From: Parasphingorhabdus litoris DSM 22379
GTDB lineage: Bacteria > Pseudomonadota > Alphaproteobacteria > Sphingomonadales > Sphingomonadaceae
Length of the DNA: 64,000 nt
NCBI RefSeq assembly: GCF_020906275.1
Contig: NZ_CP086727.1
Location: 1,736,001 to 1,800,000 of the forward strand
Reading direction: 5' to 3'
Part shown: positions 1 to 64,000 of the stretch, in pieces
Layout of the letters: each line of letters begins with the position of its first letter
How positions within the stretch are numbered: the first letter of the stretch is position 1
The notes under the pieces: model-generated
Database searches by the model: none
What the model saw: the letters and a program-made list of their open reading frames with translations, nothing else
Told to the model about the DNA's origin: nothing
Translations under genes and position numbers: made by a program

Positions 1-728
1 GAACGACGATCCAGTCACAACCCTATCCATCTGCGGCCAGCGCTGTGCAAGATAATGCGAGCGCCTTTCGTGCGCTGAACCCTGATGAGCTGGCGCCATT
101 GATGGGACGCGCTGAAGAAGCGGTAGAACCGGTTCCCGAAGCGATCAGTCATCCGCTTGGCATTGCCCGCGGGCAAGTTGCAAAAACTTATATCGTTGCC
201 GAAGCAGAGGACGGGTTGGTCATTGTCGATCAACATGCAGCGCATGAGCGATTGGTGCTGGAGCGCATGCGCAAAGCGGTTGAAGGAGGTTCTGTCGCTT
301 CTCAGGCTCTGCTTATGGCCGAAGTGGTCGAGCTTGATGAAAATGCTTGTGACCGATTGGAAGCACGCGCGGTTGAGCTTTCAGAATTCGGTCTGGAACT
401 GGAACGGTTTGGACCCTCTGCCATGTTGGTGCGGGCAACTCCGGCAATGCTCGGTTCTGGCGACGTGAAGGGACTGATTACCGATCTCGCTGACGAACTA
501 GGGGCGTATGACGAAGCCTTGTCGCTTAAGGAAAGGATCGATCATGTGGCATCTACCATGGCTTGCCATGGGTCGGTAAGGGCAGGGCGCGTACTCAATG
601 TCGCGGAAATGAATGCGCTTTTGCGCGAGATGGAAGTGACCCCGCATTCCGGACAATGCAATCATGGGCGCCCGACATGGGTTAAACTGGCGCATGGCGA
701 TATTGAAAAACTCTTTGGGAGGAAGTGA
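1..728 (+). CDS. mutL: DNA mismatch repair protein MutL, C-terminal part (cut by window edge)
   Basis: About 241 residues are visible and the frame is open to the left edge, so the N-terminal GHKL ATPase domain lies outside. What remains is a short linker and the C-terminal dimerisation domain. It carries [12 protein letters not shown], the metal-binding endonuclease motif DQHA(X)2E(X)4E of MutL proteins that nick DNA (absent from the E. coli type). Further on are ACHGSVRAG and CNHGRPTW, the conserved zinc-site and C-terminal signatures. MutL couples MutS mismatch recognition to strand nicking and removal; as alphaproteobacteria lack MutH, the endonuclease motif is expected. The stop overlaps the start of the next gene by one base (TGATG), implying coupling. 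Confidence 0.93.
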
Positions 729-1246
729 TGAGGGTGGTTGGTGCTTTGATTGCTGCCGCAATAGTGACTGCCTGTACCATGGCTGACAGCAAAGAGCCCA
801 GCTTTCCGGTAGAACCCGATGGAGGAATTGGTGACGGTATAAGCCGTCCAATGCTCGAAACAATCTCGCCGGATCAATTCAAGCGTCCATGGCGTGTTTT
901 TGAAGCCCCCGTTGCGTGTATCTTTATGGCGCAAGGGAATGTCGACCCCTTGCTGGTCGCAACGTCCCAGCAAGCCAATGGTGCAAACGGCCAGGCTATT
1001 ATCAGGATAAACAGTAGGGTCATTTACTTGACCGACAATGCAGGTGTCTCAGGGCGAATTGAGAAAGGCGGAACTTTCAGTAGCGAAGCGATTGAGATTC
1101 ACCTTGAACGCAATGGTGTTGAAACGCGGCACAAGACCCAAAATACATTTTTCTGGCCAGCCATATTAAAAATATCTCAGGATGAAGGCGGCTCTAACCT
1201 ATATGAAGGTCACTATGAGTGCGATGCCAGTAAAGCTGGGGCTTAG
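728..1246 (+). CDS. Small predicted lipoprotein, function unknown
   Basis: A 172-residue protein starting at the ATG that overlaps the mutL stop; a GTG three bases earlier is possible. The N-terminus is a short hydrophobic stretch ending in IVTAC, an acceptable lipobox, so the protein is probably lipid-anchored in the cell envelope. The mature part has no repeats or membrane segments, and two cysteines (in PVACIF and YECDAS) could form a disulfide. I do not recognise a family. The gene ends tail to tail with the MaoC gene on the other strand, the two stop codons overlapping by four bases. Coupling to mutL is positional only and gives no functional hint. Confidence 0.7.
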   Translation: MRVVGALIAAAIVTACTMADSKEPSFPVEPDGGIGDGISRPMLETISPDQFKRPWRVFEAPVACIFMAQGNVDPLLVATSQQANGANGQAIIRINSRVIYLTDNAGVSGRIEKGGTFSSEAIEIHLERNGVETRHKTQNTFFWPAILKISQDEGGSNLYEGHYECDASKAGA

Positions 1247-1689
1247 TCTCCGCGAACTTCGATCAATCCTGTACTCTCCATCGTCATAACCGGCTCATCA
1301 TGCTGATTAAGCACCGTGATCTTGCCCTTCATAATCCCCATTTCCGGGCGGCTTTCTGACTGTCGTTTTTCCAGTGTCACATGCTCACAACGTAGCGTAT
1401 CGCCCGGATAAACGGGCTTTAGCCAGCGCAGATTCTCAACGCCTGGTGATCCCAATCCGGCCTGTTTATTGGCGGTCATCTGGTCAACCATCATGCGCAT
1501 CATCATCGCCGCGCTGTGCCACCCACTGGCGGACAGGCGGCCAAAATGGGTTTTTGCAGCAGCTTCATCGTCTAGATGGAAAGGCTGCGGATCATATTTG
1601 GAAGCAAATTCAATCACTTCCTCACGAGTGACTTCATAAGAACCATATTTCTGAACAACATTGATCTGGATATCTTCATAATAGAGCAT
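1243..1689 (-). CDS. MaoC-like acyl dehydratase (hotdog fold)
   Basis: 148 residues from the ATG that gives MLYYEDIQ; a longer frame exists upstream, but its extra residues do not look like the family. The sequence has the MaoC hydratase pattern: VTREEVIEFASKYDPQPFHLDDEAA, where the Asp and His of the YDPQPFH block form the hydratase catalytic pair, followed by ASGWHSAAMMMRMM. Single-domain members hydrate 2-enoyl-CoA or act on related acyl-CoAs. The substrate cannot be read from sequence. The upstream neighbour on the same strand is a phosphodiesterase-like lipoprotein with no clear metabolic link. Confidence 0.85.
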   Translation of the reverse strand: MLYYEDIQINVVQKYGSYEVTREEVIEFASKYDPQPFHLDDEAAAKTHFGRLSASGWHSAAMMMRMMVDQMTANKQAGLGSPGVENLRWLKPVYPGDTLRCEHVTLEKRQSESRPEMGIMKGKITVLNQHDEPVMTMESTGLIEVRGD

Positions 1690-1745
1690 AGGTGCAATTC
1701 TTCCGTCGTGCCGAACCATATTTGAATGACGATATAGCGCAGGTT

Positions 1746-2993
1746 TCAGGGTTTTAGCGCCTGTTCAAATGAAGAGATATCGCCGTCACTTGCATTTGGT
1801 TTCACGTCGACCAAATGCGCTATCAGCGAGTAGATATCAACATTGTCGAAAGTTTCTATTTTACCGTTGCTCTGAATATCCGGACCATTGGCAAGAAAGA
1901 AGGCGATCATGTCCGGATGCAGATGGTCATAGCCATGACCACCGCCAATTCCGGTCATCCATTGCGGTTTATCCTGATAAATGACCCAGCCGGTTTCGGG
2001 TAAGCAAAGGATAGATGGGACACGCGGGTTTTTCCCATATTGAAAGCGCGCCGGAATATCTTCTCTTTTCCAGCATTCCATATTCTCATGCGGCTTCAGA
2101 AACGCTGTATTGATCGCGCTCATGTCATCTGTCAGTGGCTCTATGCCTGCATAATTGCCATCGACCACCAATCGATATTGGTCACGTGGCAGGATATTGT
2201 CGAGATAGATGACGCGGTCAGGATGGGTTTCCGCCATGCCATGATCAGACGTGATTATGAAATTGACCGGCTGACCGAGTTCCAGGAGTTGGTTTTTCAA
2301 AACTCCGATATTTTGATCAACTGCGCCGATCGCAGCATGCAGTTTTTCACCCGGTGCGGGCCCGAAAAAATGCCCGGCTGTATCGACGGTGTCGAAATAG
2401 AGTGTGATCAACTGAGGCCGTGTCGCTGCGGGCCGCCGCATCCAATCAACAACGGCATTGATTCGGCGGTCGTTCGAAAGAGCTTGCGAAAAGGGCCACC
2501 AGTCGCCGGGACGCGTGCCATCCAGTTCGACTTCCGATCCCGGCCAGAACATGGTTGCGGATCTCACGCCCTGTTTTTCGGCAGTGATCCAGATCGGTTC
2601 CGCTTGATTCCACCAAAATGGGTCCTTGTTGGACATTGTGAACCGTTCGCCGGGGCGCGCCTTATCTTCCATGCTGTTGCCAACAATGCCGTGGTTATCC
2701 GGTCTTTTACCCGTGACCAAAGTCCAATGGTTGGGGAAGGTCTTGGTCGGGAAGCTGGAGCGCATATCGGCATATACGCCCGATGCCGCCAAGGTGCTGA
2801 GATTGGGGGTAATGCCGCGATTCAGGTAATCGGGACGAAAGCCATCGATCGATATCAAAATCGTGACAGTCTCCCGATTCTGTTGCGCGGAAAGAGGGGT
2901 GTCTCCGGCTCCGGCTGTTCCTGAAGACTGCGTAGCGGCGCAGCCGGCCAGAAGCAGGCCGGTTATAAATAGCTGTAATATGTGACGAATCAT
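1746..2993 (-). CDS. Ectonucleotide pyrophosphatase/phosphodiesterase-like lipoprotein (alkaline phosphatase superfamily)
   Basis: 415 residues with signal sequence and lipobox LAGC (Cys 18), so probably anchored in the outer envelope. The NPP signature is complete: metal ligand Asp 50 in ISIDGFRPD, nucleophile Thr 85 in PTKTFPN, HGIVGN shortly after, then DTVDTAGH, TSDHGM and GGHGYDH, which supply the remaining ligands of the two-zinc site. Family members hydrolyse nucleotide pyrophosphate or phosphodiester bonds, or phospholipid headgroups. A periplasmic or surface role in scavenging phosphate or nucleosides is the natural inference; specificity is not readable. The gene has its own intergenic space on both sides. 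Confidence 0.88.
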   Translation of the reverse strand: MIRHILQLFITGLLLAGCAATQSSGTAGAGDTPLSAQQNRETVTILISIDGFRPDYLNRGITPNLSTLAASGVYADMRSSFPTKTFPNHWTLVTGKRPDNHGIVGNSMEDKARPGERFTMSNKDPFWWNQAEPIWITAEKQGVRSATMFWPGSEVELDGTRPGDWWPFSQALSNDRRINAVVDWMRRPAATRPQLITLYFDTVDTAGHFFGPAPGEKLHAAIGAVDQNIGVLKNQLLELGQPVNFIITSDHGMAETHPDRVIYLDNILPRDQYRLVVDGNYAGIEPLTDDMSAINTAFLKPHENMECWKREDIPARFQYGKNPRVPSILCLPETGWVIYQDKPQWMTGIGGGHGYDHLHPDMIAFFLANGPDIQSNGKIETFDNVDIYSLIAHLVDVKPNASDGDISSFEQALKP

Positions 2994-3040
2994 AAATACC
3001 CCTTCAGACTGATTTCAGTCTAACCGGCTTTTATGACAAG

Positions 3041-4141
3041 TCAGACATTGAATTTGAAATTCATGATATCGCCATCCTGGGCGACATAGCCTTTGCCTTC
3101 CTGGCGGAGTTTTCCGGCATCCCGCGCGGCGCTCTCACCCCCCAAAGCGATATAATCATCAAAGGCGATGGTTTCGGCGCGAATAAAACCGCGCTCAAAG
3201 TCGGTATGAATTTCGCCAGCAGCCTCGGGGGCCTTGGCACCTTTGTGTACTGTCCAGGCCCGCGCTTCTTTGGGACCCGCAGTGAAGAAGGTTTGTAGGC
3301 TGAGCAGTTGATAGCCTGCCCGAATGACGCGTGCAAGGCCGGACTCTTCCAGTCCCAGTTCGGCGAGATATTCGGCGCGTTCTTCGGCTTCCATGCCGAC
3401 TAGCTCAGATTCGATTGCAGCAGACACGATGACCGCTTCAGCGTTTTCGGCTTTTGCCTTTTCGAATACGGCCGCACTCAGCGCATTGCCGGTCGCTGCA
3501 TCGCCTTCGTCCACATTGCATACATAGAGCACTGGTTTGGCGGTTAGCAGCTGTGATTGATCAAAAATGCGTTGCTCTTCATCATCATTGGGCTGAGTCA
3601 ACCGTGCGGGCTTGCCATCGCGCAACAACTCCAGTGTCTGGCCCAGAACACTGGCGGCAATCTTGGCATCTTTATCGCCACTGGTCGCCTTCTTTTCAAA
3701 GGCGGGTACGCGCTTTTCCAGGCTTTCGAGATCGGCGAGCAACAATTCGGTTTCGACCACTTCCGCGTCTGAAATCGGATCGACCTTGTTGGATACATGC
3801 TGAATGTCATCATCTTCAAAACAGCGCAAAACATGGACAATGGCATCGACTTCACGGATGTTGCCGAGGAACTGATTGCCTAAACCTTCCCCTTGAGAAG
3901 CGCCTTTTACCAGGCCGGCAATGTCAACAAAGGCGAGTTGGGTTTCGATGATCTTTGCGCTACCAGCAATTTTCGCAATTTGCTGCAAACGTGGATCCGG
4001 CACCGCAACCTGACCGACATTGGGTTCAATGGTACAGAATGGATAATTGGCTGCTTGTGCCGCCTGCGTCTCCGTCAGTGCATTGAACAGCGTTGATTTT
4101 CCGACATTGGGGAGGCCAACGATACCGCATTTGAAACCCAT
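3041..4141 (-). CDS. ychF: Redox-regulated ATPase YchF (Obg-family P-loop protein)
   Basis: 366 residues, the usual family length. It begins MGFKCGIVGLPNVGKSTLFNALT (G1 P-loop), then NYPFCTIEPNVG (switch I region) and DIAGLVKGAS (G3). The G4 motif reads NVDE rather than NKxD, the hallmark that makes YchF prefer ATP over GTP. The end is a TGS-type domain (QTFFTAGP ... YVAQDGDIMNFKFNV). YchF/OLA1 binds ribosomes and is linked to oxidative-stress responses. It stands alone on the minus strand; the SGNH hydrolase gene diverges from it across about 140 bases. Confidence 0.97.
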   Translation of the reverse strand: MGFKCGIVGLPNVGKSTLFNALTETQAAQAANYPFCTIEPNVGQVAVPDPRLQQIAKIAGSAKIIETQLAFVDIAGLVKGASQGEGLGNQFLGNIREVDAIVHVLRCFEDDDIQHVSNKVDPISDAEVVETELLLADLESLEKRVPAFEKKATSGDKDAKIAASVLGQTLELLRDGKPARLTQPNDDEEQRIFDQSQLLTAKPVLYVCNVDEGDAATGNALSAAVFEKAKAENAEAVIVSAAIESELVGMEAEERAEYLAELGLEESGLARVIRAGYQLLSLQTFFTAGPKEARAWTVHKGAKAPEAAGEIHTDFERGFIRAETIAFDDYIALGGESAARDAGKLRQEGKGYVAQDGDIMNFKFNV

Positions 4142-4282
4142 TTTATGACTCCGTGGAATTTAGCGTGCTCGATAGCGGGCCTCCTTTGTGATTACCAGTG
4201 GCAACATGCCATGGAGATTGCTTTCCTCCTTAAATCGGTGCAGGTTAAGGAAAATTAACGATAATATAAGGGGAGAATGATC

Positions 4283-5248
4283 ATGAAAGCTCGATTTCTA
4301 GGAGCAATTGCTGGCGGTTTAATGCTCGCTACAGCGGTTCCCGCCCATGCTGAACGTGATACGGAAAAATTTACGTCTCTGACCATATTTGGTGATAGTC
4401 TCGTCGATGCCGGCAATGTTTTTACAGCTAGTGGAGGCATGTTTGCTTCGCCTGCAGACGGCTATTTCAATGGCCGTTTTACCAATGGTTATGATTACAC
4501 GGATCTTTTGAGCATCGAGCTATTTGGTGCGCCTACTGTCGCTTCGCTTCAGGGTGGGACCAATTTCGCATTTGGCGGTGCTCGGGCTTCTAACACCAAT
4601 ATATTTGTGCCCGATCTGGGCGAGCAACTTGGCCTTTATGCAGGCTATCTCGCTGATCCTGCCAATGAAGTGGATCGTAACGGACTCTATATTCTGAATT
4701 TCGGGGGCAATGACATTTTCAACGCGCCCGATGATCCTGTAGATGCCGATCTGTTTATCCGTCAGTCTGCGCGCGATTATGCGGCGGGAATTCAAGCGTT
4801 GAATGATATAGGCGCCAGAAATCTTTTGCTGACCGGTTTTCCTGTAGCTGATCCGCTGAGCTTGAATGCAGAACTATATCTGACACAGGAATTGGCGGCG
4901 CTCAGTCTTACCAGCGACACAACTCTATTCCGTTATAGCTATCTCGACTTTTTCAATCGCTTGGCAACCGATCCAGGCTCATTTGGACTCCCACCGCAGC
5001 GGTTAGATATTACATGTCAGCTTGCTGGTCCGGCTGCAATTGCGAACGGGTGTGAAGGTATCTTCTCATTTGATGGCGTCCATCCCACAGCGCCGATCCA
5101 TCGCGCGTTGTTCCAGGATATCAGTAGCCAGTTTAACCTGCTTGGCTCCGTGCCAGAGCCGACAACATGGGCAATGATGATATTTGGTTTTTTCATGACG
5201 GGCTCAGCCATCCGCCGACGTCAGAAAATCAAAGTCAGCTACGGCTAA
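4283..5248 (+). CDS. Secreted SGNH/GDSL hydrolase with PEP-CTERM sorting tail
   Basis: 321 residues. Two ATGs lie six bases apart; the second is chosen because AAGGGGA sits about eight bases upstream of it and too close to the first. A signal peptide ends near VPAHA. SGNH blocks are clear: FGDSLVDAGN (nucleophile Ser), the NFGGNDIF block III Asn, and DGVHPT (catalytic Asp and His). The C-terminus is PEPTTWAMM, a hydrophobic helix and RRRQK, a PEP-CTERM signal recognised by the EpsH/exosortase system linked to exopolysaccharide export. It is therefore an exported esterase or lipase-like enzyme that is probably cleaved and retained at the surface. The substrate is unknown; exosortase is not in this window. 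Confidence 0.9.
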   Translation: MKARFLGAIAGGLMLATAVPAHAERDTEKFTSLTIFGDSLVDAGNVFTASGGMFASPADGYFNGRFTNGYDYTDLLSIELFGAPTVASLQGGTNFAFGGARASNTNIFVPDLGEQLGLYAGYLADPANEVDRNGLYILNFGGNDIFNAPDDPVDADLFIRQSARDYAAGIQALNDIGARNLLLTGFPVADPLSLNAELYLTQELAALSLTSDTTLFRYSYLDFFNRLATDPGSFGLPPQRLDITCQLAGPAAIANGCEGIFSFDGVHPTAPIHRALFQDISSQFNLLGSVPEPTTWAMMIFGFFMTGSAIRRRQKIKVSYG

Positions 5249-5267
5249 TTCAGGCTTTTAAAGAGCT

Positions 5268-5840
5268 CTAGTCGTCCTGCAGCCGCAGGGCGACATCACT
5301 AATAAACCGCGCATCATCGTCTTTGGCGAGCCAATCGGCTTCTGATGCGATAGCACCAAGCATTCCGGCAAGCGGATCGATTTCCGCTTTGCTGTAATTG
5401 CCCAGAACATGGCCGTGAACGCGCGATTTATGCCCCGGATGGCCAATGCCAATGCGCACCCGCCGGAAATCGGGGCCAATATGAGCGACCAGCGACTTGA
5501 TGCCATTGTGCCCGGCTGTACCTCCGCCGCGCTTCACCTTGATCTTGAATGGTTCGAGATCCAACTCGTCGTAAAAGACGGTTACGTCTTCAGGCTCCAG
5601 TTTATAGAAGTCCATGGCCGCACGAACACTGCGGCCGCTTTCATTCATAAATGTAGCGGGTTTGAGCAGCAACAGTTTCTCAGAACCTAAGCGCCCTTCA
5701 ATGGCCCAACCCTGGAATTTCTGTTTGGGGGCAGGGAAGCCATGTACTTCTTCCAACGCATCGATCACCATGAACCCCACATTATGGCGGTGAAGCGCAT
5801 ATTGTGCACCCGGATTACCCAGGCCGACCCAAAGTTGCAT
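5268..5840 (-). CDS. pth: Peptidyl-tRNA hydrolase
   Basis: 190 residues from the ATG giving MQLWVGLGNPG; a 20-residue upstream extension is ignored because it overlaps a terminator-like hairpin and is absent from the family. Seen motifs: GLGNPGAQYALHRHNVGF with the catalytic His, KPATFMNESG with the substrate-binding Asn, and GGGTAGHNG. The usual HDE appears as YDE. Pth releases tRNA from prematurely dropped peptidyl-tRNA. The gene follows rplY on the same strand, the classical rplY-pth pair, but a strong hairpin separates them. Confidence 0.97.
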   Translation of the reverse strand: MQLWVGLGNPGAQYALHRHNVGFMVIDALEEVHGFPAPKQKFQGWAIEGRLGSEKLLLLKPATFMNESGRSVRAAMDFYKLEPEDVTVFYDELDLEPFKIKVKRGGGTAGHNGIKSLVAHIGPDFRRVRIGIGHPGHKSRVHGHVLGNYSKAEIDPLAGMLGAIASEADWLAKDDDARFISDVALRLQDD

Positions 5841-5871
5841 TTTGTTTTTCCTTTCGGTCAGCTCATCAAAC

Positions 5872-5918
5872 AAAAAAACCGTCCATGCTGCATATTGCAA
5901 AGCATGAACGGTTTTTCG
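5872..5918 (-). terminator. Rho-independent terminator-like hairpin between rplY and pth
   Basis: Arms AAAAACCGT-CATGCT and AGCATG-ACGGTTTTT flank an 11-base loop and carry A and T tracts on both sides, so the structure could end transcripts in either direction. On the minus strand it lies after the rplY stop and 30-odd bases before pth, so it would reduce read-through into pth. Confidence 0.75.
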
Positions 5919-5942
5919 TTACATTGTTTTTGGGAAAAAGGT

Positions 5943-6626
5943 CTAGTCCTCAGAACCGCCTTCGTCGTCGCCGCCTTCAGCTGCTTCGCCTTCAGCGCCT
6001 TCTTCACCCTCTTCGCCTTCACCTTCGGCTTCTTCAGCTTCATCTTCGGAAGATTTCAGTGCGGATGGTGCGGTTACACCGGCAATGGTGAAGTCACGAT
6101 CGGTAATCGAGCTTTCCGAACCTTCAGGCAGGGTAACGTGGGAAATGTGGATCGAGTCACCAATTTCCAAACCGGTCACATCGATTTCGATCTGATCGGG
6201 AATTTTGTCGGCGTCACACATCAGGTCAAGCTCGAAGCGAACAACGTTCAACACGCCGCCACGTTTCAGACCAGGTGAGTCTTCTTCGTTGATAAATACA
6301 ACTGGAATATTGACCTGTACCTTCGCGCCTTTTGCCAGGCGGAAAAAGTCAACGTGCAATGGACGGTCGGTGACCGGATCAAAAGCAACATCTTTTGGCA
6401 GGGTACGGCTTTTTTCGCCCTTTACGTCTACCATGACCAGCGAGTTCATGAATACGCCAGTGCCAAGCAGTTTGTTCAGCTCCCGCTCTTCCACATGAAT
6501 CGTCAATGGGTCTTTCTTATCGCCATAAATCACGGCGGGGATGCGGCCTTCGCGACGCAGTGCACGGGAGGCTCCCTTGCCAGCCCGTTCGCGAGGCTCG
6601 GCTGATAATGTCAGCTGATCACTCAT
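5943..6626 (-). CDS. rplY: 50S ribosomal protein L25, long Ctc/TL5 form
   Basis: 227 residues from the ATG giving [21 protein letters not shown], preceded by GGAGC; the upstream in-frame extension is not family-like. The N-terminal beta-barrel (about residues 1-95) binds 5S rRNA, and a Ctc-type C-terminal domain follows. The last 30 residues are almost entirely Glu, Gly, Ala and Asp. L25 of this long form is a general-stress type ribosomal protein. The acidic tail is not needed for 5S binding and probably stays disordered. Confidence 0.95.
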
Positions 6627-6764
6627 AATGTTGCTCCAAAAAAATAGGTTTTTACGATATTTCCGCCACGCCTCCAGGGTGCTCATGGCAGGAAAGGGGG
6701 CGCTATAAGCAGAGATTGGCGTAAAAGCAAGGCAAATTGCTGTCCGACTGCGGACTAAATCGCC

Positions 6765-7559
6765 TTAGCGGAAAAAGCCGATCTGGTTGCTTGTCGCTAG
6801 CAGCGTTCCGGTTTTTGACCAGAGCTCGACCCGTTGGTCCGTTGAACTGTTTCTGACCGTCGCACCGGAAACACGAAGCAGCAAATGATCTGCGCCTGCT
6901 GCGGCTATGTCTTCCTCGCTTGCATATATATAGGTGGACATTGAAACCGTTGATCCCATCCGCGGAATATCAGACAGAAAGAAGGTCCGGGGCATCGGCG
7001 TGTCACAGATCGCAACGATGCTTATTCGATCAATCGGACGGCCATCTTCCTGCTTTATCCAGGTCATGGTGTCCGGGGAACCATTGTCGGAAAACGGTTT
7101 TCCCTGCACCATATATTGCTCATAGGTCGCGACCCAGTTTGGGGTCATTGGTATGTTGTCGATCTTGATACCGTTTTCCATAGCGTTGGCGTCGGGGCGG
7201 GTGAGCTGAAAATCAATGTCAGTCGGTTTGCGGTTGCTGGTTACGATATCCGCCGTATTGGTGATCGCCCCACGCTGTAAGAGTTCGGCACGCCAAAACT
7301 GTGTGGAAGCCCCTGATTTAAGCAACGTAATCCTGATGTCGACTTCACCAGGCGCCACCGCCGACAAATAGGACATTTGCAAAGACACAATTGGTGCAGC
7401 GCAATCGGGATGTTCTTCCACAGCACGTGCCGCAACGGCAGCTACCCAGCCACCGAAAGCTGCGCCTGATGGATTTTGGAAGATCTCGCGACATTCGGCG
7501 ACAAACTGATTGTCTTCGCGCGGGAAAAGCGCGGTTTCGCGATCGAACAAGAATGTCAT
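6765..7559 (-). CDS. Acyl-CoA thioesterase family protein (double hotdog)
   Basis: 264 residues. The N-terminal half has the hotdog hallmark NPSGAAFGGWVAAVAARAV followed by VSLQMSYLSAVAPGEVDIRITLLKSG; the second half repeats the fold, with DRISIVAICDTPMPRTF and an end in VELWSKTGTLLATSNQIGFFR. This matches the TesB-like/4HBT_3 thioesterases, which release free acids from acyl-CoA in the cytoplasm. The substrate is not readable. It lies just downstream of a TraB/GumN gene on the same strand, about 20 bases apart, so co-transcription is possible. Confidence 0.85.
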   Translation of the reverse strand: MTFLFDRETALFPREDNQFVAECREIFQNPSGAAFGGWVAAVAARAVEEHPDCAAPIVSLQMSYLSAVAPGEVDIRITLLKSGASTQFWRAELLQRGAITNTADIVTSNRKPTDIDFQLTRPDANAMENGIKIDNIPMTPNWVATYEQYMVQGKPFSDNGSPDTMTWIKQEDGRPIDRISIVAICDTPMPRTFFLSDIPRMGSTVSMSTYIYASEEDIAAAGADHLLLRVSGATVRNSSTDQRVELWSKTGTLLATSNQIGFFR

Positions 7560-7580
7560 GAATGTACCCTGTGCTTAATA

Positions 7581-8495
7581 TTACTGAATTTTTTCAATCT
7601 TATATCCACGCTTTTCGAGCATGGCCTGAACAGCGTCTGGCCCAACAAGATGCGCGGCGCCCACTGCTACAAATGATATGCCGGGGCTTTGCAGTTTTTT
7701 GTCCAGCTGTTCGGTCCAGTCCTGATTGCGGGCCACCAACAGTTTTTCCCGGGTTTTGGGATCTTCCAAAATCCCGCCGTTGGATAGTTCGACAATCTTG
7801 TCAGTATCTCCGGAAATCCAGGCATTGAAAAGCTCTTCAAAGGCGCTTTTCGTATCCGCCGCTTCCTCGACGACGCTGGTCAACATGTCGCGCTGCTGCG
7901 ATTCAGGTAGTTTATCGAAATAACCAAGCTGCTGTTCGATCGTTTCCAGGCCTTCAACCGGTTTCTTGAATTCACCAAATTGTGCAACCAGCTTTTTCTC
8001 CACGCCTTCGCTGGAATCAAGGCCAAGCGCATTGGTTTGCGCTGAAGCCAAAGACAAAGCTGCGGCCCAACTTTCCATCCGGTTTAAGGCAAATTCGGGA
8101 ATGTTGCTTTTGTCTATCACGGCATCCAAGTCATCGCGCAGCGAAGGCTTTACGCGTGACTCAATCTCAGGCTGATTGGGAGAGATGGCCAGTTTGGCGA
8201 ATATTTTTGCCGCGTTGTCCGTATCCTCGAGGCCTAGGACTTCGATAATCAAACGGTCCGATTCCTTCATAGCGGACTCCAGCAAAGGCGTTCGCCAGTC
8301 CACATTTTTTGGCAAAATGTGGATCGTCCCAAACATATAGGCCGTGCCGATCTGTTCGGGCTTGGAGCCGGTGACCTTCCAGAGCGCTGGTTTGCCTTCC
8401 TTCATTGTATTCAACTGGACCGGTTCCGATGTGTTGGAGCAAGCGGTTAAGCTGACTGCGGCAATCATGCTCAATATTATGCGAAGAAAGGTCAT
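7581..8495 (-). CDS. TraB/GumN family lipoprotein, paralogue 1
   Basis: 304 residues with signal sequence and lipobox LTACS, so an exported lipoprotein. TraB/GumN/TIKI proteins share two GX2H motifs that bind metal in the characterised TIKI proteases. Both are intact here: FGTIHIL near the N-terminus and VGAAHLVG near the C-terminus. The middle contains the family block VEGLETIEQQLGYFDKLPE. A metallopeptidase-like or pheromone-shutdown-like activity is the family expectation; no substrate is known in bacteria of this group. It is the first of three paralogues within 5.5 kb. Confidence 0.88.
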   Translation of the reverse strand: MTFLRIILSMIAAVSLTACSNTSEPVQLNTMKEGKPALWKVTGSKPEQIGTAYMFGTIHILPKNVDWRTPLLESAMKESDRLIIEVLGLEDTDNAAKIFAKLAISPNQPEIESRVKPSLRDDLDAVIDKSNIPEFALNRMESWAAALSLASAQTNALGLDSSEGVEKKLVAQFGEFKKPVEGLETIEQQLGYFDKLPESQQRDMLTSVVEEAADTKSAFEELFNAWISGDTDKIVELSNGGILEDPKTREKLLVARNQDWTEQLDKKLQSPGISFVAVGAAHLVGPDAVQAMLEKRGYKIEKIQ

Positions 8496-8549
8496 TTTCT
8501 ATATCTGGTTATGATCGCTCAAAATGCAAAGATAGCGGTGTCGAAATAT

Positions 8550-9503
8550 CTAATATTTTATGCGCTTTACCTTTAAATCTCGTTTTTTCAGCATTGCTTG
8601 CAGACTATCATCACCGGCAAGATGCCCGGCGCCCACGGCCATGAAGACGGTTCCAGGCTGTTTCATACGCTCTTCAACCCAGGCTGCCCAATTGGCATTG
8701 CGATTGGATAATAGCGTTTCGTAGAGGATTTTCTCCTCCAGGCCGGCATTCATCAATTCAGCAAGAGCGCCGATATTGGCATTAGCCCAGTGGGCGACCA
8801 TATTTTCCATACCATCAGCCATTTCACCGATTGAATCGACATTGAAATTCAAGAATCGAATTTGGACATCTTCCGGCAAATTGTCGAAAAAGCCGAGCTG
8901 TTGTCGCGGCGTTTCCAGGCCGACAATCTTCATGTTCCGAGCCTTGGCATGGGAATTCAAGGCATCTTCGACGCCGCTATTGGTGTCATAGCCGCTTTGC
9001 ATTAGCGGCACGAGTGACATGCTGACACTGGCAAACCACGGGTCCAGCGGATCAAATGCGTTCACGGGTATATTCAGCGATGTCATCGCCGCTTCATATT
9101 TTTCCCGATCTTCCGGCGTCAGCTTGTCGCGTAACGGAACGCCGGTTGTATCGATCGCCATTTCATTGACGATTTTCATCATTTCTGCTGGCTCTGGTTC
9201 TATCATTTCGATCACCAGCTCGTCCGATGCATCAAATGCGTCTTTCACAGCTTCATCAAACCAGCTTAGCCCTGGCTTCAAAATATGGACGGTGCCGAAA
9301 AGATAAATCGTGGTGTCTTCATCCTTAAGCACCCAAAGCGCCGGATCAGGATCATCCGGTATAATCGCAATTTGAGCAGATTGAGGCGCGGTATCTCCCG
9401 CGGATTGCGGCGGCTCTGGTTGGCAGGATGCCAATCCCAGAGTGAGAGGCAAGAAGAGCAGAGCAGAAAACCAGCGGCGGAGCATCAATTTTTTCCATTT
9501 CAA
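8550..9503 (-). CDS. TraB/GumN family lipoprotein, paralogue 2
   Basis: 317 residues, signal sequence and lipobox ASCQ. Both GX2H motifs are present (FGTVHIL and VGAGHLAG), and the central block VGLETPRQQLGFFDNLPE aligns closely with paralogue 1, so the two adjacent genes look like a tandem duplication that has diverged. About 55 bases separate them on the same strand, so they may form one transcript with the thioesterase gene. The gene diverges from the molybdopterin oxidoreductase gene across about 150 bases that probably hold both promoters. Confidence 0.88.
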   Translation of the reverse strand: MKWKKLMLRRWFSALLFLPLTLGLASCQPEPPQSAGDTAPQSAQIAIIPDDPDPALWVLKDEDTTIYLFGTVHILKPGLSWFDEAVKDAFDASDELVIEMIEPEPAEMMKIVNEMAIDTTGVPLRDKLTPEDREKYEAAMTSLNIPVNAFDPLDPWFASVSMSLVPLMQSGYDTNSGVEDALNSHAKARNMKIVGLETPRQQLGFFDNLPEDVQIRFLNFNVDSIGEMADGMENMVAHWANANIGALAELMNAGLEEKILYETLLSNRNANWAAWVEERMKQPGTVFMAVGAGHLAGDDSLQAMLKKRDLKVKRIKY

Positions 9504-9655
9504 CTATAAGGTCAGATGACCTGTTAGGGTGTCTGTCTTAATCCGGCAATCATTACTGAAAGCCTAGTGACATACAATTTGGCAAAAAGGACATGCCGCC
9601 GGTAGTCATCGCTTGAAGAGTCTGCTAATCGCTCAGTTAAATTAGGAGAATAGAG

Positions 9656-11746
9656 ATGAGCCAAGTTCATGCCCGTACCTGTCATATATGCGAAGCCAAT
9701 TGCGGTTTGCTGGTGGAGGTTGAAGGGCGTGACATACTCTCGATAAGAGGCAATCCGGATCACGTGTTGAGCCGCGGGCATATCTGCCCGAAAGGAACGG
9801 CTATCGCGGATTTGCAAGATGATCCGGACCGCCTGCATAAGCCGCTGAAAAAAGTGGATGGGGCGTGGCAGGAAATTGGTTGGGAAACCGCGTTTCAGGA
9901 AATTGCAACGAAGCTGAAAGACCTGAAACAGGCGGGCGCCAAACCAGCCATGTATATGGGCAATCCGAGCGCACATGATTATGGAATCTCAACCCAGGTC
10001 AGCACGCTCCGCCGGGCGATCGGGCTGAAAAATATCTATTCGGCCTCCACGCTGGACCAGATCCCCCATCATGTTGTGCAATATCGCATGTACGGCCATG
10101 TCAGCCTGGCCCCGGTACCCGATATAGATCGCTGTCAATATCTCGTAATCATCGGCGGAAATCCCGCAGCATCAAATGGCAGCATCTGGACAGTTCCGGA
10201 TTTCAAAAAGCGTGTGAAAGAAATGCAGGCGCGCGATGGCAAGCTGATCGTCGTTGACCCGCGCCGGACAGAGACAGCCAAACTGGCCGATGCCCATCAT
10301 TTTGTGAAACCCGGCACTGATACTGCTTTGCTGATCGGTATCCTAAAGTCTGTCTTTGACAATGGTCTTGCCGATATTGCGCGCATTCAAGATATCATGG
10401 ACGACAGCTGGAGTGCGATAGAGCCCGCAATCGCCGGGTTTGATATGGACCAACTTGCGGCATATTGCGGCATATCAGTCGAGGATATCCAGGATATCGC
10501 AACCCAATTAGCCGCCGACCAGCCAGCGGCGATCTATGGCCGCATGGGCGTGTCGGTTTGTGAATTTGGGACGCTCAACCAGTGGCTGATACAGGTAATC
10601 AATATCGCGACTGGCAATCTCGACCGTGAAGGCGGCACAATGGTGGCCGAACCAGCGCTCGATACAATCAATCTGGTGGGCAGGGGATCGGTGCGGACCG
10701 TCGAAACTGTCCGCGGTGAAATGCCGGTCATCATGGGCGAACTGCCGACGATCACCTTGGCTGATGAATTGCTGCGTGAAGATGAAGAGCGCATCAGAAG
10801 CCTGTTCGTGATCACCGGCAATCCTGTGCTGTCTTCACCGGATGGAGCGAAGCTGGATCGGGCGCTGGAAAAGCTCGATCTGATGGTATCATTTGACATG
10901 TATGTCACAGAAACAAGCTGCCATGCCGATTATATCCTGCCGCCCTGCGGGCCGCTGGAGAAAGACCATTATCCGTTCTTTTTCGGCCCTTTGGCCATCC
11001 GCAACTATGCCAGCTATTCGCCTGCAATCTTTGACATTCCCGAAGGCGAGAAGGCCGATTGGGAAATTATTGCGGAACTGGCGCGCGAGATATTGGCAAC
11101 CGATGGACAGGACGTCCCGAATATTCGCGAGCCGCGCGATGTGCTCGATAATATGTTGCAGAGCTCTCCCGCTGGCCTGACCCTGGCGGAGGTAGAAGCT
11201 GCGCCCAATGGCATCGACCTGGGCGCTTTGCGTCCGTGCATGGCTGATCGGTTGATGACCGAAGATAAGCAGATTCAATGCGCTCATCCCGACTTTCTGG
11301 CTGAACTAGAACGCTTTGGATCGGCGCTCCATAATGAGCAGCCAGATAGCCTACGACTGATAGGCCGGCGCCATGTCCGACAGAATAATAGCTGGCTGCA
11401 CAATTCCAGACGTTTGGCAAAGGGGCCCAATCGTTGCACATTGATGATTCATCCAGACGACGCGGCCAGTCAGGGCTTGGAAAATGGCGACATCGCAACG
11501 GTTACCAGCCGCGTAAACAGTGTGGATATTGTCGTCGAGGTAACGGATGACGTCATGGCGGGTGTGGTGTCCATCCCCCACGGATTTGGCCATGGACGCG
11601 AGGGCGTAAAATTGGCTGTTGCGCAGGAAAATCCAGGTGTTTCCATAAATGATCTGACGGATCCAGAAGCCTTCGATCCTTTGTCAGGCAATGCGGTTTT
11701 GAATGCTATACCGGTGACGGTCAAAGCTGTGGCTAGCGTGCACTAG
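9656..11746 (+). CDS. Molybdopterin-dependent oxidoreductase (bis-MGD, 4Fe-4S)
   Basis: 696 residues, cytoplasmic (no Tat signal). The N-terminal CHICEANC pattern plus GHICPKG gives four cysteines (residues 9, 12, 16, 44) for one 4Fe-4S cluster. The following domains match the DMSO-reductase family: IIGGNPAASNG, VDPRRTETAKLAD, AIYGRMGVS, FVITGNPVLSSPDG, and a C-terminal dinucleotide-binding domain (RRHVRQNNSWLHNSRRL, SIPHGFGHGREG). At the place where a Mo-coordinating Cys, Ser or selenocysteine is expected the sequence is SASTLDQIP, so Asp 134 may be the ligand. No electron-transfer subunit or cofactor chaperone is adjacent. The substrate is unknown; formate dehydrogenase-like annotations would be over-specific. 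Confidence 0.88.
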   Translation: MSQVHARTCHICEANCGLLVEVEGRDILSIRGNPDHVLSRGHICPKGTAIADLQDDPDRLHKPLKKVDGAWQEIGWETAFQEIATKLKDLKQAGAKPAMYMGNPSAHDYGISTQVSTLRRAIGLKNIYSASTLDQIPHHVVQYRMYGHVSLAPVPDIDRCQYLVIIGGNPAASNGSIWTVPDFKKRVKEMQARDGKLIVVDPRRTETAKLADAHHFVKPGTDTALLIGILKSVFDNGLADIARIQDIMDDSWSAIEPAIAGFDMDQLAAYCGISVEDIQDIATQLAADQPAAIYGRMGVSVCEFGTLNQWLIQVINIATGNLDREGGTMVAEPALDTINLVGRGSVRTVETVRGEMPVIMGELPTITLADELLREDEERIRSLFVITGNPVLSSPDGAKLDRALEKLDLMVSFDMYVTETSCHADYILPPCGPLEKDHYPFFFGPLAIRNYASYSPAIFDIPEGEKADWEIIAELAREILATDGQDVPNIREPRDVLDNMLQSSPAGLTLAEVEAAPNGIDLGALRPCMADRLMTEDKQIQCAHPDFLAELERFGSALHNEQPDSLRLIGRRHVRQNNSWLHNSRRLAKGPNRCTLMIHPDDAASQGLENGDIATVTSRVNSVDIVVEVTDDVMAGVVSIPHGFGHGREGVKLAVAQENPGVSINDLTDPEAFDPLSGNAVLNAIPVTVKAVASVH

Positions 11747-11752
11747 ACCTTT

Positions 11753-12850
11753 CTATTGTACGCGCTCCAGTTCATATCCTTTGCTTTTAAGCGCTGATCT
11801 CAGGTTGTTTTCGCCGAACAGATATTCCTGATTGACGACAACCAAGCTGGTTCCACCGTCATCAAGCATTGCGCTTATTTTATCGGGCCATCTTTTCATA
11901 CGGTCATTACGGATGTGATTTTCAAAATCTCGCAATCCGGGAGGCATCATTGCCACAGCTTCAGGCGCTTTGCCCTTGGCCCAGTCAATAGCCCGCTGTT
12001 CTCGTGCAGATAGCGGACTTGTTGCGCCATTGTTGCCGCGTTTCCTGGTTGCGTATCGCTCGGATTTGTCCACTGCGAGTTCGGCCCGGACAAAATCATT
12101 GAGCCATTTTCGCTGTGTCTTCTCATCGACCATGTTCAAAAGATCTACCAAATGAGAAGGATCTTCCAAGCTGCTGATTATAAGCTCGCTTTCTGTGATC
12201 GTCCGTCTGATTTTATAGTCGAGATAACGATTACCGCGCGTTGGCTGAAACATGTGGTCAGTCTCGGCGATAAATGCGACCAAAAACCATGTTGGCATGA
12301 AATCGCCAATTACCAGAAAGTCCATCTTCATATCATCTTTGATCTGGTCAAACAGACCGGGTGCAAAGCGTTCCTCCACAAAATCGCGGTCATGGCGGAT
12401 TATCTTGCGGAATGTTTGCCGTTCACTTTGCCTTCGCGCATCCCGGTTTGAACGATCAAAATGCGACGTTTCGAAATAGACTTTGTTGGCACTGGCAAGT
12501 GCTTCAGTGAAGGCTTTGCTCTCCCATTTCAACTGACTGGGAAGGCGGTTTGTGGCCCCGAAAATATAGACGGTCGATTCTGCCTTGGTGATTTTCCAAA
12601 GAGCCGGGCTGGGCGCGAACGCAAACGCGGCTACACGGTCCTGACGCCGTTTTTCACGCTTAGTGATGGGCGACTCATCGCGCGCCAGCTCGGGCGGTGT
12701 TTCCAATGCTGCTTCCACAGCCTCGGCTGCCGCCTCAGCTGCTTCTTGAGCTGCAGACTCTTGCGCCCTTCCGGGGCTTACTAGGAAAGCGGCTGCGATA
12801 AGCGCAAATAAAGTGAGAATGTAGGGCGATGCTGGCAGGGGTCTAATCAT
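11753..12850 (-). CDS. TraB/GumN-like protein, paralogue 3, metal motifs lost
   Basis: 365 residues from the ATG giving MIRPLPAS; a 24-residue longer frame is possible, and neither start has a good Shine-Dalgarno. A signal peptide ends near SPGRA, with no lipobox, then an Ala/Glu-rich segment (about residues 30-60). The TraB fold is recognisable (TVYIFGATNRLPSQLKW, then SALKSKGYELERVQ at the end), but both GX2H motifs are broken: FGATN replaces FGTxH and VNQEYLFG replaces VGxGHLxG. The protein is probably catalytically dead or has a changed role. The stop lies seven bases from the oxidoreductase stop, tail to tail. Confidence 0.78.
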   Translation of the reverse strand: MIRPLPASPYILTLFALIAAAFLVSPGRAQESAAQEAAEAAAEAVEAALETPPELARDESPITKREKRRQDRVAAFAFAPSPALWKITKAESTVYIFGATNRLPSQLKWESKAFTEALASANKVYFETSHFDRSNRDARRQSERQTFRKIIRHDRDFVEERFAPGLFDQIKDDMKMDFLVIGDFMPTWFLVAFIAETDHMFQPTRGNRYLDYKIRRTITESELIISSLEDPSHLVDLLNMVDEKTQRKWLNDFVRAELAVDKSERYATRKRGNNGATSPLSAREQRAIDWAKGKAPEAVAMMPPGLRDFENHIRNDRMKRWPDKISAMLDDGGTSLVVVNQEYLFGENNLRSALKSKGYELERVQ

Positions 12851-12861
12851 AGGCACTGGTT

Positions 12862-12875
12862 GGTATATATATACC
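12862..12875. promoter_or_regulatory. 14-bp perfect palindrome upstream of TraB paralogue 3
   Basis: GGTATATATATACC is a perfect dyad about a dozen bases before the chosen start of the TraB-like gene and 90 bases before glyQ, in the divergent intergenic space. It could be an operator or just part of an AT-rich promoter. No family is recognised. Confidence 0.3.
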
Positions 12876-12967
12876 GAATGCGGGGTCAATATCGTTAGTC
12901 TTAAAAGGAGCACTTTCCGCATTTATGGATATGGGTTCTTGACCAGTGAGGCACCATAAGCCAAAGC

Positions 12968-13879
12968 GTGGCCGACTATATTGCACTCGCGAAGAAAGCT
13001 ATCATCTTGACCGAACAGAAGCCCCTCAGCTTCCAGCAGATCATCCTAAAACTCCACGATTATTGGAGTGAGCAGGGCTGTGCAATCCTGCAGCCCTATG
13101 ACATGGAAATGGGCGCTGGCACGTTCCACACGGCAACAACTTTGCGTGCGCTTGGTCCCGATCCCTGGAATGCCGCGTTTGTGCAGCCTTGCCGTCGGCC
13201 TACCGATGGCCGCTATGGCGAAAACCCGAACCGGCTGCAGCATTATTACCAATATCAGGTGATCCTGAAACCTTCGCCGCCGGATATCCAGCAGCTTTAT
13301 CTCGACAGCCTGACCGCCATCGGCATTGATCCGATGCTCCACGACATTCGCTTTGTCGAGGATGACTGGGAAAGCCCGACCTTAGGTGCCTGGGGTCTGG
13401 GCTGGGAAGTCTGGTGCGACGGCATGGAGGTGACGCAGTTCACCTATTTCCAGCAAATGGGCGGTTTTGACTGCAAGCCAGTGGCCGGCGAACTGACCTA
13501 CGGGCTCGAACGGCTCGCCATGTATATTCAGGGTGTCGATAGCATCTACGATCTGGATTATAACGGTGCTGGAGTCAGTTACGGCGATATCTTCCTAGAT
13601 AATGAGAAGCAGATGTCGGAATGGAATTTCGAAGTCGCCAATACCGAAACGCTGTTTGACCTGTTCAACAAAGCGGTGGGCGAATGCGAAAACTGTCTCG
13701 AGGCAAAACTACCTATTCCGGCCTATGAACAAGCGATCAAGGCGAGCCATGTGTTCAACCTTTTGCAGGCACGCGGCGTGATCTCTGTTCAGGAACGGGC
13801 CAGCTATATGGGCCGCGTCCGCGATCTCGCCAAGGGCAGCTGTGAAGCCTATATGGCCAAGAACGGGTGGGCGGCATAA
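12968..13879 (+). CDS. glyQ: Glycyl-tRNA synthetase alpha subunit
   Basis: 303 residues from a GTG; an in-frame stop lies about 20 bases upstream, so no earlier start exists. Family blocks are complete: [61 protein letters not shown] and [21 protein letters not shown]. This is the catalytic, glycine-activating subunit of the bacterial alpha2beta2 enzyme. Its TAA overlaps the ATG of glyS by one base, so the subunits are made in a coupled way. No strong Shine-Dalgarno precedes the GTG; GAGG lies about 18 bases upstream. Confidence 0.97.
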
Positions 13880-16005
13880 TGGCTGATTTCCTCCTCGAAC
13901 TGCTCTCCGAAGAAATTCCCGCCCGCATGCAGGCCAAGGCGCGTGCGGATCTCGAACGCTTGTTTGTCGCGCAACTGAACGATGCAGGCCTGAAAGCCGC
14001 GGATGTCATCGTTTACTCGACGCCAAGGCGGCTTGCGCTGATTGCAAAGGACCTGCCGGATCAGACCGAAGCGGTGAGCGAAGAAGCCAAGGGGCCACCG
14101 GAAGGCGCGCCGGATCAGGCGGTTGATGGCTTCTGCCGCAAAAATGGCGTGACCCGCGATCAGCTGGAGGTTCGTGACGTCAAGGGCCGGGCGACCTATT
14201 TTGCCGTGATCAACAAACCGGGCCGCGATACCAAAGACGTTCTTTCGGAAGCTATCCCCGCGATCATAAAAGCCTTCCCATGGCCCAAATCGATGCGCTG
14301 GGGCGATGCGAGCCTGTCGACCGAAAGCCTGCGCTGGGTGCGGCCGTTGTCTGGCATTGTCGCAATATTGGGCGATGTTCTGGTGGAATGCGAAATTGAC
14401 GGTGTGACGTCTGGCTATGAAACCGTCGGCCACCGCTTCCACCATGACGGAGTGGTAACGATCGGCAATGCCGGTGATTATGCCGAAAAGCTGCGCGCTT
14501 GCCATGTGCTGGTCGATCAAACCGAACGCGAAGCGATTGTACGCGAGGGTGCAGCCAAGGCGGCAGCGGACGGCGGGCTTGAGCTTGTTGCCGATGAAGG
14601 TCTGGTAATCGAAAATGCCGGGCTGACCGAATGGCCTGTGCCTTTGCTGGGCGGTTTTGATCCGGCGTTTCTGGATGTGCCGGAAGAGGTTATCCAGCTC
14701 ACCGCCCGGGTGAATCAGAAATATTTCATTTGCCGTACCCCCCTCCCGCTCGCGGGAGGGGCCGGGGGTGGGCCTGAAACAGCAGGCCATCCCACCCCTA
14801 ACCCCTCCCGTAAACGGGAGGGGAACCTGGCACCGAATTTCATCTGCACCGCCAATATTGACGCCACCGACGGCGGCAAGGCAATTGCAGCGGGCAATGA
14901 AAAAGTGCTGGCGGCAAGGCTTTCCGACGCCAAATTCTTCTGGGAGCTTGACCAGAAGACGGCGCTGGAAGATCATGCCAAGAAATTGAGCAACATTGTG
15001 TTCCATGAAAAACTGGGAACGGTTGCCGACAAGGTAGAGCGTGTGGCCAAGTTGGCCGAGTGGTTGGTTTCTTTAGAAGGGAATGGTTTTGACCAGTCCA
15101 GCCCCGGCGATACATTTCATAGGGAAGTGTCTGAGGCCGCACGTCTCTGCAAAGCCGATCTCGTCACCGAAATGGTGGGCGAGTTCCCCGACCTGCAAGG
15201 TCTGATGGGCGGCTATTATGCAGAGAAACAAGGCAAGTCCAAGGCAGTCGCGAACGCGATCCGTGACCATTACAAACCGGTTGGGCAGGGCGACGAGGTG
15301 CCGACCGATCCGGTGACCGTGGCGGTGAGTTTGGCGGATAAATGGGAGACTTTGATCGGTTTCTTCGGAATTGACGAAAAGCCGACTGGCTCAAAAGATC
15401 CTTTCGCTTTGCGTCGCGCAGCTCTCGGAATGATCCGTCTGATCTTGACGAATAATTTGAGGATAAATTTATATCAATATTTTGCCGGAATTTCGGGTGA
15501 AGAGTTGATAGAATTTCTACATGAGCGCCTTAAAGTACAGCAGCGCGAAGTCGGTGTTCCACATGACCTTATCGATGCGGTGTTGGATGGAGAGGATGAT
15601 TTGGTTCGACTGTTGGCTCGTGTGAAGGCTTTGCAGGCTTTTGTCGAGACATCGGACGGCGAAAACTTGCTTGCCGGCTACAAACGCGCTTCGAACATCT
15701 TGAAGAAGGAAAAAGCGGAGCAAAGCGACACAAAACCGCTTTCCTACACGCCCGAAAAAGCCGAAAAGGCACTGATCGACGCGCTGGACGCCGCGCAGCC
15801 GGATGTAACCGCCGCCATTGAAGCGGAAGAGTTTGAAAAAGCGATGACCGCACTGGCCAATCTGCGCGCGCCGATTGACCAGTTTTTCGAGGATGTAACT
15901 GTGAATGACAGCGATGCGGACAAAAGGGAGGCGCGGCTTGCTCTGCTGGCCCGTTTTCGCGCGGCGGTGCATCAGGTTGCTGATTTTTCGAAGATCGAGG
16001 GCTGA
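13879..16005 (+). CDS. glyS: Glycyl-tRNA synthetase beta subunit, with an in-frame palindromic insertion
   Basis: 708 residues from the ATG overlapping the glyQ stop. The start [18 protein letters not shown] and later blocks (PKSMRWGD, RWVRPLSGIVAIL, SDAKFFWELD, KADLVTEMVGEFPDLQGLMGGYYA, SLADKWETLIGFF) are standard for the tRNA-binding beta subunit. Between VNQKYFIC and LAPNFICTANI, where relatives have only a short loop, about 30 codons (286-315) are encoded by a palindromic element that keeps the frame open. The insert is Pro/Gly/Arg-rich and should sit as a surface loop, so the protein is presumably still functional. Confidence 0.95.
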   Translation: MADFLLELLSEEIPARMQAKARADLERLFVAQLNDAGLKAADVIVYSTPRRLALIAKDLPDQTEAVSEEAKGPPEGAPDQAVDGFCRKNGVTRDQLEVRDVKGRATYFAVINKPGRDTKDVLSEAIPAIIKAFPWPKSMRWGDASLSTESLRWVRPLSGIVAILGDVLVECEIDGVTSGYETVGHRFHHDGVVTIGNAGDYAEKLRACHVLVDQTEREAIVREGAAKAAADGGLELVADEGLVIENAGLTEWPVPLLGGFDPAFLDVPEEVIQLTARVNQKYFICRTPLPLAGGAGGGPETAGHPTPNPSRKREGNLAPNFICTANIDATDGGKAIAAGNEKVLAARLSDAKFFWELDQKTALEDHAKKLSNIVFHEKLGTVADKVERVAKLAEWLVSLEGNGFDQSSPGDTFHREVSEAARLCKADLVTEMVGEFPDLQGLMGGYYAEKQGKSKAVANAIRDHYKPVGQGDEVPTDPVTVAVSLADKWETLIGFFGIDEKPTGSKDPFALRRAALGMIRLILTNNLRINLYQYFAGISGEELIEFLHERLKVQQREVGVPHDLIDAVLDGEDDLVRLLARVKALQAFVETSDGENLLAGYKRASNILKKEKAEQSDTKPLSYTPEKAEKALIDALDAAQPDVTAAIEAEEFEKAMTALANLRAPIDQFFEDVTVNDSDADKREARLALLARFRAAVHQVADFSKIEG
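14734..14823. repeat. Three-hairpin palindromic element inserted in frame in glyS
   Basis: Two outer hairpins have identical 9-bp stems (CCCCTCCCG/CGGGAGGGG) with loops CTCG (14740-14761) and TAAA (14802-14823). Between them a central hairpin pairs GGGGTGGG with CCCACCCC and GGCCT with AGGCC around an eight-base loop. The 90-base block is a multiple of three and adds about 30 codons. The shape is that of a mobile REP-like element, comparable in principle to Rickettsia palindromic elements found inside reading frames. Confidence 0.85.
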
Positions 16006-16026
16006 TGTGACTGGCGATCAACAGTC

Positions 16027-16288
16027 TGTGAATTGTGTGAACTTTGGGAAAAGGCCACGTCAAAAGTTATTCGGTGGTTTGTGCTCCGCACTTGATGCGG
16101 AGCCCAGAGTAGAAGAGCGTGACAGCCATCCTAGGCTCCGCATCAAGTGCGGAGCACCGTTGGGGGCTAATTTGAGCGAGAAGAGCCCTGTGATGTGTGT
16201 GAACTTTGGAATTACGCCGGGTCTGGAAGAGATCAGGACATGCTCGACATGACGGTCAAAAAATACCCTGTGAACCGTGTGAACTTTG
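16027..16288 (+). repeat. Three copies of the 20-bp motif TGTGANNNGTGTGAACTTTG upstream of ppdK
   Basis: Copies at 16027, 16189 and 16269 share all 17 fixed positions and differ only at the three N positions (ATT, TGT, ACC). All point towards ppdK. Each contains two TGTGA words nine bases apart. Spacing between copies is irregular (162 and 80 bases). Two more copies occur upstream of the YeiH-type gene. Confidence 0.9.
16081..16157. repeat. Inverted repeat with perfect 24-bp arms
   Basis: The arm starting GTGCTCCGCACTTGATGCGG (16081-16104) is the exact reverse complement of 16134-16157, with a 29-base spacer. Transcribed, it would form a very stable hairpin, but no T-run follows on either strand, so an intrinsic terminator is unlikely. 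It looks like a dispersed intergenic palindrome. Confidence 0.88.
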
Positions 16289-16318
16289 AAACCGTAAAAT
16301 TGCGGAGTGGATCATAAA

Positions 16319-19000
16319 ATGACCCAATATGTATATCGTTTTGGTGGTGGAGTAGACGCAGACGGCGCGCCAACCGACAGCACCGAAGCCCGTAACCTGC
16401 TGGGCGGTAAAGGTGCCAATCTCGCGGAAATGGCCAATATCGGCCTGCCAGTGCCTCCAGGTTTCACCATCTCAACCGAAATGTGCACGCGTTTCATGAA
16501 TGAAGGCGGGGTATATCCTGACAGCCTGACCGAGGAGGTGAAGCAGGGCGTAGCGCATATCGAAAAGATCACTGGCAAGACATTTGGTGATGCCGCTGAT
16601 CCACTGCTCGTATCCGTCCGTTCCGGCGCGCGGGCGTCCATGCCAGGCATGATGGACACGGTACTCAACCTCGGCCTGAATGACGAAACCGTAGAAGGTC
16701 TGGCGAAAACCTCTGGTGACGAGCGTTTCGCCTGGGACAGCTATCGCCGGTTCATCCAGATGTACTCCGATGTGGTGCTGCAGCTGGATCATGATTCATT
16801 CGAGGAAGCACTGGAAATAGCCAAGGAAGATAATGGCTTCTTCACGGATACTGAGATGGAGTCTCAGCATTGGAAGGCGCTGGTGGCCGAATATAAGGGC
16901 CTTGTGGAAGAGCAATGGGGAAAGCCTTTTCCGCAAGATGTGAATGACCAGCTCTGGGGCGCAGTCAGCGCCGTTTTTGGCAGCTGGCAGGCAGAGCGGG
17001 CCAAGGTCTATCGCCGGCTCAACGACATTCCCGCCGAATGGGGCACGGCTGTCAACGTACAGGCGATGGTTTTCGGCAATATGGGCGAGACATCGGCAAC
17101 CGGTGTGGCCTTTACCCGCAACCCGTCAACCGGTGACAGTGCCTATTATGGCGAATGGCTGATCAATGCGCAGGGCGAGGATGTCGTCGCGGGCATCCGC
17201 ACGCCGCAATATCTCTCCAAAGCCGCGCGTGAGGAGGCCAATGCCAAGCCGCTTTCCATGGAAGAGGCGATGTCGGAAACTTATGGGGAACTGACTAATG
17301 TTTTCGATCTGCTCGAGCGCCATTATCGCGATATGCAGGATATCGAATTTACCGTCGAACGCGGCAAATTGTGGATGCTGCAGACCCGCGCGGGCAAACG
17401 GACCGCCAAGGCGGCGCTGAAAATCGCGGTGGATATGGCGAATGACGGCCTGATTACCGAAGAAGAAGCGGTGGCGCGGGTCGATCCCATGGCTTTGGAC
17501 CAGTTGCTCCATCCAACGCTCGATCCCGATGCCAAGCGCGACGTGCTGACCACCGGTCTGCCGGCCTCTCCCGGCGCGGCTTGCGGGATCATCGTGTTCG
17601 ACTCCGACACCGCCGAACACCGCACGGAAATGGGCGATGACGTGATATTGGTGCGGGTAGAGACCTCGCCGGAAGATATTCACGGCATGCACGCTGCCAA
17701 AGGCATTTTGACAGCCCGTGGCGGTATGACGTCACATGCCGCCGTGGTGGCGCGGGGCATGGGTCGTCCCTGTGTTTCCGGTGCCGGCGGGCTGAGTATC
17801 AATAATGAGACAAAACTGCTGAAAATCGGGGATCGTGAGCTGAAAGAAGGCGACACGCTGACTATCGACGGCAGCAATGGTCAGGTGATGGCGGGGCGCG
17901 TGAAGACGATCCAGCCCGAACTGGTAGGCGATTTTGGCGTCCTGATGGAATGGGCCGATAAAGTCCGCCGTCTGGGCGTTCGCACCAATGCCGAAACGCC
18001 GCAGGATTGTAAGGTTGCTCGGGACTTCGGCGCCGAAGGTATCGGCCTGTGCCGCACCGAACATATGTTTTTCGAAACCTCGCGGATCACGGCCGTTCGC
18101 CAGATGATCCTCGCCGCCAATGAAGCGGGCAGGCGGGAAGCTTTGGCGAAACTATTGCCCGAGCAACGCGAGGATTTCCGCCAGATATTCGAAGTCATGG
18201 TCGGACTGCCGGTGACTATCCGCTTGCTCGATCCGCCATTGCACGAATTTTTGCCGCATCATCAGTCAGAATTTGAGGAAGTGGCAGCCGCGGCAGATGT
18301 CGGTGTGGAAACGCTGAAACAGCGTGCCAATGAACTGCACGAGTTTAACCCGATGCTCGGCCATCGCGGTTGCCGGCTTGGTGTGACCTATCCCGAAATC
18401 TACGAAATGCAGGCGCGCGCGATATTCGAAGCGGCCTGTGAAATCGCCGAATCTAGCGGTGAAGCGCCCATTCCAGAGGTCATGATACCGTTGGTAGCTA
18501 CGGCCCGCGAACTGGAGTTGATGAAAGATGCCGTCGACCGGATGGCGGAAGAGGTCTTTGCTGAGAAAGGCCGCCGCATCGAATATCTGGTCGGCACCAT
18601 GATCGAGCTGCCTCGCGCTTCCTTGATGGCCGGGAAAATCGCTGAGCACGGCGAGTTTTTCAGCTTTGGAACCAATGACTTAACCCAAACTACTTTAGGC
18701 GTGTCTCGTGATGACGCTGGACGTTTCCTCACCCAATATGTTGATAAAGGCATTTTCCCACGCGATCCGTTCGTTAGTCTCGATGTGGAAGGTGTCGGGC
18801 AGTTGATCGAACTGGCCGCAGAGCGGGGCAGGGCAACGCGAGGCGACATTAAACTCGGTATTTGCGGTGAACATGGTGGCGACCCGGCATCAATCGCGTT
18901 CTGCGAGGAAACCGGTTTGGACTATGTCAGTGCATCCCCATATCGGGTGCCAATAGCGCGGTTGGCTGCGGCTCAGGCGGCGCTTGCGAAAAGAGGATAG
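16319..19000 (+). CDS. ppdK: Pyruvate, phosphate dikinase
   Basis: 893 residues, the usual length. The ATG preceded by GGAG is chosen over a GTG 12 bases upstream. The domain order is standard: N-terminal ATP-grasp region (LLGGKGANLAEM, then VSVRSGARASMPGMMDTVLN), the swivelling phosphohistidine domain with GGMTSHAAVVARGMGRPCVSG, and a C-terminal PEP-utilising TIM barrel with LCRTEHMF, LGHRGCRL and GICGEHGGDP, which holds the catalytic Cys. The enzyme interconverts pyruvate + ATP + Pi with PEP + AMP + PPi, giving a reversible glycolysis/gluconeogenesis step. Repeats crowd its upstream region. Confidence 0.97.
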   Translation: MTQYVYRFGGGVDADGAPTDSTEARNLLGGKGANLAEMANIGLPVPPGFTISTEMCTRFMNEGGVYPDSLTEEVKQGVAHIEKITGKTFGDAADPLLVSVRSGARASMPGMMDTVLNLGLNDETVEGLAKTSGDERFAWDSYRRFIQMYSDVVLQLDHDSFEEALEIAKEDNGFFTDTEMESQHWKALVAEYKGLVEEQWGKPFPQDVNDQLWGAVSAVFGSWQAERAKVYRRLNDIPAEWGTAVNVQAMVFGNMGETSATGVAFTRNPSTGDSAYYGEWLINAQGEDVVAGIRTPQYLSKAAREEANAKPLSMEEAMSETYGELTNVFDLLERHYRDMQDIEFTVERGKLWMLQTRAGKRTAKAALKIAVDMANDGLITEEEAVARVDPMALDQLLHPTLDPDAKRDVLTTGLPASPGAACGIIVFDSDTAEHRTEMGDDVILVRVETSPEDIHGMHAAKGILTARGGMTSHAAVVARGMGRPCVSGAGGLSINNETKLLKIGDRELKEGDTLTIDGSNGQVMAGRVKTIQPELVGDFGVLMEWADKVRRLGVRTNAETPQDCKVARDFGAEGIGLCRTEHMFFETSRITAVRQMILAANEAGRREALAKLLPEQREDFRQIFEVMVGLPVTIRLLDPPLHEFLPHHQSEFEEVAAAADVGVETLKQRANELHEFNPMLGHRGCRLGVTYPEIYEMQARAIFEAACEIAESSGEAPIPEVMIPLVATARELELMKDAVDRMAEEVFAEKGRRIEYLVGTMIELPRASLMAGKIAEHGEFFSFGTNDLTQTTLGVSRDDAGRFLTQYVDKGIFPRDPFVSLDVEGVGQLIELAAERGRATRGDIKLGICGEHGGDPASIAFCEETGLDYVSASPYRVPIARLAAAQAALAKRG

Positions 19001-19061
19001 AAAAACATATAAAATGGCTTGCCAGCGGGGCCATCTGCCCCTATCTGACGGCCTTCAATGC

Positions 19062-19138
19062 GCGCCCGTAGCTCAGCTGGATAGAGTACTTGACTACGAA
19101 TCAAGGGGTCGGGAGTTCGAATCTTCCCGGGCGCGCCA
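19062..19138 (+). tRNA. tRNA-Arg (anticodon ACG)
   Basis: 77 bases folding as a cloverleaf. Acceptor GCGCCCG pairs with CGGGCGC, the anticodon stem is CTTGA/TCAAG with loop CTACGAA giving ACG (A34 is expected to become inosine), and the T-arm is GGGAG-TTCGAAT-CTTCC. CCA is encoded. It reads CGN arginine codons. Confidence 0.96.
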
Positions 19139-19245
19139 TTTTTCCCTTCAATGGATGATACGGCACTACGTGCACTTGTACTGGGGTTCAGGGAAGCCTA
19201 AGTTATTGGCATTATGTGTGCTTAACTTGCGTAAAGGATTGCCTT

Positions 19246-19866
19246 TTGGCCGACTATTCTGACACTTTTGAAGATGCCCTTGCTGCTCGTGAAGCAGCCA
19301 AAATACCTGTGCCAGATGAAGTGCAGGAAGCGGTGAAGACCCTTTTGCGTTGGTCCGGTGAAGATCCAGAGCGCGAAGGCCTGCTCGACACCCCGAAACG
19401 TGTGGCGCGCGCTTGGAAAGAATATTGCGAAGGCTACCAGGAAAACCCTGCCATACATTTGGCACGAACGTTTGAAGAAGTCGGCGGATATGATGAGTTG
19501 GTGCTGCTCAAAGACATTCCGTTTCACTCGCATTGTGAACATCATATGGCACCGATTATTGGCAAGGCCAGTATCGCCTATATGCCAACAGACCGGGTTG
19601 TCGGGATATCGAAGCTGGCGCGCGTGTTGCACGGTTTTGCACGGCGCCTACAGGTTCAGGAACGCCTGACGGCGGAGGTTGCTCAATGCATTTGGGATAA
19701 CTTGAAGCCCCATGGCGTTGCTGTAGTGGTCGAAGCCAGTCACAGCTGCATGACGGCGCGCGGTGTACGCACGCCGGGAGTTGGTATGACGACTAGTCGT
19801 CTATTGGGCTGCTTCCTCGACGATGCTCGTAGCCGCAAAGAAGTTATGAGCTTGATGGGATATTAA
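19246..19866 (+). CDS. folE: GTP cyclohydrolase I
   Basis: 206 residues from a TTG, chosen because AAAGGA lies seven bases upstream; a GTG 30 bases earlier would add ten unlikely residues. Signatures: EGLLDTPKRVARAW, HSHCEHHMAPI with zinc-binding Cys and His, GISKLARVLHGFARRLQVQERLT, and SHSCMTARGVRTPG with the third zinc ligand. The enzyme makes dihydroneopterin triphosphate from GTP, the first step of folate synthesis. It stands alone between tRNA-Arg and a convergent gene five bases away. Confidence 0.96.
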   Translation: MADYSDTFEDALAAREAAKIPVPDEVQEAVKTLLRWSGEDPEREGLLDTPKRVARAWKEYCEGYQENPAIHLARTFEEVGGYDELVLLKDIPFHSHCEHHMAPIIGKASIAYMPTDRVVGISKLARVLHGFARRLQVQERLTAEVAQCIWDNLKPHGVAVVVEASHSCMTARGVRTPGVGMTTSRLLGCFLDDARSRKEVMSLMGY

Positions 19867-19871
19867 GCCCG

Positions 19872-20528
19872 TCAATCCATCCACATACGCATGAGATTAT
19901 ATTGCAACGCTTGCATGCGCATGTAATTCTCGTCTTTCATGTTCAGCCCTTCAAGAGCGGCAACTTCGTTCAATTCATAAAGCAAATTGCGCTTCATAAC
20001 ATCGCGCACTTTGCTCTGAATGAAGGTGATGGCAACAATGCGTTCGCCTTCAGAGATGGGCTCGACTTCATGAAGCGTATGGGAGGGATAGACAATAGCA
20101 GTGCCCGGAAGTCCCTTGAAGCGCATTCCGGCTTCGCCCTGAGTCACATGCAAAGCGCCGCCTTTACTATCGTTGGGACCGCTCAGGAAGATTGTGCAGC
20201 TAATGTCCGATCGAATAGGGCCGTCGGGAAGGGGGATGATAGCGCTGTCCGCATGAAGACCATATTGCATGCCTGGCTGATAACGGGTGATCAGCGGTGG
20301 CGCGATTTTTTCAGGGAAAGCGAAGTCGGTAAATTCCGGATTTGACATCAGGGCGTCGTGAAGGATTTTCGATGTCTTGTTATAGGCCTCGAGGTCATGC
20401 AGCTGGAGATTATTCTTCACTTTTGAATGGGGGTTGCTGATTTTCCCATCCACAAATTGCGCGCGCGCCGCTATTTTTTTGACCTCGTTGACTTGGTTCT
20501 GATCCAGTATTTTTAGCTGTTTGAACAT
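19872..20528 (-). CDS. PKHD-type 2-oxoglutarate/Fe(II) hydroxylase (PiuC/YbiX family)
   Basis: 218 residues. The jelly-roll core shows the iron triad: HAD in QYGLHADSAI, and the distal His in YPSHTLHEVEPI, followed by the Arg that holds 2-oxoglutarate in SEGERIVAITF. The end (YELNEVAALEGLN) also matches the family. PiuC-like enzymes are commonly linked to TonB-dependent iron uptake genes, although none is adjacent here. The gene overlaps the end of the upstream sulfotransferase-like gene by 16 bases, so both are surely one transcript and probably act together. Confidence 0.88.
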   Translation of the reverse strand: MFKQLKILDQNQVNEVKKIAARAQFVDGKISNPHSKVKNNLQLHDLEAYNKTSKILHDALMSNPEFTDFAFPEKIAPPLITRYQPGMQYGLHADSAIIPLPDGPIRSDISCTIFLSGPNDSKGGALHVTQGEAGMRFKGLPGTAIVYPSHTLHEVEPISEGERIVAITFIQSKVRDVMKRNLLYELNEVAALEGLNMKDENYMRMQALQYNLMRMWMD

Positions 20529-21577
20529 GTTTTTCTCGTTTCAATCCATTGTATCGCTTCGCCAACCAAGGGATGTGCGGCCGCAATTTTTTCTACCCAC
20601 AATATCGCCGCGCGGATATCGGCGGCGTGTTTCTCATTTGCTTCTTTGAGCAGTTCTTGCCTTAAATCAGGACTATAATCATGTTCCGGTGCTTTGGAAT
20701 AGGATGACATGATGGGGCTGGATATTAATTCTGTCGCCCTTTGTGCAAGTAAGTCCTGTTTGAAATGGGCGGCTGCATTCATTAATTGCTCTTCAGGTGA
20801 TTGCAGAAAGGCCTCGAAGTCCATCCATAAAATATCGGCGGAAGGGTTGGTTTTCTGTGCCGCGAACAGGGTTACCAACTCGCTCATCCAGCTCATTGCG
20901 ACGCGCTGGGCCAGCGTTAGTTCCCATAGTCGGGCAGGGGCTTTGCCGAGGTGACGGGTCAGCCGCTTCAATCGTGCACCCGCCATCATATGGGTTTCCT
21001 GCACGGATGCTTCGCCGGCCAATATCGTGGGGATATAGCGGTCGAGCGGGGCATACAGGAATAACGCGTCGGTCTCTTCAGCCAATAGTTCTGGCGCCAA
21101 TTCACTCACGAAGCTGCTGGCTTTGATCATAACCTGTTGTTGAGGATGAAATGACCGTGACAACCAACGCACGGATTCCGAAAAGCGCCGCTCATAGGAT
21201 TCCGGTGACCATGGGCTGTCCGGTTCGTCCCGTATCTGGGAAATCTCGCACAGGGTCCTCAGAAGTTGCGGCTCGCGAAGCGCGAATACTGTGTCGATCT
21301 CCCCAAGCAGACGTGAAAGCAATGTCGATCCGACATGCCCGATGTGAAAAATATACTGCGGCTTGGAACTTTGAGGCAGATTGACCGCTGACAGCTCCGA
21401 CCATGGAACCAGCTGTCGTCGCAATTGCGGAGTAATGATGCGCTGGTCGAGGAAACTGGCCTTGCGATAATCTTCTTCGGTCAAATGCGATAACAGCACC
21501 TGATCCTTGGGCAGATCCACCAGATGCGGCAGGAGCCGAGCATCCTGAGAAAACTGATTTTGCCAGCTATTGGTCAA
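20513..21577 (-). CDS. Sulfotransferase-like P-loop protein
   Basis: 354 residues from a TTG with GAGGG just upstream; no ATG lies nearby. Around residue 75 YIFHIGHVGSTLLSRLLGE resembles the PAPS-binding 5' loop of sulfotransferases (SxRSGTTLL type), with Gly-His-Val-Gly-Ser-Thr in place of the usual Arg-Ser-Gly-Thr. Helical segments and a hydrophobic LFLYAPLDRYI strand follow, then Trp-rich helices. The exact reaction is not readable; it may transfer sulfate or be a non-catalytic relative. Overlap with the downstream 2OG oxygenase suggests a two-step modification of one substrate. Confidence 0.65.
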   Translation of the reverse strand: MTNSWQNQFSQDARLLPHLVDLPKDQVLLSHLTEEDYRKASFLDQRIITPQLRRQLVPWSELSAVNLPQSSKPQYIFHIGHVGSTLLSRLLGEIDTVFALREPQLLRTLCEISQIRDEPDSPWSPESYERRFSESVRWLSRSFHPQQQVMIKASSFVSELAPELLAEETDALFLYAPLDRYIPTILAGEASVQETHMMAGARLKRLTRHLGKAPARLWELTLAQRVAMSWMSELVTLFAAQKTNPSADILWMDFEAFLQSPEEQLMNAAAHFKQDLLAQRATELISSPIMSSYSKAPEHDYSPDLRQELLKEANEKHAADIRAAILWVEKIAAAHPLVGEAIQWIETRKTCSNS

Positions 21578-21595
21578 TATGCCCTCAATCCTATG

Positions 21596-21647
21596 AAAAA
21601 GCCCGAAGGCGGATTGTTACTCTGTAACGCACCAGCTTCGGGCTTTT
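21596..21647 (-). terminator. Rho-independent terminator of the rpsF-rpsR-rplI operon
   Basis: Long stem AAAAGCCCGAAG/CTTCGGGCTTTT with an inner GTTAC/GTAAC hairpin, just after the rplI stop on the minus strand. A and T tracts on both sides allow bidirectional function. The T-run leads towards the sulfotransferase-like gene, whose start is about 20 bases away. Confidence 0.9.
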
Positions 21648-21667
21648 CAATCACTTGCAGACAAATA

Positions 21668-22318
21668 TTATTCTTTGTCTTCGGTGCTTTCTTCTGATTC
21701 TTCAGCTGTTTCCTCTGAAGCCGCTTCATCAGAAGCTTCTTCGGTATCAGCCGCTTCTTCTTCACCGTCATCTTCGCTTTCCGGTGCCAAAGCCGCAGCA
21801 GCCAGTTCAGCCTGCTCTTCTTCAAACATCTGGGCGATCACGTCGATGCCGTCTTTCTGCAGTTCAGCTTCATCGTCAGAGCGAGCCACATTGACCTCGA
21901 CGGTGACAGACACTTCAGGGTGCAACCGGATGCGAACGTCGAAAACACCAAGCGTCTTGATTGGTTTTTCGAGGATGACCATGCTTTTTTCAACATGGGC
22001 GCCATCGGCATTGAGCGTTTCGACAATGTCGCGAACCGAAACCGAACCATAAAGCTGGCCGCTGGCGGAAGAGGCGCGGATCAATACGATCTGTTTGCCA
22101 TCAACATTGCCGGATGCCTTTTCAGCATCTTTGCGCTTCGCTTCATTGTCCGCTTCAATCTGCGCACGATTGGCTTCGAAAACCTTCTTGTTCGCGTCGT
22201 TGGCGCGCAAGGCTTTCTTGTTAGGCAGCAGATAGTTGCGCGCATAACCGTTTTTCACGGTTACGACATCGCCAATGCCGCCCAGTTTTTCGACTCGTTC
22301 GAGCAAAATAATATCCAT
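21668..22318 (-). CDS. rplI: 50S ribosomal protein L9, long acidic-tailed form
   Basis: 216 residues. It starts MDIILLERVEKLGGIGDVVTVKNGYARNYLLPNKKA, the L9 N-domain signature, followed by the long connecting helix and the C-domain (residues to about 150). The last 40 residues are an extra tail rich in Glu, Asp, Ala and Ser. L9 spans the ribosome surface near L1 and helps reading-frame maintenance. It is third in the rpsF-rpsR-rplI operon, 11 bases after rpsR. Confidence 0.96.
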   Translation of the reverse strand: MDIILLERVEKLGGIGDVVTVKNGYARNYLLPNKKALRANDANKKVFEANRAQIEADNEAKRKDAEKASGNVDGKQIVLIRASSASGQLYGSVSVRDIVETLNADGAHVEKSMVILEKPIKTLGVFDVRIRLHPEVSVTVEVNVARSDDEAELQKDGIDVIAQMFEEEQAELAAAALAPESEDDGEEEAADTEEASDEAASEETAEESEESTEDKE

Positions 22319-22329
22319 GTCTCTTGCTC

Positions 22330-22554
22330 CTATTTCACGAGATAAGGCAGCAGGCCGAGATGGCGGGCGCGTTTAATTGCCTTGGACAATTCGCGCTGCT
22401 TCTTGGCGGAAACTGCGGTGATACGACTAGGTACGATCTTGCCGCGCTCGGAAATATATCCCTGCAGCATTTTTACATCTTTATAGTCGATGGGTTGTGC
22501 GTTCTTGCCGGAAAAGGGGCAGCTTTTGCGGCGACGGAAAAATGGACGTCCCAT
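22330..22554 (-). CDS. rpsR: 30S ribosomal protein S18
   Basis: 74 residues: [69 protein letters not shown] is the S18 pattern throughout. S18 pairs with S6 on the platform of the small subunit. It lies about 20 bases after rpsF with its own Shine-Dalgarno (GGAG). Confidence 0.97.
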
Positions 22555-22575
22555 GTTTATTACTCCTTTTCTAGC

Positions 22576-22968
22576 TTAACTGTCGTCGCGCTCACGGCGA
22601 GGGCGGTCACCACCACGATCTCCGCCACCACGGCGTGAGTCACGGTCTGGCTTGCGCATCATGACTGACGGGCCTTCTTCATGCTCGTCGACGCGGATGG
22701 TCAGAAAACGGATCACGTCTTCGTTGATACGGGTCTGACGTTCCAATTCGGCAATCACGTTGGTTGGCGCATCGAGACGCAGCATCACGTAATGGGCTTT
22801 GCGGTTTTTCTGAACCTTGTAGGCCAGCGTACGCAGGCCCCAGGTTTCCGTCAAAACGACTTTGCCTTCATTGGCTTCAACAATTTTTGTAGCTTCCTGA
22901 GCGAGACTATCGACCTGAGATTGGCTCAAGTCCTGACGCGCGAGGAAGACATGCTCATAATGCGGCAT
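22576..22968 (-). CDS. rpsF: 30S ribosomal protein S6
   Basis: 130 residues. [22 protein letters not shown] and [20 protein letters not shown] are typical of S6, followed by a C-terminal Arg/Asp/Gly-rich tail ([18 protein letters not shown]). AAGGAAAT precedes the ATG. It is the first gene of the operon; about 180 bases upstream hold the promoter and possibly an S6:S18 autoregulatory leader, which I could not draw with confidence. Confidence 0.96.
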
Positions 22969-23146
22969 GCTTGATTTCCTTCATGTTACCGATCGCTGAC
23001 GCCGCACCATGCAGACACGCCCCTCCGGCTTTCTTCTCTTTCCCGTGATTCTTTTGAAGGAATCGCCGAGAAGCGCGGCCTATGGCGAAGTTTTTCCTAC
23101 AATGCAAGAGCTGGCTGACTTTCATCCGGCCTAAATGGCTTGATCC

Positions 23147-23395
23147 TCAGATACACCATTCCAATTCATGCTCGGTAGCGCTGCGATTTTCGGCTTTTAC
23201 CCGGTTAGTGACCATTCGATCATAGAGCTTTTTCACTAGGTTGCTGCCGGTTTTTTCAAAGAGAAATGGAAAAATACCGTGCAAAAGACAGGCAAAGCCA
23301 GCGGCCATCATTGGAATGCCAAAGCTAGAGGCCATCATGAAATGTTCGGCATAGGTTTCCCCAACTGTTTTCGGATGTTCGGTAAAAAGCTTCAT
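23147..23395 (-). CDS. Small membrane protein, DUF6356 family
   Basis: 82 residues. The start MKLFTEHPKTVGETYAEHF and the central hydrophobic span SFGIPMMAAGFACLLHGIFPFLFEKTGS match what I remember of the DUF6356 proteins common in sphingomonads: one or two membrane helices with a capsule-like His-Pro-x-(S/T)-Val-Gly-Glu N-terminus. The function is unknown. A GGAGC Shine-Dalgarno lies upstream. It sits alone between rpsF and the YeiH-type gene, all on the minus strand. Confidence 0.7.
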   Translation of the reverse strand: MKLFTEHPKTVGETYAEHFMMASSFGIPMMAAGFACLLHGIFPFLFEKTGSNLVKKLYDRMVTNRVKAENRSATEHELEWCI

Positions 23396-23547
23396 GTCTG
23401 CTCCTGATTTAATCTCAGATAGGGTAATAGTTGATCCAGCGACAAAATCTTTGCCAAATTTACGTGCAGACAGTGTCGTTATAGAAAATATTCCCTCTTA
23501 TTTGATAAAAAACAGAAAATAATTGGAATCTGGTGCCAGTTCCCAGC

Positions 23548-24621
23548 TTACAATAATTGAATGGCGAGCATCGAGAGCAAGAACGCCATCGCCGTTGTCA
23601 TGATGACCGGCGCAAAGCAATGCCAGCCATGTGACATCAATCCGGCCAGATTGGATTTTATCGCGGCTGCCACCACGGCAAACAGCAACAAGGTGCTGGC
23701 CAGCCGGTTGCCTGCATCAACCAGAGAAGAGGGCAGGGCTACCAGGCTGTTTAGAGCCACCAGCATGATGAACCCGATGATGAACCAGGGCATGCCCTGA
23801 CGAAGGCCAATTTTGCGTGATGTCGGGTCGGTGTCCTTCACAGCCATTTTCTGAAGCACCATCGAGACGATAATCAAAACGGGCGCAAGCAGCGTCACGC
23901 GGGAGAGTTTTACCACAGTTGCAACCTCTCCGGCTTCGGGAGAATAGGAAAATCCGCCCCCTATGGCTTGAGCCACATCATGAATAGACGCGCCGATTAA
24001 GAAGCCTGCTTGTTTATCATTCAGGTTCAGAAAGCCTGCAATGGCGGGATAGAAGGTCATGGCAAAGGCGCTGGCGATCGTTGTCCCGAGCAGAACGATA
24101 GTGAAGCGCGACTGATCTATCCTCTTGGTGCCAATGATACTCCACAGCGCCAGTGCAGCGGAAGCGCCGCATATCGCTGTCGCTCCGCCGGCCAGCAGAC
24201 CAAAAAGCGGATCAAGCTTGAACAATCTGGCTGCGATGATGCCGGTGAATATGACAATCGTCATGATAGCAATCAGTGCAACAAAAGGGATAATGCCCAG
24301 GCTGCCTATTTCGGCAAAGCTGATCCGCATGCCGATCAATACGATGCCGATGCGCAACAAAGTTTGCGATGAGAAATCCAGCCCCGTTGACAGGCGCTTG
24401 TCGGCATTCACAAAGCTAAGCGCAAGGCCCAGCAACAGTCCCATCAATATGGCGGGCGGACCATAATGTTCACTAAGCCAGAGCGCAGCCAGCGAAACAA
24501 CAGCGACCAGCATAAGGCCGGGTAAGTGAGACAAAAATGTCTTTTTCTGCGTGGGTTCGGCAAGCTGCAGCTCGCCATATAAGTCAGCCACCAAGGGAAG
24601 TTGACGATCATGTTGTGACAA
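23548..24621 (-). CDS. YeiH-family putative sulfate exporter
   Basis: 357 residues with about ten hydrophobic segments after a hydrophilic N-terminus of 30 residues. The family motifs are visible: PAILMGLLLGLALSF, LLRIGIVLIGMRISF, GGATAICGASAALA (the most conserved stretch) and GASIHDVAQAIGGGFSYS. These inner-membrane proteins are annotated as putative sulfate exporters; direct evidence of substrate is weak across the family. Two copies of the 20-bp TGTGANNNGTGTGAACTTTG motif lie 100-166 bases upstream in the same orientation and may be regulatory. Confidence 0.9.
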   Translation of the reverse strand: MSQHDRQLPLVADLYGELQLAEPTQKKTFLSHLPGLMLVAVVSLAALWLSEHYGPPAILMGLLLGLALSFVNADKRLSTGLDFSSQTLLRIGIVLIGMRISFAEIGSLGIIPFVALIAIMTIVIFTGIIAARLFKLDPLFGLLAGGATAICGASAALALWSIIGTKRIDQSRFTIVLLGTTIASAFAMTFYPAIAGFLNLNDKQAGFLIGASIHDVAQAIGGGFSYSPEAGEVATVVKLSRVTLLAPVLIIVSMVLQKMAVKDTDPTSRKIGLRQGMPWFIIGFIMLVALNSLVALPSSLVDAGNRLASTLLLFAVVAAAIKSNLAGLMSHGWHCFAPVIMTTAMAFLLSMLAIQLL

Positions 24622-25336
24622 TCTGGTCTCCGGTTTGATGGTGGCTATATCCCGATCGTCGGCACATTAGGCGAGCGGAAGGGGAATGCAATGCGCTTGT
24701 GCCAAGCTCCAGCAAACGTCCAAAGTTCACACATATCACACACGCCTCGACCTAGCCCCTTGCTCTTCAAAGTTCACACAAATCACACATGATTTCTTTC
24801 CTTCAGTTTTTCGCCCGCTCACCACCGCTGCCTGCGCAAATCAGTTTAAGCATCGGCGGAGGTTGAAAAGTTCAAATATAGTCTATCGGGTATATTGTAG
24901 GAAAGCGTTTTGCCGAGCTTGTCGCACTTTGAATAGCTAAAGAATCGCGGCTAATTATTTATCAGTTTCGGACAAATTTGAATCCATAACGGACATTTCT
25001 TTGCAGAAACGATATACATCACGTTACATATATTTACGAGGGAGGGTGGGGCATGCATTAACGCCAGAACAAAGCTTTACCAACTACATCGTGTTGGTGT
25101 CACATTCGGGGTAAGAGGGGCAGCTTTTCGAAACGAGTGAATGTCGGATGATACCGGCGTTCTGATCAGGGTTCCTGTTTCATAACCAGAGCATAGCTGT
25201 TTCTGCGGATATTGCGATCACCGCTCAGTTGGGGCGCAATCAGTCAACACATTTCATCATCGTGAATAGAACCGACATCCAAAAGCGGGTGTTGGCCATT
25301 TCGGTGTTTAATGACTCTCATTCAGAGGAATCCATC
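24622..25336. other. Long intergenic region between the YeiH-type gene and the adhesin
   Basis: About 715 bases between divergent genes. It holds two copies of the 20-bp motif near the left end and presumably both promoters. The right half is AT-rich around 24900-25030 with no coding signal I trust: an 84-codon frame at 24686-24940 on the plus strand runs through the repeats and has no family-like content. No RNA gene was recognised. Confidence 0.7.
24721..24787 (-). repeat. Two copies of the 20-bp motif TGTGANNNGTGTGAACTTTG upstream of the YeiH-type gene
   Basis: Read on the minus strand, copies at 24721-24740 and 24768-24787 match all 17 fixed positions of the three copies upstream of ppdK, with N positions TAT and TTT. 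They point towards the YeiH-type gene, as the other set points towards ppdK. Confidence 0.9.
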
Positions 25337-28300
25337 ATGCATCAACCTTCCAATCTGCTTCGTCCGACTTTTCTTACTGCTACCAGCATCATCGCTTTGG
25401 CCTGTGCCACTCCAGCATCGGCAGAAACCTGCCTAATTGATCGCAACAATAATGGAGAGGTCGATCCAGGCACCGATAATGATGGCGGAGCCAATTCGGA
25501 TGATCAGGATAACAGCATGGCGTGCGGCGTTAATGCATCGGCAACCGGAAATGCGAGCAATGCAATGGGGGCGAGCGCTCAGGCTACCACCAGTAACAGC
25601 ACGGCCACTGGTTCCTTTAGTAATGCAACGGGCAATGTCAGTACCGCAACCGGATCTTTGGCCACCGCAAGTGGTAATAACAGCACGGCGACGGGGTCTT
25701 ACAGCACCGCATCCGGGGGGAATAGCACCGCAACCGGATCGCTCAGTTCCGCAAGAGGCGGGAACAGTACCGCGATCGGAAGTTACAGCAATGCCAGTGG
25801 AGAACGCGGCACCGCAACCGGCCATCTGAGCGAAGCCACAGGGGCAAATAGTACCGCAAACGGGGTTCTCAGTAAGGCATCTGGCGATGCCAGTGTCGCC
25901 ATGGGTGTTTTCAGCGATGCCGCGAGCGATAGCAGTATTGCAATTGGGGCAGACACCGATCTTGACGGCAAAGGGGCTGTCGCATCGGCTACTGGTGCCA
26001 TTGCGCTTGGTAACGACGCTGCGGCGAGCAGCGAACGGGCCGTGGCCATCGGCCTGGGCGCGATCGCATCGGGCTCTACCGCACTTGGCGGTGGTGCACA
26101 GGCGACGGGCACAGGCTCGGTTGCGATTGGCAAGGATGCACGCAGCATAGGTGATCGTTCGGTTGCCATCGGCGAAGATGGAAATGATGCTGATACAGAT
26201 GGAGCCGTCGCTTCTGGGCCGGACTCGACGGCGGTTGGCAATGATTCAGTAGCCAGCCAGATTGAAACCAGCGCATTTGGGTCTTCTGCGCAGGCGGCAG
26301 GCTTCAAAGCTACGGCTATAGGGGCTTTCAGTCAGGCATCCGGAGATGGCAGTACAGCCGTTGGCGAAGGCAGCCAAGCATCTGGTGCAAGAAGTTCGGC
26401 TTTTGGCGAGGCTAGTCAGGCCACAGGTAATCTGTCTGTCGCAATCGGTTCAGATGGCGGCGGTGATGGAGTGGGGGCAAGAGCCTCTGGCTTCAAAAGT
26501 ATTGCGGTCGGTAATGTCTCACTTGCTGATAGCTGGTATGCCAGTGCACTGGGAACGGAGGCGCAGGCAACCAACTTCGGTAGCACCGCCATGGGTTCTT
26601 TGAGCGAGGCATCGGGCGACAGGAGCGTTGCTACAGGCTATTCCAGTCAGGCGAGCAAATTGTACAGCACCGCTACCGGAAGTTTGAGCAATGCCAGCGG
26701 GGCGCTCAGCACGGCGACAGGTAGTCGTAGCGAGGCGTCTAGAGAGAGCAGCACCGCCACAGGTTATGCTAGCAAAGCAACAGGCTTCAACAGCACGGCT
26801 ATCGGCGCTTCGAGCCAGGCATCTGGAATATCCAGCGCTGCCTTAGGGAATTTAAGTGACGCATCGGGGGAAAGCAGCCTGGCATTGGGCTCGGTTAGCA
26901 ATGCATCTGCCAGAGACAGTATGGCTGTTGGGGCCTTTAGCGAAGCGACCGCTGTAAATAGTACAGCCATGGGGGTGCGCAGCCAGGCATCTGGTGAAAA
27001 CAGCATTTCTATTGGCGGGAATAGTAGTGCGGCAGGCTCCGATTCTGTCGCTATCGGTGGTGATAGTTTTGGTGGCGATAGTTTTGGTGCTAAGGCATTG
27101 GGCGTTAAAAGCGTTGCCGTTGGCGCTGATTCTCTTGCTGATGGCGAAAGCACTAGTGCGCTGGGAACAGGAGCCCAAGCGAATGGCAATTCCAGTATCG
27201 CCATCGGATCCATCAGCAGCTCGCGGGGCTTGAGGAGCAGCGCAATCGGTTTCGGAACCAGGGCGTGGGGCGATAACAGCACCGCGACGGGATATAGAAG
27301 TCAGGCAACTGGAGAACGCAGCACAGCGGCAGGGAGTAGCAGTCAGGCATCCGGTGTCCGAAGTTCCGCGGTTGGAGCGTTCAGTAGAGCTACAGGCGAT
27401 GATTCTATCGCGATTGGTACCGGTAGTTTTTTCGGTGCAAGGGCATTGGGTTCTAAAAGCTTGGCTCTAGGCAACGACTCCTTTGCCGATGGCGACAGAG
27501 ACAGTGCGCTGGGGATGGCGGCACGGGCTACAGGAGGAAGTAGCACTGCGACCGGTTCGGCAAGTGAAGCATCAGGCCAAAGCAGCACAGCAACCGGTAC
27601 ATATAGCCGCGCGACGGAGCGCAGGAGCACAGCTTACGGAGCCAGCAGCTGGGCGACGGGTGCCGCCAGTACGGCCCTTGGCGGGGCTAGTCTTGCCAGC
27701 GGAGACCGCAGTACTGCCATTGGTAATTTCAGCCGGGCCATTGGACAAAATAGCCTATCGATGGGGCAGCGCAGCGAGGCAAATGGCGCGCGCTCCATTG
27801 CAATTGGGGGGGATGGTGAGGATTTCGATCTCGACGGTGCTGTAGCGTCCGGTAATGACTCAATCGCCTTTGGCAACGATGCAAGGGCGACAGCGCTTAA
27901 TGCGGTGGCTTTGGGCACGGGTTCGTTTGCTGATCGCGCCAATAGCATTTCGGTTGGTTTCGTTGGTGGAGAACGAATAATTGCGAATGTTGCAGCAGGC
28001 ACGCAAAATACTGACGCGGCCAATGTTGGGCAAGTCAATATTGTCGCAGACCAGGCAAGGACAGCTCAGCAAACCGCCGATACTGCCCGCGCCGAAGCCG
28101 CTGCGGCTGAGACAACGGCTAACAACGCGCAGTCGGCGGCCGACACTGCACGGACTGAGGCTGCCAAGGCGCAGGCAACAGCAGATAAAGGCATAGCTAA
28201 AGCTGACGCTGCGCAGAAGACCGCTGAGACTGCCCGCACCGAAGCCGCTGCGGCTAAGACGACGGCGAACAATGCACAGTCGACGGCCGACACTGCGCGG

Positions 28301-29434
28301 ACAGAGGCTGCCAGGGCGCAGGCGACAGCAGATAAAGGAATAGCCAAAGCTGACGCTGCGCAGAAGACCGCTGATGAAGCTATGAACACGGCCGCCAACG
28401 CACAAAATACAGCTGATGCGGCACGCAAGGAGGCGGCTTCGGCTCGATCAACTGCTGATATGGCTCGGAGCGAAGCGGCTGAGGCAAAGGCTGTTGTCAA
28501 GGAACTGGATTCAACTGTCACAACGGCGAAAGAAACCGCGATTGCTGCGCAGGAAGCGGCTAATAAGAATAACGAAAAGCTGACCTACTTTGACAGTAAT
28601 AGCAGTGGTCCAAGCGCTAGGGCTTCGGGCGAGGATGCGATTGCACTAGGTTCTGGCAGTGAGGCGAGCGGGCAAGAATCAGTAGCGATTGGGTCGGAAG
28701 CAAAGGCGATGAATGGCAAAGCGGTATCGATCGGTGCCGGCAACGTTGCTTCAGGGGATGGCGCGGTTGCCATCGGCGATCCCAACTTCGCAACCGGCAG
28801 AGGAGCGGTAGCGCTGGGCGCAGATAATCGCGCTACCGGAACCGGCGCTGTAGCAATCGGTAACGTTAACGTTGCCACTGGTAATGGCGCGGTTGCATTG
28901 GGAGATGGCTCCGTTGCGAATGGCAATGGCGCAGTGGCCATCGGTCCGAATGCCGTGGCAGATCGTGACAATCTGATCGCTCTCGGCGGAGAGGGAGCAA
29001 CCGTTCGGGTTGCTGGTATAACCTCATCAGCTAGTCAGGCGGCGCAAGAAGGTCCTTTGAGTCTTGTTACCACAGATGCAGCCGGTAATCTGGGTGCGAT
29101 GGCGATTGACGTCCGCGGTTTGCTCGACTTGGGCAATCGCGTGGGTACATTGGAAGGACAAGTCACGGAGCTTTTCGATCTTGCCAAGGTGGAGCGGCGT
29201 GAAACCAACCGAGGTATTGTTGCGGCGATCGCGTTGACGACAGCGCCTTTCCCATCTGCGCCTGGCAAAACCAGCTATACCGCAAACGGGGCTGCCTATC
29301 GCGGTGAAGTGGGCTTTAGCTTTTCGGTTGCGCACCGGCTCAATACAGATAATCCCTTCGCTTTAACCGGCGGTGTGTCTTTCGCTGGCGGAAAGAATAC
29401 AGCAGCTCGGTTCGGTGTTGCAGGAGAGTTTTGA
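25337..29434 (+). CDS. Giant trimeric autotransporter adhesin (YadA-like)
   Basis: 1365 residues from the ATG giving MHQPSNLL, with AGAGGA seven bases upstream. A signal peptide ends at TPASA. An Asp/Asn-rich stretch (DRNNNGEVDPGTDND) may bind calcium. Residues of about 50-880 are dozens of roughly 14-residue YadA-head repeats of the form SxATGxxSxASGxx(S/T). The neck VAAGTQNTDAANVGQV leads into an Ala-rich coiled-coil stalk (about 895-1085), a second shorter head (1090-1220), and the C-terminal YadA membrane anchor (from GNRVGTLEGQVTEL to the final aromatic residue, GEF). The anchor trimerises into a 12-strand outer-membrane barrel and displays the fibre for adhesion to surfaces or other cells. 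No Sec-accessory or TpgA-like helper is adjacent. Confidence 0.95.
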   Translation: MHQPSNLLRPTFLTATSIIALACATPASAETCLIDRNNNGEVDPGTDNDGGANSDDQDNSMACGVNASATGNASNAMGASAQATTSNSTATGSFSNATGNVSTATGSLATASGNNSTATGSYSTASGGNSTATGSLSSARGGNSTAIGSYSNASGERGTATGHLSEATGANSTANGVLSKASGDASVAMGVFSDAASDSSIAIGADTDLDGKGAVASATGAIALGNDAAASSERAVAIGLGAIASGSTALGGGAQATGTGSVAIGKDARSIGDRSVAIGEDGNDADTDGAVASGPDSTAVGNDSVASQIETSAFGSSAQAAGFKATAIGAFSQASGDGSTAVGEGSQASGARSSAFGEASQATGNLSVAIGSDGGGDGVGARASGFKSIAVGNVSLADSWYASALGTEAQATNFGSTAMGSLSEASGDRSVATGYSSQASKLYSTATGSLSNASGALSTATGSRSEASRESSTATGYASKATGFNSTAIGASSQASGISSAALGNLSDASGESSLALGSVSNASARDSMAVGAFSEATAVNSTAMGVRSQASGENSISIGGNSSAAGSDSVAIGGDSFGGDSFGAKALGVKSVAVGADSLADGESTSALGTGAQANGNSSIAIGSISSSRGLRSSAIGFGTRAWGDNSTATGYRSQATGERSTAAGSSSQASGVRSSAVGAFSRATGDDSIAIGTGSFFGARALGSKSLALGNDSFADGDRDSALGMAARATGGSSTATGSASEASGQSSTATGTYSRATERRSTAYGASSWATGAASTALGGASLASGDRSTAIGNFSRAIGQNSLSMGQRSEANGARSIAIGGDGEDFDLDGAVASGNDSIAFGNDARATALNAVALGTGSFADRANSISVGFVGGERIIANVAAGTQNTDAANVGQVNIVADQARTAQQTADTARAEAAAAETTANNAQSAADTARTEAAKAQATADKGIAKADAAQKTAETARTEAAAAKTTANNAQSTADTARTEAARAQATADKGIAKADAAQKTADEAMNTAANAQNTADAARKEAASARSTADMARSEAAEAKAVVKELDSTVTTAKETAIAAQEAANKNNEKLTYFDSNSSGPSARASGEDAIALGSGSEASGQESVAIGSEAKAMNGKAVSIGAGNVASGDGAVAIGDPNFATGRGAVALGADNRATGTGAVAIGNVNVATGNGAVALGDGSVANGNGAVAIGPNAVADRDNLIALGGEGATVRVAGITSSASQAAQEGPLSLVTTDAAGNLGAMAIDVRGLLDLGNRVGTLEGQVTELFDLAKVERRETNRGIVAAIALTTAPFPSAPGKTSYTANGAAYRGEVGFSFSVAHRLNTDNPFALTGGVSFAGGKNTAARFGVAGEF
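28085..28378 (+). repeat. Tandem 147-bp repeat in the adhesin stalk
   Basis: Two near-identical units start with GCCCGC-CCGAAGCCGCTGCGG at 28085 and 28232. The period of 147 bases is 49 codons, exactly seven heptads, so the duplication lengthens the coiled coil without breaking its register. Confidence 0.88.
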
Positions 29435-29745
29435 GTTCCAAAGGATCACTCCGCCTCACTTGAAAATATAGACATCTGTCTGCCAATTTTTGCGCATCTG
29501 GATTTCTTACGAACCCCCCGCCAATCCGGAGGCGACGGCGGTGGCGGTAGATATGTTTAAACGATTTGTAGCGGGAACAGCCCGAAAGCAGACGCTCGCC
29601 CGACCTGTGAATTATTCAAAACGCCTTTACGGGCTTCAAATTCAGATCCCGGAATCGATGGGTGATCAAGATCGCTTCACATGTTATGGCTGGGCTTAGT
29701 CGAACAAGTGGGCGATCAAACATCTTGGATATATGGGAGCATTAG
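29435..29745. other. Intergenic region after the adhesin, holding an acyl-CoA dehydrogenase remnant
   Basis: About 310 bases with no intact gene. The main content is the decayed copy of the acyl-CoA dehydrogenase 3' end (listed separately). A 69-codon plus-strand frame at 29490 is the antisense shadow of that remnant. The last 45 bases contain GGAG just before the TfoX-like gene. Confidence 0.8.
29451..29583 (-). pseudogene. Truncated, frameshifted copy of the acyl-CoA dehydrogenase 3' end
   Basis: This stretch matches 30650-30780, the last 40 or so codons of the nearby acyl-CoA dehydrogenase gene, in the same orientation with roughly 80 percent identity by eye. Shared words include CATCTGGATTTCTT and GTGGCGGTAGATATGTT. 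Read on the minus strand it gives a FKHIYRH-like remnant of FEHIYRHHRRYR, then loses frame through two single-base insertions (in the G-run near 29517 and the A-run near 29490). Confidence 0.85.
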
Positions 29746-30120
29746 ATGCCCGTCAGCCCTGAATATAAAGAATTTTTGCAAGAGCTATTTGAAACACTCG
29801 GCCCGATCAAGACAAAGAGCATGTTTGGTGTGGACGGCGTTTTCATAACGCTGCCTGACGGTGATTTGATGTTCGGCCTGATCGCAAGCGAGACCCTCTA
29901 CCTGAAGGTCGATGATACCAACAGGGCGGATTTCGAAGCAGAAAACAAGCGGCCATTCGTTTTCGAATCAAAGAATGGAAAACAGGACGTAAAATCCTAC
30001 TATGAGTTACCCGACGCGCTGTATGATGAACCTGATGCGTTCACGGATTGGGCGAGAAAATCCTTTGATGTGGCGCTGCGGGGAAGAAAATCGAAGAATA
30101 AGCGCAAGAAGGAAAGGTAG
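29746..30120 (+). CDS. TfoX/Sxy N-terminal domain protein
   Basis: 124 residues. LFETLGPIKTKSMFGVDGVFITLPDGDLMFGLIASETLYLKVDD is the TfoX N-domain, ending in YYELPDALYDEPDAFTDWARKSFDVALR and a basic tail. Sxy/TfoX regulates competence in gammaproteobacteria; single-domain relatives in alphaproteobacteria have no proven role. It is enclosed, with the next gene, between two copies of the acyl-CoA dehydrogenase 3' end. It ends exactly where the convergent membrane protein gene ends. Confidence 0.88.
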   Translation: MPVSPEYKEFLQELFETLGPIKTKSMFGVDGVFITLPDGDLMFGLIASETLYLKVDDTNRADFEAENKRPFVFESKNGKQDVKSYYELPDALYDEPDAFTDWARKSFDVALRGRKSKNKRKKER

Positions 30121-30555
30121 TCAGAGAGAACCCACATTTCCTTGATGCGTAGCATGCAGAAGCTCCTGCGATCTGGCCAGCAGGTAGATTCCGACCAAAA
30201 TGTCAAAGCCAAGGCACATAGGTGCGGCCCACTCTGGCATATAGCTTACATCCGAAAAGTGAGGACTCGCAAAATCCCAAGTGGCATGGATCATCCACCC
30301 AATGCCTGGGAAAAATAGAGACCGAGTGAACCCCAAGTAACCCAGAGCTGCGAAAAACAATCCACCTAAGATTTGTGGGACTAGCGCGGTCAGCGTCGCC
30401 CCTTCGAAGATACCGAAACCCAAATACCAGAGGCCAATGCTCATAAGCAGGCCTGCGCCTAACAGCTTTTCAACCAGAGCGGATGTCCTTGCAGACCAGA
30501 TGTAAAGTGTCGCCAAGCCGATGCCTATCCAAAAAGCCGTTGCGAAACCAAACAC
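30121..30555 (-). CDS. Small multi-pass membrane protein, unknown
   Basis: 144 residues with four or five hydrophobic segments (FATAFWIGIGLATLYIW, LLGAGLLMSIGLWYLGFGIF, ALVPQILGGLFFAALGYLGF, and AAPMCLGFDILVGIYLLA). A conserved-looking GWMIHATWDFASPHF lies between the third and fourth. I do not recognise the family with certainty. The stop abuts the TfoX-like stop with no spacing. It is co-oriented with the acyl-CoA dehydrogenase but about 100 bases downstream of it. Confidence 0.68.
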   Translation of the reverse strand: MFGFATAFWIGIGLATLYIWSARTSALVEKLLGAGLLMSIGLWYLGFGIFEGATLTALVPQILGGLFFAALGYLGFTRSLFFPGIGWMIHATWDFASPHFSDVSYMPEWAAPMCLGFDILVGIYLLARSQELLHATHQGNVGSL

Positions 30556-30654
30556 TGAAATTGCCTCCCCTTGATCAATCCATTATCATTTATCGCATAG
30601 TTGATATCTGAAGACATCCTTTGTCAGCAAATCAGGCGGATGCAGAAGCCTGCC

Positions 30655-31920
30655 TCACTTGATAAATTTAAACATATGGCCACCAATTTTGCGCATCTGG
30701 ATTTCTTCCGAACCTTCGGTAATCCGGTAACGGCGGTGGTGGCGGTAGATATGTTCGAACGGTTTGTGGCGGGAATAACCCATGCCGCCATGGACCTGCA
30801 TCGCGCGGTCGGCGGCATCGCAGCATAGCCGGTTGGCGCGGTAGTTACACATGGACACCTGCGCCGAAAGATATTTGGCGACATCGACCTTGGCCATACC
30901 GTCCATCTGGGCAGCGGTTTTGTAGATTAACTGCCGCAGCATGGCGGCCTCTGTGTGCAGCTCGACCAGCGGGAACTGGATCGCTTGATTGACGGAAAGC
31001 GGCTTGCCGAAGGGTTTGCGCTCTCCGGCATATTTGACCGCTTGATCGATACAATATTGCGCCGCACCCAGTGAAGAGGCCGCCTGACGGATACGGTTTT
31101 CATGGACAAAATGCTGCGCGGCGGCGAGGCCCATGTCGAGATCGCCCAATATCTGGTCCGCCGGTATCCACACGTTGGTGAAGCTGCACTTGGGATGGTC
31201 GGTGGGCATGTTGAACGTCCACATATATTCGCCAACCTCGAAGCCCTCCGCGTCGGTGGGGACAAGAAAGCAGCCAATGCCCTGGGCATCGCCATCCTTG
31301 CCGCGATGGCGGGCAAAGGTCATCACGTGGGTTGCGACATGCAGACCGGTGGTCCACATCTTGTTCCCGTTGATCAGCCAACCATCGACGCCATCGCGCT
31401 GTTCGGGAACCGCGGTTGTGTCCATCCATGTCGCGTCAGAGCCATGGTCTTCCTCGGTCAGGCCAAAACACCATTTCATTTCGCCTTTCAGCATCGCGGG
31501 AATGCATTCCTGTTTCTGCTTCTCAGTGCCAAAATCCCGAACCATCAGCGGTTGCACAAGATTTCCGACGATGGAATTTTCATTTTGAAGATCATTGTGC
31601 AGACCGAGGCCCTTATGCGCCAGATGTTCACGGATGCGCGCCATGCCCAGATTGGAACCATCTTGGCCGTCAAATTCCTTGGGCAGGGCATAGCGGAAAT
31701 GACCGGCCGCGTCGGCGGTACGGCGCATTTCGTCCAGCAAGTCTTCCCACTCCTTGCTCGGCAGACCGTGATTATCCCAATCGGTCCGGCTGTCTTCCCG
31801 GCGATGATCGAAAAAACGGATATTGTCATCACGTTGCTCAATCGGCTTGATTTCGGCTTCGATAAAATCATCGAGAACGGTCAGATAATCTTCGATCTCC
31901 TGGGGAATTTCAAAGCTCAT
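30655..31920 (-). CDS. Acyl-CoA dehydrogenase
   Basis: 421 residues. FAD and substrate blocks are present: WCFGLTEEDHGSDATWMDTTA, WLINGNKMWTTG, AFIDQAVKYAGERKPFGKPL-like, and at the end AMQVHGGMGYSRHKPFEHIYRHHRRYRITEGSEEIQ, where the Glu of TEGS is the position of the catalytic base in many family members. It would oxidise an acyl-CoA to the 2-enoyl-CoA in the cytoplasm. A GGAG lies about nine bases before the ATG, inside the end of the upstream kinase-like gene, whose stop is one base from this start. The pair resembles the human ACAD10/11 arrangement of kinase and dehydrogenase domains. Confidence 0.93.
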   Translation of the reverse strand: MSFEIPQEIEDYLTVLDDFIEAEIKPIEQRDDNIRFFDHRREDSRTDWDNHGLPSKEWEDLLDEMRRTADAAGHFRYALPKEFDGQDGSNLGMARIREHLAHKGLGLHNDLQNENSIVGNLVQPLMVRDFGTEKQKQECIPAMLKGEMKWCFGLTEEDHGSDATWMDTTAVPEQRDGVDGWLINGNKMWTTGLHVATHVMTFARHRGKDGDAQGIGCFLVPTDAEGFEVGEYMWTFNMPTDHPKCSFTNVWIPADQILGDLDMGLAAAQHFVHENRIRQAASSLGAAQYCIDQAVKYAGERKPFGKPLSVNQAIQFPLVELHTEAAMLRQLIYKTAAQMDGMAKVDVAKYLSAQVSMCNYRANRLCCDAADRAMQVHGGMGYSRHKPFEHIYRHHRRYRITEGSEEIQMRKIGGHMFKFIK

Positions 31921-31921
31921 T

Positions 31922-33322
31922 TCATGATCTCCATTTGTTAAGCGCGACCTTCAGGCCAGCATATTTGGGTTGGTCGATGGATAGACGTTCCAGTGCAGAA
32001 AGCCTGAGGTGATCCCAAAGGCCGGGATGTTCTGCGGTGATGTTTCCTTGTGAAAGCGCGGCGCAAAGCTGTCCATGATCAAATCCAATAGCGGCGAGGC
32101 GTTGGTCGGAAGCCTCTCGAAAGGCAGGGCCTAAGCTAGCCTGTCGCTGGGCAATACCCAAAGCATTACCTGCGACTCTCGACTGGAACCGGTCATGTCC
32201 TTTCAGATCAGGCAGCACCGTATCCTTGTTCCATTCGGCAAGGGCGGTGAGCAATTCATCATAGCTGGTTTCGCCTGTCACATCCCCGGCATCGGGCATC
32301 TGCCAATCCAGCTTTGTGCAAATATCTGCGGGCAAGATATCCTCAAAAAGCAATGCCAGATCAATTTCAACTTCGGAAACCCGGCGTCCGATTACGGTGC
32401 GTTCCAAAGATCGATCGCCATGACTGCGCCAAATTTCCCCCATCACCATACATGCTACGCCCCACCAAAGGGTCGAGTAGATCAGCCAGAAACGAAAGCG
32501 GGCAGGATCAACAGTTTCGCCGCTATGATCAGCATATGCGGAGAGGAACGCATCGGCCGTATCAAAACCACCCGCCACTTTGTCATAATGACCGAAACGC
32601 CAGCTTGGTGTGCAAAGATAAGCAAGATCCTGAACCGGATCGCCCAATCGCGCCAGTTCCCAGTCCAAGACGGCTGAAATACCTGTGGGGGTAATCATCA
32701 GGTTGCCCATGCGAAAATCACCATGCACGAGCTTTTTGGTATCCGCCGTTGGCGCATTTTCCTTTAACCAGTGAAAAGCATATTCATAAATCGGGATCGC
32801 GCCGCCGATTTCATCATATTTTTCTTTCTGGAGGCCAATAAGCTCTAACGGCGAGAAATATTCCAACGCATCTGGAAGAATGTCGGCGTCGATATTGTGG
32901 ATGTTCCAAAGCTCGGCAGCACATTGATTGGTGAGATTGCGCTCGGCCTCAGCAAAGTCCGGATGGCCGAGGATTTTTTGAGGCAGGGTTTCACCCTCGG
33001 CCTTATCCATGATGAACCCTTCACCAATGCCATCTTCAGGCGCCAAGCGGCCCCGTACCGTGGGTGCTGTAACACCCGATTGCACTGCAGTTTCGATAAT
33101 ATCAGCCTGCGTGGCGAGTGATATACCGCGTAATCCTTCATCATCGGGCGATATCCCACTCGGCAAACGGCGCAGGACAAAATCTTCGTCCCCATAGGAA
33201 AAGGCCCAGCTTTCCATGCTGGCTCCGCCAGAGAGGCGCTTCAAACCGGAAAGCTGTTCGGTAGCGCCAAGTATTTTGTCGCAAAAAACGGCTAATTTCT
33301 GTTCGAAATCCGACTGATCCAT
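31922..33322 (-). CDS. APH-like phosphotransferase (ACAD10/11-type kinase)
   Basis: 466 residues from the ATG giving MDQSDFEQ; a TTG two codons earlier is possible. The N-lobe has GGASMESWAF and FVLRRLP, the catalytic loop is VHGDFRMGNLMI (HGDxxxGN, Brenner motif), and the metal site is VLDWELARLGDPVQDLAYL. These are aminoglycoside-phosphotransferase-like folds; relatives fused or next to acyl-CoA dehydrogenases phosphorylate 4-hydroxyacyl-CoA in catabolism of 4-hydroxy acids. The adjoining dehydrogenase makes that role plausible here. A C-terminal extension of about 110 residues after the kinase core has no recognised domain. Confidence 0.87.
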   Translation of the reverse strand: MDQSDFEQKLAVFCDKILGATEQLSGLKRLSGGASMESWAFSYGDEDFVLRRLPSGISPDDEGLRGISLATQADIIETAVQSGVTAPTVRGRLAPEDGIGEGFIMDKAEGETLPQKILGHPDFAEAERNLTNQCAAELWNIHNIDADILPDALEYFSPLELIGLQKEKYDEIGGAIPIYEYAFHWLKENAPTADTKKLVHGDFRMGNLMITPTGISAVLDWELARLGDPVQDLAYLCTPSWRFGHYDKVAGGFDTADAFLSAYADHSGETVDPARFRFWLIYSTLWWGVACMVMGEIWRSHGDRSLERTVIGRRVSEVEIDLALLFEDILPADICTKLDWQMPDAGDVTGETSYDELLTALAEWNKDTVLPDLKGHDRFQSRVAGNALGIAQRQASLGPAFREASDQRLAAIGFDHGQLCAALSQGNITAEHPGLWDHLRLSALERLSIDQPKYAGLKVALNKWRS

Positions 33323-33456
33323 GGGCAAGGCTTAATTGGTCAATTAAACTTTGGCAATCGTAATAGTGCTAGCGATTTACGTCGTGATACTTGCAAGCGA
33401 AACCAAATCCTCTTACCTGCGGCTAAAGCAAATCAACAAACCAATAAGGGGCAAGC

Positions 33457-34392
33457 ATGAGGGCTTTTATTTTTCCGGGGCAAGGTAGCCAGGCGGTTGG
33501 CATGGGCAAAGCCCTAGCCGATGCCAGCAACACCGCCCGTGAAGTCTTTGAAGAAGTTGACCATGCGCTGGAACAGAATCTCTTCAAACTGATGTGCGAA
33601 GGGCCAGAAGACGAGCTGACTCTGACAGAAAATGCGCAACCCGCTATCATGGCGAATGCCATTGCAACGTTGCGTGTGATGGAAAAAGAAGGCGGGAAAT
33701 CGCTTGCAGACCTGTGTTCTTATGTGGCGGGTCATAGTCTTGGCGAATATACCGCGCTTTGTGCTGCGGGAGCCCTGAATCTTACGACAACAGCTGAACT
33801 GTTGAAACTGCGTGGTCAATCGATGCAGAAAGCGGTTCCAGTGGGTGAGGGCGGTATGGCGGCTCTCTTGGGCGCTGACATCAAAAAAGCTGCGGGGCTT
33901 GCGAAAGCGGCGGCACAAGGTGATGTTTGCACCGTCGCCAATGATAATGATCCAACACAGGTGGTCATTTCTGGTCATATGGCGGCAATTGAGCGTGCGA
34001 TTGCTCTGGTAAAAGAGCATGAAATTAAACGCGGCGTATTGTTGCCCGTCTCCGCGCCTTTTCATTGTTCGTTGATGAAACCGGCTGCCGAGGCCATGGA
34101 GGAAGCACTGGCGGAAGCCAGTATCCTGCCTCCGGTCGTACCGGTTTTTGCGAATGTTACTGCGAATGCTGTCGCGGATGTTGATGAAATCCGCCAGTTG
34201 CTTGTGGAACAGGTGACCGGAACGGTGCGCTGGCGTGAATCTGTGGTCAATCTTTCGGATGCCGGTGTGGATCAATTTGTCGAACTTGGCGGCAAGGTGC
34301 TCAGCGGTATGGTGAAACGGATCAACAAGGAAGTGGAAACGACCAGCTTGATTACGATGGAAGATATTGAAGGCTTTCTGGCCTCGACTTGA
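33457..34392 (+). CDS. fabD: Malonyl-CoA:ACP transacylase
   Basis: 311 residues. FIFPGQGSQAVGMGKALAD, GHSLGEYTAL with the catalytic Ser, QSMQKAVPVGEGGMAALLG and PFHCSLM with the catalytic His are the complete FabD signature. It loads malonyl groups on ACP. It heads the fabD-fabG-(unknown)-acpP-fabF-mltG run; GGGG lies a few bases before the ATG. The gene diverges from the APH-like gene across about 130 bases. Confidence 0.97.
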   Translation: MRAFIFPGQGSQAVGMGKALADASNTAREVFEEVDHALEQNLFKLMCEGPEDELTLTENAQPAIMANAIATLRVMEKEGGKSLADLCSYVAGHSLGEYTALCAAGALNLTTTAELLKLRGQSMQKAVPVGEGGMAALLGADIKKAAGLAKAAAQGDVCTVANDNDPTQVVISGHMAAIERAIALVKEHEIKRGVLLPVSAPFHCSLMKPAAEAMEEALAEASILPPVVPVFANVTANAVADVDEIRQLLVEQVTGTVRWRESVVNLSDAGVDQFVELGGKVLSGMVKRINKEVETTSLITMEDIEGFLAST

Positions 34393-34431
34393 TGATATTT
34401 CCGATAATCCGATAATTAGATAGGAACAAAA

Positions 34432-35175
34432 ATGTTTGATCTCACAGGAATGACGGCGCTGGTAACGGGTGCGTCTGGCGGAATTGGGTCGGAAATTGCC
34501 AAGGCTTTGGCAGAACGCGGCGCGACAATTGCCCTCTCAGGCACCCGCAAACTGACGCTTATGGATTTGATTCCAGAGTTAAAGGGCGAAGGCCATATTG
34601 TTGTACCGTGCAATCTTTCCGATGCCGAAGAAGTGAACAACTTGGTTCCGGAAGTCATCGAGAAGCTTGGTAAGATTGATATTTTGGTCAACAATGCCGG
34701 TATTACCCGCGATGGTCTGGCGATGCGGATGTCGGACGAGGATTGGTCCGATGTCCTGAACGTCAATTTGGAATCTGCGTTCCGTCTGGCTCGCGCAGCG
34801 GCCCGGCCAATGATGAAGGCCCGTTTTGGCCGGATCATTTCGATTACCTCTGTTGTTGGTGCCACGGGCAATCCGGGGCAGGTCAATTATGTTGCCTCAA
34901 AGGCGGGTCTGGTGGGCATGTCCAAGGCATTGGCACAGGAACTGGCCTCGCGCGGCATCACCGTGAACTGTGTCGCCCCTGGATTTATTGCCTCCCCGAT
35001 GACCGATGCCCTCACGGACGCGCAAAAGGACGACATCAACCGTAAGATACCTGCCGGAAAAATGGGTGCAGGCGAGGATATTGGCGCGGCTGTGGCCTAT
35101 CTTGCCAGCAACGAAGCATCCTATGTGACCGGACAGACGCTGCACGTAAACGGCGGCATGGCGATGATCAGCTAA
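34432..35175 (+). CDS. fabG: 3-oxoacyl-ACP reductase
   Basis: 247 residues, SDR fold. The NADPH-binding TGASGGIGSEIAKAL, NNAGITRDGL, catalytic Ser in ISITSVVG, and Tyr/Lys in QVNYVASKAG are in place. The end CVAPGFIASPMTDAL ... GQTLHVNGGMAMIS is FabG-like. It reduces 3-oxoacyl-ACP in fatty-acid elongation. It follows fabD by 39 bases. Confidence 0.97.
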   Translation: MFDLTGMTALVTGASGGIGSEIAKALAERGATIALSGTRKLTLMDLIPELKGEGHIVVPCNLSDAEEVNNLVPEVIEKLGKIDILVNNAGITRDGLAMRMSDEDWSDVLNVNLESAFRLARAAARPMMKARFGRIISITSVVGATGNPGQVNYVASKAGLVGMSKALAQELASRGITVNCVAPGFIASPMTDALTDAQKDDINRKIPAGKMGAGEDIGAAVAYLASNEASYVTGQTLHVNGGMAMIS

Positions 35176-35180
35176 GAAAA

Positions 35181-35723
35181 TTGAAAATATCTTTTAGCCT
35201 TTTGCTTTTGGCGATGGTCGAAAATCCTCAGCCGCCTTTGCCAACCGAGGGATTGTTGACGATCGAAAATCTTGACTGTGTGAGTAGCAAAGTCTCCGCA
35301 GATCAAGCGCAGGCATATTTTGCAATGGCGCGCGAGGGCAAGGAGATTGAGGCATTTCAGTCCGCCAGCACGCTGACAGAAGACTGTCAGGCCAAGCATG
35401 GTTGGACTGATATCCAAACGCGGAGTGCTTTCAGAATATCCATGATGGATGGTTGGCTGTTGCAGGAAGGACTGGTCGAAAAAATTCAGGCATTGGGTGA
35501 TTTCAAGCCGTTTCTCGATCAATATTATCGCGATCATGTGAAGCCGACGGGGCGATATATGCTCGAAGATATGTTCCTTTCCGGGCAATTGGACAAGGAT
35601 TTGACCGCTGCCGGCTATCCGGAAGATAAAGAACTGCGCGAATTGGCTTATAATTATTGGGAATGGCGCGGTGCTTTATATGGCATTGAGGAAGATTTCC
35701 GGAACGGTGAACTGCGGCAATAG
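35181..35723 (+). CDS. Unknown exported protein inside the fab cluster
   Basis: 180 residues from a TTG six bases after the fabG stop; the nearest ATG is 33 bases further in and would remove the short hydrophobic N-terminus (SFSLLLLAM). The protein is rich in Tyr, Trp and acidic residues towards the end (YNYWEWRGALYGIEEDF), with a two-Cys pattern (LDCVSS and EDCQAK). No family is recognised. Tight spacing to fabG suggests co-transcription. Its place in a conserved fatty-acid cluster may hint at an envelope role, but that is weak evidence. Confidence 0.68.
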   Translation: MKISFSLLLLAMVENPQPPLPTEGLLTIENLDCVSSKVSADQAQAYFAMAREGKEIEAFQSASTLTEDCQAKHGWTDIQTRSAFRISMMDGWLLQEGLVEKIQALGDFKPFLDQYYRDHVKPTGRYMLEDMFLSGQLDKDLTAAGYPEDKELRELAYNYWEWRGALYGIEEDFRNGELRQ

Positions 35724-35831
35724 CTGACATTGTTTAGGATACATTCACAAAGCCGCGCTTGCCCTCTTGCAAGCAGCGCGCCATGCCACTAGGACAAAAT
35801 GGAAATTAATACCAAAGAAGAAGGAACTCTC

Positions 35832-36068
35832 ATGAGTGAGACTGCAGACCGCGTAAAAAAGATTGTTGTTGAGCATCTCGGCGTTGAAGCCGACAAAGTG
35901 ACCGAAGAAGCGGCATTCATCGATGATCTGGGCGCTGACAGCCTCGACATTGTTGAGCTTGTAATGGCTTTTGAAGAAGAATTCAGCGTTGAAATTCCTG
36001 ACGATGCAGCTGAAAAAATCGCGACTGTCAAAGATGCGATTGATTTCATCGACAACAACAAGGGTTAA
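35832..36068 (+). CDS. acpP: Acyl carrier protein
   Basis: 78 residues from the ATG giving [16 protein letters not shown], preceded by AAGGAA; an 11-residue extension upstream is not family-like. The [19 protein letters not shown] motif contains the Ser that receives the phosphopantetheine arm. It is strongly acidic, as expected. A terminator-like hairpin lies after the gene, so acpP may be made in excess over fabF. Confidence 0.98.
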
Positions 36069-36137
36069 TTGATTTTGGAATGCAGCCTGATATCCGGGCT
36101 GCTATTCCGGGGCCAATGATCGCTAAATAATTACAAA

Positions 36138-36184
36138 GCGGCTCACCGGCCTGGGAAACACTTCCTGAACCGGTGGCCGCTTTT
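36138..36184 (+). terminator. Terminator-like hairpin between acpP and fabF
   Basis: GCGGC-T-CACCGG pairs with CCGGTG-GCCGC around a 20-base loop, with one bulged T, and TTTT follows. It lies in the 155 bases between acpP and fabF and would attenuate read-through into fabF. Confidence 0.75.
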
Positions 36185-36223
36185 GAATTGGGGCTTAGCT
36201 AAGCCTGAGATAAGGAGCAAAAC

Positions 36224-37480
36224 ATGCGTCGTGTTGTAGTGACCGGACTGGGTTTGGTAACACCTCTTGGTGGAGATGTAGAAACAAGCTGGAGCAACAT
36301 ATTGGCTTCAAAATCCGGTGCTGGAAAGATCACACGCTTTGATGCCTCTAATCAGAAATGTCATATCGCTTGTGAAGTGAAGCCAGCGGACCATGAATAT
36401 GGTTTTGATCCCAATTTGCGTGTTGATCACAAGGTTCAACGGCAAGTTGATCCTTTCATCGTTTATGGCATTGATGCTGCGGGACAGGCATTGGAAGATG
36501 CCGGTCTTACCGAGTTGAGCGATGAAGAGAAGCTGCGCACCGGTTGTTCCATCGGCTCGGGCATTGGTGGTCTTCCTGGTATCGAGAAGGAATCATTGGT
36601 TCTCAACGAACGTGGACCTGGACGGGTGAGCCCGCACTTCGTTCACGGACGATTGATTAACCTGATTTCCGGTCAGGTTTCGATTAAATATGGACTGATG
36701 GGTCCCAATCATTCGGTGGTAACCGCGTGCTCCACCGGTGCTCATAGTATTGGTGACGCAGCGCGGATGATTGCTCTGGATGATGCAGACATCATGCTGG
36801 CTGGTGGTGCCGAGGCAACGATTTGCCCGATTGGTATTGCCGGTTTTGCACAGGCCAAGGCGCTATCCACCAAGCGCAATGACGATCCAACGGCGGCTTC
36901 CCGCCCGTATGACAAAGACCGCGATGGCTTTGTCATGGGTGAGGGCGCTGGTGTCGTTGTTCTGGAAGAATATGAACGGGCCAAGGCCCGCGGAGCGACA
37001 ATCTATGCCGAAGTGGTTGGCTATGGATTGTCAGGCGATGCCTATCACGTGACGGCACCGCATCCCGAAGGTGTCGGCGCCTATAACTCAATGGCAATGG
37101 CGCTGAAGCGTTCGGGCCTGACCACTGCGGATATTGATTATGTCAATGCGCATGGCACCTCGACCATGGCGGATGTCCTGGAACTGGCCGCCGTCCGCCG
37201 CCTGTTTGGCGATGATATCGCAACCATGTCGATGAGCTCAACCAAGTCGGCGATCGGCCATTTGCTGGGCGGTGCAGGTGCGGTGGAGGCGATATTCTCC
37301 ATTCTCGCGCTGCGTGACCAAACCGTACCACCGACGTTGAATTTGGATGATCCGGAAGACAGCTGCGAAGGTGTGGATCTGGTGCCGCATGTGGCCAGAA
37401 AACGGGAAGTGAAAGCCGTGCTCAGCAACAGCTTCGGTTTTGGCGGAACCAATGCCAGTGTCATTATGAAGGCGGTATAG
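36224..37480 (+). CDS. fabF: 3-oxoacyl-ACP synthase II
   Basis: 418 residues. The Cys-His-His triad is visible: VTACSTGAHSIGDA, NAHGTSTM and KSAIGHLLGGAGAVE, with GFGGTNAS near the end. It condenses malonyl-ACP with growing acyl-ACP, being the elongation enzyme that also controls unsaturated chain length. AAGGAG lies seven bases before the ATG. The usual bacterial order acpP-fabF-mltG is preserved, supporting one ancestral operon. Confidence 0.98.
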   Translation: MRRVVVTGLGLVTPLGGDVETSWSNILASKSGAGKITRFDASNQKCHIACEVKPADHEYGFDPNLRVDHKVQRQVDPFIVYGIDAAGQALEDAGLTELSDEEKLRTGCSIGSGIGGLPGIEKESLVLNERGPGRVSPHFVHGRLINLISGQVSIKYGLMGPNHSVVTACSTGAHSIGDAARMIALDDADIMLAGGAEATICPIGIAGFAQAKALSTKRNDDPTAASRPYDKDRDGFVMGEGAGVVVLEEYERAKARGATIYAEVVGYGLSGDAYHVTAPHPEGVGAYNSMAMALKRSGLTTADIDYVNAHGTSTMADVLELAAVRRLFGDDIATMSMSSTKSAIGHLLGGAGAVEAIFSILALRDQTVPPTLNLDDPEDSCEGVDLVPHVARKREVKAVLSNSFGFGGTNASVIMKAV

Positions 37481-37487
37481 CACTATC

Positions 37488-38459
37488 ATGCGGCGCTTCG
37501 GTTGCCTTATCCTTGTTGTTGCAGCGGTCATTGTCGGCCTGGTTGCCGGTAATTTTATCTATGGGTGGACTGCTGCCGGGCCGCTTGAAGCAGAACGCCA
37601 ATTTATTGTTAAACCGGGCTCTAGCCTTGGCATGGCGGCCAAAGCTATGGAAGAGGAAGGGGTTATCAAATCCGCTGATGCCTTCCTCAATCGTGCGAAG
37701 GTTTTTGGCGGTTCGGAACCGATCAAAGCTGGCGAATTTATCATTCCCGCAGGGGCGAGCAATGCAACGATTTTGAGTATCTTGCAGGGCGGAAAAACGG
37801 TGCAGCGGCTGATCACGATACCAGAGGGTACACCGTCGATCATTGTGCATGAAAAGCTCATGGCCGAAAAACTGCTGACTGGTGATATTCCTGTTCCTGA
37901 AGAGGGCTCTGTTTTGCCGGACAGCTATAGCTTCGAGCGGGGGGAAAACCGGGCTGCGGTCGTTGGGCGCATGCAAAAGGCGATGAAAGATACAATTGCT
38001 GAATTGTGGCCCAAGAAAACGGCTGCCAGTGTTGTCAAAACCCCAGAAGAAGCGATCATATTGGCGGCGATCGTCGAGAAGGAAACAGCCCTTGCGCGCG
38101 AACGCCGGACGGTGGCCGCAGTCTATAGCAACCGGATAAACCGCAATATGATGCTGCAAGCAGATCCGACGATTATCTATCCCATTACCAAAGGCAAGCC
38201 GCTGGGAAGGCGCATAAGACAGTCCGAAATCGCTGCGGTGAATGACTATAATACCTATTCTATGGTCGGATTGCCCAAGGGGCCAATCGCCAATCCGGGA
38301 CGCGCATCGATTGAAGCAGTGCTTGATCCGGCGGACAGCGATTATCTTTTCTTTGTCGCAGATGGCAAAGGCGGGCATGTTTTTGCAAAAACCCTGGCAG
38401 AGCATAATGCCAATGTCGAAAAATGGTTCGCCATCCGCCGCGAACGGGGCGAAATGTAG
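37488..38459 (+). CDS. mltG: Endolytic murein transglycosylase MltG
   Basis: 323 residues, seven bases after fabF. One N-terminal membrane helix (LILVVAAVIVGLVAGNFIYGW), a LysM-like region (FIVKPGSSLGMAAKAMEEEGV), then the YceG domain with ILAAIVEKETALARERRTVAAVYSNRINRNMMLQADPT, where the Glu of EKE is the catalytic residue, and GLPKGPIANPG. MltG cuts nascent glycan strands at the inner membrane and sets their length. Linkage to acpP-fabF is common in bacteria. Confidence 0.96.
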   Translation: MRRFGCLILVVAAVIVGLVAGNFIYGWTAAGPLEAERQFIVKPGSSLGMAAKAMEEEGVIKSADAFLNRAKVFGGSEPIKAGEFIIPAGASNATILSILQGGKTVQRLITIPEGTPSIIVHEKLMAEKLLTGDIPVPEEGSVLPDSYSFERGENRAAVVGRMQKAMKDTIAELWPKKTAASVVKTPEEAIILAAIVEKETALARERRTVAAVYSNRINRNMMLQADPTIIYPITKGKPLGRRIRQSEIAAVNDYNTYSMVGLPKGPIANPGRASIEAVLDPADSDYLFFVADGKGGHVFAKTLAEHNANVEKWFAIRRERGEM

Positions 38460-38468
38460 GAAAGCCTG

Positions 38469-38906
38469 ATGGCAATATTTGCGATGAATAATCTGTTGGC
38501 ATCGGTCTTGGCCGTTGCCAGTCCACAATTGCCGGAAAATTCTGAAGACGTTTGGGAGAAGATGGCGCAGACGGCACCAGCTGAACCAGATGGCGAAGCA
38601 TCACAAAAACTGCTTGGGCGCTATTATCTGCGCGGCGTGATGGAAACCGCATCCGGCCTGCAATTGTCGGAAGACGGCAGCTTTCAATGGTATTTGAGTG
38701 TTGGCGCGCTGGATATTTTGACCGGCGGCCGCTGGAGCTTGCAGGACGGGAAGGTGACATTGGTCTATGACCCACCCGCAGAAGGTGCGCGCTATGACCC
38801 ACTAGGAACGGTTGTTATGAAGATCGATGGAGATAATCTTGTACCGCCTGCCAATATGGGGCGGGGCATATATGTCAAAGCGCAGCCTCGACCAGAGAGT
38901 GAATGA
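38469..38906 (+). CDS. Hypothetical protein downstream of mltG
   Basis: 145 residues. A short hydrophobic N-terminus (FAMNNLLASVLAVASPQLP) may be an uncleaved or weak signal. The rest is beta-rich: YYLRGVMETASGLQLSEDGSFQWYLSVGALDILTGGRWSLQDGKVTLVYDP resembles small lipocalin-like or META-type modules, but I cannot assign a family. AGGAAAG precedes the start, ten bases after mltG, so it is probably in the same transcript. Confidence 0.7.
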   Translation: MAIFAMNNLLASVLAVASPQLPENSEDVWEKMAQTAPAEPDGEASQKLLGRYYLRGVMETASGLQLSEDGSFQWYLSVGALDILTGGRWSLQDGKVTLVYDPPAEGARYDPLGTVVMKIDGDNLVPPANMGRGIYVKAQPRPESE

Positions 38907-38912
38907 AGCAGT

Positions 38913-39521
38913 TTAGTCTTCGTCACCGTCAACTGCGGCAGCCACGATGATGATCCCGGCATCGACCATATCTTGATCGTCCGAACCGCCTGACGGCATT
39001 ACAACCATCCTGAGCTTGGTTTTGCCATCCTCATCCGGCGTCCGCCACGACATTGTGTTGAGCGGTGAAAATGGTCCGGGCATGCCATTTTCAGTCATCC
39101 CTACGGCGTTGGCGCGCTTGGTCAGTCGTTCCAGAAAACTGGTCCGCTCCACGCCCAGCATCATTGGTTCGTGAGACGGCTGTGATGTCAGAAGGATGCA
39201 GTAGCGATCCTCCTCATCCTCTCCCCATGTCACGACATAGCGATCAGAAAACAAGTGAAATAGCGAGTCATTTGTAGCGTAGCGTGGGTGCAGCACGTCC
39301 CTGCCTTTGTCGGTAATGGGTAACAGCATCATGCCGGCAAAGGGTGCAATGTCATTTTGAACAAAGCCTAGGCAATCATCGAATATGATCCGCATCACCC
39401 GGGGTTCATTGTCTGCAATTGCGTCGACTTCAGATGCAGAAGCGGCGGTTATCGGCAATATTGCGCACAGAAATGTCGATACCGCATATTTCAATCCGGT
39501 CCATTTTGTTGTCTGCATCAT
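38913..39521 (-). CDS. Hypothetical secreted protein
   Basis: 202 residues (two ATGs at the start; either may be used). A signal peptide ends near ITAASA. The mature part has no repeat or membrane segment and two Cys (FDDCLGF, RYCILL). The C-terminus ends in an acidic VDGDED. The family is unknown. It is convergent with the previous gene, six bases between the ends. Confidence 0.68.
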   Translation of the reverse strand: MMQTTKWTGLKYAVSTFLCAILPITAASASEVDAIADNEPRVMRIIFDDCLGFVQNDIAPFAGMMLLPITDKGRDVLHPRYATNDSLFHLFSDRYVVTWGEDEEDRYCILLTSQPSHEPMMLGVERTSFLERLTKRANAVGMTENGMPGPFSPLNTMSWRTPDEDGKTKLRMVVMPSGGSDDQDMVDAGIIIVAAAVDGDED

Positions 39522-39609
39522 GTTTTCAATCCAAATGGGATGTAGAGAGAACTAAGGTGAACAGCGGCGTTGTCCAGTCGTTGGATAATCCGGCATCAAG
39601 CGATGTTCA

Positions 39610-40740
39610 TTATTGCAAGGAAGCATAAATGGCCTGAACAAGGCCCAAGCCGCGTGGATCGCCCAACAGACCGGATTCCATCCGGTTCATGACATAGGAA
39701 AAACAAAGGCGCTGATCCTGATCGACGAGAACTGTAGAGCCCCCATAGCCGCCCCAGAAGCAGGTATTTTTATTCGGGCTGAGCGGCATGAGCTCATTGT
39801 TCAACCCATAGCCCATTCCAAATACCATAGGGACGCCAAGAACGAGATCGATGCCAGCAGATTGCTGCTCAAAAATTCGCTTGGTTCCGGCTTCGGACAT
39901 TATTTTCTTGCCAAATGCAGAGCCATCATTTGCCATGGCTGTCTGGGCCCGAACGATGGAACGGGCGTTTCCATGACCATTGGCGGCGGGAATTTCCGCC
40001 GCTCGCCATTTCCGTTCACGCGGTTCGGTGGCATCAACTTTTGGGTTGGCGAAAGTGCGAGAGGCAATGGATTGATTTTCTTCCATTTCGATTGGGTCTG
40101 CCGGTGGAATTAAATTCCCGATCCGGTTGTCGAGTTTGGCAGCTGTGCCGATATGAAAGTCGGCGTCAACAGGCTCGGCAATTTCCTGCCGGAAGAAATT
40201 CCCAATGGATTGGCCTGTTACACGGCGCACAATCTCACCGATCAGATGCCCCTGAGTTAGCGCATGATAGCCTGATTGTGTGCCAGGCTCCCACCAGGGT
40301 TTCTGACCCGCCAGACTGCTCGTCATCCACTCCCAGTCATAAAGCGCGTCACCCTCAACGGGTTCGTCCATGCCCGACAGACCCGCGGTATGGCTAAGGA
40401 AATGGCGAACTTCGACCGTCTCTTTGCCATTCTGCGCAAATTCCGGCCAATATTTTGCGGCGGGCGCGTGAAGATCGACCTCTCCGCGATCAGCCAATAA
40501 AAGCAGAGACATGGCTGCCATTGTCTTGGTGCTCGACCAGACGTTGACAATCGTGTCTTCCTGCCAGGCCGTTGTCCGCTCGGCATCGAGATGACCGCCC
40601 CACAGATCAACCACAAATTCACCTTGATAGGTGACAGCAACCGATGCGCCGATATCGTTATGGTCGCGAAAGTTGGTTTGGAACGCCCTTTTTACCGCCT
40701 CAAAACGCGAATCACAGGTTCCGTGAATTTGCTCGGCCAT
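39610..40740 (-). CDS. Serine hydrolase of the class C beta-lactamase/EstB family
   Basis: 376 residues without a signal peptide, hence probably cytoplasmic. The SxxK motif is WSSTKTMAAMSLLLLADRG with Ser nucleophile and Lys; a Tyr in QSGYHALTQGHLIGEIV occupies the YxN position. The C-terminal WGGYGGSTV takes the place of the KTG box. Such members are usually esterases acting on short acyl esters and not lactamases. It lies 23 bases after the nitronate monooxygenase gene on the same strand, so an operon is likely. Confidence 0.88.
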   Translation of the reverse strand: MAEQIHGTCDSRFEAVKRAFQTNFRDHNDIGASVAVTYQGEFVVDLWGGHLDAERTTAWQEDTIVNVWSSTKTMAAMSLLLLADRGEVDLHAPAAKYWPEFAQNGKETVEVRHFLSHTAGLSGMDEPVEGDALYDWEWMTSSLAGQKPWWEPGTQSGYHALTQGHLIGEIVRRVTGQSIGNFFRQEIAEPVDADFHIGTAAKLDNRIGNLIPPADPIEMEENQSIASRTFANPKVDATEPRERKWRAAEIPAANGHGNARSIVRAQTAMANDGSAFGKKIMSEAGTKRIFEQQSAGIDLVLGVPMVFGMGYGLNNELMPLSPNKNTCFWGGYGGSTVLVDQDQRLCFSYVMNRMESGLLGDPRGLGLVQAIYASLQ

Positions 40741-40763
40741 CCGGTCTTCCTCCCGCGCGATTG

Positions 40764-41735
40764 CTAGTAGTTAAAGCGCTCCACAAGGCTTTCACGGGCC
40801 GCCCGATATTCTTCGGTAAACTGATCGACCATTTCTTGCACGGAGACCACATCATCGATCAAGCCAACGCCCTGACCACAGCCCCAAATATCTTTCCAGG
40901 CTTTCTTCTCGGTATTGCCACCGGAACCGAAGTTCATGGTGCTGTAATCGCCTTCAGGCAGATTATCCGGATCCAGGCCTGCATTCTCGATCGATTGGCG
41001 CAGATAGTTGCCTTTGACCCCGGTAAACAGGTCGGAATAAACGATATCTGCTGCCTTGCCCTCTACAATACCCTCTTTATAGCCTTGGTCGGCATTGGCT
41101 TCTTTTGTGGCGATAAAGGCCGATCCGGCATAGCCCAGATCTGCGCCCATGGCCTGGGCCGCCAATATCGATGCACCGGATCCAATGGAACCGGACAAAG
41201 CGATCGGGCCATCAAACCATTGCCGAATTTCCTGCATAAGAGCGAATGGTGATAGCGTCCCGGCATGGCCGCCGGCACCGGCAGCGACAGGGATCAAGCC
41301 ATCGGCGCCCTTTTCAATTGCCTTATGGGCAAAGCGATTGTTGATAATGTCATGCAGCGTAATTCCGCCCCATCCGTGAACGGCCTTGTTGAGATCCTCA
41401 ATCGCGCCGAGAGACGTGATGACGATCGGCACCTTCCACTTGGCACAGGTTTCCATGTCCTGATCGAGACGGTCATTGGACTTGTGGACAATCTGGTTAA
41501 CGGCAAAGGGCGCAGCCGGCTTGTCGGGATTATCCCGGTTCCATGCGGCGAGTTCTTCGGTAATCTGATGCATCCACTCATCGAGCAGGCTTTGCGGCCG
41601 TGCGTTGAGGGCAGGGAAGGATCCGACGATACCGGCTTTACACTGCGCAATGACCAGCTCTGGTCCCGATACGATAAACAGAGGTGAACCGATAAGCGGC
41701 AGGCGAAGATTGTCGAAAATGGCAGGTAAAGTCAT
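40764..41735 (-). CDS. Nitronate monooxygenase (2-nitropropane dioxygenase family)
   Basis: 323 residues. An FMN-binding TIM barrel with LPLIGSPLFIVSGPELVIAQCKAGIVGSFPALN, GADGLIPVAAGAGGHAGTLSPFAL (the catalytic His in GGHAG) and IALSGSIGSGASILAAQAMGADLGYAGSAFIAT. The enzyme oxidises toxic nitronates to carbonyl compounds; many family members have unknown natural substrates. Next to an esterase-like gene. Confidence 0.92.
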   Translation of the reverse strand: MTLPAIFDNLRLPLIGSPLFIVSGPELVIAQCKAGIVGSFPALNARPQSLLDEWMHQITEELAAWNRDNPDKPAAPFAVNQIVHKSNDRLDQDMETCAKWKVPIVITSLGAIEDLNKAVHGWGGITLHDIINNRFAHKAIEKGADGLIPVAAGAGGHAGTLSPFALMQEIRQWFDGPIALSGSIGSGASILAAQAMGADLGYAGSAFIATKEANADQGYKEGIVEGKAADIVYSDLFTGVKGNYLRQSIENAGLDPDNLPEGDYSTMNFGSGGNTEKKAWKDIWGCGQGVGLIDDVVSVQEMVDQFTEEYRAARESLVERFNY

Positions 41736-41838
41736 AAGGTCCCCAATAGAAAGGCTAAACGGAAAAGCTTAGATCTCCGCCATACCGCAAGATGCAGCGG
41801 ATTCCACTGTTATTTTAACCGATTGCTTAATATGGGCG

Positions 41839-43497
41839 CTAAATGCGGTTTACCGCGCTTAGTAGCGCCTCGACTGAGGCTCTGGCCACGTCGCTGTTTA
41901 TGCCGACACCATAGAATTCACGGCCGTCACCGGTCTTGCATTCGACATAGGCGGCCGCTTGCGCGTCCTTGCCTGATCCGAGTGCATGTTCCTGATAATC
42001 CATGATTTCCAGCGTGATGCCCAGTGAAGAGGCGAGGGCGTCGACAACGCTTGATATCAGGCCGTTACCGCGACCGCTCACCGAAGTCTCTCCCTCTGGT
42101 CCCTTGACCTTGCCGACGAAAATCCTCTCGCCGCCCGCCTGGCTTTCCTGATAGTCGATGAGGCTGTAATTGCCGCCGCCGTCGAGATGATAGCGTTTCT
42201 GGAAAGCGCCCCAGATATCCTCGGCAGACAGCTCGCGGCTTGTCTCGTCTGCCAGTTCCTGCACCGTGCGGCTGAAATTCGCTTGCAGGCGTTTGGGCAG
42301 CTTGAGCCCGTAATCCTGTTCCAATATCCATGCGATGCCGCCTTTGCCGGACTGGCTGTTGACGCGGATTACCGCTTCATAATCACGGCCTATGTCGCGG
42401 GGATCAATTGGCAAATAGGGAACATTCCACAGCTCGTCATTGCGCTGTTCCTGGGCTGTAAAGCCTTTCTTGATCGCGTCCTGATGAGAGCCGGAAAAGG
42501 CCGTGAAAACCAGTTCGCCGGCATAGGGATGGCGCTCTGGCACCGGTAGTTGATTGCAATATTCCACCGTATTGACGATCTCATCCATGTCGGAAAAGTC
42601 GATTTTTGGATCAACGCCCTGCGTGTACATGTTCAGACCCAGCGTCACCAGGTCGACGTTGCCGGTCCGTTCGCCATTGCCAAACAGACAACCTTCGACG
42701 CGGTCAGCACCGGCCATCAGGCCGAGCTCTGATGCAGCAATGCCCGAACCACGGTCATTATGCGTGTGGAGGCTGATCACGACATGTTCACGCTTGCTGA
42801 TATGCTTGCACATCCATTCTACCTGATCAGCGTAGATATTGGGCGTAGAGGCTTCGACTGTTGCCGGCAGGTTGAGGATCAGCGGTTTCTCAACGGTTGG
42901 CTCAATAATCTCCATAACTGCTTCGCAAACTTCGAGGCTGAAATCGATCTCTGCGGTAGAGAAGGTTTCCGGCGAATATTCGAAATGCCAGTCGGTATCC
43001 GGATATTTTTCAGCCTGTTCGCGCAGGATGGTTGCGCCTTCTCTGGCAATGTCCTTCACGCCGTCTTTGCCCAGTTTGAAGACAACATCGCGCCATGCCG
43101 GTGACACAGCATTATAAAGGTGGACAATCGCCTGTTTGGCACCCTCCAGGCTGGCGAAGCTGGTTTCGATCAAATCGCGGCGGGACTGGGTCAGTACCTG
43201 CACCATCACATCGTCCGGTATGCTGCCAGACTTGACCAGACCGCTGATGAAATCAAAGTCCGTCGCACCGGCGGATGGGAAGCCGACTTCAATTTCCTTG
43301 ATCCCGATTTTGACGAGCAGATCAAAGAAGCGCTGCTTCTTTTGCGCATCCATCGGATCGATCAGGGCCTGATTGCCGTCTCGCAGATCGGTGGAGAGCC
43401 AGCGCGGGGCCTTGTCAATGGTTCGGGAAGGCCATTGCCGGTCGGGCAAATCTATCTGGCCAAAGGGACGATATTTTTGAGATGGAACAGGATGCAT
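41839..43497 (-). CDS. leuA: 2-Isopropylmalate synthase
   Basis: 552 residues from the ATG giving MHPVPSQKYRPFGQ; a 12-residue upstream extension is not family-like. Motifs: RWLSTDLRDGNQAL (metal Asp), VISLHTHNDRGSGIAASELGLMAGADRVEGCLFGNGERTGN, and a C-terminal LeuA regulatory domain with GKGGIAWILEQDYG. It condenses acetyl-CoA with 2-oxoisovalerate, committing carbon to leucine, and is expected to be feedback-inhibited by leucine. A leader ORF with Leu codons and a terminator hairpin precede it, pointing to transcription attenuation. Confidence 0.96.
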   Translation of the reverse strand: MHPVPSQKYRPFGQIDLPDRQWPSRTIDKAPRWLSTDLRDGNQALIDPMDAQKKQRFFDLLVKIGIKEIEVGFPSAGATDFDFISGLVKSGSIPDDVMVQVLTQSRRDLIETSFASLEGAKQAIVHLYNAVSPAWRDVVFKLGKDGVKDIAREGATILREQAEKYPDTDWHFEYSPETFSTAEIDFSLEVCEAVMEIIEPTVEKPLILNLPATVEASTPNIYADQVEWMCKHISKREHVVISLHTHNDRGSGIAASELGLMAGADRVEGCLFGNGERTGNVDLVTLGLNMYTQGVDPKIDFSDMDEIVNTVEYCNQLPVPERHPYAGELVFTAFSGSHQDAIKKGFTAQEQRNDELWNVPYLPIDPRDIGRDYEAVIRVNSQSGKGGIAWILEQDYGLKLPKRLQANFSRTVQELADETSRELSAEDIWGAFQKRYHLDGGGNYSLIDYQESQAGGERIFVGKVKGPEGETSVSGRGNGLISSVVDALASSLGITLEIMDYQEHALGSGKDAQAAAYVECKTGDGREFYGVGINSDVARASVEALLSAVNRI

Positions 43498-43565
43498 GGT
43501 CGATACTCTTATGCTGCAAGCGATTTCACGCAAGGCGGAAATTGCTAGTTAATTTCAATTTTCTG

Positions 43566-43626
43566 GAAAAAATAATCCCTTAGACGAGGCCGCTGCATCG
43601 AGCAGCAGCATAGCTACGCCTAAGGG
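43566..43626 (-). terminator. Attenuator-like terminator upstream of leuA
   Basis: On the minus strand CCCTTAG (at the leader stop codon) pairs with CTAAGGG, closing a stem with inner GCTGC/GCAGC pairing, followed at once by ATTATTTTTTC. It lies about 70 bases before leuA and no other gene ends here, so its only plausible job is conditional termination of the leuA transcript. Confidence 0.75.
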
Positions 43627-43667
43627 CGCATAAGTCGGTGTAGCTCTAGGTTTGAGACACGTGCCAT
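43620..43667 (-). CDS. leuL: Candidate leuA leader peptide
   Basis: A 15-codon frame, MARVSNLELHRLMRP, lies between the presumed promoter and the terminator stem. It has three Leu codons in six, two of them the rare CTA. A weak TAAGAA Shine-Dalgarno lies upstream. The stop codon is part of the 5' arm of the terminator. Leader peptides rich in the end-product amino acid before leuA are known in proteobacteria; the exact switching order here is not textbook (Leu codons are about 20 bases before the stem). Confidence 0.6.
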   Translation of the reverse strand: MARVSNLELHRLMRP

Positions 43668-43839
43668 GGTCAATGTTCTTATCTGCTGCGGTGTAAAAAT
43701 CAACCATGCTGGTGAATTTATTTTGCAGGAAGTGAAACCTTTTCCCTCGCTTGCGCGAAACCATCAGCGAGCATGATGGCTCAACGAAATTATTTTTACC
43801 CCGAATCACAAGAACTTAAATCTTACCAAGGAACTGAAA

Positions 43840-44325
43840 ATGAAAAATCTAATTGTGCCATTGGCACTTGCACTCGCAGCGACAACCGGGACATTCGCGC
43901 TTCCGATCGACGCTGCCATAGCCGGCCCAACCTATACTGGGGTTAAAGGTGGAAACACTGCGGTAGGCGGATATGATGTCACGTCTTACTTCACCGGTAG
44001 CGGCGTTCCCGTGAAAGGCAGCAAAGCTCACAAAGTCACTTACAAGGGCGCTGACTATTATTTCAGCACGGCTGCCAACGCCAAAAAGTTTAAAGAAAAG
44101 CCAGCGCAATTTGCGCCGCAATATGGTGGCCATTGTGCCTGGGCCATGTCACGCGGCTCGCTCGCTCCCGGAGATCCGCTGGTTTACAAAGTGGTCGACG
44201 GCAAACTCTACCTTAACGTCAACAAACAGGTTCAGAAAACCTGGCTGACCGATGTTGCCGGCTTCATCAAAAAGGCAGACATTAATTGGCCGAAATTCCC
44301 AGACGACGCCAAATTTGGCGGCTGA
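43840..44325 (+). CDS. Exported YHS-domain protein (YHS 'seleno'-protein family), copy 1
   Basis: 161 residues with a signal peptide ending near AAIAG. The YHS domain spans most of the mature part: NTAVGGYDVTSYFTGSGVPVKGSKAHKVTYKGADYYFSTAANAKKF, PAQFAPQYGGHCAWAMSRG and DGKLYLNVNKQVQKTW. The Cys of GGHCAWA sits where some relatives carry selenocysteine, hence the family name. YHS domains are linked to metal (often copper) handling, but no biochemical role is proven for this group. AAGGA precedes the ATG. It is followed 60 bases later by the Cys-Ala repeat protein and then by a second YHS protein. Confidence 0.88.
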   Translation: MKNLIVPLALALAATTGTFALPIDAAIAGPTYTGVKGGNTAVGGYDVTSYFTGSGVPVKGSKAHKVTYKGADYYFSTAANAKKFKEKPAQFAPQYGGHCAWAMSRGSLAPGDPLVYKVVDGKLYLNVNKQVQKTWLTDVAGFIKKADINWPKFPDDAKFGG

Positions 44326-44385
44326 TCGGGTCCCAATTCGTCACGCACCAATCTAACTTAAACACGTATAATGAAGGAAAATACC

Positions 44386-44676
44386 ATGAATAACCAACGT
44401 AAACTTTCCACGATGCTCGCCATTATGGGTGGTCTGTCTCTTGCGACACCGTCAGTCGCATTGGCGACATGTGCGGCTGCCGCTCCAGCAGCCCAGGCAG
44501 CCTGTGGCGCCTGTGCAGCAGCAGCATGTGCCGCATCCTGCGGAGCCTGTGCCGCCGCTGCCTGCGGTGCCTGCGCCGCTGCTGAATGCGCTGCTGCCTG
44601 TGCCGCTGATGCCGGCGCTTGCGCCGCTCAACCAGCTGCTTGTGGCGCCTGTGCCGCCGCCTGTGCACCGCAATAA
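44386..44676 (+). CDS. Exported Cys/Ala-repeat protein between two YHS genes
   Basis: 96 residues from the ATG with AAGGA seven bases upstream; an in-frame ATG five codons earlier supplies that AAGGA and is not preferred. A signal peptide ends about residue 28 (SVALA). The mature 68 residues hold 14 Cys, nearly all others being Ala or Gly, with four CGAC boxes (residues 40-43, 52-55, 60-63, 86-89) and spacers of AAA or AAAA. There are almost no charged residues and no aromatics. Such regular CxxC chains suggest metal binding or extensive disulfides in the periplasm. I do not recognise the family; it lacks the features of DUF2282 bufferins, and no DUF692 maturase is nearby. Confidence 0.78.
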   Translation: MNNQRKLSTMLAIMGGLSLATPSVALATCAAAAPAAQAACGACAAAACAASCGACAAAACGACAAAECAAACAADAGACAAQPAACGACAAACAPQ

Positions 44677-44754
44677 AGAATAGTGGTTTGAGGGGGTTAG
44701 CTTGTGTTACAACCAGCTGCCTCCTCAGTTAGAATTTTGAAAAAGGACTTACCA

Positions 44755-45297
44755 ATGAACAAGACATTCCTCGCAGCCATCATGATGGCCACATTACCCA
44801 TTGCATGTTCTGCTCCCTCATCTGATACCGCAGAAACCAGCGAAACTGCCGAAACGGCGACCATTGTCGAAGTTTCCGATGACATGAAACTACCCGTTTT
44901 CACTGGTCCAGCCGGATCGGAAAATGTGGCTGTCAGCGGCTATGATACGGTCAGCTATTTTGAAGGTGACGGCGTGCCTGTGGAAGGCAGCAAGGATCAT
45001 CGCGTCAAATATAATGGCGTCGAATATCACTTTGCTTCAGCAGAAAATGCCGCCAAATTCCAAGCTGAGCCTGCGAAATATGCGCCGCAATATGGCGGAC
45101 ACTGCGCCTGGGCCGCATCACGGGGCAAGCTCGCATCTGGCGATCCTAACCTCTACGCGATTGTCGACGGCAAACTCTATTTGAACTTCAATCAACAGGT
45201 TCAGAACACCTGGAACGAGGATGTCACCGGCTTTATCGAAAAAGCCGACAAAGAATTCCCGAAAATTCCAGCGGACGCTCGTTACGATGACGCTTAA
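44755..45297 (+). CDS. YHS-domain lipoprotein (YHS 'seleno'-protein family), copy 2
   Basis: 180 residues from the ATG giving MNKTFLAAIMM, with AAAAGGAC upstream. Lipobox LPIACS makes it a lipoprotein. A Thr/Glu/Ala linker (about residues 22-45) leads to the YHS domain: NVAVSGYDTVSYFEGDGVPVEGSKDH, then YAPQYGGHCAWAASRG and DGKLYLNFNQQVQNTW. The domain is close to copy 1 but the anchoring differs (soluble versus lipid-anchored). It ends in a strong terminator, closing the three-gene group. Confidence 0.88.
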   Translation: MNKTFLAAIMMATLPIACSAPSSDTAETSETAETATIVEVSDDMKLPVFTGPAGSENVAVSGYDTVSYFEGDGVPVEGSKDHRVKYNGVEYHFASAENAAKFQAEPAKYAPQYGGHCAWAASRGKLASGDPNLYAIVDGKLYLNFNQQVQNTWNEDVTGFIEKADKEFPKIPADARYDDA

Positions 45298-45315
45298 TCG
45301 CAGGTCAAATAACTC

Positions 45316-45355
45316 AAAAGGGCGGTGGAACATGGTTCTGCCGCCCTTTTTATTT
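45316..45355 (+). terminator. Rho-independent terminator after the YHS cluster
   Basis: AAAAGGGCGG/CCGCCCTTTT stem with an inner GAAC/GTTC hairpin, followed by TATTTT. It separates the YHS cluster from the BLUF gene. Confidence 0.92.
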
Positions 45356-45422
45356 TCCGAATAGGTAAAAATTAACCAGAGTCAGATAATCCTGCAAATC
45401 TCCAGCGTTTGCAAGGCCCAGC

Positions 45423-45821
45423 ATGTACAGACTTGTCTATATCAGCACGCCAAAACCGGATATCACTCCGGCAGAAATGGCCGATATCTTGCGCGTCGGG
45501 CGCCGGAATAATGTCAAGAACGGTATAACTGGTCTTTTGATCCAGGATAAAAGGCGCTTTCTTCAATATCTGGAAGGGGAAGAAGAGCAGGTCGAGGAGA
45601 CTTTCGCTCGGATATCCGCAGACAGACGCCATTCCGCGATAATCCAGCTGAAAAATGGTTATATCGGGCGCCGTCAATTTCCCAAATGGGAAATGGCATC
45701 AAAATATGTCGATGGTGACGCCAGTCTGCTATCGGCAGTCAAGGAACTGGTAAAAAACTGCGATCGCGATGTGGCAAATGAATTGATGAGCTTTGCCGAG
45801 GCCCGGGACCGCGCCGCGTAG
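45423..45821 (+). CDS. BLUF-domain blue-light photoreceptor, single domain
   Basis: 132 residues. The BLUF fold is clear: LVYIS with the flavin-contacting Tyr 6, NNVKNGITGLLI with Asn 30, and FLQYLEGEEEQVEETFARI with Gln 48, the Tyr-Gln pair of the photocycle; KNGYIGRRQFPKWEM follows. After the core (about residue 95) only a short helix of 35 residues remains, with no EAL, cyclase or other output domain. Such stand-alone members act through protein contacts. The partner is not identifiable; neighbours are the YHS cluster (behind a terminator) and ilvC on the opposite strand. Confidence 0.92.
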   Translation: MYRLVYISTPKPDITPAEMADILRVGRRNNVKNGITGLLIQDKRRFLQYLEGEEEQVEETFARISADRRHSAIIQLKNGYIGRRQFPKWEMASKYVDGDASLLSAVKELVKNCDRDVANELMSFAEARDRAA

Positions 45822-45863
45822 CTTCCAACAAGCTACGTGCTAGCACGGTCCCAAGTTCATAGT

Positions 45864-46976
<1,113 letters not shown>

Positions 46977-47005
46977 GAGTGTTTCAATTCCATAATCCGT
47001 ACTAT

Positions 47006-47521
47006 TCAGGCCGCATCCAGCCCCCGGCCAATGGCGACAACGCCGGTCCTGCCGACTTCGACAAGGCCGACTTCGCGCATGAGGGCGACAAATGTCTGAA
47101 TTTTATCAGGCGCGCCGGTAATTTCGAAAACAAAGCTTTCAGTCGTGGCATCGACCACTCTGGCACGATAAACATCGGCGAGCCGCATCGCTTCGATCCG
47201 GTTTTCACCTTTGCCGGCAACTTTGACCAATGCCAGCTCGCGCTGCACATGTGGCCCCGCTTCTGTCAGGTCGCGAACGCTGTGAACTGGCACCAACCGA
47301 TCCAGCTGTGCGATAATTTGTTCAATGACATGCGGTGGGCCATTGGTGGCGATGGTGATCCGGCTAATCGCGTGATCCGCACTGATATCAGCGACAGTCA
47401 GGCTTTCGATGTTATAGCCGCGCGCCGTGAACATACCGGCTATCCGCGCCAATATGCCAGCTTCATTGTCAACCAATACGGCCAGAACATGCCGTTCAAC
47501 CCGTTCTTCTTTGATATGCAT
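47006..47521 (-). CDS. ilvH: Acetolactate synthase small (regulatory) subunit
   Basis: 171 residues. The ACT domain AVLVDNEAGILARIAGMFTARGYNIESLTVADI binds valine for feedback inhibition, followed by the typical C-terminal half. The ATG overlaps the ilvB stop by one base (TAATG), ensuring balanced subunit synthesis. Confidence 0.96.
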   Translation of the reverse strand: MHIKEERVERHVLAVLVDNEAGILARIAGMFTARGYNIESLTVADISADHAISRITIATNGPPHVIEQIIAQLDRLVPVHSVRDLTEAGPHVQRELALVKVAGKGENRIEAMRLADVYRARVVDATTESFVFEITGAPDKIQTFVALMREVGLVEVGRTGVVAIGRGLDAA

Positions 47522-49284
47522 TACACCAGCGCCTTTGCGTTATCATCCATCGTGCCCGTGACATCTTCTGGCGCCAACAGCATTTCAGTATGCGCTGCGC
47601 CCGATGGGATCATCGGAAAGCAATTGGCCAGTTTTGCAACGCGGCAATCGACCAATACTGGACCATCCGTTTCAATCATTTTTTGAATTCCAGCCTCAAG
47701 ATCAGCGGGATCTTCAATCAAAATACCTGTCCAGCCATAGCTTTCGGCCAGTTTGATAAAGTCTGGCAAACTATCGGAATAACTATTTGAATAACGGCTC
47801 TCATAGGTCAATTCCTGCCATTGTCGGACCATACCCATATATTCGTTATTGAGGATGAATATCTTAACTGGAAGGCGATATTGGCTAGCCGTACCCAATT
47901 CCTGAATATTCATCTGGATAGATGCTTCACCGGCAATGTCGATTACCAATGCGTCGGGATCGCCCAGCTGTGCCCCAATGGCTGCTGGCAGACCATATCC
48001 CATGGTGCCAAGGCCGCCACTGGTCAGCCATTTATTGGGTAGTTCAAAGTCAAAATGCTGTGCGGCCCACATCTGATGTTGACCGACCTCTGTGGTGATG
48101 ATCGGATTGCGTTCATGTGTAGCTTCCCACAGTTTGCGAATGGCTTCCTGTGGCATGATCTCGGTCTTGCTTTCCGGATAAGCGAGGCAATTTGTTGCCC
48201 GCCAGCCTTTGATCCGCGCCCACCATTCTTCATAGTCAGGAGCGCTAAACTTTCGCCCTTTAAGAACCGCAAGCAATTGCTCCATGATCCGGCCAACGTC
48301 GCCGATAACCGGCAGATCAACCCGGATTGTCTTGTTTACCGATGAGCGGTCAATATCCACGTGAATTTTCTTGCTGTTCGGTGAAAACGCGTCGATCCGT
48401 CCAGTGATGCGATCATCAAAGCGCGCGCCGAGGCAGATGATCAGGTCTGATCTGTTCATTGCCATATTGGCTTCATAGGTACCATGCATGCCCAGCATGC
48501 CTAGCCATTGCTCTGATGATGCGGGGAAAGCCCCCAGTCCCATAAGCGTAGAGGTTACCGGCGCACCAACCAGTTCTGCGAGTTCGCGCAATGTTTCACT
48601 GGCTTTCGGGCCGCTATTTATGACACCGCCGCCGGTATAGAATATCGGCGCTTTGGCCTGCATGATCATCTCAGCAGCCTGGTTTATCGCTTTGAAATCG
48701 CCATCAATTTGCGGCTGATACCGTGAATTGGTTTTCCCGTTATGTGCGCTGAATTCGGCCTCTGCGACCTGAACATTTTTTGGAATATCAACGACAACAG
48801 GACCAGGACGTCCTTGCGTCGCGATATGGAAGGCTTCGTTCAATACACCCGCAAGCTCTGAAGGTTGCTTTACGAGATAATTATGCTTGGTGCAGTGCCG
48901 AGTAATGCCAACCGTGTCGGCTTCCTGAAAGGCATCTGAACCGATAAGATTTGTTGCAACCTGTCCAGTAATCACGACCATTGGAATTGAATCCATTAAC
49001 GCATCTGTGATTCCGGTGACCGCATTGGTTGCACCCGGGCCGGATGTGACCAAAACAACACCAGGCTTGCCAGTTGAGCGGGCATAGCCTTCCGCTGCAT
49101 GAGTGGCAGCCTGCTCGTGGCGTACCAAAATATGCTTGATCTTAGGATGATCATAGAGAGCATCATAAATCGGCAGCACTGCGCCGCCGGGATAGCCAAA
49201 TACGGTGTCGACACCCAGATCAAGCAGGGTTTGAACCAATATATCTGCACCGCTTTTTTCGGCCACGTGAAGCTCCATTGCCAT
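47521..49284 (-). CDS. ilvB: Acetolactate synthase large (catalytic) subunit
   Basis: 587 residues from the ATG giving MAMELHVAEKSGADIL; the next ATG (MELHV) is equally possible, and an upstream extension of 18 residues would read through a hairpin. Motifs: GYPGGAVLPIYDAL, VRHEQAATHAAEGYARSTGKPG (catalytic Glu), the FAD region, and the ThDP site GEASIQMNIQELGTASQYRLPVKIFILNN. It makes acetolactate or acetohydroxybutyrate from pyruvate. A stable short hairpin and a frame rich in Ile/Leu codons precede it (see findings). Confidence 0.96.
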   Translation of the reverse strand: MAMELHVAEKSGADILVQTLLDLGVDTVFGYPGGAVLPIYDALYDHPKIKHILVRHEQAATHAAEGYARSTGKPGVVLVTSGPGATNAVTGITDALMDSIPMVVITGQVATNLIGSDAFQEADTVGITRHCTKHNYLVKQPSELAGVLNEAFHIATQGRPGPVVVDIPKNVQVAEAEFSAHNGKTNSRYQPQIDGDFKAINQAAEMIMQAKAPIFYTGGGVINSGPKASETLRELAELVGAPVTSTLMGLGAFPASSEQWLGMLGMHGTYEANMAMNRSDLIICLGARFDDRITGRIDAFSPNSKKIHVDIDRSSVNKTIRVDLPVIGDVGRIMEQLLAVLKGRKFSAPDYEEWWARIKGWRATNCLAYPESKTEIMPQEAIRKLWEATHERNPIITTEVGQHQMWAAQHFDFELPNKWLTSGGLGTMGYGLPAAIGAQLGDPDALVIDIAGEASIQMNIQELGTASQYRLPVKIFILNNEYMGMVRQWQELTYESRYSNSYSDSLPDFIKLAESYGWTGILIEDPADLEAGIQKMIETDGPVLVDCRVAKLANCFPMIPSGAAHTEMLLAPEDVTGTMDDNAKALV

Positions 49285-49289
49285 AGTTA

Positions 49290-49306
49290 AACCCGCCAAG
49301 GGCGGG
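49290..49306 (-). promoter_or_regulatory. Hairpin just before ilvB
   Basis: On the minus strand CCCGCC-CTT-GGCGGG-TTT lies eight bases before the first ilvB ATG. The T-run is only three bases, so it may act on translation by holding the purine-rich 3' arm, or be a weak attenuator. Upstream, from 49360, a frame begins MLRPILLIALQCSIA with six Ile/Leu in ten codons. Confidence 0.45.
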
Positions 49307-49414
49307 CGTTTGATAGGCGATGCTGCACTGCAAGGCAATCAACAAGATTGGGCGCAGCATACGCTCGAACTGGGCGGCGCTACATATTTATATATATTGT
49401 GTCAAGGCTAATTA

Positions 49415-50344
49415 TTATAATAATCTTACAATATCATCGATATTATCATTATTTATGATCTCCGCACAGCGAAGCCATCCGTCGGGACATTGATTGCGAA
49501 ACCAGGTAAATTGCCGCTTGGCATATTGGCGCGTTGCAGCCTTTGCCCGTTCCGCTGCTTCTTCGACGCTGCTATCGCCTTTGATTATCGCGATAATCTC
49601 GGGAACGCCGATCGCGCGCATGACGGGACAGTCGAGCGGTAAATTTCGATCCAATAGCTTCGCAACTTCGTCGCGCGCACCACTGTCGAGCATGATCTGA
49701 AAACGCTTATCACAGCGCCCATAAAGCCAATCGCGGGGTGGCAGCAGGACCAGTGGGCGCAAATTAATGTCTTTCGCTATGCCGCCTGCCATATGACTGT
49801 GCCAGTAATCCATTGGCTTGCCAGATGATCGCACCACTTCCAAGGCACGCATGATCCGGCTCGAATCGCGGGGGTATAGGCGCTGTGCAGACACGGGGTC
49901 TTCTTCGAGAAGAGCGGTGTAAGCATCGTTCACATCCATCGCCCGTACTGTCGAGCGGATGTTGGAATCAATCTTAGGTATTGGCGCAATTCCATTAAGC
50001 AGTGTTCGTACATAAAGCCCGGTGCCGCCGACCAATATTGGCAGTTCATCGCGATCATGTGCCGCAGCAATCTCCGCCTTTGCATCATTCGACCATCGGG
50101 CAGCCGAACAAGCATCAGCACCATTAATATAGCCATAAAGACGGTGATCTATGCCTTCCATTTCCTGTTCATTGGGCCGGGCACTGAGAATTTGAAGATC
50201 TGCATAAACCTGCGCGCTATCAGCATTGATGATCACAGAGGGTTGCTTTTTGGCCAGCTCCAGTGCCAATGCGGATTTGCCGCTGGCAGTAGGGCCAACG
50301 ATCAACGCCACGTCTTTATTATCTTTCGGAGAATTTATGCTCAT
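49415..50344 (-). CDS. miaA: tRNA dimethylallyltransferase
   Basis: 309 residues from the ATG giving MSINSPKDNKDV; a GTG six bases earlier is possible. P-loop IVGPTASGKSALALELAKK, INADSAQVYADLQILSARP, then GGTGLYVRTLLNGIAPIP and a C-terminal KRQFTWFRNQ typical of MiaA. It prenylates A37 of tRNAs reading UNN codons. Its 5' end overlaps that of the divergent serB by eight bases. Confidence 0.96.
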   Translation of the reverse strand: MSINSPKDNKDVALIVGPTASGKSALALELAKKQPSVIINADSAQVYADLQILSARPNEQEMEGIDHRLYGYINGADACSAARWSNDAKAEIAAAHDRDELPILVGGTGLYVRTLLNGIAPIPKIDSNIRSTVRAMDVNDAYTALLEEDPVSAQRLYPRDSSRIMRALEVVRSSGKPMDYWHSHMAGGIAKDINLRPLVLLPPRDWLYGRCDKRFQIMLDSGARDEVAKLLDRNLPLDCPVMRAIGVPEIIAIIKGDSSVEEAAERAKAATRQYAKRQFTWFRNQCPDGWLRCAEIINNDNIDDIVRLL

Positions 50345-51218
50345 CGCCACGCTAATAGCAGCAGATCAGCTGCAAAAGGGAGAGCTAAGTTCGGCTGCCG
50401 ATCGTTTGACGGGTATTGGTGGTCAAATTACCCGCATCGGCGATGTTGTCGATGGCAAAACGGCCGATATTGTTTTTGAAGGCGATTTGCCCGCTGCACG
50501 CAAAACGCTACCGGTGGACAATGTGGCGATTGATTTTGTCGTCCAGCATGCTGAGCATCGTGAGAAAAAGTTGCTGATATCCGACATGGATAGCACCATG
50601 ATCACGGTCGAATGTATTGACGAACTGGCAGGCTATGCCGGAATCAAAGACCAGATCGCGGAAATTACAGAGCGTGCCATGCTCGGAGAACTTGATTTTG
50701 AAGAAGCGCTTCGGGGCAGGGTGGCTTTGCTCGCTGGCTTGGAACTGTCTGCCATAGATCAGTGCCTTGACGAGAAAGTCGAGCTGATGCCTGGAGCAAA
50801 AACATTGGTTCGCACCATGGCGGGACGTGGCGCCAAAACTATCTTGGTTTCCGGTGGGTTCACGAGATTCGCAGACCCTGTTGCGAAAGCCATCGGTTTT
50901 GCCAGTGCGGAGGCTAACATACTGGCTGAGACCGATGGAATTCTGACGGGAAAATTGGACGGTCCAGTGGTTGATGCACAAAGAAAGGCTGATTTGCTCA
51001 GACAGAGCGCTCTGTCTGCGGGACTTTCTTTAGAACAGTGTATCGCTGTAGGTGACGGGGCCAATGATATTCCGATGATTGCCTTGGCCGGAATGGGCGT
51101 TGCTTATCACGCTAAACCAAAGGCTGCTGCTGCCGCGGACCTCGCGATCAAGCATAATGATCTCAGCGCCTTGCTTTATGTGCAGGGCATAGCATCTGAG
51201 GACTGGATGACGGATTAG
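50337..51218 (+). CDS. serB: Phosphoserine phosphatase
   Basis: 293 residues from the ATG giving MLIATLIAADQL, with GGAG six bases upstream; a longer frame runs antisense into miaA and is rejected. The N-terminal ACT-like region (to about residue 75) is followed by the HAD core: SDMDSTMITVECIDELAG (DxDST), ILVSGGFTRFADPVA (motif II Ser), and VGDGANDIPMIALAGMGVAYHAKP (motifs III/IV). Makes serine from phosphoserine. Divergent from miaA with overlapping starts. Confidence 0.96.
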   Translation: MLIATLIAADQLQKGELSSAADRLTGIGGQITRIGDVVDGKTADIVFEGDLPAARKTLPVDNVAIDFVVQHAEHREKKLLISDMDSTMITVECIDELAGYAGIKDQIAEITERAMLGELDFEEALRGRVALLAGLELSAIDQCLDEKVELMPGAKTLVRTMAGRGAKTILVSGGFTRFADPVAKAIGFASAEANILAETDGILTGKLDGPVVDAQRKADLLRQSALSAGLSLEQCIAVGDGANDIPMIALAGMGVAYHAKPKAAAAADLAIKHNDLSALLYVQGIASEDWMTD

Positions 51219-51237
51219 GCCGCACTCCAAACCACGA

Positions 51238-52302
51238 CTATCGTGACTTTACGATGCAATCATTGCCCGAAGCTTTTACAGTGCTGCACATCTTGTTTGC
51301 CTGTGCTCTGGTAGAAAATGGACCCGCTTGCAGCCGCGTAATATTGCCTGCAGCCACCAGATAGGGTTGCAGATTGTTCAATCCGGACACCCGTTTTTCC
51401 AAACTGTTCCAAAGGGCCTTGGCCTTGTTCTGATCGCCAAATGCTCCCAATTGCACGCGCCAATTGCCCATCGCTGTAGTGCGGACCGGTGTCGCAGCGG
51501 GTTTTGCCGTGGGCGCCGCAGCTGTCACAGGAGGTGCCGGTTTTTTGACCGGAGCTGCTTTCACTGCTGGTGCAGGAGCTGGCTTGGCTACCGGAGCAAC
51601 AGGCTGTGGTTTGGGCGCTGCAGCAGGAGTCGGCACAACTGTTTTGGATGCCGGTAATTGTGCTGTCTGAATGGCTCCGGTTGATTGCACTGGGCGCAGG
51701 CCGCCAACTTGAGCGGTTCGGACACGTTTTTCATTTTCTTCCATCTGCCCAGCCAATTGGATGGCCTGGCGGCGCTGGTCGAGTGGAATATATTTGTCCA
51801 TTTGCGCCATATTGGATGTTGCTTGCGGCAAACCAGCGGCGGAAGCGCGCGTCATCAGGGCATAAGCCTTGATCCAGTCTTTCTCGACAAAATCACCATT
51901 AAAATGGCCGGTACCAAGCACATATTGCGCGCGTGGTTCACCGCGATTGGCAGAGGCTTGTAAGTAGGGCAGAGCGTCTTTGCGACGCTGGTTCTGAAAT
52001 AGGATCAGTCCATAATTATCATTGGCCTGTAAATGTCCCTGATCGGCGGCGCGCTTATAATATTGCTCGGCCTTTGCCAAATCCTTCGGCACACCGCGAC
52101 CCAGCTTATAAGCCTGTGCCATATTGAATTGTGCATCGGCATCACCGGCGCTTGCGGGACCGCGCCATTCTGCAACGGCGGCTTTATAGTCGCCGCGGCC
52201 CCATGCATCGACGCCGTCCTTAACGTCGGCGAATGCTGGCGTTGCCAATCCCAATATGGCCGAAACCATCAACATGTGGCGCGCTGGTCTGGAATTTCTC
52301 AT
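51238..52302 (-). CDS. Sel1-repeat and SPOR-domain envelope protein
   Basis: 354 residues with a signal peptide ending at TPAFA. Residues of about 35-190 hold Sel1/TPR-like helical repeats (GDADAQFNMAQAYKLGRGVPKDLAKAEQYYKRAAD). A Pro/Ala/Lys linker (220-270) leads to a C-terminal SPOR domain (NWRVQLGAFGDQNKAKALWNSLEKR ... SRAQANKMCSTVKASGNDCIV). SPOR domains bind denuded glycan at the division septum. It diverges from the ParA-like gene across 260 bases. Confidence 0.88.
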   Translation of the reverse strand: MRNSRPARHMLMVSAILGLATPAFADVKDGVDAWGRGDYKAAVAEWRGPASAGDADAQFNMAQAYKLGRGVPKDLAKAEQYYKRAADQGHLQANDNYGLILFQNQRRKDALPYLQASANRGEPRAQYVLGTGHFNGDFVEKDWIKAYALMTRASAAGLPQATSNMAQMDKYIPLDQRRQAIQLAGQMEENEKRVRTAQVGGLRPVQSTGAIQTAQLPASKTVVPTPAAAPKPQPVAPVAKPAPAPAVKAAPVKKPAPPVTAAAPTAKPAATPVRTTAMGNWRVQLGAFGDQNKAKALWNSLEKRVSGLNNLQPYLVAAGNITRLQAGPFSTRAQANKMCSTVKASGNDCIVKSR

Positions 52303-52564
52303 GTGTTAAACCCTTGGTCTGCAAAAATTCAGGACATCATATTATCCGTAATTTGTCCTTAACGCCAATTTGCAAATTATTCGTAACCTTGTTTCAAAAA
52401 CAGAGCAAATTCGGATTCCAAATCTAACGGCGTGTAAAATAGTTTTTGGCCCCGAAAAAACATCACATTGTTGTTAACCCTATTTTAGCCCTGTTCTGTC
52501 AGAGGTGTGGATGAACGTAATTCAGACGTCCTGATCAACCCGAGATGAGACTAAGGGGAATAGA

Positions 52565-53287
52565 GTGCGAGTTCTAGCAATGGCATCCCAAAAAGGTGGT
52601 TCCGGCAAAACGACTTTGTCGGGCCATTTGGCCGTACAAGCCCAACTGGCCGGCGCCGGCCCGGTAGTTCTGATTGATATCGATCCTCAAGGTTCATTGG
52701 CCGATTGGTGGAACGAACGCGAAGCTGAACTGCCGGCTTTTGCGCAAACCACAGTTTCCCGTCTTGCCGCTGATCTGGCGATATTACGCCAGCAGGGTTT
52801 CAAATTGGCCGTTATTGATACGCCGCCAGCCATTACGATGGCAATTCAGTCTGTGATCTCCGTTGCGGAGCTGATTGTTATTCCAACACGCCCGAGCCCA
52901 CATGACCTTCGGGCTGTGGGTGCGACGGTTGATCTTTGCGAGCGCGCTGGCAAACCGCTTCTGTTCGTTGTCAATGGCGCGACGCCAAAAGCAAAAATTA
53001 CTTCGGAAGCTGCTGTAGCCTTGTCGCAGCATGGCACCGTCGCTCCGATCACGGTTCATCACCGTACAGATTTTGCCGGATCAATGATTGACGGTCGTAC
53101 CGTCATGGAGGTTGATCCCGAAGGCCGGTCTTCTCAAGAAATCCAGCAATTATGGGGATATGTCTCCGATCGTTTGGAAAAGAACTTCCGCCGTACGATA
53201 TTTTCATCACCTGCCATGACGCCCAGCCCGAATGTTGGTGTTCAGAGACCTGGAGGCAATTTTGGCCGCCGGGTCATCGGGTCCTAA
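52565..53287 (+). CDS. ParA-family ATPase (deviant Walker A)
   Basis: 240 residues from a GTG with AAGGGGA about seven bases upstream. MASQKGGSGKTTLSGHLAVQA is the deviant Walker A (two Lys), DIDPQGSLADWW the A' motif, and LAVIDTPPAITMAI the Walker B. It lacks an N-terminal HTH, so it is a small ParA/MipZ/ParC-like positioning ATPase that would cycle on the nucleoid or at poles. Not the chromosomal parA: no parB or parS was seen. The next gene, 18 bases on, encodes a likely DNA-binding or ATPase-stimulating partner. Confidence 0.9.
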   Translation: MRVLAMASQKGGSGKTTLSGHLAVQAQLAGAGPVVLIDIDPQGSLADWWNEREAELPAFAQTTVSRLAADLAILRQQGFKLAVIDTPPAITMAIQSVISVAELIVIPTRPSPHDLRAVGATVDLCERAGKPLLFVVNGATPKAKITSEAAVALSQHGTVAPITVHHRTDFAGSMIDGRTVMEVDPEGRSSQEIQQLWGYVSDRLEKNFRRTIFSSPAMTPSPNVGVQRPGGNFGRRVIGS

Positions 53288-53304
53288 TGGGAGGAGCAGA
53301 GAAT

Positions 53305-54012
53305 ATGAGCGAGCCAAAGCCACTAGCATCCCTGTCATCATCTCTTCTGGCCAGAAAGGGCGGCGCAAAGCCCGCCATGCGGCGCCAGGGGATGGCATTT
53401 CCAACGCAGTCTGATCATGAAAATGAAGATCTGGGTTGGAACGATATGGGCTATGATGCCAATCCAGACCACAACGCTGCGCCATCGGAAGAACAAGGGC
53501 CAGTCGATGCGGACCAATATCACTATAATCCTTTAGCTGGTGCCATTCCGGAAGCTGTTCCTGCGGTTAAGAAGCAGCAGGAAGAGATTGCGGCCAAGTT
53601 AAGCCAGCACCCAACGCGCGAAGCGGAAGTTGCCGAGCCAGAACCAGCACCTCAGGCTCAGCCTGTTGCTGAGGAACCAGCTGTTCCGGTTCCCCTATCA
53701 ATTTCTCGTGAAGTCGCGCCTGTGGCTGAAAATTCCAGCATTGGTGTCGCGCCTCCGCCTCGCAAAAAGGCAGCTGAGGCCAAAAAAGCACCAAAGACAC
53801 GGCGTCCGGCACAAAAGTCACGGACCCGCAAGGCCAAGGCCGCGTTTACCTTACGTTTGGACGCTGACAGGCACCTAAAACTGCGGTTGGCGACGGCTGT
53901 GAAGAATGTTTCTGCACAGCAGTTGGTAACCAAAGCCGTGGATGAATATTTGAGGACTATCCCCGAACTTGACGACTTGGCAGAGCGCATTCCGTCACGC
54001 GGCGCTGCATAA
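53305..54012 (+). CDS. Ribbon-helix-helix domain protein, ParA partner
   Basis: 235 residues from the ATG giving MSEPKPLASLSSSLLARKGGAKPAM, with GGAGGAG upstream; an ATG 18 bases earlier overlaps the parA-like stop. The N-terminal 30 residues are basic and conserved-looking, a form known to stimulate ParA ATPases in ParB/ParG-type partners (inference). The middle is a disordered Pro/Glu/Ala region, and a Lys/Arg-rich stretch (PPPRKKAAEAKKAPKTRRP) precedes a C-terminal ribbon-helix-helix (AAFTLRLDADRHLKLRLATAVKNVSAQQLVTKAVDEYL). Together with the ATPase it looks like a two-component positioning module. Confidence 0.78.
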   Translation: MSEPKPLASLSSSLLARKGGAKPAMRRQGMAFPTQSDHENEDLGWNDMGYDANPDHNAAPSEEQGPVDADQYHYNPLAGAIPEAVPAVKKQQEEIAAKLSQHPTREAEVAEPEPAPQAQPVAEEPAVPVPLSISREVAPVAENSSIGVAPPPRKKAAEAKKAPKTRRPAQKSRTRKAKAAFTLRLDADRHLKLRLATAVKNVSAQQLVTKAVDEYLRTIPELDDLAERIPSRGAA

Positions 54013-54047
54013 ACGAAGATATAGAATTTAATTGCGAGGGCATTGAT

Positions 54048-55478
54048 ATGAAACGCGATATGATACTGAAATTGGCCGCATCGACCATGGTCATTTCTAC
54101 AACCCTGACTGGCTGTGGTCCTTTTGGAGGTGGTTCGGTCGCATCTTCGTCGAGCAAACCTGCTACGGTTAAAGATGGCGCTAAATATGCCAAGAAGGCT
54201 GAAAAGGCGCTTCGCAAGGGCCAGGTTGAAAAAGCAATTGTTTTTGCCGAGCGCTCTGTCGCCGGCGTGGGTAGCGATCCAGAAACCCGGGCTTTGCTTG
54301 GTCAGTCCTATATGGCCGCTGGTCGTTTCTATTCGGCAGAACGCAGTTTTCTTGATGCCATGGAATTGGGTAAAAGGGATGCCCGCACGATTTTGAGCCT
54401 CAGTCTGTCGCAATTGGCTCAGGGCAAAGCCAACAAAGCAAAGCAACTGATTGAAGACAACCGTCAGTTCATTCCGACCGCCGACTATGGTCTGGCATTG
54501 GCTTTGACCGGTGATTCCAAGTCAGCCGTTGAGGTTCTTGAAGAAGCTATCCGCGGCGCCAATGTTGCGGGCCGTACGCGCCAGAACCTTGGTTTGGCCT
54601 ATGCATTGGATGGTCGCTGGAAAGAAGCCAAGTTGATGGCAATGCAAGACATGACGCCGGCGACAGTCGACAATCGTATGATGCAGTGGGCACATATGGC
54701 GCGGCCAGGGGCTTATGAAGTGCGTGTTGCTTCTTTGCTGAATGTTGAGCCAGTAACCAATGATCCAGGTCAACCGGTTCGTTTGGCCCTCAACGCCGCG
54801 CCTGTCATGCCAGCAGTTGCTGCCACACCTGCAGAAGACTATAACCGCGAAGTCGCAAGTTTCGATCGCGATATGCCGCTGCCTGCCGTTGGTCCCGCGC
54901 CAGTTGCAGAATCCGAAGTGGATTTCATGGCGAAGGAAAATGATGTCAAAGTTACGACGGTCGATGTTCCTGCGAGTAAGCCAGCCGTGAAGGCACCTGT
55001 TGTCAAACCAGCACCAGCTGCTCCAGAGAAAAAATTTATCGTCGAAGCCCCTGCGGCAAAACCGGCGGCTGCGCCAAAAGCGGCTCCCGTTACTTCTGCG
55101 GCAGCACAGGCTATCTCAGCGGTTAAACCGGTGTTGCAGAAAGTTGCTTTCACACCGCGGGCACGGTCCATCTCAGGCAACAAGCACTTGGTTCAGCTCG
55201 GTGTATTTTCTTCACCTGAGAATGTGGAGCGTGCTTGGGACATCTTATCCAAACAGAACAAGGATCTGGCGTCTTTCCAATATGCTAGCTCTACAATACA
55301 GCGGAATGGCAAAACGCTATATCGTCTGGCAGCTATGGGCTTCGGTAACGAACAGTCCGCTAAAGATATGTGCGTCGGCATCAAAGCCAAGGGCGGTGCT
55401 TGCATCGTGCGCAATGTGCAAAATATTCGTCCAACCCAGATGGCTAGCAAAGCGCCACGGAAGCTGGCTGCACGCTAA
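54048..55478 (+). CDS. TPR and SPOR-domain lipoprotein
   Basis: 476 residues. Lipobox TGC (Cys 23) in STTLTGCGPFGG. Residues of about 45-210 form TPR-like helices (AKKAEKALRKGQVEKAIVFAERSVAG, YSAERSFLDAMELGKRD), reminiscent of TadD. A long Pro/Ala/Lys linker (240-370) leads to a C-terminal SPOR domain (KHLVQLGVFSSPENVERAWDILSKQNKDL ... IKAKGGACIV). It follows the RHH gene by 35 bases on the same strand and ends at a terminator, so ParA, RHH and this protein form an operon; the divergent Sel1-SPOR protein shares its architecture. Confidence 0.88.
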   Translation: MKRDMILKLAASTMVISTTLTGCGPFGGGSVASSSSKPATVKDGAKYAKKAEKALRKGQVEKAIVFAERSVAGVGSDPETRALLGQSYMAAGRFYSAERSFLDAMELGKRDARTILSLSLSQLAQGKANKAKQLIEDNRQFIPTADYGLALALTGDSKSAVEVLEEAIRGANVAGRTRQNLGLAYALDGRWKEAKLMAMQDMTPATVDNRMMQWAHMARPGAYEVRVASLLNVEPVTNDPGQPVRLALNAAPVMPAVAATPAEDYNREVASFDRDMPLPAVGPAPVAESEVDFMAKENDVKVTTVDVPASKPAVKAPVVKPAPAAPEKKFIVEAPAAKPAAAPKAAPVTSAAAQAISAVKPVLQKVAFTPRARSISGNKHLVQLGVFSSPENVERAWDILSKQNKDLASFQYASSTIQRNGKTLYRLAAMGFGNEQSAKDMCVGIKAKGGACIVRNVQNIRPTQMASKAPRKLAAR

Positions 55479-55504
55479 GATTTCAGAAATCTAAAATCTA
55501 TTGA

Positions 55505-55540
55505 GGGCGGGAAAGCTACAGCGCTTTTCCGCCCTTATAT
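55505..55540. terminator. Bidirectional terminator between the SPOR lipoprotein and pyrX
   Basis: GGGCGGGAAAGC pairs with GCTTTTCCGCCC (one G-T wobble) around six bases; it is placed between convergent genes and slightly overlaps the pyrX end. TTATAT follows on the plus strand; the minus side is less T-rich. Confidence 0.72.
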
Positions 55541-56736
55541 ATGGCGCGCACCCGGCCTTGAACCGGTAGCTTGTCAAATGGCGTATTGCCGGCAGAAGCC
55601 GCCATTTTCCGTGTATCAATCTGCCAAGCCGCTTCCGGATCAATGACTATCAGATCCGCTTCATACCCTTCAGCAATTTGACCGGCCTCGACGCCCAATA
55701 TCTTGGCAGGTGTTGCCGACAGCAGTTCGAAGAGACGTTGAATGTCGATTATACCGTCGCGAACGAGATTGAGCGAAAGTGCCAACAAGGATTCTGCGCC
55801 AGCCATGCCAAACTCAGCTTCGGCGAAAGGCAGGCGCTTATCTTCGGGACCGCGCGGGTCATGGCCGGAAGAAATGACATCGATCGTACCATCTCTAACT
55901 GCATCGAGACACGCTTGGCGATCTTCCTCACTGCGCAGCGGAGGTGATAGTTTGGCGAATGTTCGGAAATCGCTTGTAGCAATATCAGACAAGAACAGAT
56001 GAGCCGGGGTTATGCCGCAGGTTACCGGCAATTGCTCACCCTTTGCCGTGCGAATCATTTCAAGGCCTTGGGCGGTGGTTACCTGCCGAAAATGAACATG
56101 TGCTCCGCTTTCCCGCACCAGTGCAATATCACGCGCTATGGACAGCGCTTCTGCACAGGCTGGTGCACTGGAGAGTCCCAGGCGTGTTGCCGTCTCGCCA
56201 GCTGTCGCTACAGCGCCAGAAGTCAGGCCACTATCTTCGCTATGAACGATCACTGGCAAGTCCAGTGACCGGCAATAGTGGAGCAGTTTAAGCATGATAC
56301 CGCTATCCGAAATCCAGCTTCGACCTGTCGCTACGCCGCGCGCACCGGCTTGCTTCATCAACCCAATTTCCGCCAATTCTGAGCCTTTCAGCCCTTTCGT
56401 CGCGGCGGCAAGGGGATGAGACCAAAGGTCCGGTTTCCCTTCCGATGCATTATGTTTGATCATCGCTGGCAGATCCAGAACCGGAGACTGGTCTGGCATC
56501 AGGGCCGCTCTAGTAATGCCACCATAGTGAAAAGCCGGTTTATCGATGGCGAAAACACCCAAGTCGATAATCCCTGGCGCTAGTAACGCACCCGCGCAGT
56601 CTACAATCTCGTGATCTGTGGATGGTTTACTGTCGCTGAGTTCCGTAATGCGCTCATCTTCGACTGTGACATTTAAGGACTTGGATGTATTTACTCTGGG
56701 AACCAGAACCTGTGCGTTGATGAACGTCTTTTTCAT
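55516..56736 (-). CDS. pyrX: Dihydroorotase-like protein without HxH motif (PyrX-type, ATCase-associated)
   Basis: 406 residues from the ATG that overlaps the pyrB stop (ATGA), with GGAGGG seven bases upstream. The amidohydrolase fold is clear, but the metal motif after the first strand reads [11 protein letters not shown] where active enzymes have HxH, and the later [16 protein letters not shown] and GGG HGH positions are altered. Such inactive homologues are structural partners of aspartate carbamoyltransferase in several bacteria. Active dihydroorotase must be encoded elsewhere. Coupled translation with pyrB supports the partner role. Confidence 0.88.
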
Positions 56737-57737
56737 GACCATCCCTCCACACCGCGTGATCGCCGGGTTAAAACATCCAGACATGCCATGCGTACAGCCA
56801 CACCCATTTCGACCTGTTCTGTAATTGCGGACCGATCCAGATCATCCGCAATGTCGCTGGTGATTTCGACACCACGGTTCATTGGGCCGGGATGCATGAC
56901 CAGTGCGTCGGGTTTAGCAAGTTTTAGGCGCTCTCTCGTCAAACCATAAAGATGATGAAACTCTCTGGGACTGGGGATGAAATCGCCGTTCATCCGCTCA
57001 TTCTGTAGCCGCAGCATCATCACGACATCCGTACCTTCAAGTGCTTGTTCAAAATTCGAGAAAGCCTCTACATTCATCCGGTCGAGCGCTGCGGGTAGAA
57101 GCGATGTTGGTGCGCAAACCCGCACTTTTGCACCCAATGTGGTCAGGCAGTAAATGTTGGAACGGGCGACCCTGCTGTGCATGACATCGCCGCAGATTGT
57201 AATTGTCAGCCCGCTAATGTCGCCCTTGCGCCTCTGAATGGTCAGCGCATCAAGCAAGCCCTGGGTTGGGTGCTCGTGGCTGCCATCACCGGCATTGAGT
57301 ACAGGGCAATCGACTTTGTCGGCGATTAATTGCACCGCGCCAGAACTGGCATGGCGAATGACGATGGCATCGGCCCGCATAGCATTGAGTGTGACCGCCG
57401 TATCGATAAGGGTTTCACCCTTTTTGACGCTGGATTGCGCGGCATGCATGTTGACGACATCCGCGCCCAATCGTTTGCCGGCAATTTCGAAAGATAGCAG
57501 CGTGCGTGTACTGTTTTCGAAAAAGGCGTTGATGACGGTCAGGCCGTCAAGCCGGTCGACATGTTTGCTGGATTGGCGGTTCAGCTCAACCCATTGTTCC
57601 GCCTCTTTCAGCAAAAACAGTATCTCCCAGGGCTGCAACCCTGCGATACCCAATAGATGGCGATGTGGAAAAGCGTCCGATCCCGCGGGAAACTGATGCC
57701 CGGCCGTCGGTGGTGAACCTGTTTGATCAATTGTCAT
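56733..57737 (-). CDS. pyrB: Aspartate carbamoyltransferase catalytic subunit
   Basis: 334 residues. [24 protein letters not shown] (carbamoyl phosphate site, STRT), then [29 protein letters not shown] (aspartate side) and [11 protein letters not shown] near the end. It makes carbamoyl aspartate, the committed pyrimidine step. No regulatory pyrI is present; pyrX follows. It lies about 20 bases after ruvX, so ruvX-pyrB-pyrX may be one operon. Confidence 0.97.
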
Positions 57738-57759
57738 TAAAGCCAGCCCTATAGAGCCA

Positions 57760-58221
57760 TCATTCTATCGCGGCAAGCCCGTCAATCGCTCCCTGAAGAA
57801 TATAGGCGGCAGCCATTTGATCGACGACTTCGCTGCGCCGTTTTCGGCTAACATCGGCAGCGATGAGATCGCGGGTGACGGCCTGCGTGCTCCAGCGCTC
57901 GTCCCAAAGCAGGATGGGAAGGCCAACGGGGCGCAGATTTTGCGCAAAGGATTTCGCTGCCTGAGTCTGTTTGCTCTGGCTGCCATCAAGATTGAGCGGA
58001 AGGCCAACGACAAAACCGACAACATGCTGCTGTGCAATGACCACCTTGATTCGTTCGAGATCTTTTGAAAACTTGCGGCGTTCAATCGTCTCGGCAGCCG
58101 TTGCAATCATCCATTGGGCATCGCAGAGCGCCATGCCCACCGTCTTGGTGCCGACATCAAGCCCGAGCAAGCGCCCGCCATCGGGCAGGGCCGCCCGAAA
58201 AGCGCTCCGGTCGTCTGTCAT
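57760..58221 (-). CDS. ruvX: Putative pre-16S rRNA nuclease / Holliday junction resolvase-like YqgF
   Basis: 153 residues from the ATG that shares its first base with the upstream stop (TGATG). [17 protein letters not shown] supplies the first catalytic Asp, [12 protein letters not shown] the Glu region, and [15 protein letters not shown] the final Asp, as in RNase H-fold YqgF. E. coli YqgF trims the 5' end of pre-16S rRNA; the resolvase name is historical. Confidence 0.95.
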
Positions 58222-59345
58222 CAACGCGAGAGAAATGCAGCCATCCTTTTCATCACATCTTCGCGAACGTTACGCCAGAACAGACTGTAATCATAGACAT
58301 GATAATTATTGCCGGGCAGGGTGTAGGGGCCCAGATCCGGTGGATCCCCGATCAGCAGAAATCCGCGATCGTCGCAGCGCGCGGGCACCGCACCCGCGAC
58401 CAATGTTGCATCACTCAATTCATCATTGGGGACCAGTGTTCCGAGATTCAGTTCTGCCGGAGATTCGGAATTGGTGTCGCCATTAATCGGATTGGTACAG
58501 AGTAGATTTGTGTCCTTGCGCGGCTCGCCGTTAAAGCCGATCGTTGTGTCATAAACCTCGACGATACGGCCATAATCGGCCGGTTCGGCAAAGCTCTCCC
58601 AGCTCAAGAGGCAATTGGATTGCTCGGCGGATTCGCAAATGTCGAGGCCAAGCGCCGGGACATCCGCCTCGACCGAAACCGGCCATCCAACCACATAGGC
58701 AGCGACGATTCGATTGGCCAAAGGCGTGCCCGCGACTCTGTCCTTCAGCAAATTGGTCAGATGCAGGCTACCCTGGCTATGTCCGGCCAATATGATCGGG
58801 CGGTCATCGGGAACTTCGCGAATGAAATAGTCAAAGGCAATCAGAACATCCTCATAGGCGGCGTCCAGAGCTTGCTGCCCCTCCTTTTTCTCGGTCAGGA
58901 ATGCGCCGAGCGTGGCTTGACGATAGCGCGGTGCCCAGACGTCACCGGCCTTGTTGAAAGCACTGGCCTGTCCGCGCAGGAATATCTTGGTGCGGTCCTC
59001 GGTTTCCTTGTCGCCAAGCGGCGCGTTCCATTTGTCTTTATTGATAAATGACGTCGGGTGAACAAAGAATATTGCGGCACGCTGGTCCTTATCGGGAGCG
59101 TTTCCGTTCGATTCGTATCCTTGCGGCAGCCACAGGGCAGGGTTGCCTTTCTTGATTTCGGGACGGGCATACCACATCGAAACATCGGCATAGATACTGT
59201 CTTCCAGCACTTCCTGAGCCTGAAATTCGGTGTCAGGTACAAACACCACTTCAGCCAGTTCTTCTCCATAGACACGCAGCACAAATGCGCCCGCCAGAAC
59301 CAGTACGACCATGATCGCAACAAAGTAGAGAAACTTACGCGCCAA
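58221..59345 (-). CDS. DUF3089 alpha/beta-hydrolase, membrane-anchored
   Basis: 374 residues. One N-terminal hydrophobic helix ([19 protein letters not shown]) likely anchors it to the inner membrane, facing the periplasm. The DUF3089 pattern follows: [20 protein letters not shown], a nucleophile elbow [12 protein letters not shown] (Ser), and [15 protein letters not shown] with the candidate catalytic His. Two or four Cys ([13 protein letters not shown]) may form disulfides. The reaction is unknown. Its stop overlaps the ruvX start by one base. Confidence 0.85.
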
Positions 59346-59475
59346 TTATTTTACTCCAATTTGGGTTATTGCCACTCATTCACCTTGAAGCGGCCTCGCG
59401 CCAATGCTAGCGGCACGCGATACACAACGTATCGTGTTATTACCCCAAAAAAGATGAACCGATAAAGAATGAATC

Positions 59476-59763
59476 ATGTCAGTCGATAAAGAAACCGTCA
59501 AAAAGATCGCAAGCCTGTCTCGGATCGCCGTAACTGAGGCAGAAGCCGACGCATTGGTGCCAGAGCTCAACAACATCCTTGGATGGGTCGAGCAACTGGG
59601 CGAAGTGGATTGCTCAAAGGTTGAGCCGATGACCGCGGTGATCCCCAACAAACTGCGCTTGCGCGATGACGTGGTCAGTGATGGCAATGTCCGTGACAAG
59701 GTTCTTGCCAATGCGCCGGTGGCTGAACACGGCTTCTTTGGCGTGCCGAAGGTGATCGAATAA
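59476..59763 (+). CDS. gatC: Asp/Glu-tRNA amidotransferase subunit C
   Basis: 95 residues. The GatC pattern [38 protein letters not shown] is complete, ending in [12 protein letters not shown]. It stabilises GatA and GatB in the complex that turns Glu-tRNA(Gln) and Asp-tRNA(Asn) into Gln- and Asn-tRNA. The stop overlaps the gatA start by one base. Confidence 0.97.
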
Positions 59764-61244
59764 TGGCTGAGATTTTTGAACTGGGCATTGCGGGCATCCG
59801 CACAGGCATCACTTCTGGCGATTTTACCGCCAAAGAAGTGGCAGAGACATTTATAGACCGAGTGAGCGCGGCAAAGTCGCTGAACGCAGTGCTGGTGGAG
59901 ACGCCGGACCATGCGCTGGCGGCTGCCGAAGCAACCGACAAGGCCAAAGCAGCCGGCGAAACGCTCGGCAAAATGGCTGGCGTGCCGATTGGCATGAAAG
60001 ACCTGTTCTGCACCGAGGGCGTCGCAACGACGGCCGCAAGCTTAATTCTGGACGGTTTCACACCACAATATGAATCCACAGTGTCAGCAAACCTTTTCAA
60101 GGCAGGTGCTGGCATGCTCGGCAAGCTGAACATGGACCAGTTTGCCATGGGGTCTTCCAACGAAACCAGCGCTTTTGGCAATGTCATATCGCCATGGCGT
60201 CGCAATGATGGCGGTAATACCGATCTGGCACCGGGCGGTTCTTCGGGTGGCAGTGCAGCGGTTGTGTCTGGGCGTATTTGTCCTGCAGCCACGGGAACCG
60301 ATACGGGCGGTTCTATCCGCCAACCTGCCGCGTTTGTAGGCATTACCGGTTTCAAGCCTACTTATGGACGTTGTTCACGGTGGGGTACGATTGCTTTTGC
60401 CAGCTCGCTCGATCAGGCTGGCCCGATGGCGCATGATGTGCGTGATTGTGCGATAATGCTGGAATCCATGGCGGGCTTTGATCCCAAGGATTCCACTTCG
60501 CTTGATTTGCCGGTTCCCGAATGGGAATCAGGCCTGAAAAGCGATCTCACCGGCAAGCGTATCGGTATCCCCAAGGAATATCGGGTCGATAATATGCCGC
60601 CCGAAATTGATGCATTGTGGCAGCAAGGCATTGAGTGGCTGAAAGACGCCGGCGCGAAAATCGTCGATGTGTCTTTGCCGCACACCAAATATGCGTTACC
60701 AGCCTATTACATCATCGCGCCAGCAGAGGCATCATCCAATCTCGCGCGTTATGATGGTGTGCGTTACGGAATGCGCGATCTGCCGGACGGGGCAGGGCTG
60801 CAGGACATGTATGCCGCCACCCGCGAATCCGGCTTTGGCCCCGAGGTAAAACGCCGTATCATGATCGGCACCTATGTGCTGTCAGCAGGTTATTATGACG
60901 CCTATTACACACAAGCACAGAAAGTGCGGACCCTGATCTCGCAGGATTTCGACAAGGCCTGGGAAAGCTGTGACCTGCTGCTGACGCCAACCGCGCCGAG
61001 TGCTGCCTTTGGATTGGGTGAGAAAACCGATCCGCTGGCAATGTATCTAAATGACGTGTTCACGGTGCCAAGCTCGCTGGCGGGATTGCCAGCCATGTCG
61101 GTGCCCGCTGGACTGGACGAGCAGGGGCTTCCTCTCGGATTGCAGATTATTGGTAAGGCACTGGACGAACAGGGCGTGTTTAACGCCGGTCTGGCGCTGG
61201 AAGAACGGGCCGGCTTTGTCGCGAAGCCGGAGCAGTGGTGGTAA
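59763..61244 (+). CDS. gatA: Asp/Glu-tRNA amidotransferase subunit A
   Basis: 493 residues. The amidase signature is present: [14 protein letters not shown] with the catalytic Lys, [13 protein letters not shown] with the cis-Ser, and [18 protein letters not shown] with the nucleophile Ser. It hydrolyses glutamine to supply ammonia to GatB. Part of a gatC-gatA-gatB operon with overlaps or minimal spacing. Confidence 0.97.
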
Positions 61245-61246
61245 AT

Positions 61247-62743
61247 ATGACTGAATCAACATATCGTATCCAGGGTGCAACCGGCGAATGGGAGGTCGTT
61301 ATCGGCCTTGAAGTGCACGCCCAGATCACCTCAAATGCAAAGCTCTTTTCGGGAGCTTCCACCGAATTCGGCGCGGAACCTAATACGCAGGTAAGCCTCG
61401 TCGACGCCGCAATGCCCGGTATGCTACCAGTATTGAACAAGGAATGTGTTCGTCAGGCCGTAAGGACTGGCCTTGCTCTCAACGCCCAGATCAACAAATA
61501 TTCGCGTTTCGACCGGAAAAACTATTTCTACGCCGATCTGCCGCAAGGCTATCAGATTTCCCAACTTTATCATCCGATTGTGGGTGAGGGGAAAGTCGAG
61601 ATTTCTCTCGATGAAAAAGACCCCGATGCCCATGGCAAGACTGTAGGCGTTGAACGTATCCATATCGAACAGGATGCCGGCAAGCTGATGCATGATCAGC
61701 ATCCGACAATGAGCTATGTCGATCTCAACCGCTGCGGCGTCGCCTTGATGGAAATCGTATCGATGCCGGACATGACATCACCTAAAGAAGCAGCAGCTTA
61801 TGTCCGTAAGCTCAGATCAATTCTGCGTTATGTGGGCAGCTGTGACGGCAATATGGAGCAGGGTTCCATGCGCGCAGACGTCAATGTTTCCGTCCGCAAA
61901 CCCGGCGAAAAATTGGGTATTCGTACCGAGACCAAGAACGTCAACTCCCTGCGCTTCATTCAGCAGGTCATTGAATATGAAGCCCAGCGTCAGGTCGACG
62001 TGCTGGAAGAGGGCGGTGAAATAGTTCAGGAAACGCGGCTGTTTGATCCGGACCGGAACGAAACCCGCTCCATGCGCTCCAAGGAAGATGCGCATGATTA
62101 TCGTTATTTCCCTGATCCCGACTTGTTGCCGCTGGAATTGGAAGAAGACTTTATCTTCGACTGTAAGGCCAGCTTGCCGGAACTCCCGGACGAAAAACGG
62201 GCACGGTATAAAAGTGTTCTAGGTCTCAGCGCCTATAATGCAGCGGTTCTGACGGCCGAGCATGAAACGGCACTCTGGTTCGAAGAATTGCTGGAAACGA
62301 CCGATGAACCAGAAAAAATCGCAAGTTCAGCAGCCAACTGGCTGACATCTGAGCTATTTGGTGCGCTCAACAAAATGGGACTGTCCATTGAGCAAAGCCC
62401 GGTATCCCCGCAGCAAGCGGCGGAATTGCTTGGCTTGATCGCGGACGGCACAATCTCCGGTAAAATTGCCAAACAGGTTTTCGAAATCATGCTCGAAACC
62501 GGTGATGGCGCCGCCAAGATCGTTGATGAAAAGGGCCTGAAACAGGAATCCGACACCGGTGCAATCGAGAAAGTCATCGCTGACGTCATGGCGGCAAATG
62601 AAGACAAGGTCGCCGAATATCGCGGCGGAAAGGACAAATTATTCGGTTTCTTCGTTGGTCAAACCATGAAAGCGATGCAAGGAAAGGCTAATCCACAGGT
62701 CGTAAATGAGCTTCTGAAAAAGACGCTTGGTCCAGCAGGCTAA
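61247..62743 (+). CDS. gatB: Asp/Glu-tRNA amidotransferase subunit B
   Basis: 498 residues from the ATG two bases after the gatA stop. [24 protein letters not shown], the Mg/Zn cluster region, then [26 protein letters not shown] and the C-terminal YqeY-like tail domain. It phosphorylates and amidates mischarged tRNAs using ammonia from GatA. A tRNA-Leu gene follows about 115 bases later. Confidence 0.97.
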
Positions 62744-62858
62744 ACCGGTGGAGTAAATTAGCGACGCGAACGCGCAAAGCGGGCTTGCCCTTTGGGCACC
62801 TTTCCGCTAGGCGCACGCGTCAATCAAAATTCGATAGTGATTTGACGGTGTAACTCGT

Positions 62859-62943
62859 GCGGGCGTGGCGGAATTGGTAGACGCGCCAGATTTAGGTTCT
62901 GGTATCTTCGGGTGTGGGGGTTCGAGTCCCTTCGCCCGCACCA
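62859..62943 (+). tRNA. tRNA-Leu (anticodon TAG)
   Basis: 85 bases with a long variable arm (class II). Acceptor GCGGGCG/CGCCCGC, anticodon stem CCAGA/TCTGG around TTTAGGT giving TAG, T-loop GGTTCGAGTCC, encoded CCA. It reads CUA and other CUN leucine codons. Confidence 0.96.
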
Positions 62944-62995
62944 AACACCGAAAAACAGGTCGAAAAAGAAAATATGAAGGCATTAAAGGGTAATC

Positions 62996-64000
62996 ATGCA
63001 GATTGTTGAAACGCTGAACGAAGGTCTGAAACGGGCCTATGACATCAAAATCTCCGCGAAGGACATTGAAACACGCGTTGATAATGAGGTCAAGAAACTG
63101 GCTCCACAGGTCAATATGCCCGGTTTCCGCAAAGGCAAGGTTCCAGCGAATCTGGTGCGCAAGATGCATAATGATGCCTTGATGCAAGACGCGCTGAGCA
63201 GCACCGTTCAGGAAAGCGTTGAAAAAACCATCGCCGACAACAAGCTGCGTCCTGCGATGCAGCCAAGTGTTACGCTCGCTGACGGTTATGAAGCCGGCAA
63301 AGACGCTGAAGTGAAAGTTGAGTTGGAAATTCTTCCAGAAGTTCCAACTCCTTCTGTCGATGGTATCAAATTGGAGCGTTTGCAGGTCGAAGCGGATGAG
63401 AAAACCGTTCAGGAATCGCTCGACAAATTTGCCGAGAGCCAGAAGCAGTTTGAAACCGCAGCCAAGAGCCACAAAGCGAAAATAGGCGACCAGTGCCTGA
63501 TCGACTTTGAAGGTAAGGTCGATGGCGTTCCGTTCGATGGCGGAAAAGGCGAGGGGATGGCAATTGAGTTGGGCTCAGGTCGTTTGATTCCCGGCTTTGA
63601 AGACCAGTTGGTCGGCAAGAAAGCCAATGACGAAGTGCTGGTTAAAGTGACCTTCCCGGAAGATTATAATGTCGACACCCTGAAGGGCAAAGACGCCACT
63701 TTTGATGTCGTTATTGGCGAAGTTCAGACTGCGAAAGCGTCCAAGGCCGATGACGAAATGGCTAAATCCATGGGGCTTGAAGGTCTCGACCAGTTGCGCG
63801 AATTGTTGAAAGGCCAGATCGAACAGGAACTGAACGGCCTGACCCGTACGCACATGAAGCGGAAATTGCTGGATCAACTGGCTGCGTCTCATGACTTTGA
63901 AGTGCCACCAACCATGGTGGAAGCTGAATTTAACCAGATCTGGCAGCAGCTGGAGCAGGAAGCGGCTCAGGAAGAAGATCCGGAAGCAGCCAAAAAGGAA
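62996..64000 (+). CDS. tig: Trigger factor, C-terminus cut by window edge
   Basis: 335 codons visible, frame open at the right edge. The N-terminal ribosome-binding domain contains MPGFRKGKVP (the GFRxGxxP L23-binding loop), and from about residue 150 an FKBP-type prolyl isomerase domain follows (GDQCLIDFEGKVDGVPFDGGKGEGMAIELGSGRLIPGFEDQLVG). The C-terminal substrate-cradling arms begin near residue 245. It catches nascent chains at the ribosome exit. AAAGGG lies six bases before the ATG. It stands just after tRNA-Leu. Confidence 0.97.
   Translation, partial: MQIVETLNEGLKRAYDIKISAKDIETRVDNEVKKLAPQVNMPGFRKGKVPANLVRKMHNDALMQDALSSTVQESVEKTIADNKLRPAMQPSVTLADGYEAGKDAEVKVELEILPEVPTPSVDGIKLERLQVEADEKTVQESLDKFAESQKQFETAAKSHKAKIGDQCLIDFEGKVDGVPFDGGKGEGMAIELGSGRLIPGFEDQLVGKKANDEVLVKVTFPEDYNVDTLKGKDATFDVVIGEVQTAKASKADDEMAKSMGLEGLDQLRELLKGQIEQELNGLTRTHMKRKLLDQLAASHDFEVPPTMVEAEFNQIWQQLEQEAAQEEDPEAAKKE

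Follow-up and report, generated by a model that had tools for sequence, protein, structure and literature searches.

Bufferin loci bring together the peptide BufA, the MNIO maturase BufB, a DUF2063 partner, DoxX and sigma-F/NrsF, and preliminary results mentioned by authors in the field indicate that what is recognized in a bufferin includes its signal peptide (PMC12452194). The sigma-F site of Caulobacter is GTAACC-N16-CGAA (PMC3511200), and the sites of S. meliloti RpoE7, which belongs to the same sigma group, resemble it (PMC6180224). The Caulobacter sigma-F regulon, which includes DUF692/DUF2282 clusters, is induced by copper. A sigF mutant shows poor growth in the presence of copper and a weakened resistance to oxidants in stationary phase, but it was no more sensitive to chromate or cadmium (PMC8224329). 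Induction of RpoE7 by H2O2, cadmium or chromate was not seen (PMC6180224). Another described family, NF038108, carries the name Cys-every-fifth RiPP peptide CefA; a literature text search with the phrase "Cys-every-fifth" found no paper.

The genome considered here (G000, 3.61 Mb in a single contig) contains a bufferin-type operon of its own, composed of a BufA-like peptide (28.7 bits with the BufA2 model, below the cut-off of 60), an MNIO BufB (343.3 bits, cut-off 310), an ECF sigma factor and NrsF (PF06532, 143.8 bits, cut-off 26.8). Elsewhere in the genome, in a 64-kb stretch of DNA that we refer to as the window, three genes for a YHS protein, a Cys-rich peptide and a second YHS protein lie together. 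The original prediction that no DUF692-type maturase is near this trio is correct for the locus, the MNIO operon being located at the other site. More broadly, no MNIO frame was detected by phmmer, using the MNIO of this genome, in 30 records of loci that combine YHS and Cys-repeat genes, several of which duplicate one genome, with flanks of up to 8 kb (wider for the window itself), some of them clipped by contig ends.

A YHS, Cys-repeat and YHS operon

The features of the locus are as follows.

43733..43759, plus strand: sigma-F (ECF16)-type promoter-like element, TGAAACC-N16-CGAA, 107 nt 5' of the YHS1 start codon
43840..44325, plus strand: YHS1, a YHS_seleno_dom protein of 161 aa with GGHCAWA (PF04945, NF041384), predicted by eye to be exported
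44386..44676, plus strand: putatively exported Cys/Ala-repeat peptide of 96 aa with 14 Cys and four CGAC; the ORF is under purifying selection
44386..44466, plus strand: predicted signal peptide (27 aa, last residues ALA, boundary placed by eye) at the start of the Cys-repeat peptide
44755..45297, plus strand: YHS2, a YHS_seleno_dom lipoprotein of 180 aa with GGHCAWA (PF04945, NF041384) and a lipobox-like LPIAC read by eye
45316..45350, plus strand: intrinsic-terminator-like hairpin of 16 pairs with a loop of 3, then a T-rich tail

Three co-oriented plus-strand genes closed by one terminator had been proposed, and the open reading frames, which run from 43840 to 45297 with gaps of 60 nt and then 78 nt, together with the hairpin that follows them, bear this out. 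The operon is flanked by leuA-like and ilvC-like genes, named by eye from their translations. A BLUF blue-light sensor protein (PF04940) is encoded at 45423-45821, between the operon and the ilvC-like gene, and BLUF-like ORFs were also seen by eye at three other loci (L012, L013 and L014). Between the leuA-like gene and the operon, a strongly conserved stretch at 43618-43660 contains the inverted repeat CGCCTAAGGGCG, for which an Rfam search gave no match near the gathering score.

Both outer proteins belong to the YHS family, with PF04945 scores of 40.8 bits for YHS1 and 41.3 bits for YHS2 (curated cut-off 30.3) and NF041384 YHS_seleno_dom scores of 141.5 and 148.5 bits (curated cut-off 70). 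These scores, and the signal peptide and lipobox read by eye, agree with the predicted series of an exported YHS protein, a Cys/Ala peptide and a YHS lipoprotein; the AlphaFold2 model of YHS1 has a mean pLDDT of 88.6. At the GGxC position the two proteins have Cys rather than selenocysteine. The prediction had placed selenocysteine at this position in some relatives, and this was not confirmed: among the matches listed, in a sample of part of the NF041384 family, the single match above cut-off with an in-frame TGA has it elsewhere and retains the Cys. One YHS relative (L326 in G531) has an in-frame TGA off the GGxC position and is likely a broken gene. A third YHS_seleno_dom gene of this genome, with GGFCTFG (G000:C1:2955188-2955523), lies far from the operon, and no Cys-repeat neighbour was noticed in its locus (L003).

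The middle gene encodes a signal-peptide-like start, read by eye and conserved in the aligned orthologues of the genus, followed by a mature part in which Cys residues are set in an Ala-rich chain. An alternative in-frame start lies upstream at 44371, and the start at 44386 is favored because of the orthologues and a Shine-Dalgarno-like AAGGA. Whether the frame is translated at all had been raised as one of the points on which the prediction might fail. Of the 14 orthologues in the genus, 11 were aligned, with L014, L016 and L017 omitted, and in these the frame is open with zero stops and a pN/pS of 0.107 (0.106 for the mature part), whereas the other five frames accumulate 9-25 stops in the gap-free core summed over the 11 sequences, and four of these five have pN/pS values of 2.2-3.9, one antisense frame giving 0.174. 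In residue comparisons among the same orthologues, Cys is retained at 97.7%, Pro at 92.7%, Ala at 90.1% and Gly at 83.2%, and 11 of the 17 columns that contain any Cys are all Cys. The frame thus looks translated, by the measure of its low pN/pS and its retained Cys. In the window, a Cys-repeat detector was positive in one of 18 tiles, the one holding the peptide gene.

Of 32 genomes of the genus, 14 contain the peptide, and in all 14 loci the order is YHS1, peptide, YHS lipoprotein, answering the proposed search for this order in related genomes. The peptide was undetected in the other 18, some assemblies being incomplete. A YHS_seleno_dom gene is present in 19 of the 32, and two genomes (G003 and G006) have the YHS lipoprotein without the peptide. 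For the YHS family a Cys-repeat neighbor is unusual. Among 80 named YHS loci sorted by eye, a Cys-repeat exported ORF adjoins the YHS gene in 13 (L071-L075, L078, L080-L085 and L098), with cores as varied as CGACAA, CGAAA, CAANP and CSACGAC, and in a sample of the phylum the pairing is rare, being found at one of 29 YHS loci within 1.5 kb on either side. In a single genome of another genus, titled uncultured Sphingorhabdus (L019/L085), leader, Cys repeat and YHS domain are fused in one protein, whose neighbors are a YHS lipoprotein and a peptide made purely of CxxC repeats. Together with this fusion, the constant order in the genus supports a functional connection of the Cys repeat with YHS, as judged from sequence comparison. 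One of the 13 loci (L071) comes from a metagenome-assembled genome titled Sulfitobacter, the contig of which bears the trio of this genus and is probably misbinned.

The claim that the peptide has no family stands insofar as no Pfam or NCBIfam model matches it at E values up to 1, DUF2282, BufA2 and NF038108 included, and is incomplete insofar as its leader ties it to peptides found beside DUF6969 genes, as described below. With bufferins the peptide has in common its short length and Cys content, a conserved leader, a sigma-F-type element and, by prediction, export; it differs in its YHS partners and its Cys-periodic, low-complexity core. Because the peptide matches no bufferin profile and no MNIO gene is adjacent, we do not file the operon as a bufferin. 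As for CefA, the relative at L082 scores 34.2 bits with NF038108 (cut-off 30) and that at L073 22.9. The L082 relative consists of (CAANP)n repeats and adjoins both YHS and DUF6969, whereas the window peptide has another Cys spacing, and matches between low-complexity sequences are no proof of kinship.

The promoter element and metal stress

The element TGAAACC-N16-CGAA stands upstream in every one of the 14 genus loci. Its ends do not vary, its spacer does, and in the alignment of the 14 upstream regions GTGAAACCTTT and CGAAA are the invariant blocks to either side of the spacer. It departs from the Caulobacter sigma-F site by one base, an A in the -35 where a T is published. At five further loci of 16 kb (L073, L078, L080, L081 and L082), all seven TGWAACC-N16-CGAA sites precede a YHS gene, five being exact TGTAACC-N16-CGAA sites before the YHS lipoprotein and two being TGAAACC sites before YHS1, and at L074 there is one site before each YHS gene. 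The pattern is absent at L083, L085/L019 and L319. At L055/G006 and L086 a sigma-F-like site precedes a YHS lipoprotein that lacks the peptide, and the element therefore tracks YHS at least as much as it does the peptide. In the same genus, a similar site precedes the BufA-like gene in 26 of 28 MNIO loci, 24 of these being TGTAACC.

By count the motif is modestly enriched, with 386 occurrences in the 32 genomes against 117 for a reversed control; for this genome alone the two counts are 14 and 8, and the one match in the 64-kb window is near chance (0.66 expected from mononucleotide shuffles with a looser pattern). The motif alone is weak evidence, and it is the footprint and the company of targets that carry weight. 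The 14 motif sites on G000:C1 delimit a putative sigma-F regulon for this genome, the bufferin-type operon among its members. Other TGTAACC sites in the genome precede genes for MsrA, an AhpC/TSA protein, DUF1223, a DUF2282 protein, DUF2147, an ArsM-like arsenite methyltransferase (below the NCBIfam cut-offs) and an FAD oxidoreductase-like protein, as well as three ORFs with no family above cut-off. The putative regulon also includes a His-rich exported protein (L377); the family scan covered the sites other than this one.

A metal setting had been proposed for the operon, and it gains support from a sigma-F-like promoter of the kind that precedes the bufferin-type operon. Membership in a metal-stress regulon is our best reading of the operon. 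The fuller proposal, of a periplasmic metal-stress operon under sigma-F/NrsF-type control in which the Cys peptide is a polythiol metal sink with YHS partners, we regard as an even call. According to this proposal, soft metals of the copper class would act at the envelope to make NrsF release its sigma factor, which would start transcription from the element at 43733-43759. The peptide, once made, would be exported by Sec, as its leader suggests, and would serve as a disordered polythiol sink in which closely spaced Cys residues bind soft metal ions. The soluble and the lipid-anchored YHS proteins, each with its invariant GGxC Cys, would hold or pass the same ligand, and the whole would function in the manner of a bufferin that has no MNIO enzyme next to it; DUF6969 is a candidate for a chaperone or maturase that works in trans. 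Metal binding and a YHS relay are what we infer from these features. Against the metal reading, RpoE7 was not seen to be induced by H2O2, cadmium or chromate and the sigF mutant was no more sensitive to chromate or cadmium (PMC6180224, PMC8224329), and some of the peptides linked to DUF6969 have only two Cys after the leader and more Asp/Glu.

DUF6969 and a shared leader

DUF6969 (PF22308), for which a literature search with this single name found no paper, is encoded by one gene found in this genome, approximately 0.87 Mb from the operon, and is present in 28 of the 32 genus genomes. In all 29 genus loci a Cys/Ala peptide adjoins the gene. The peptide resembles a lipoprotein in 28 of them, carries MLAVAGGLALAVPALSAC or a variant as its leader, and has 2 to 16 Cys behind it. 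In this genome such a second, lipoprotein-like Cys/Ala peptide lies directly 5' of DUF6969 (G000:C1:2653719-2654672; L174 1168-2121), and no sigma-F-like site was found in the 1.2 kb upstream of this locus. Cys residues behind the leader number only 2 in four linked peptides of the genus (L152, L154, L167 and L177), which contain 20-22 Asp/Glu.

The window operon has no adjacent DUF6969 gene, but its peptide shares a related leader, scoring E 2.5e-4 against a profile trained on 21 DUF6969-linked leaders chosen by a GGL regular expression. Of 27 YHS-linked Cys peptides, each scored from its own start, 20 fall below E 0.01, those missed being at L012, L071, L074, L081 and L098 and the two proteins of L085. 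Among 15,927 ORFs, the profile gave 25 unique matches below E 0.01 outside the training loci, all of them Cys-repeat peptides; four are copies of training sequences, and 18 of the remaining 21 are YHS-linked. As a DNA pattern, the leader occurs at three places in the genome, namely the two Cys/Ala peptides and one membrane protein.

Beyond the genus, DUF6969 was detected in 20 of 398 genomes of the phylum sample, and a Cys-repeat ORF was seen by eye, partly in wider flanks, near 17 of 21 loci; one of the four without it (L271) begins at a contig end. With a fixed detector and 1.5 kb to either side, a Cys repeat was called at 10 of 20 phylum DUF6969 loci versus 1 of 57 controls (p 1.6e-6), the lone positive control being a true YHS-Cys locus. 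DUF6969 is also present in 12 of 13 genomes with a YHS-adjoining Cys repeat against 4 of 37 without (p 1.8e-7), a test that covers 50 of the 80 named loci, is uncorrected for relatedness and includes three loci (L072, L075 and L085) that duplicate G026, G025 and G261. The exception is the Sulfitobacter-titled L071, with a contig resembling this genus. Restricted to Sphingomonadales, hand-sorted from titles and gene order and likewise uncorrected for relatedness, the figures are 11/11 versus 2/11 (p 2.2e-4). In four of the 13 loci that pair YHS with a Cys repeat (L078, L082, L083 and L098), DUF6969 is adjacent.

In an alignment of 30 DUF6969 sequences the invariant residues include Y55, H56, H58, E67-H72, H104, N123, R177 and D178, with invariant His residues in YHxH and EHGHFH, which suggests that the protein may hold a metal site; its AlphaFold2 model has a pLDDT of 93.6. 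We tentatively propose, while considering it somewhat doubtful, that DUF6969 recognizes the leader and modifies or loads the Cys residues before Sec export, which would be a new, MNIO-independent maturation serving two sphingomonad peptides, one at the DUF6969 locus and one in the sigma-F YHS operon. With a looser pattern, the sigma-F-like motif was found at 2 of 29 genus DUF6969 records and at 1 of 15 others, and that most of these loci are without it argues against one shared response. In Skermanella, DUF6969 has genes of the sigma-70 and NrsF families no more than 2 kb away. Two of 92 DUF6969 locus records, many of which overlap, also hold an MNIO frame (L287 and L289), and DUF3179 occurs near two DUF6969 loci (L288 and L289).

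Sulfur, oxidants and the place of the operon

A different chemistry for the same thiols would be the carriage of sulfane sulfur, with the peptide loading, storing or passing persulfide or thiosulfate-derived sulfur in the periplasm, the YHS Cys residues acting as transfer partners and DUF6969 serving the system. Rhodanese genes near DUF6969 at L266, L276, L277, L331 and L332 and YeeE/YedE-type Sulf_transp genes at the last four of these (both by Pfam) are consistent with this, as are look-alike neighbors at L274 (by eye) and proteins next door to DUF6969 in which NPC repeats are joined to a SoxA/TsdA-type cytochrome c domain (L232, L234 and L285, and by eye a similar fusion at L236); CCP_MauG also matches part of the cytochrome c domain in the first three fusions. 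However, these neighbors sit at DUF6969 loci of other families, and the promoter elements of the YHS loci point to a metal-stress regulon. As no sulfur genes of this sort were recognized among the recurrent neighbors of YHS loci, we rank metal over sulfur for the window operon and consider the sulfur reading unlikely.

The peptide and its YHS partners could instead be a sink for oxidants that shields envelope thiols or methionines, with metals mattering only indirectly, given that MsrA and an AhpC/TSA protein have the motif in front of them too and that stationary-phase cells of the Caulobacter sigF mutant resist oxidants less well (PMC8224329); dense Cys arrays in which nearly every Cys is kept suggest ligand geometry more than disposable thiol, and we judge this role rather improbable. 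That the genes are unrelated passengers, a low-complexity exported peptide with no joint YHS function held in place by the ilv-leu neighborhood, would fit the missing Cys-repeat neighbor at 67 of 80 named and 28 of 29 phylum-sample YHS loci (in the DNA covered, 1.5 kb to either side for the phylum), but is very improbable in view of the trio order in 14 of 14 genus loci, the Cys-repeat-YHS fusion and strong purifying selection on the peptide.

If the metal-stress reading is true, the sigma-F envelope metal response would gain an exported polythiol peptide that has no MNIO enzyme beside it, and YHS (seleno)proteins would acquire a genetic partner. The window peptide belongs to a wider set of Cys-repeat peptides that elsewhere are accompanied by the uncharacterized DUF6969, and for this Pfam family of unknown function the prediction is that it would act on Cys-repeat peptides, possibly through the signal peptide that they share.
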